A stretch of 8,852 bases of DNA from assembly GCA_026981635.1 (NCBI GenBank), contig JALSIF010000301.1, positions 1-8,852 of the forward strand, given 5' to 3'. A program made the translations under genes and the position numbers. A model generated the notes under the pieces. The model saw only the letters and a list, made by a program, of their open reading frames with translations. It was not told the DNA's origin and did no database searches. Positions 1-8,852 of the stretch are shown piece by piece. The DNA is from JALSIF01 sp026981635 [NCBI: bacterium]. Its GTDB lineage: Bacteria > 4484-113 > JALSIF01. The number at the start of each line of letters is the position of its first letter. The first letter of the stretch is position 1.

Positions 1-1839
1 CTTATTAACGACATCCTGGACTTCTCCAAGCTGGAGGAGGGGAAGGTGGAGCTGGAGGAGATCCCCTTCAATCTCCACCAGCTCTGCTACCGGACGGTGC
101 GGATCTTCTCCGGCCAGGCCCAGGAGAAGGGGATTGAGCTGATCTGCTCGCTGGGAACTGAGGTCCCCATGGGGGTAAGGGGGGATCCCACCCGGCTCAA
201 GCAGGTGCTCATCAACCTGCTTAGCAACGCCATCAAGTTTACCGACGATGGTGAAGTGCGCCTGGAGGTGAGGGAACTTGAGCGGGTGGAGGGGGAGCGG
301 AGCCGGTTGGAGTTTGCTGTGGTGGATACTGGCATCGGCATCCCCGAGGAGAAGCTGGAGCAGATCTTTGAGACCTTCACCCAGGCCGACAGTTCGGTCA
401 GCCGCCGCTATGGGGGGACCGGACTGGGTCTGGCCATCTGCCGCAAGATCGTTGAGCTGATGGGCGGCAAGCTCATGGTGGAGAGCAAGGAGGGGGAGGG
501 GACCCGCTTCTTCTTCCAGGTTGAGCTCCCCCTGGCCGAGGTGGGGGAGATGGAGATACCGGAGCTACCTCGGGAGGTGGCCGGGATGGTGGTCCTCATC
601 GTGGATGACAACGCCACCAACCGGCGCATCCTGGAGGGCTACCTGGAGAGCTGGGGAATGGAGGAGATCGTCTCCCTGCCCAGCGGGGAAGAGGCCCTGA
701 GCTACCTGGATGGCCTTACCCGGCGGAAAAAGCCGCTGCCCGGGCTGATCATCACCGACGCCAACATGCCGGGACTTTCTGGGCCCGAGTGGATTGAGCG
801 GGCGCGGGCCCAGTTTGACCTCAGCGAGACCAAGGTGCTCCTGCTTACCTCCTCCCTGGCGCTGGAGGCGGAGGAGCGGGAGCGGCTGGGGATCGGTGCG
901 GTGGTGTTTAAGCCGGTGATGCCGGAGCAGCTCTACCGCCACATCCTCAGACTCACCGGCCACCTGGCCGAGGAGGTGGAGGAAGAGGGGGCTGAAGCGG
1001 GGCGGGTGATCCTAAGCTCCAAGGCGCGCATCCTGGTGGTGGAGGACAACCCGGTCAACCTCAGGGTGGTGGCCAGTCTGCTGGGGCAGCTGGGGCTGGA
1101 AAACATCTCCACCGCTGGGGACGGGCGCCAGGCGGTGGAGCTGGTCAAGTCGGGCCGGTTTGACCTGGTACTGATGGATGTGCAGATGCCGAGGATGGAC
1201 GGGTTGGAAGCCACCCGGGAGATCCGCCGCTTTGAGGAGCAGAGCGGCCGGCCCCGGGTTCCCATCGTGGCCCTTACCGCCCACGCCCTGCCGGGTGACC
1301 GGGAGCGCTTCCTCAAGGCGGGGATGGACGACTACCTGACCAAGCCGGTTGACCCCAAAGAGCTGGAGCGCACCCTGGCTCGCTGGCTGTCGGTCGGGGA
1401 GGGAGACCGGCGGAGGGAGACTGGACCCCCGCCAGGGGAGGGAGAGCCGGCCCCGGCCGCTTCCCCTGCGGCCAGCGACAACGGGAAGCGGGCACGGCCG
1501 GTGGTGGAGATGGAGGAGCTTATGCTCCGCATGGGGGGGAACCGGGAGCTCCTGGCCGAGGTGGCCAAGGTCTTTCTGGAGACCTACCCGGAGCAGCTGG
1601 GGAAGCTCGCCCAGGCGGCCAGGGCGGGCCATGGGGAGGAGCTGTGGAAGATCGCCCACTCCCTGAAAGGCTCGCTGGCCAACCTCTCGGCCAAGGAGGC
1701 CAGTGAGCTGGCGGCACAGGTGGAACGGCTGGCCAAGGGGGGGGAGGTGGAAAAGGCGGCGGCGCTGGCCGGCCGGCTGGAAGAGGCGGTCCAGGCGGTG
1801 GCGGAGGTGCTCAGGCGGGAGATGGAGAAGGTGGGCTAG
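1..1839 (+). CDS. Hybrid sensor histidine kinase, two receivers plus HPt (5' partial)
   Basis: The reading frame is open from base 1, so the gene starts before the window; 612 residues are visible (numbered from base 1). It begins with [15 protein letters not shown], the end of a HisKA dimerisation helix. The phospho-accepting His box, about 40-45 residues earlier, and any sensor or membrane part are outside. An HATPase_c domain follows (about 20-178): N box with N72/N76, D109 in DTGIGIP, and the G2 box YGGTGLGL near 137-144. Receiver 1 (about 197-320) has D202/D203, phospho-acceptor D253, T283 and K304. Receiver 2 (about 343-464) has E348/D349, D393, T426 and K448. A Pro/Gly-rich linker (about 465-500) leads to an HPt domain with H553 in AHSLKGS. 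All key phosphotransfer residues present in the window are intact, so this looks like an active BarA/ArcB-style relay kinase. The stimulus is unknown. The next gene begins 6 bases downstream and is a plausible phosphate acceptor. Confidence 0.95.
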
Positions 1840-1845
1840 GCGGGG

Positions 1846-3039
1846 ATGCGGGTACTCATCGCCGACGACGACCTCATCTCTCAGCGGATCCTCTCCTCCG
1901 CCCTGGAGAAGCTGGGCCACCAGGTGGAGAGCGCCCGCGACGGCAGGGAGGCGTGGGAGAAGTTCTGCCAGGACCACTATGAGGTGGTCATCCTGGACTG
2001 GGTGATGCCGGGGATGAAGGGGCCGGAGGTGGCCCGGCGCATCCGGGAGGAGGCGAGGGACTACTATCCCTACGTCATCCTGCTTACCTCCCTGGACGAG
2101 AAGGAGAACCTGATTGAGGGGCTCCAGTCGGGGGCCGACGACTATCTGACCAAGCCGCTGGACCCGGCTGTACTGGAGGCGCGGCTGGCGGTGGCCAGGC
2201 GAATCGTTGAGCTTGAAGAGAGCCTGAAACAGAAGATTGAGGAGCTCTCGGAAAAGAACCGCCGCATCAGCGAGGAGCTCAGGGCCGCCTCCCGCATCCA
2301 GGCGGCCCTGCTGCCCAGCCCGGCGGTGGTGGGGCCGCTGGAGATCGCCTGCTACTACCGGCCCAGCGAGGAGCTGGGCGGGGATCTGCTTAGCTTCTTT
2401 CCCCTCAGCGACCGGCTGCTAATGGCCTACCTGCTGGATGTGAGTGGCCACGGGATGAGGGCCTCCCTGCTCTCGGTCTCCCTGGGCTACATCATCTCCA
2501 GCAAGTCCAAGCAATACTTCAACCGGGACGGCGGCGAGGCGCAGGGTGAGGGTCTGGGGAAGAGGCTGGTTGAGCTGGTGGGGGAGCTAAACGAGGAGCT
2601 TCAGCTCCTTGCCCAGACCGGCCAGTACTTCACCATCGCCCTCTCCCTGGTGGAGCTTGACCGGCTCACCCTCCACCTGGTCTCGGCGGGGCAGCCGCCG
2701 GGCCTCATCGTGAGGGCCGACGGGGGAGAGGAGTGGCTGGACCTACCCGGCTTTCCGGTGGGGCTGGTGGAGGAGGCCGACTATGAGGTGCAGAGCAGAG
2801 CCCTCTCTCCCGGTGAGGTGGTGATCTTCTACTCCGACGGCATCACCGAAGCCCGCTGCGGGGAGGGCAGGCCCTTCGGGCGCGAGGCGCTGCTTGGGGG
2901 AGCAAGGCGGGGGGCCAGGGGGGGAGCCATGCGGGTGCAGGCGGAGATCGTCTCCGACCTCAACGACTGGCTAGGGGACCACCCTCCCCAGGACGACATC
3001 TCCCTGCTGGTGCTGGGGGTTAGGGGAGAGGGGGGCTAG
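1846..3039 (+). CDS. Response regulator with RsbU/SpoIIE-type PP2C phosphatase output
   Basis: A 397-residue cytoplasmic protein. Residues 1-125 form a receiver: D7/D8, phospho-acceptor D51 in LDWVMPG, T81 and K103. Residues about 122-155 are a Glu/Lys-rich coiled-coil linker ending in RIQAALLP, typical before SpoIIE domains. Residues about 165-395 are a PP2C/SpoIIE serine phosphatase with metal-binding acids D180 (GGD), D198 (DVSGHG), D331 (YSDGITEAR) and D383/D384 (QDDISLL). Two small departures from the RsbU pattern are GGDLLS where GGDxxD is common, and AGQPP where AGHPP is common; neither removes a metal ligand. Family knowledge: such proteins dephosphorylate STAS-domain anti-sigma-factor antagonists when activated. 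The gene lies 6 bases after the kinase, with the weak AGGCGGGG before the ATG, so translational coupling is likely. The kinase's HPt is the obvious donor for D51. The stop codon overlaps the stop of the convergent gene. No anti-sigma or STAS gene is visible in the window. Confidence 0.95.
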   Translation: MRVLIADDDLISQRILSSALEKLGHQVESARDGREAWEKFCQDHYEVVILDWVMPGMKGPEVARRIREEARDYYPYVILLTSLDEKENLIEGLQSGADDYLTKPLDPAVLEARLAVARRIVELEESLKQKIEELSEKNRRISEELRAASRIQAALLPSPAVVGPLEIACYYRPSEELGGDLLSFFPLSDRLLMAYLLDVSGHGMRASLLSVSLGYIISSKSKQYFNRDGGEAQGEGLGKRLVELVGELNEELQLLAQTGQYFTIALSLVELDRLTLHLVSAGQPPGLIVRADGGEEWLDLPGFPVGLVEEADYEVQSRALSPGEVVIFYSDGITEARCGEGRPFGREALLGGARRGARGGAMRVQAEIVSDLNDWLGDHPPQDDISLLVLGVRGEGG

Positions 3040-3680
3040 TCCCAGCCCTCACCCCCGTAGGACATCTGCCAGAAGCGCTCCTCGTAGTGGCAGGTGAGGA
3101 CGAAGTTCTCCTCCATCTGGGCAAGCTCCTCTGGATCTTCGCCCGCTGCGATCCGGTCAAGGCTCTCCCCCAGCCAGGCGACGAAGGCGGCAAACTCGGG
3201 GGTGGTCCAGTTGTCTATGAACTCCTGCCAGGGGGACTCCCCTTTAAGGTTCTCCTTTACCCAGCTCCAAGCCTCGTGGTAGGCCCGCTCCAGGGTCCAG
3301 AGGGCGGTAAAGCAGACGGGGAAGCTCTCCCGGTAGGCCAGGCGCAGGAGGTAGTCGGTGTAGGCCCGGCAGGTGGGGAGGGGCTTTGCACCGGCAAGGT
3401 CCACCCCCGCCCGCTCGGCCATTTTGCGGAAAAGCTCAAGTTCGTCCAGCATCACCCCTACCGACCGGCCCAGGCTCTCCATGAACTCCCCCGGCGCGCG
3501 GGCAGAAAGCAGGGCGAGGAAGCGGGTGTAGTCCACCCCGAAGAGGTAGTCCTGGATGAGCCACTGGGCGAAGACCGGCTGGGGGATGGTGAGGGCGGCG
3601 GTCTCCTCCAAGAAGGGGTGGTGGGTGGCCCGGTGCCACAGGGAGGCGTGTTTTTCTAGAAGCTCACTGGTAAAGCCCAT
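3036..3680 (-). CDS. TenA-family protein lacking the catalytic cysteine (TenA_E-like)
   Basis: A 214-residue all-helical TenA/THI-4/PQQC-family protein. It starts with the family's opening (HPFLEE) and has QDYLFGVDY with D44, matching the pyrimidine-binding Asp44 of Bacillus subtilis TenA. The C-terminal ENFVLTCHYEERFWQMSY matches the family motif that carries the catalytic Glu (E200 here). The usual active-site segment LxPCxxxYxE is replaced by ALWTLERAYHEAW (126-138), which has no Cys; the only nearby Cys, C123, lies about seven residues too early when the conserved Tyr is aligned. E131 sits next to the vacant position, the arrangement described for TenA_E proteins. Family knowledge: TenA_E proteins salvage aminopyrimidine breakdown products of thiamin to HMP, and some are reported to take the N-formyl form. 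Which substrate applies here is inference. The gene is second of two TenA genes, 12 bases after the first, with a strong Shine-Dalgarno. Confidence 0.88.
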   Translation of the reverse strand: MGFTSELLEKHASLWHRATHHPFLEETAALTIPQPVFAQWLIQDYLFGVDYTRFLALLSARAPGEFMESLGRSVGVMLDELELFRKMAERAGVDLAGAKPLPTCRAYTDYLLRLAYRESFPVCFTALWTLERAYHEAWSWVKENLKGESPWQEFIDNWTTPEFAAFVAWLGESLDRIAAGEDPEELAQMEENFVLTCHYEERFWQMSYGGEGWD

Positions 3681-3686
3681 CCTCGC

Positions 3687-3693
3687 ACCTCCT
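3687..3693 (-). promoter_or_regulatory. Strong ribosome binding site of the second TenA gene
   Basis: On the - strand AGGAGGT lies 6 bases before the ATG at 3680. Its first base is the last base of the upstream gene's TGA stop (3695-3693), so termination and re-initiation sites touch. This fixes the start and points to coupled translation of the two TenA genes. Confidence 0.85.
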
Positions 3694-4385
3694 CAGGCGA
3701 TCTCCTCCGGCCACCCCTCCAGGGTCCAGCCCATCTGCCAGAACATCCACTCCCAGCGCACCGCCTCGGCAAAGATGGCCGAAAGCCGCTGGTGGCGGGG
3801 GAGGGAGGGGTCGGTCACCCCGGCCTCCTCGGCCAGCCGGTCGGTGAGCTGGCGGAACTCGCCGCACAGCCCCACCCACTCGGGGTCGGAGTACATCTCA
3901 ATCCACTCGTGGTAGGGGCCCGAGGTGGGGCGACCCTCCAGGCCGGCCAGGCGGGTGCCGATCTCGGCGTAGCCCACGAAGCAGGGGGTGAGGCAGACGG
4001 CGATGTCAAGGAGGTCTCCCTGGTTAGCGGTGGCCAGCATGAAGCGGGTGTAGCCCAGGGTGGTGGGGGCGGGGCTGGCCTTTTCCAGCTCCTGCCGGCT
4101 GATGCCGTTTCGCTCGCAGTAGCTTCGGTGGAGCTCCATCTCGGTGTTCAGGGTCACTTCGGTGAGCTTGGCAAAGAATCCCTGGCGCTCCACCGTGTCG
4201 GCCTTGGCCGAGCCCAGCGCCAGCACCCGGCAGTAGTCAATCAGGAAGAGGTAATCCTGAATCAGGTAGTGGCGGAACTTCTCCTCCTCCAGGGTGCCGG
4301 CGGCGAGGGCCTCCACGAAGGGGTGGTGGGCCGCCCGCCGCCACAGCTCCCGGTGGGCTGCGATGAGCTGGTCGGTCAGTCCCAT
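3693..4385 (-). CDS. tenA: TenA-family aminopyrimidine aminohydrolase / thiaminase II (Cys type)
   Basis: A 230-residue TenA-family protein with the classic catalytic set. D44 in LIQDYLF corresponds to B. subtilis Asp44. C135 in LTPCFVGYAEIG corresponds exactly in number and context to the nucleophile Cys135 (LLPCYWLYYEVG). E212 in RWEWMFWQMGW corresponds to Glu205. Family knowledge: this class hydrolyses 4-amino-5-aminomethyl-2-methylpyrimidine to HMP, salvaging the pyrimidine of degraded thiamin, and can also cleave thiamin. The enzyme is expected to be a cytoplasmic homotetramer. The ATG at 4385 has only a poor Shine-Dalgarno (GGA four bases ahead, in TGGAACCATG); an ATG at 4393 is out of frame. 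The previous gene ends 37 bases upstream, leaving little space for a promoter, so read-through from the lipoprotein gene is likely. No thiamin-pyrophosphate riboswitch consensus is seen here. It is paired with a Cys-less paralogue immediately downstream. Confidence 0.92.
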   Translation of the reverse strand: MGLTDQLIAAHRELWRRAAHHPFVEALAAGTLEEEKFRHYLIQDYLFLIDYCRVLALGSAKADTVERQGFFAKLTEVTLNTEMELHRSYCERNGISRQELEKASPAPTTLGYTRFMLATANQGDLLDIAVCLTPCFVGYAEIGTRLAGLEGRPTSGPYHEWIEMYSDPEWVGLCGEFRQLTDRLAEEAGVTDPSLPRHQRLSAIFAEAVRWEWMFWQMGWTLEGWPEEIA

Positions 4386-4422
4386 GGTTCCATTTTAGGT
4401 CGCCGGGGGGACCAGCTGGCCC

Positions 4423-6216
4423 TCACTCCTGGATGGCGAACTTCACCTTGCTGTCGGTCAGGGTGTGGTAGGCGATGGCGATCTTGCCGTTTATGACTGC
4501 AATGGAGGAGAAGGGGGAGGCAATGGTGTCATCTGTGTCCACCATCTGGGCCAGCCAGCTGCCCTGGCCGTTTGCTTGGGTTGCGCGGGCAAGTTTGATG
4601 CCCTTGACCAGCTGGTTGTCCTGGGTCCCGCCACCGAAGAAGGAGACCACCGGCTTGTTGTCCACTACCGTCATGTCCAGACCGCTGGGGAAGGTGAAGC
4701 CGTCCGATTCGTCGGCCAGTACCAGATCCCAGCTTCCCAGGCCGTCGGACTGGGAGCTGTAGGCATAGACCAAGCCTACCCCCAGTGCCTTGGTGTAGAT
4801 AACGGCGGGCTTGTTGTCTACCACGTAGAGCTTGATGGAACCTCCTGCCTCTATGGTTTGGGTGACCTCCTGGGTCTGCCAGCTACCTGTGCCGTCGGAC
4901 TGGGAGTTGAGGGCGAAGAAGACCTGGCCGTTCTTGGTGTATGCTACCGCTGGCTTGCCCTGCACCTCGGCGATGGAGCAGAGGTCAGAGCCAGCCTGAC
5001 CGGCGCCGGTGGTGACGGTAGAGATGTTCCAGCTGCCCAGGCCATCGGTGGTGGTGCTTACTGCGACTCTGAACTCCTCCTGGCCGATCCGGTAGCAGAT
5101 GGCAGGCTTGCCCCCCACCACGGTTAGCTCACTTACCATTCCGGCTATCTCCTGGTTGGGGGGGGCCACCGTTACCACATCCCACTGGCCCTGGCCGTCG
5201 GCCTGGCGGTTGATGGCGTACATCAGGGTGGTCCGGTTGGAGCCATCAAAGAAACTTACCGCCGGTCGCCCGTCCACGATGGCGAGGGAGGTGGTCCCTC
5301 CCACCGAGTCGGAGGCAAAGATGGACCCGATCTGCCAGCTCCCGGAACCGTCGGGCTGGGTGTTGATGGCGAAGTGGACCTCCACCGCCTGATCGGGCGG
5401 GTTGTTCTCGTTTAGGAAGTAGTAGGTCATGGCAGGGCGGCCGTCCACCTCCTTGAGGGATACGCCCGCCGTCCCTCCGATCTCTCCCTGGGTCTCCACC
5501 ACCTGGATGTTGAAGTTGAGCTGGCTCCCACCACCACCGCCACCGCTTATCAGGATGGGAACCGGGTCGGCTGGGTCCACGAAGGGGGTGCCAGCCACCT
5601 CTCCGGCGGCCAGAAAGACCTCCTCGTGGGCGGGGGCTGAGAGGTCCACCGGCACGGCGATGGGCAGGTAGCCGCTCTGGGTGGGCTGGGCAGCACTGTC
5701 AATCACATCGCTCAGGGGGTAGCTTCCCAGCAGGGGGGCGGTGGCGGGGTCAAAGTCGGCCTGGTACTGGTAGCGGCGGATCTCGGTTACCGAGGTGCCG
5801 AAGGCGGCCACCAGCAGGTTCACGTCGGCGAAGTTGACCTCGCCGTCGCCGTTGAAGTCGTGGGCCTGCTTGACGGTGGAGCCGTCTACCGACTGGCCGA
5901 AGGTGGCCACCAGGCCGTTTACATCGGCAAAGCTCACCGTCCCGTCGGCGTTGTTGTCACCGATGAGGCGAACCTCGGCGTGAACCAGACTGGCCGAGGT
6001 GTCCAGAGCGCCCTGGGGGTTTTGGGGGTCGGCGGGGTTGAGCTGCAGGATGGGCTGGCTTCCCTGGGCGGGAAGCTGGGCGATGGACCTGGTGAGGGCG
6101 GGGGGAGGGGAAGTCGGGCTGTCACCCTGCCGCCCGCCGCAGGCGGCAGATAGGCCAGCAACCATCCCAACGGCTAGAAGCAGCTGGACGAAGACAGAGG
6201 GTCTTATCCTGGACAT
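4423..6216 (-). CDS. Lipoprotein with dockerin-like EF-hand pair and seven-bladed beta-propeller (paralogue 1)
   Basis: A 597-residue secreted protein of unknown function. I chose the ATG at 6216 because AAGGAGGAAGGG precedes it directly and the signal peptide then starts normally; a longer frame to 6255 would add 13 hydrophilic residues and has no such site. Residues 1-26 form a lipoprotein signal peptide, hydrophobic core VQLLLAVGMVAGL, ending in LSAAC; Ser at -3 makes the lipobox slightly atypical. Two dockerin-type D-x-N-x-D-G-x-V-x-F-A-D-V-N calcium loops sit at about 87-107 and 120-140. A conserved connector (about 145-222) ends in a six-Gly linker (225-230). Residues 233-597 hold seven approximately 50-residue repeats, each with V-D/N-G-R/K-P-A-V-x-Y/F, and six with DGxGSW-like turns (289, 340, 391, 441, 491, 549). 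The strand NFNIQVVE before repeat 1 supplies the missing last strand, so the ring closes. It has a close paralogue upstream. No enzyme active site is recognisable; a binding or surface-display role is inference. Confidence 0.88.
   Translation of the reverse strand: MSRIRPSVFVQLLLAVGMVAGLSAACGGRQGDSPTSPPPALTRSIAQLPAQGSQPILQLNPADPQNPQGALDTSASLVHAEVRLIGDNNADGTVSFADVNGLVATFGQSVDGSTVKQAHDFNGDGEVNFADVNLLVAAFGTSVTEIRRYQYQADFDPATAPLLGSYPLSDVIDSAAQPTQSGYLPIAVPVDLSAPAHEEVFLAAGEVAGTPFVDPADPVPILISGGGGGGSQLNFNIQVVETQGEIGGTAGVSLKEVDGRPAMTYYFLNENNPPDQAVEVHFAINTQPDGSGSWQIGSIFASDSVGGTTSLAIVDGRPAVSFFDGSNRTTLMYAINRQADGQGQWDVVTVAPPNQEIAGMVSELTVVGGKPAICYRIGQEEFRVAVSTTTDGLGSWNISTVTTGAGQAGSDLCSIAEVQGKPAVAYTKNGQVFFALNSQSDGTGSWQTQEVTQTIEAGGSIKLYVVDNKPAVIYTKALGVGLVYAYSSQSDGLGSWDLVLADESDGFTFPSGLDMTVVDNKPVVSFFGGGTQDNQLVKGIKLARATQANGQGSWLAQMVDTDDTIASPFSSIAVINGKIAIAYHTLTDSKVKFAIQE
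5645..5976 (-). repeat. Near-identical dockerin/connector block, copy in paralogue 1
   Basis: This 332-base stretch encodes both EF-hand loops and the connector. It matches 7697-8031 at about 95% by my hand alignment: roughly nine substitutions plus a one-codon indel region near 5755-5764. It includes identical runs of 101 bases (5765-5865) and 68 bases (5909-5976). Synonymous sites are conserved too, unlike in the propeller parts of the same genes. Confidence 0.9.
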
Positions 6217-6221
6217 CCCTT

Positions 6222-6227
6222 CCTCCT
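6222..6227 (-). promoter_or_regulatory. Ribosome binding site that fixes the lipoprotein 1 start
   Basis: AGGAGG on the - strand, 5 bases before the ATG at 6216, within AAAAAAGGAGGAAGGG. It lies inside the longer open frame, which argues that translation starts at 6216 and not at 6255. Confidence 0.8.
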
Positions 6228-6247
6228 TTTTTGACAGGTTATTTGAC

Positions 6248-6393
6248 CCGAGCACAACCAGCTCGGAGAAAAGCGGCCGTCCTTTCGGGTGGCCGCTGGG
6301 AGATAGCTTGGCTCCCCTACCGCTCTACCTTCCTCTCTGGCAAGGACAAGCGCAGCAGAAAGTAGGAAGAGGTGGGAAGACAAGTTATCTCCC
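6248..6393 (-). promoter_or_regulatory. Structured leader upstream of lipoprotein 1, possible attenuator
   Basis: Read on the - strand, three stem-loops follow each other: GGGAG/CTCCC (6316-6312 with 6302-6298, 9-base loop), AGCGGCC/GGCCGCT (6297-6291 with 6278-6272), and CCGAGC/GCTCGG (6266-6261 with 6253-6248, 7-base loop). An upstream GGGAGATA (6393-6386) is perfectly complementary to TATCTCCC (6305-6298), which contains the 3' arm of the first stem, so the two pairings exclude each other. The middle stem looks like a terminator. This is attenuator or riboswitch architecture, but I match no known riboswitch class, and no protein-coding leader peptide is evident. The remaining spacer holds no promoter I would defend. 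Confidence 0.4.
6269..6297 (-). terminator. Candidate intrinsic terminator in the lipoprotein 1 leader
   Basis: A 7-bp GC-rich stem AGCGGCC/GGCCGCT carries a 12-base loop that can add CC/GG closed by a GAAA tetraloop. On the - strand it is followed at once by TTTTCT. It lies 54 bases upstream of the ATG at 6216, leaving scarcely any room for a promoter after it. It may therefore act as a conditional terminator, or as the end of the upstream lipoprotein transcript. The T run is short. Confidence 0.45.
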
Positions 6394-6398
6394 CGAAA

Positions 6399-6467
6399 GC
6401 AGTTTAGCACGGTGGAACCGGTGGGCATACAGCAAGCCCCTGCCCCCGGTTCCGGCAGTTTAGACGG
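6399..6467. repeat. Bulged hairpin bracketed by 13-14 base direct repeats
   Basis: GCAGTTTAGCACGG (6399-6412) and GCAGTTTAGACGG (6455-6467) differ by one deleted base. Between them, with one spare base on each side, lies a 13-bp stem: GGAACCGG, a bulged T, then GGGCA (6414-6427), pairing with TGCCCCCGGTTCC (6441-6453) around a 13-base loop. It begins 28 bases past the stop of lipoprotein 2 on the - strand, so it may stabilise or end that transcript, but no T run follows on that strand. The packed repeat-hairpin-repeat layout also resembles a tiny insertion with target duplication. Confidence 0.6.
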
Positions 6468-6495
6468 CTCAGCCGGAGTCTCTTCTTTTGTCCGC

Positions 6496-8280
6496 CTACT
6501 GACCGAGGGCGAACCAGAGCTCTCCGGTCTGGAGCTTGTGGTAGACGATGCCCACCTGGCCGTTTACCTCGGCGATGGAGGTGCGGGGGTACATTTGGCC
6601 CTGCTTGTCCACCGCCACCCCACTCCAGCCGGTGAGTCCGTCGCTGGATGAGCTCCTTGCCAGGCGGATGCCAGAGGTAATGTCATCTCCCGGGCCAGCT
6701 CCCCAGAAGCTTACCGCCGGCCGTCCTCCGATCAGGGTGATGGCAACACCGGTAACTGGCTCAAAGTTTCCGCCACTGTCGTCGGCGGTGATGATCTGCC
6801 AGCTCCCCGAGCCGTCGGTAAGGTCGCTTAGGGCGTAGCCCAGAGAGGGAGGGGTGAGTATCTGGTAGGCGATGGCCGGCCTGCCGTCTGCGGTGACCAC
6901 CATGTCAAGGTAGGGGCCGGCAGTGAGGTCGCTGGTGAGCTGGTAGCTCTGCCAGGTGCCGGTGCCGTCGGGCTGGTCGTTGATGGCGAAGTAGAGGTTG
7001 GCCCCCTTGGTGTAGGCGACGGCGGGCCGGCCCTCTACTTCGGCGATGGCGCACCAACCTCCTATCCCCACGCCGGAGGGAGCGGTGTCCACGGTGCTGA
7101 TGTTCCAGCTGTCCAGCCCATCGGCGGTGGTGCTTACTGCTGCGCGGATCTCGCTGTTTGAACCCACCGAGTAGCAGACGGCCGGCTTGCCACCTACCGT
7201 GGTGAGGTCGCTGGTCATGCCGATGGCCGTCTCGGGGTCCTGGTCTACGGTTACCACCGTCCAGCTTCCCTGGCCGTCGGCCTGGGAGTTGAGGGCGTAG
7301 TGGAGGGCCGGATTGGTGCCGTTGAAGAAGGTGACCGCCGGCCTGCCATCCACCTCCGCCAGGGAAGTAACCAGCCCCACCGAGCCCGAACTGAAGATGG
7401 TCCCGATCTGCCAGCCGCCAGAGCCGTCGGGGTTGCTGCTGATGGCAAAGCGCACCTGGATAATGCTGTCGCCGGGAACTCCGGTGTTGTAGTAGTAGGC
7501 GATGGCGGGACGGCCATCAATCACTGCCAAGGTGGCGCCGGCAGTCCCTCCGGTCACCGGCGAGGCATCCACCACCTGGCGGTTGAAGCCCAGCGGGGCG
7601 AGGCTGATGGGGACCGGTGTGGCGGGGTCCAGGAAGGGCTCGCCCGCCACCTCGCCGGCGGCGATGAAGACCTCCTGGTGGGGACCCATGCTGGTGTCCA
7701 CCGGCACGGCGATGGGCAGGTAGCCGCTCTGGGTGGGCTGGGCGGCGCTGTCCATCACATCGCTCAGGGGGTAGCTTCCCAGCAGGGGGGCGGTGGTGGG
7801 GTCAAAGTCGGGGCCGTCATACTGGTAGCGGCGGATCTCGGTTACCGAGGTGCCGAAGGCGGCCACCAGCAGGTTCACGTCGGCGAAGTTGACCTCGCCG
7901 TCGCCGTTGAAGTCGTGGGCTTGCTTGACGGTGGAGCCGTCTACCGGCAGGCCGAAGGTGGATACCAGGCCGTTTACATCGGCAAAGCTCACCGTCCCGT
8001 CGGCGTTGTTGTCACCGATGAGGCGAACCTCCATGCGCACCACACCGGCGGTGGGGTCAAAGGCCCCCTGGGGATTGGAGGGGTCAACCGGGTTTAGGGT
8101 AAGGATGGGCCTACCCCCCTGGGCGGGAAGCTGGGCGGTACCTTTTGAGGCCGACGCCAAGTCGGGCTGGGGGAGATGTTCTCCCCGGCTTGGCAACCGC
8201 TCGGCGCGGCAGGAAGAAAGCCCCGTCAAGACCGCAAGGAGAAGTAGAGTCCAGTTCCCGAGCTTGCCGGAAAACCCCAT
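6496..8280 (-). CDS. Lipoprotein with dockerin-like EF-hand pair and seven-bladed beta-propeller (paralogue 2)
   Basis: A 594-residue paralogue of the next gene downstream, with the same order of parts. The signal peptide has core TLLLLAVLTG and a textbook lipobox L-S-S-C (C24). A short variable tether leads to LPAQGGRPIL-type sequence shared with the paralogue. EF-hand-like loops at about 90-110 and 123-143 carry the dockerin D-x-N-x-D-G pattern. The connector is at about 148-225. Seven propeller repeats fill 231-594, with DG-x-G-x-W-like turns at 285, 335, 387, 438, 489 and 547 and VDGRPAV-like strands in each. The strand GFNRQVVD before repeat 1 probably completes the last blade. The poly-Gly linker of paralogue 1 is absent. 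The turns recall sialidase Asp boxes (D five residues before W) but the glycine is shifted. The protein is expected to be anchored outside the cytoplasmic membrane; ligand and function are unknown. The aconitase gene ends 84 bases upstream, so it could be co-transcribed or separately promoted. Confidence 0.88.
   Translation of the reverse strand: MGFSGKLGNWTLLLLAVLTGLSSCRAERLPSRGEHLPQPDLASASKGTAQLPAQGGRPILTLNPVDPSNPQGAFDPTAGVVRMEVRLIGDNNADGTVSFADVNGLVSTFGLPVDGSTVKQAHDFNGDGEVNFADVNLLVAAFGTSVTEIRRYQYDGPDFDPTTAPLLGSYPLSDVMDSAAQPTQSGYLPIAVPVDTSMGPHQEVFIAAGEVAGEPFLDPATPVPISLAPLGFNRQVVDASPVTGGTAGATLAVIDGRPAIAYYYNTGVPGDSIIQVRFAISSNPDGSGGWQIGTIFSSGSVGLVTSLAEVDGRPAVTFFNGTNPALHYALNSQADGQGSWTVVTVDQDPETAIGMTSDLTTVGGKPAVCYSVGSNSEIRAAVSTTADGLDSWNISTVDTAPSGVGIGGWCAIAEVEGRPAVAYTKGANLYFAINDQPDGTGTWQSYQLTSDLTAGPYLDMVVTADGRPAIAYQILTPPSLGYALSDLTDGSGSWQIITADDSGGNFEPVTGVAITLIGGRPAVSFWGAGPGDDITSGIRLARSSSSDGLTGWSGVAVDKQGQMYPRTSIAEVNGQVGIVYHKLQTGELWFALGQ
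7697..8031 (-). repeat. Near-identical dockerin/connector block, copy in paralogue 2
   Basis: This 335-base partner of 5645-5976 contains the matching identical runs 7820-7920 and 7964-8031. It carries one extra codon in the connector (QYDGPDFD here, QYQADFD in the other copy). Outside this block the two genes align only as moderately similar repeats. Confidence 0.9.
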
Positions 8281-8289
8281 CTTCTTCTT

Positions 8290-8295
8290 CCTCCC
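8290..8295 (-). promoter_or_regulatory. Ribosome binding site of lipoprotein 2, next to a small stem
   Basis: GGGAGG lies 9 bases before the ATG at 8280, separated by AAGAAGAAG. Its first two G's belong to the arm ACTCGG (8299-8294), which can pair with CCGAGT (8328-8323) across a 23-base loop, so access to the site could be modulated. This is a weak inference from a 6-bp stem. Confidence 0.5.
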
Positions 8296-8336
8296 GAGTG
8301 CAGTTTTCCCCTTGGCAAGCTTACTCGGCTTTGCTG

Positions 8337-8359
8337 TCAGGTTAGCTAACTGAGCCTGA
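8337..8359. repeat. Inverted repeat between acnA and lipoprotein 2
   Basis: GTTAGCTAAC (8341-8350) is a perfect 10-base palindrome. It extends with one bulged G to TCAG...CTGA, and TCAGG/CCTGA arms (8337-8341, 8355-8359) enclose it. It lies just after the acnA stop. On the - strand no T run follows, so it is a poor terminator for acnA; on the + strand TATTTTTA follows, but there is no + gene to end. It could be an operator. Otherwise the 84-base gap 8281-8364 shows only the small stem at the ribosome binding site. Confidence 0.35.
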
Positions 8360-8364
8360 TATTT

Positions 8365-8852
8365 TTACCCCTTTGCTCCCACTTCTGCTTTCAGCAGCTG
8401 GCGGAGCACGAAGGGGAGGATACCGCCGTGGCGGTAGTACTCCAGCTCCACCTCGTTGTCCAGGCGGGCCACCACCTGGAACTCGCGGGTGGAGCCGTCG
8501 TCCCGGCGGGCGAGGGCGGTCAGGGTCTTTCTCGGGGTGAGGCCGTCGGCGATGCCCTGGATGGTGATGGCCTCGCGGCCGGTTAGGCCCAGCTTCTGCC
8601 AGCCCTCGCCGGGCATGAACTCCAGCGGCAATACCCCCATGCCGATGAGATTTGAGCGGTGGATGCGCTCAAAGCTCTGGGCGATCACCGCCTTGACACC
8701 CAGCAGGGCGGTCCCTTTGGCCGCCCAGTCGCGGCTGGAGCCGGTGCCGTACTCCTTTCCCGCCAGCACCACCAGGGGGACGCCCTCCTCCTGGTAGCGG
8801 CAGGCGGCCTCAAAGATGGTCATCTCCTCTCCCTCGGGGAGTTTCAGGGTAT
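8365..8852 (-). CDS. acnA: Aconitate hydratase A, C-terminal part (5' truncated by window edge)
   Basis: The frame is open to the edge of the window. About 161 residues are visible, of the roughly 890-900 usual for AcnA/IRP-type aconitases. They are the C-terminal swivel domain: TLKLPEGEE then [10 protein letters not shown], then the hallmark [15 protein letters not shown] and [20 protein letters not shown], ending with the AcnA-like [19 protein letters not shown]. In GSSRDW the first Ser (residue 38 from the edge) and the Arg two positions later (40) match the catalytic Ser642/Arg644 region of mitochondrial aconitase. The [4Fe-4S] cysteines lie in the part not shown. The enzyme interconverts citrate and isocitrate in the TCA cycle. 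An internal ATG at 8823 is not the start, since family sequence continues upstream of it. The aconitase call is secure; the AcnA subtype follows from the motif wording and the C-terminal extension of sequence after the hallmark. Confidence 0.96.

What the first reader, a model, noticed from the sequence alone, without database searches (positions are those of the whole stretch)
4423..8280. Tandem lipoproteins combining dockerin-like EF-hands with a closed seven-bladed propeller
Seen: both proteins read lipobox, two D-x-N-x-D-G loops, connector, seven approximately 50-residue repeats with VDGRPAV and DGxGSW-like motifs. Known: type I dockerins bind cohesins in cellulosomes, but dockerin-like EF-hand pairs also occur in non-cellulolytic bacteria with unclear roles. 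Inference: these are surface-tethered, calcium-stabilised binding proteins of an architecture I cannot name. No cohesin or carbohydrate enzyme is in the window. This is the best candidate here for something undescribed.
Basis: partly seen in the sequence, partly recalled or inferred. Interest (0 to 1): 0.62.

Follow-up and report, generated by a model that had tools for sequence, protein, structure and literature searches.

The report
Lipoproteins with nested dockerin and propeller
Two neighbouring genes encode lipoproteins in which a calcium-binding dockerin is predicted to be spliced into the middle of a fibronectin-like domain and to carry a seven-bladed, lectin-like propeller; the spliced module occurs many times over in one little-known bacterial class.

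Summary
Both genes read lipobox, EF-hand pair, connector and seven ~50-residue repeats. AlphaFold gives residues 231-594 of paralogue 2 as a confident propeller. Nearest solved folds: Photorhabdus PLL/PHL lectins (Z 31-34, rmsd 2.1-2.5) and the CylK propeller. No Pfam or NCBIfam family covers the repeats of the window proteins; a repeat profile finds no PDB sequence. The 'connector' is not separate: a second model puts the dockerin between the second and third strands of a fibronectin-III/Ig-like sandwich. Its best structural matches are a dockerin (1.3 A, 60 of 60 residues), then an fn3 domain spanning both sides, the latter at middling Z. The module was found in 10 of 10 genomes of the class and 0 of 182 others; a lipobox-like Cys precedes it in 51 of 55 copies examined. 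Cohesins pass Pfam's cut-off in 9 of 10 class genomes, not in the window's own. The tandem copies share a nearly unmutated EF pair (2 of 59 synonymous changes) but divergent propellers (72 of 178). Best reading: a calcium-stiffened collar presenting a lectin-like propeller. Whether the dockerin docks cohesins is open.

The parts
6496..8280 (-). Paralogue 2 (P0002), 594-aa lipoprotein: lipobox, dockerin nested in a sandwich domain, 7-bladed propeller
8209..8280 (-). P0002 signal peptide and lipobox LSSC (Cys24, +2 Arg)
   Evidence: sequence; ribosome site GGAGGA at 8289-8294
8020..8103 (-). P0002 sandwich strands A and B (residues 60-87)
   Evidence: AlphaFold model
7846..8031 (-). P0002 dockerin-fold EF-hand pair (residues 84-145)
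   Evidence: Pfam Dockerin_1 24.2 bits; 2y3n_B E 2.4e-6; rmsd 1.3 A over 60 residues
7603..7851 (-).
6499..7590 (-). P0002 seven-bladed propeller (residues 231-594)
4423..6216 (-). Paralogue 1 (P0001), 597-aa lipoprotein of the same build, true start ATG 6216
6139..6216 (-). P0001 signal peptide and lipobox SAAC (+2 Gly)
   Evidence: sequence; ribosome site AAGGAGG at 6222-6228
5965..6048 (-). P0001 sandwich strands A and B, by alignment to P0002
5791..5976 (-). P0001 dockerin-fold EF-hand pair
   Evidence: Pfam Dockerin_1 24.5 bits
5548..5796 (-). P0001 remaining sandwich strands, by alignment to P0002
4426..5520 (-). P0001 seven-bladed propeller
   Evidence: seven repeat units; profile match E 1e-62

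Best explanation
The two tandem genes make envelope lipoproteins that present a seven-bladed, lectin-like propeller as the binding part. Between the lipid anchor and the propeller sits a composite collar: a fibronectin-III/Ig-like sandwich whose B-C loop holds a complete dockerin. Two calcium ions are expected to fold and stiffen the dockerin and so hold the collar in shape. The propeller most likely binds glycans, or other surface ligands, in grooves between its blades, as PLL lectins do. The collar is a standard head piece that this bacterial class has copied into many lipoproteins with different outer parts; in this pair the binding parts diverge while the collar is kept uniform. Supported by computation: lipobox, dockerin fold, its insertion in a sandwich (model), closed seven-fold ring (model and repeat counts), class-wide expansion, homogenised collar. 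Inferred: calcium binding, outer-surface location, ligand type.
For: Propeller model with pLDDT mostly 90 or above. Nearest folds PLL/PHL lectins: Z 31-34, rmsd 2.1-2.5 over 305-312 residues, 12-15% identity; in PLLs the sugar sites lie between blades (PMC6943638, PMC12203525, passages). Seven repeats with strand-swap closure. Collar model pLDDT 79, pTM 0.73: two strands, three EF helices, then the remaining strands. Best structural matches: dockerin 2y3n_B (Z 9.0, 1.3 A, 60 of 60 residues, 38% identity), then an NCAM fn3 domain over model residues 9-183 (Z 7.6, 4.1 A, 91 residues). A profile made only from relatives covers parts of both sandwich halves in own-genome paralogues C138, C20 and C99 and in five class cohesin proteins. 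Collar in 10 of 10 class genomes, 0 of 182 others. Lipobox-like Cys ahead of it in 51 of 55 copies by a relaxed pattern, 39 by a strict one. Homogenised EF pair: 2 of 59 identical residues have synonymous changes against 72 of 178 in the propeller, Fisher p 4e-9.
Against: No sugar-binding residue could be compared with PLL: no model coordinates were at hand and no PDB chain matched the propeller profile at E up to 10. CylK, an enzyme's propeller, scores as high as the lectins. Foldseek found no match at E 0.001 or better for the collar model; the fn3 row at Z 7.6 lies within 1 of transglutaminase, T-cell receptor and nanobody rows, so fn3 against Ig is not decided by fold. A profile without window proteins matches only the EF pair in them, and mainly the EF pair in several other own paralogues (C235, C124, C83, C294, C290, C142). 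Profile comparison of the C-terminal halves was weak. The profile used contains the two window proteins among its 15 rows, so own-genome hits are partly by construction.
Confidence: 0.55

Rival explanations
1. The nested dockerin is a working plug: it binds cohesins on other envelope proteins, so that these lipoproteins assemble into a calcium-dependent, non-cellulosomal surface network like the proposed planctosome.
For: Cohesin over Pfam's cut-off in 9 of 10 class genomes, against 1 of 14 control genomes. Small lipoproteins with a cohesin and no collar, L172 (28.3 bits) and L174 (24.3 bits, barely over 24.1). Of 11 cohesin loci handed out from 45 listed matches, 5 also carry the collar in the same chain. 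The window's genome has subtilases with C-terminal dockerins: one scored, S8 169.7 and Dockerin_1 38.2 bits, and a second beside it read by eye over a dockerin hit of 34.5 bits. The two EF loops are alike (FADVN in both), as in dual-binding dockerins (recalled; also an abstract start). Precedent: PMC6461901 and PMC9012536, passages.
Against: In the window's own genome all 4 cohesin hits are below the cut-off. No multi-cohesin scaffoldin was noticed in the 11 loci read.
Confidence: 0.3
2. The propeller is an enzyme domain, as in CylK or propeller polysaccharide lyases, rather than a binder.
For: The CylK propeller is the top fold match, Z 34.9, 2.9 A over 334 residues; lyases and glycoside hydrolases are further down.
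Against: The same positions are conserved blade after blade, which suggests repeated equivalent sites rather than one active site; some relatives have near-identical blades by eye (L061, L095) and some arrays have 14 units.
Confidence: 0.07
3. The nesting is a modelling artefact: the EF pair is an ordinary dockerin and the flanks form an unrelated small domain or remain unfolded.
For: Foldseek found no significant match. Window flanks are not recognised by an outside profile.
Against: With 15 aligned sequences pLDDT was 79. An fn3 domain aligns across the insertion. The class consensus shows fn3-like W and YrVvPyD positions (motifs recalled) on either side of the EF pair.
Confidence: 0.08

Closest known systems
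Dockerin (Pfam PF00404; nearest solved chain 2y3n_B, entry titled type II cohesin-dockerin of Bacteroides cellulosolvens)
   Same: Two F-hand calcium loops, 38% identity and 1.3 A over 60 residues
   Different: Modelled inside the B-C loop of a sandwich domain near the N-terminus of a lipoprotein; no cohesin over cut-off in its own genome
PLL/PHL seven-bladed lectins of Photorhabdus (PMC6943638, PMC12203525, passages seen)
   Same: Seven-bladed ring, rmsd 2.1-2.5 A over 305-312 residues
   Different: 12-15% identity, no sequence-level match; no such collar is mentioned in the passages seen; sugar sites not comparable here
CylK propeller
   Same: Fold, Z 34.5-34.9 over 333-334 residues
   Different: Part of an alkylating enzyme; 9-10% identity
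Planctosome (PMC6461901) and ANME dockerin/cohesin proteins (PMC9012536)
   Same: Non-cellulosomal dockerins and cohesins; the planctosome text proposes dockerin-cohesin linked peptidases
   Different: The passages seen describe no nesting in a sandwich domain and no propeller of this kind
Highly repetitive propellers (PMC9218822: abstract, section 12 and two passages seen)
   Same: Rings amplified from one blade
   Different: Section 12 names WD40, VCBS, RCC1, Asp-box and other families; I could not place this repeat among them

Membership tests
Dockerin (PF00404) | Two DxNxDGxxxxxD calcium loops | tested here: met
   Both loops in both proteins
Dockerin (PF00404) | Score over Pfam's cut-off | tested here: met
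   24.5 and 24.2 against 22.9 bits
Dockerin (PF00404) | Dockerin fold | tested here: met
   2y3n_B Z 9.0, 1.3 A, 60 of 60 residues
Dockerin (PF00404) | Calcium-dependent binding of a cohesin | not testable with these tools
   Needs an experiment
Cellulosome or planctosome component | Cohesin partner or scaffoldin encoded in the same genome | tested here: inconclusive
   4 sub-threshold cohesin hits in an 85% complete genome; over cut-off in the 9 other class genomes
Cellulosome or planctosome component | Dockerin-bearing hydrolases in the genome | tested here: met
   C251 subtilase with C-terminal dockerin; a second beside it by eye
Fibronectin type III domain | Seven-stranded fn3 sandwich | tested here: inconclusive
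   Strand order fits; NCAM fn3 Z 7.6, 4.1 A, tied within 1 with Ig-type rows; Pfam fn3 did not match the window proteins
PLL-type seven-bladed lectin | Closed seven-bladed propeller | tested here: met
PLL-type seven-bladed lectin | Detectable sequence relationship | tested here: not met
   No PDB chain at E up to 10 with profile A5
PLL-type seven-bladed lectin | Inter-blade sugar-binding residues and sugar binding | not testable with these tools
   No coordinates or assay
Bacterial lipoprotein | Signal peptide ending in a lipobox | tested here: met
   LSSC and SAAC by eye, each gene with a ribosome site

The most novel reading that the evidence does not exclude
One candidate bacterial class builds its envelope from a large set of lipoproteins that share a dockerin buried in an fn3-like domain. 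Calcium-dependent docking of these to cohesins on neighbouring lipoproteins and secreted peptidases would make a non-cellulosomal, interchangeable surface coat whose exposed parts, including many propeller lectins, are swapped while the docking collar is kept uniform by gene conversion.
Probability: 0.2. Interest if true: 0.78.

Novelty: new variant of a known kind. Interest (0 to 1): 0.55.

Why it matters
Dockerin-like domains outside cellulosomes have no settled role (PMC9012536, passages). Here one appears fixed inside another domain, next to a lipid anchor, repeatedly in every sampled genome of one class and not in the 182 others sampled. It is a testable place to ask whether dockerins can serve as built-in calcium struts or as sockets for a surface coat. 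The propeller family spans several phyla, and I found no Pfam or NCBIfam model for it; a named model would annotate many proteins (339 matches in the ten class genomes alone).

Tried and rejected
The first full-length model gave no usable fold for residues 1-230, where few aligned rows lay; adding partial collar rows misaligned them, so the collar was folded alone. The propeller alignment for that model used 42 of the 43 rows listed (L122 left out). Comparison of the C-terminal sandwich halves gave no convincing score, and one of its comparisons was circular because C124 was in both sets. An iterated profile scored the window collar at 86 bits but may have taken in the window proteins; a profile without them matched only the EF pair.

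Stray library hits on the repeats: none over cut-off in the window proteins. In relative L061 Pfam's TT_ORF2a passed its cut-off (26.4 against 22.1) on 12-residue matches with no single stretch passing, and DUF4959 stayed below (29.3 against 32.9); NCBIfam gave PRK10518 at 40 bits against 540. I take these as repeat artefacts. A single-sequence PDB search of P0002 gave only weak hits in the propeller, best E 0.021 to a PqqB chain. I considered a sialidase: sialidases follow PLL in Foldseek, with larger rmsd.

Papers: 9 of 10 searches used. The motif strings NPAISYYD and NGNPAIS occur in no paper of the library. Searches on dockerin with fibronectin or noncellulosomal terms: (6 papers; 44, 15 listed; 15, 10 listed; 118, 12 listed), seen as listings and abstract starts except the papers named. 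Peer et al. 2009 was not held. Absence from a VIA-align list is not taken as exclusion.
Full report
What is in the window. On the minus strand lie two tandem genes, P0002 (6496-8280) and P0001 (4423-6216), 58% identical over the alignment. The listed GTG start of P0001 at 6255 is replaced by ATG 6216, which follows AAGGAGG by 5 nt. Neighbours are two TenA-family genes, and, read by eye, a receiver-phosphatase and a hybrid histidine kinase on one side and an aconitase-like swivel domain on the other; none suggests a pathway for the pair.

The propeller. No Pfam or NCBIfam family covers the repeats of the window proteins. With relatives included, 8 proteins were scanned in Pfam and 9 in NCBIfam, two TenA proteins among each; the stray hits, one of them formally over its cut-off, are told under Tried and rejected. 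A repeat profile finds seven units in both window proteins, the last one a half unit, and in a permuted register seven again, so the N-terminal strand completes the last blade. Among relatives in uncut frames, 40 of 92 arrays have 7 units, and 53 of 98 in the permuted register, where 10 more have 14; the relatives were gathered with a 7-repeat query. Five own-genome relatives gave 11, 8, 7, 2 and 1 units. AlphaFold with 42 sequences gives residues 231-594 pLDDT mostly 90 or above. Of 989 solved chains compared, the top rows are CylK (Z 34.9, 2.9 A over 334 residues) and the Photorhabdus PLL/PHL lectins (Z 31-34, 2.1-2.5 A over 305-312 residues, 12-15% identity). A profile of 41 propellers finds no PDB chain at E up to 10. 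So the fold is known and the sequence family is unassigned in the libraries searched.

Where the propeller occurs. A scan of one genome per species found 128 relatives, the best 80 kept, in records named Verrucomicrobia, Planctomycetes, Bacteroidetes, Chloroflexi, UBP7 and others. P0002 alone matched 14 of 60 genomes at E 1e-5: all 10 of the class and 4 of 50 others. In the class, 10 of 10 genomes have the propeller profile, with 7 to 81 matches each at E 1e-10. Shared 60-mers tie seven of the nine relatives to named MAGs: CSMAG_2248, 4484_113, SJ870, UBP7 HKST-UBA03, GMC4.metabat2.94, Ww346 and Zod_Metabat.1143.

The collar. In 12 own-genome EF-pair proteins laid side by side, the window pair included, strand-like stretches flank the pair on both sides (by eye). 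The 12 were picked from the search hits; two further dockerin contigs, C251 and C219, carry it at the C-terminus and were not in that set. Folded alone with 15 sequences, P0002 residues 50-240 give pLDDT 79 and pTM 0.73 with two strands, three EF helices, then the remaining strands. The best structural match is the dockerin of 2y3n (Z 9.0, 1.3 A, 60 of 60 residues, 38% identity); the second is an NCAM fn3 domain spanning both sides of the insertion (Z 7.6, 4.1 A, 91 residues), tied within 1 of Ig-type rows. Foldseek itself gave nothing at E 0.001. The class consensus shows LsWtY before the EF pair and YrVvPyD...SNvV after it, which I recognise as fn3 (recalled motif). A profile built without window proteins recognises only the EF pair in the window proteins. 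It covers parts of both halves in own paralogues C138, C20 and C99, and mainly the EF pair or one side in the others it matched. The nested reading of the window proteins therefore rests on the model plus these intermediates.

A class-wide module. At E 1e-12 the collar profile, whose 15 rows include the two window proteins, matches 10 of 10 class genomes and 0 of 182 others. At most 18 candidates were scored per genome; all nine relatives had 18 matches, the own genome 5 of 17. From the printed list I took 55 copies, 6 or 7 from each of the nine relatives, mostly the best scoring. A lipobox-like Cys precedes the collar in 39 by a strict pattern and 51 by a relaxed one; the other four show one by eye. 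In the strict set the median distance from Cys to collar is 70 residues.

Dockerins and cohesins. Dockerin_1 passes its cut-off in 10 of 10 class genomes and 2 of 14 controls. Cohesin passes in 9 of 10 and 1 of 14 controls; the exception is the window's own genome, with 4 weaker hits. Of the 11 cohesin loci handed out from 45 listed matches, 5 carry the collar in the same chain. Two others, L172 and L174, are small lipoproteins with a cohesin and no collar; L174 is barely over the cut-off and its lipobox was read by eye. The window's genome also encodes two adjacent subtilases with a C-terminal dockerin, one scored by Pfam. This resembles the published planctosome idea (PMC6461901, passages) and archaeal dockerin proteins (PMC9012536, passages), but binding is untested.

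Evolution of the pair. Between the tandem copies the EF pair is 97% identical in DNA, with synonymous changes at 2 of 59 identical residues; the propeller is 60% identical, with 72 of 178 (Fisher p 4e-9). The next stretch, residues 146-200, is 88% identical with 4 of 46. The collar core was recently homogenised, by gene conversion or recombination, while the propellers diverged. This fits a uniform mounting piece and variable binding parts, though selection on codons is not excluded.

Verdict. The fold is nameable and dockerins outside cellulosomes are known, so this is not a new kind. The nesting of a dockerin in a sandwich domain and its expansion across one class I did not find in print in the searches (listings, abstract starts and the passages named). 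I judge it a new variant of a known kind, with a clear experiment to decide between a calcium strut and a docking socket.

Noticed in passing
window 4423-8280: Gene-conversion-like patch: the EF pair of the tandem copies is nearly free of synonymous changes (2 of 59) while the propellers are not (72 of 178).
   Followed up: yes
window 3036-3680 and 3693-4385: Two adjacent TenA/THI-4 family genes; only the second passes the NCBIfam thiaminase II cut-off (155.7 against 130; the first has 88.8).
   Followed up: no
L052 2410-5608 (own genome, C251): Two tandem subtilase-like genes, each with a conventional C-terminal dockerin (the second subtilase by eye).
   Followed up: partly
L041 5480-16354 (own genome, C181): A 3625-residue open frame, cut by the contig end, with a pilin-like hydrophobic N-terminus (by eye) that carries the same propeller repeats.
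   Followed up: no
L043 1-1935 (own genome, C62): A propeller protein interrupted by an in-frame TAG; in a draft genome this may be an error or a pseudogene.
   Followed up: no
L142 and L150: Runs of several propeller genes on one strand in relatives of the same class.
   Followed up: no
Class collar alignment: The motif DITPIA is strongly conserved after both calcium loops in the class, whereas the window proteins have ADVN there; possibly a partner-facing surface.
   Followed up: no
L131: A Chitinophagaceae relative of the propeller ends in a T9SS sorting tail (TIGR04183), so the propeller seems to be exported by different routes in different phyla.
   Followed up: no
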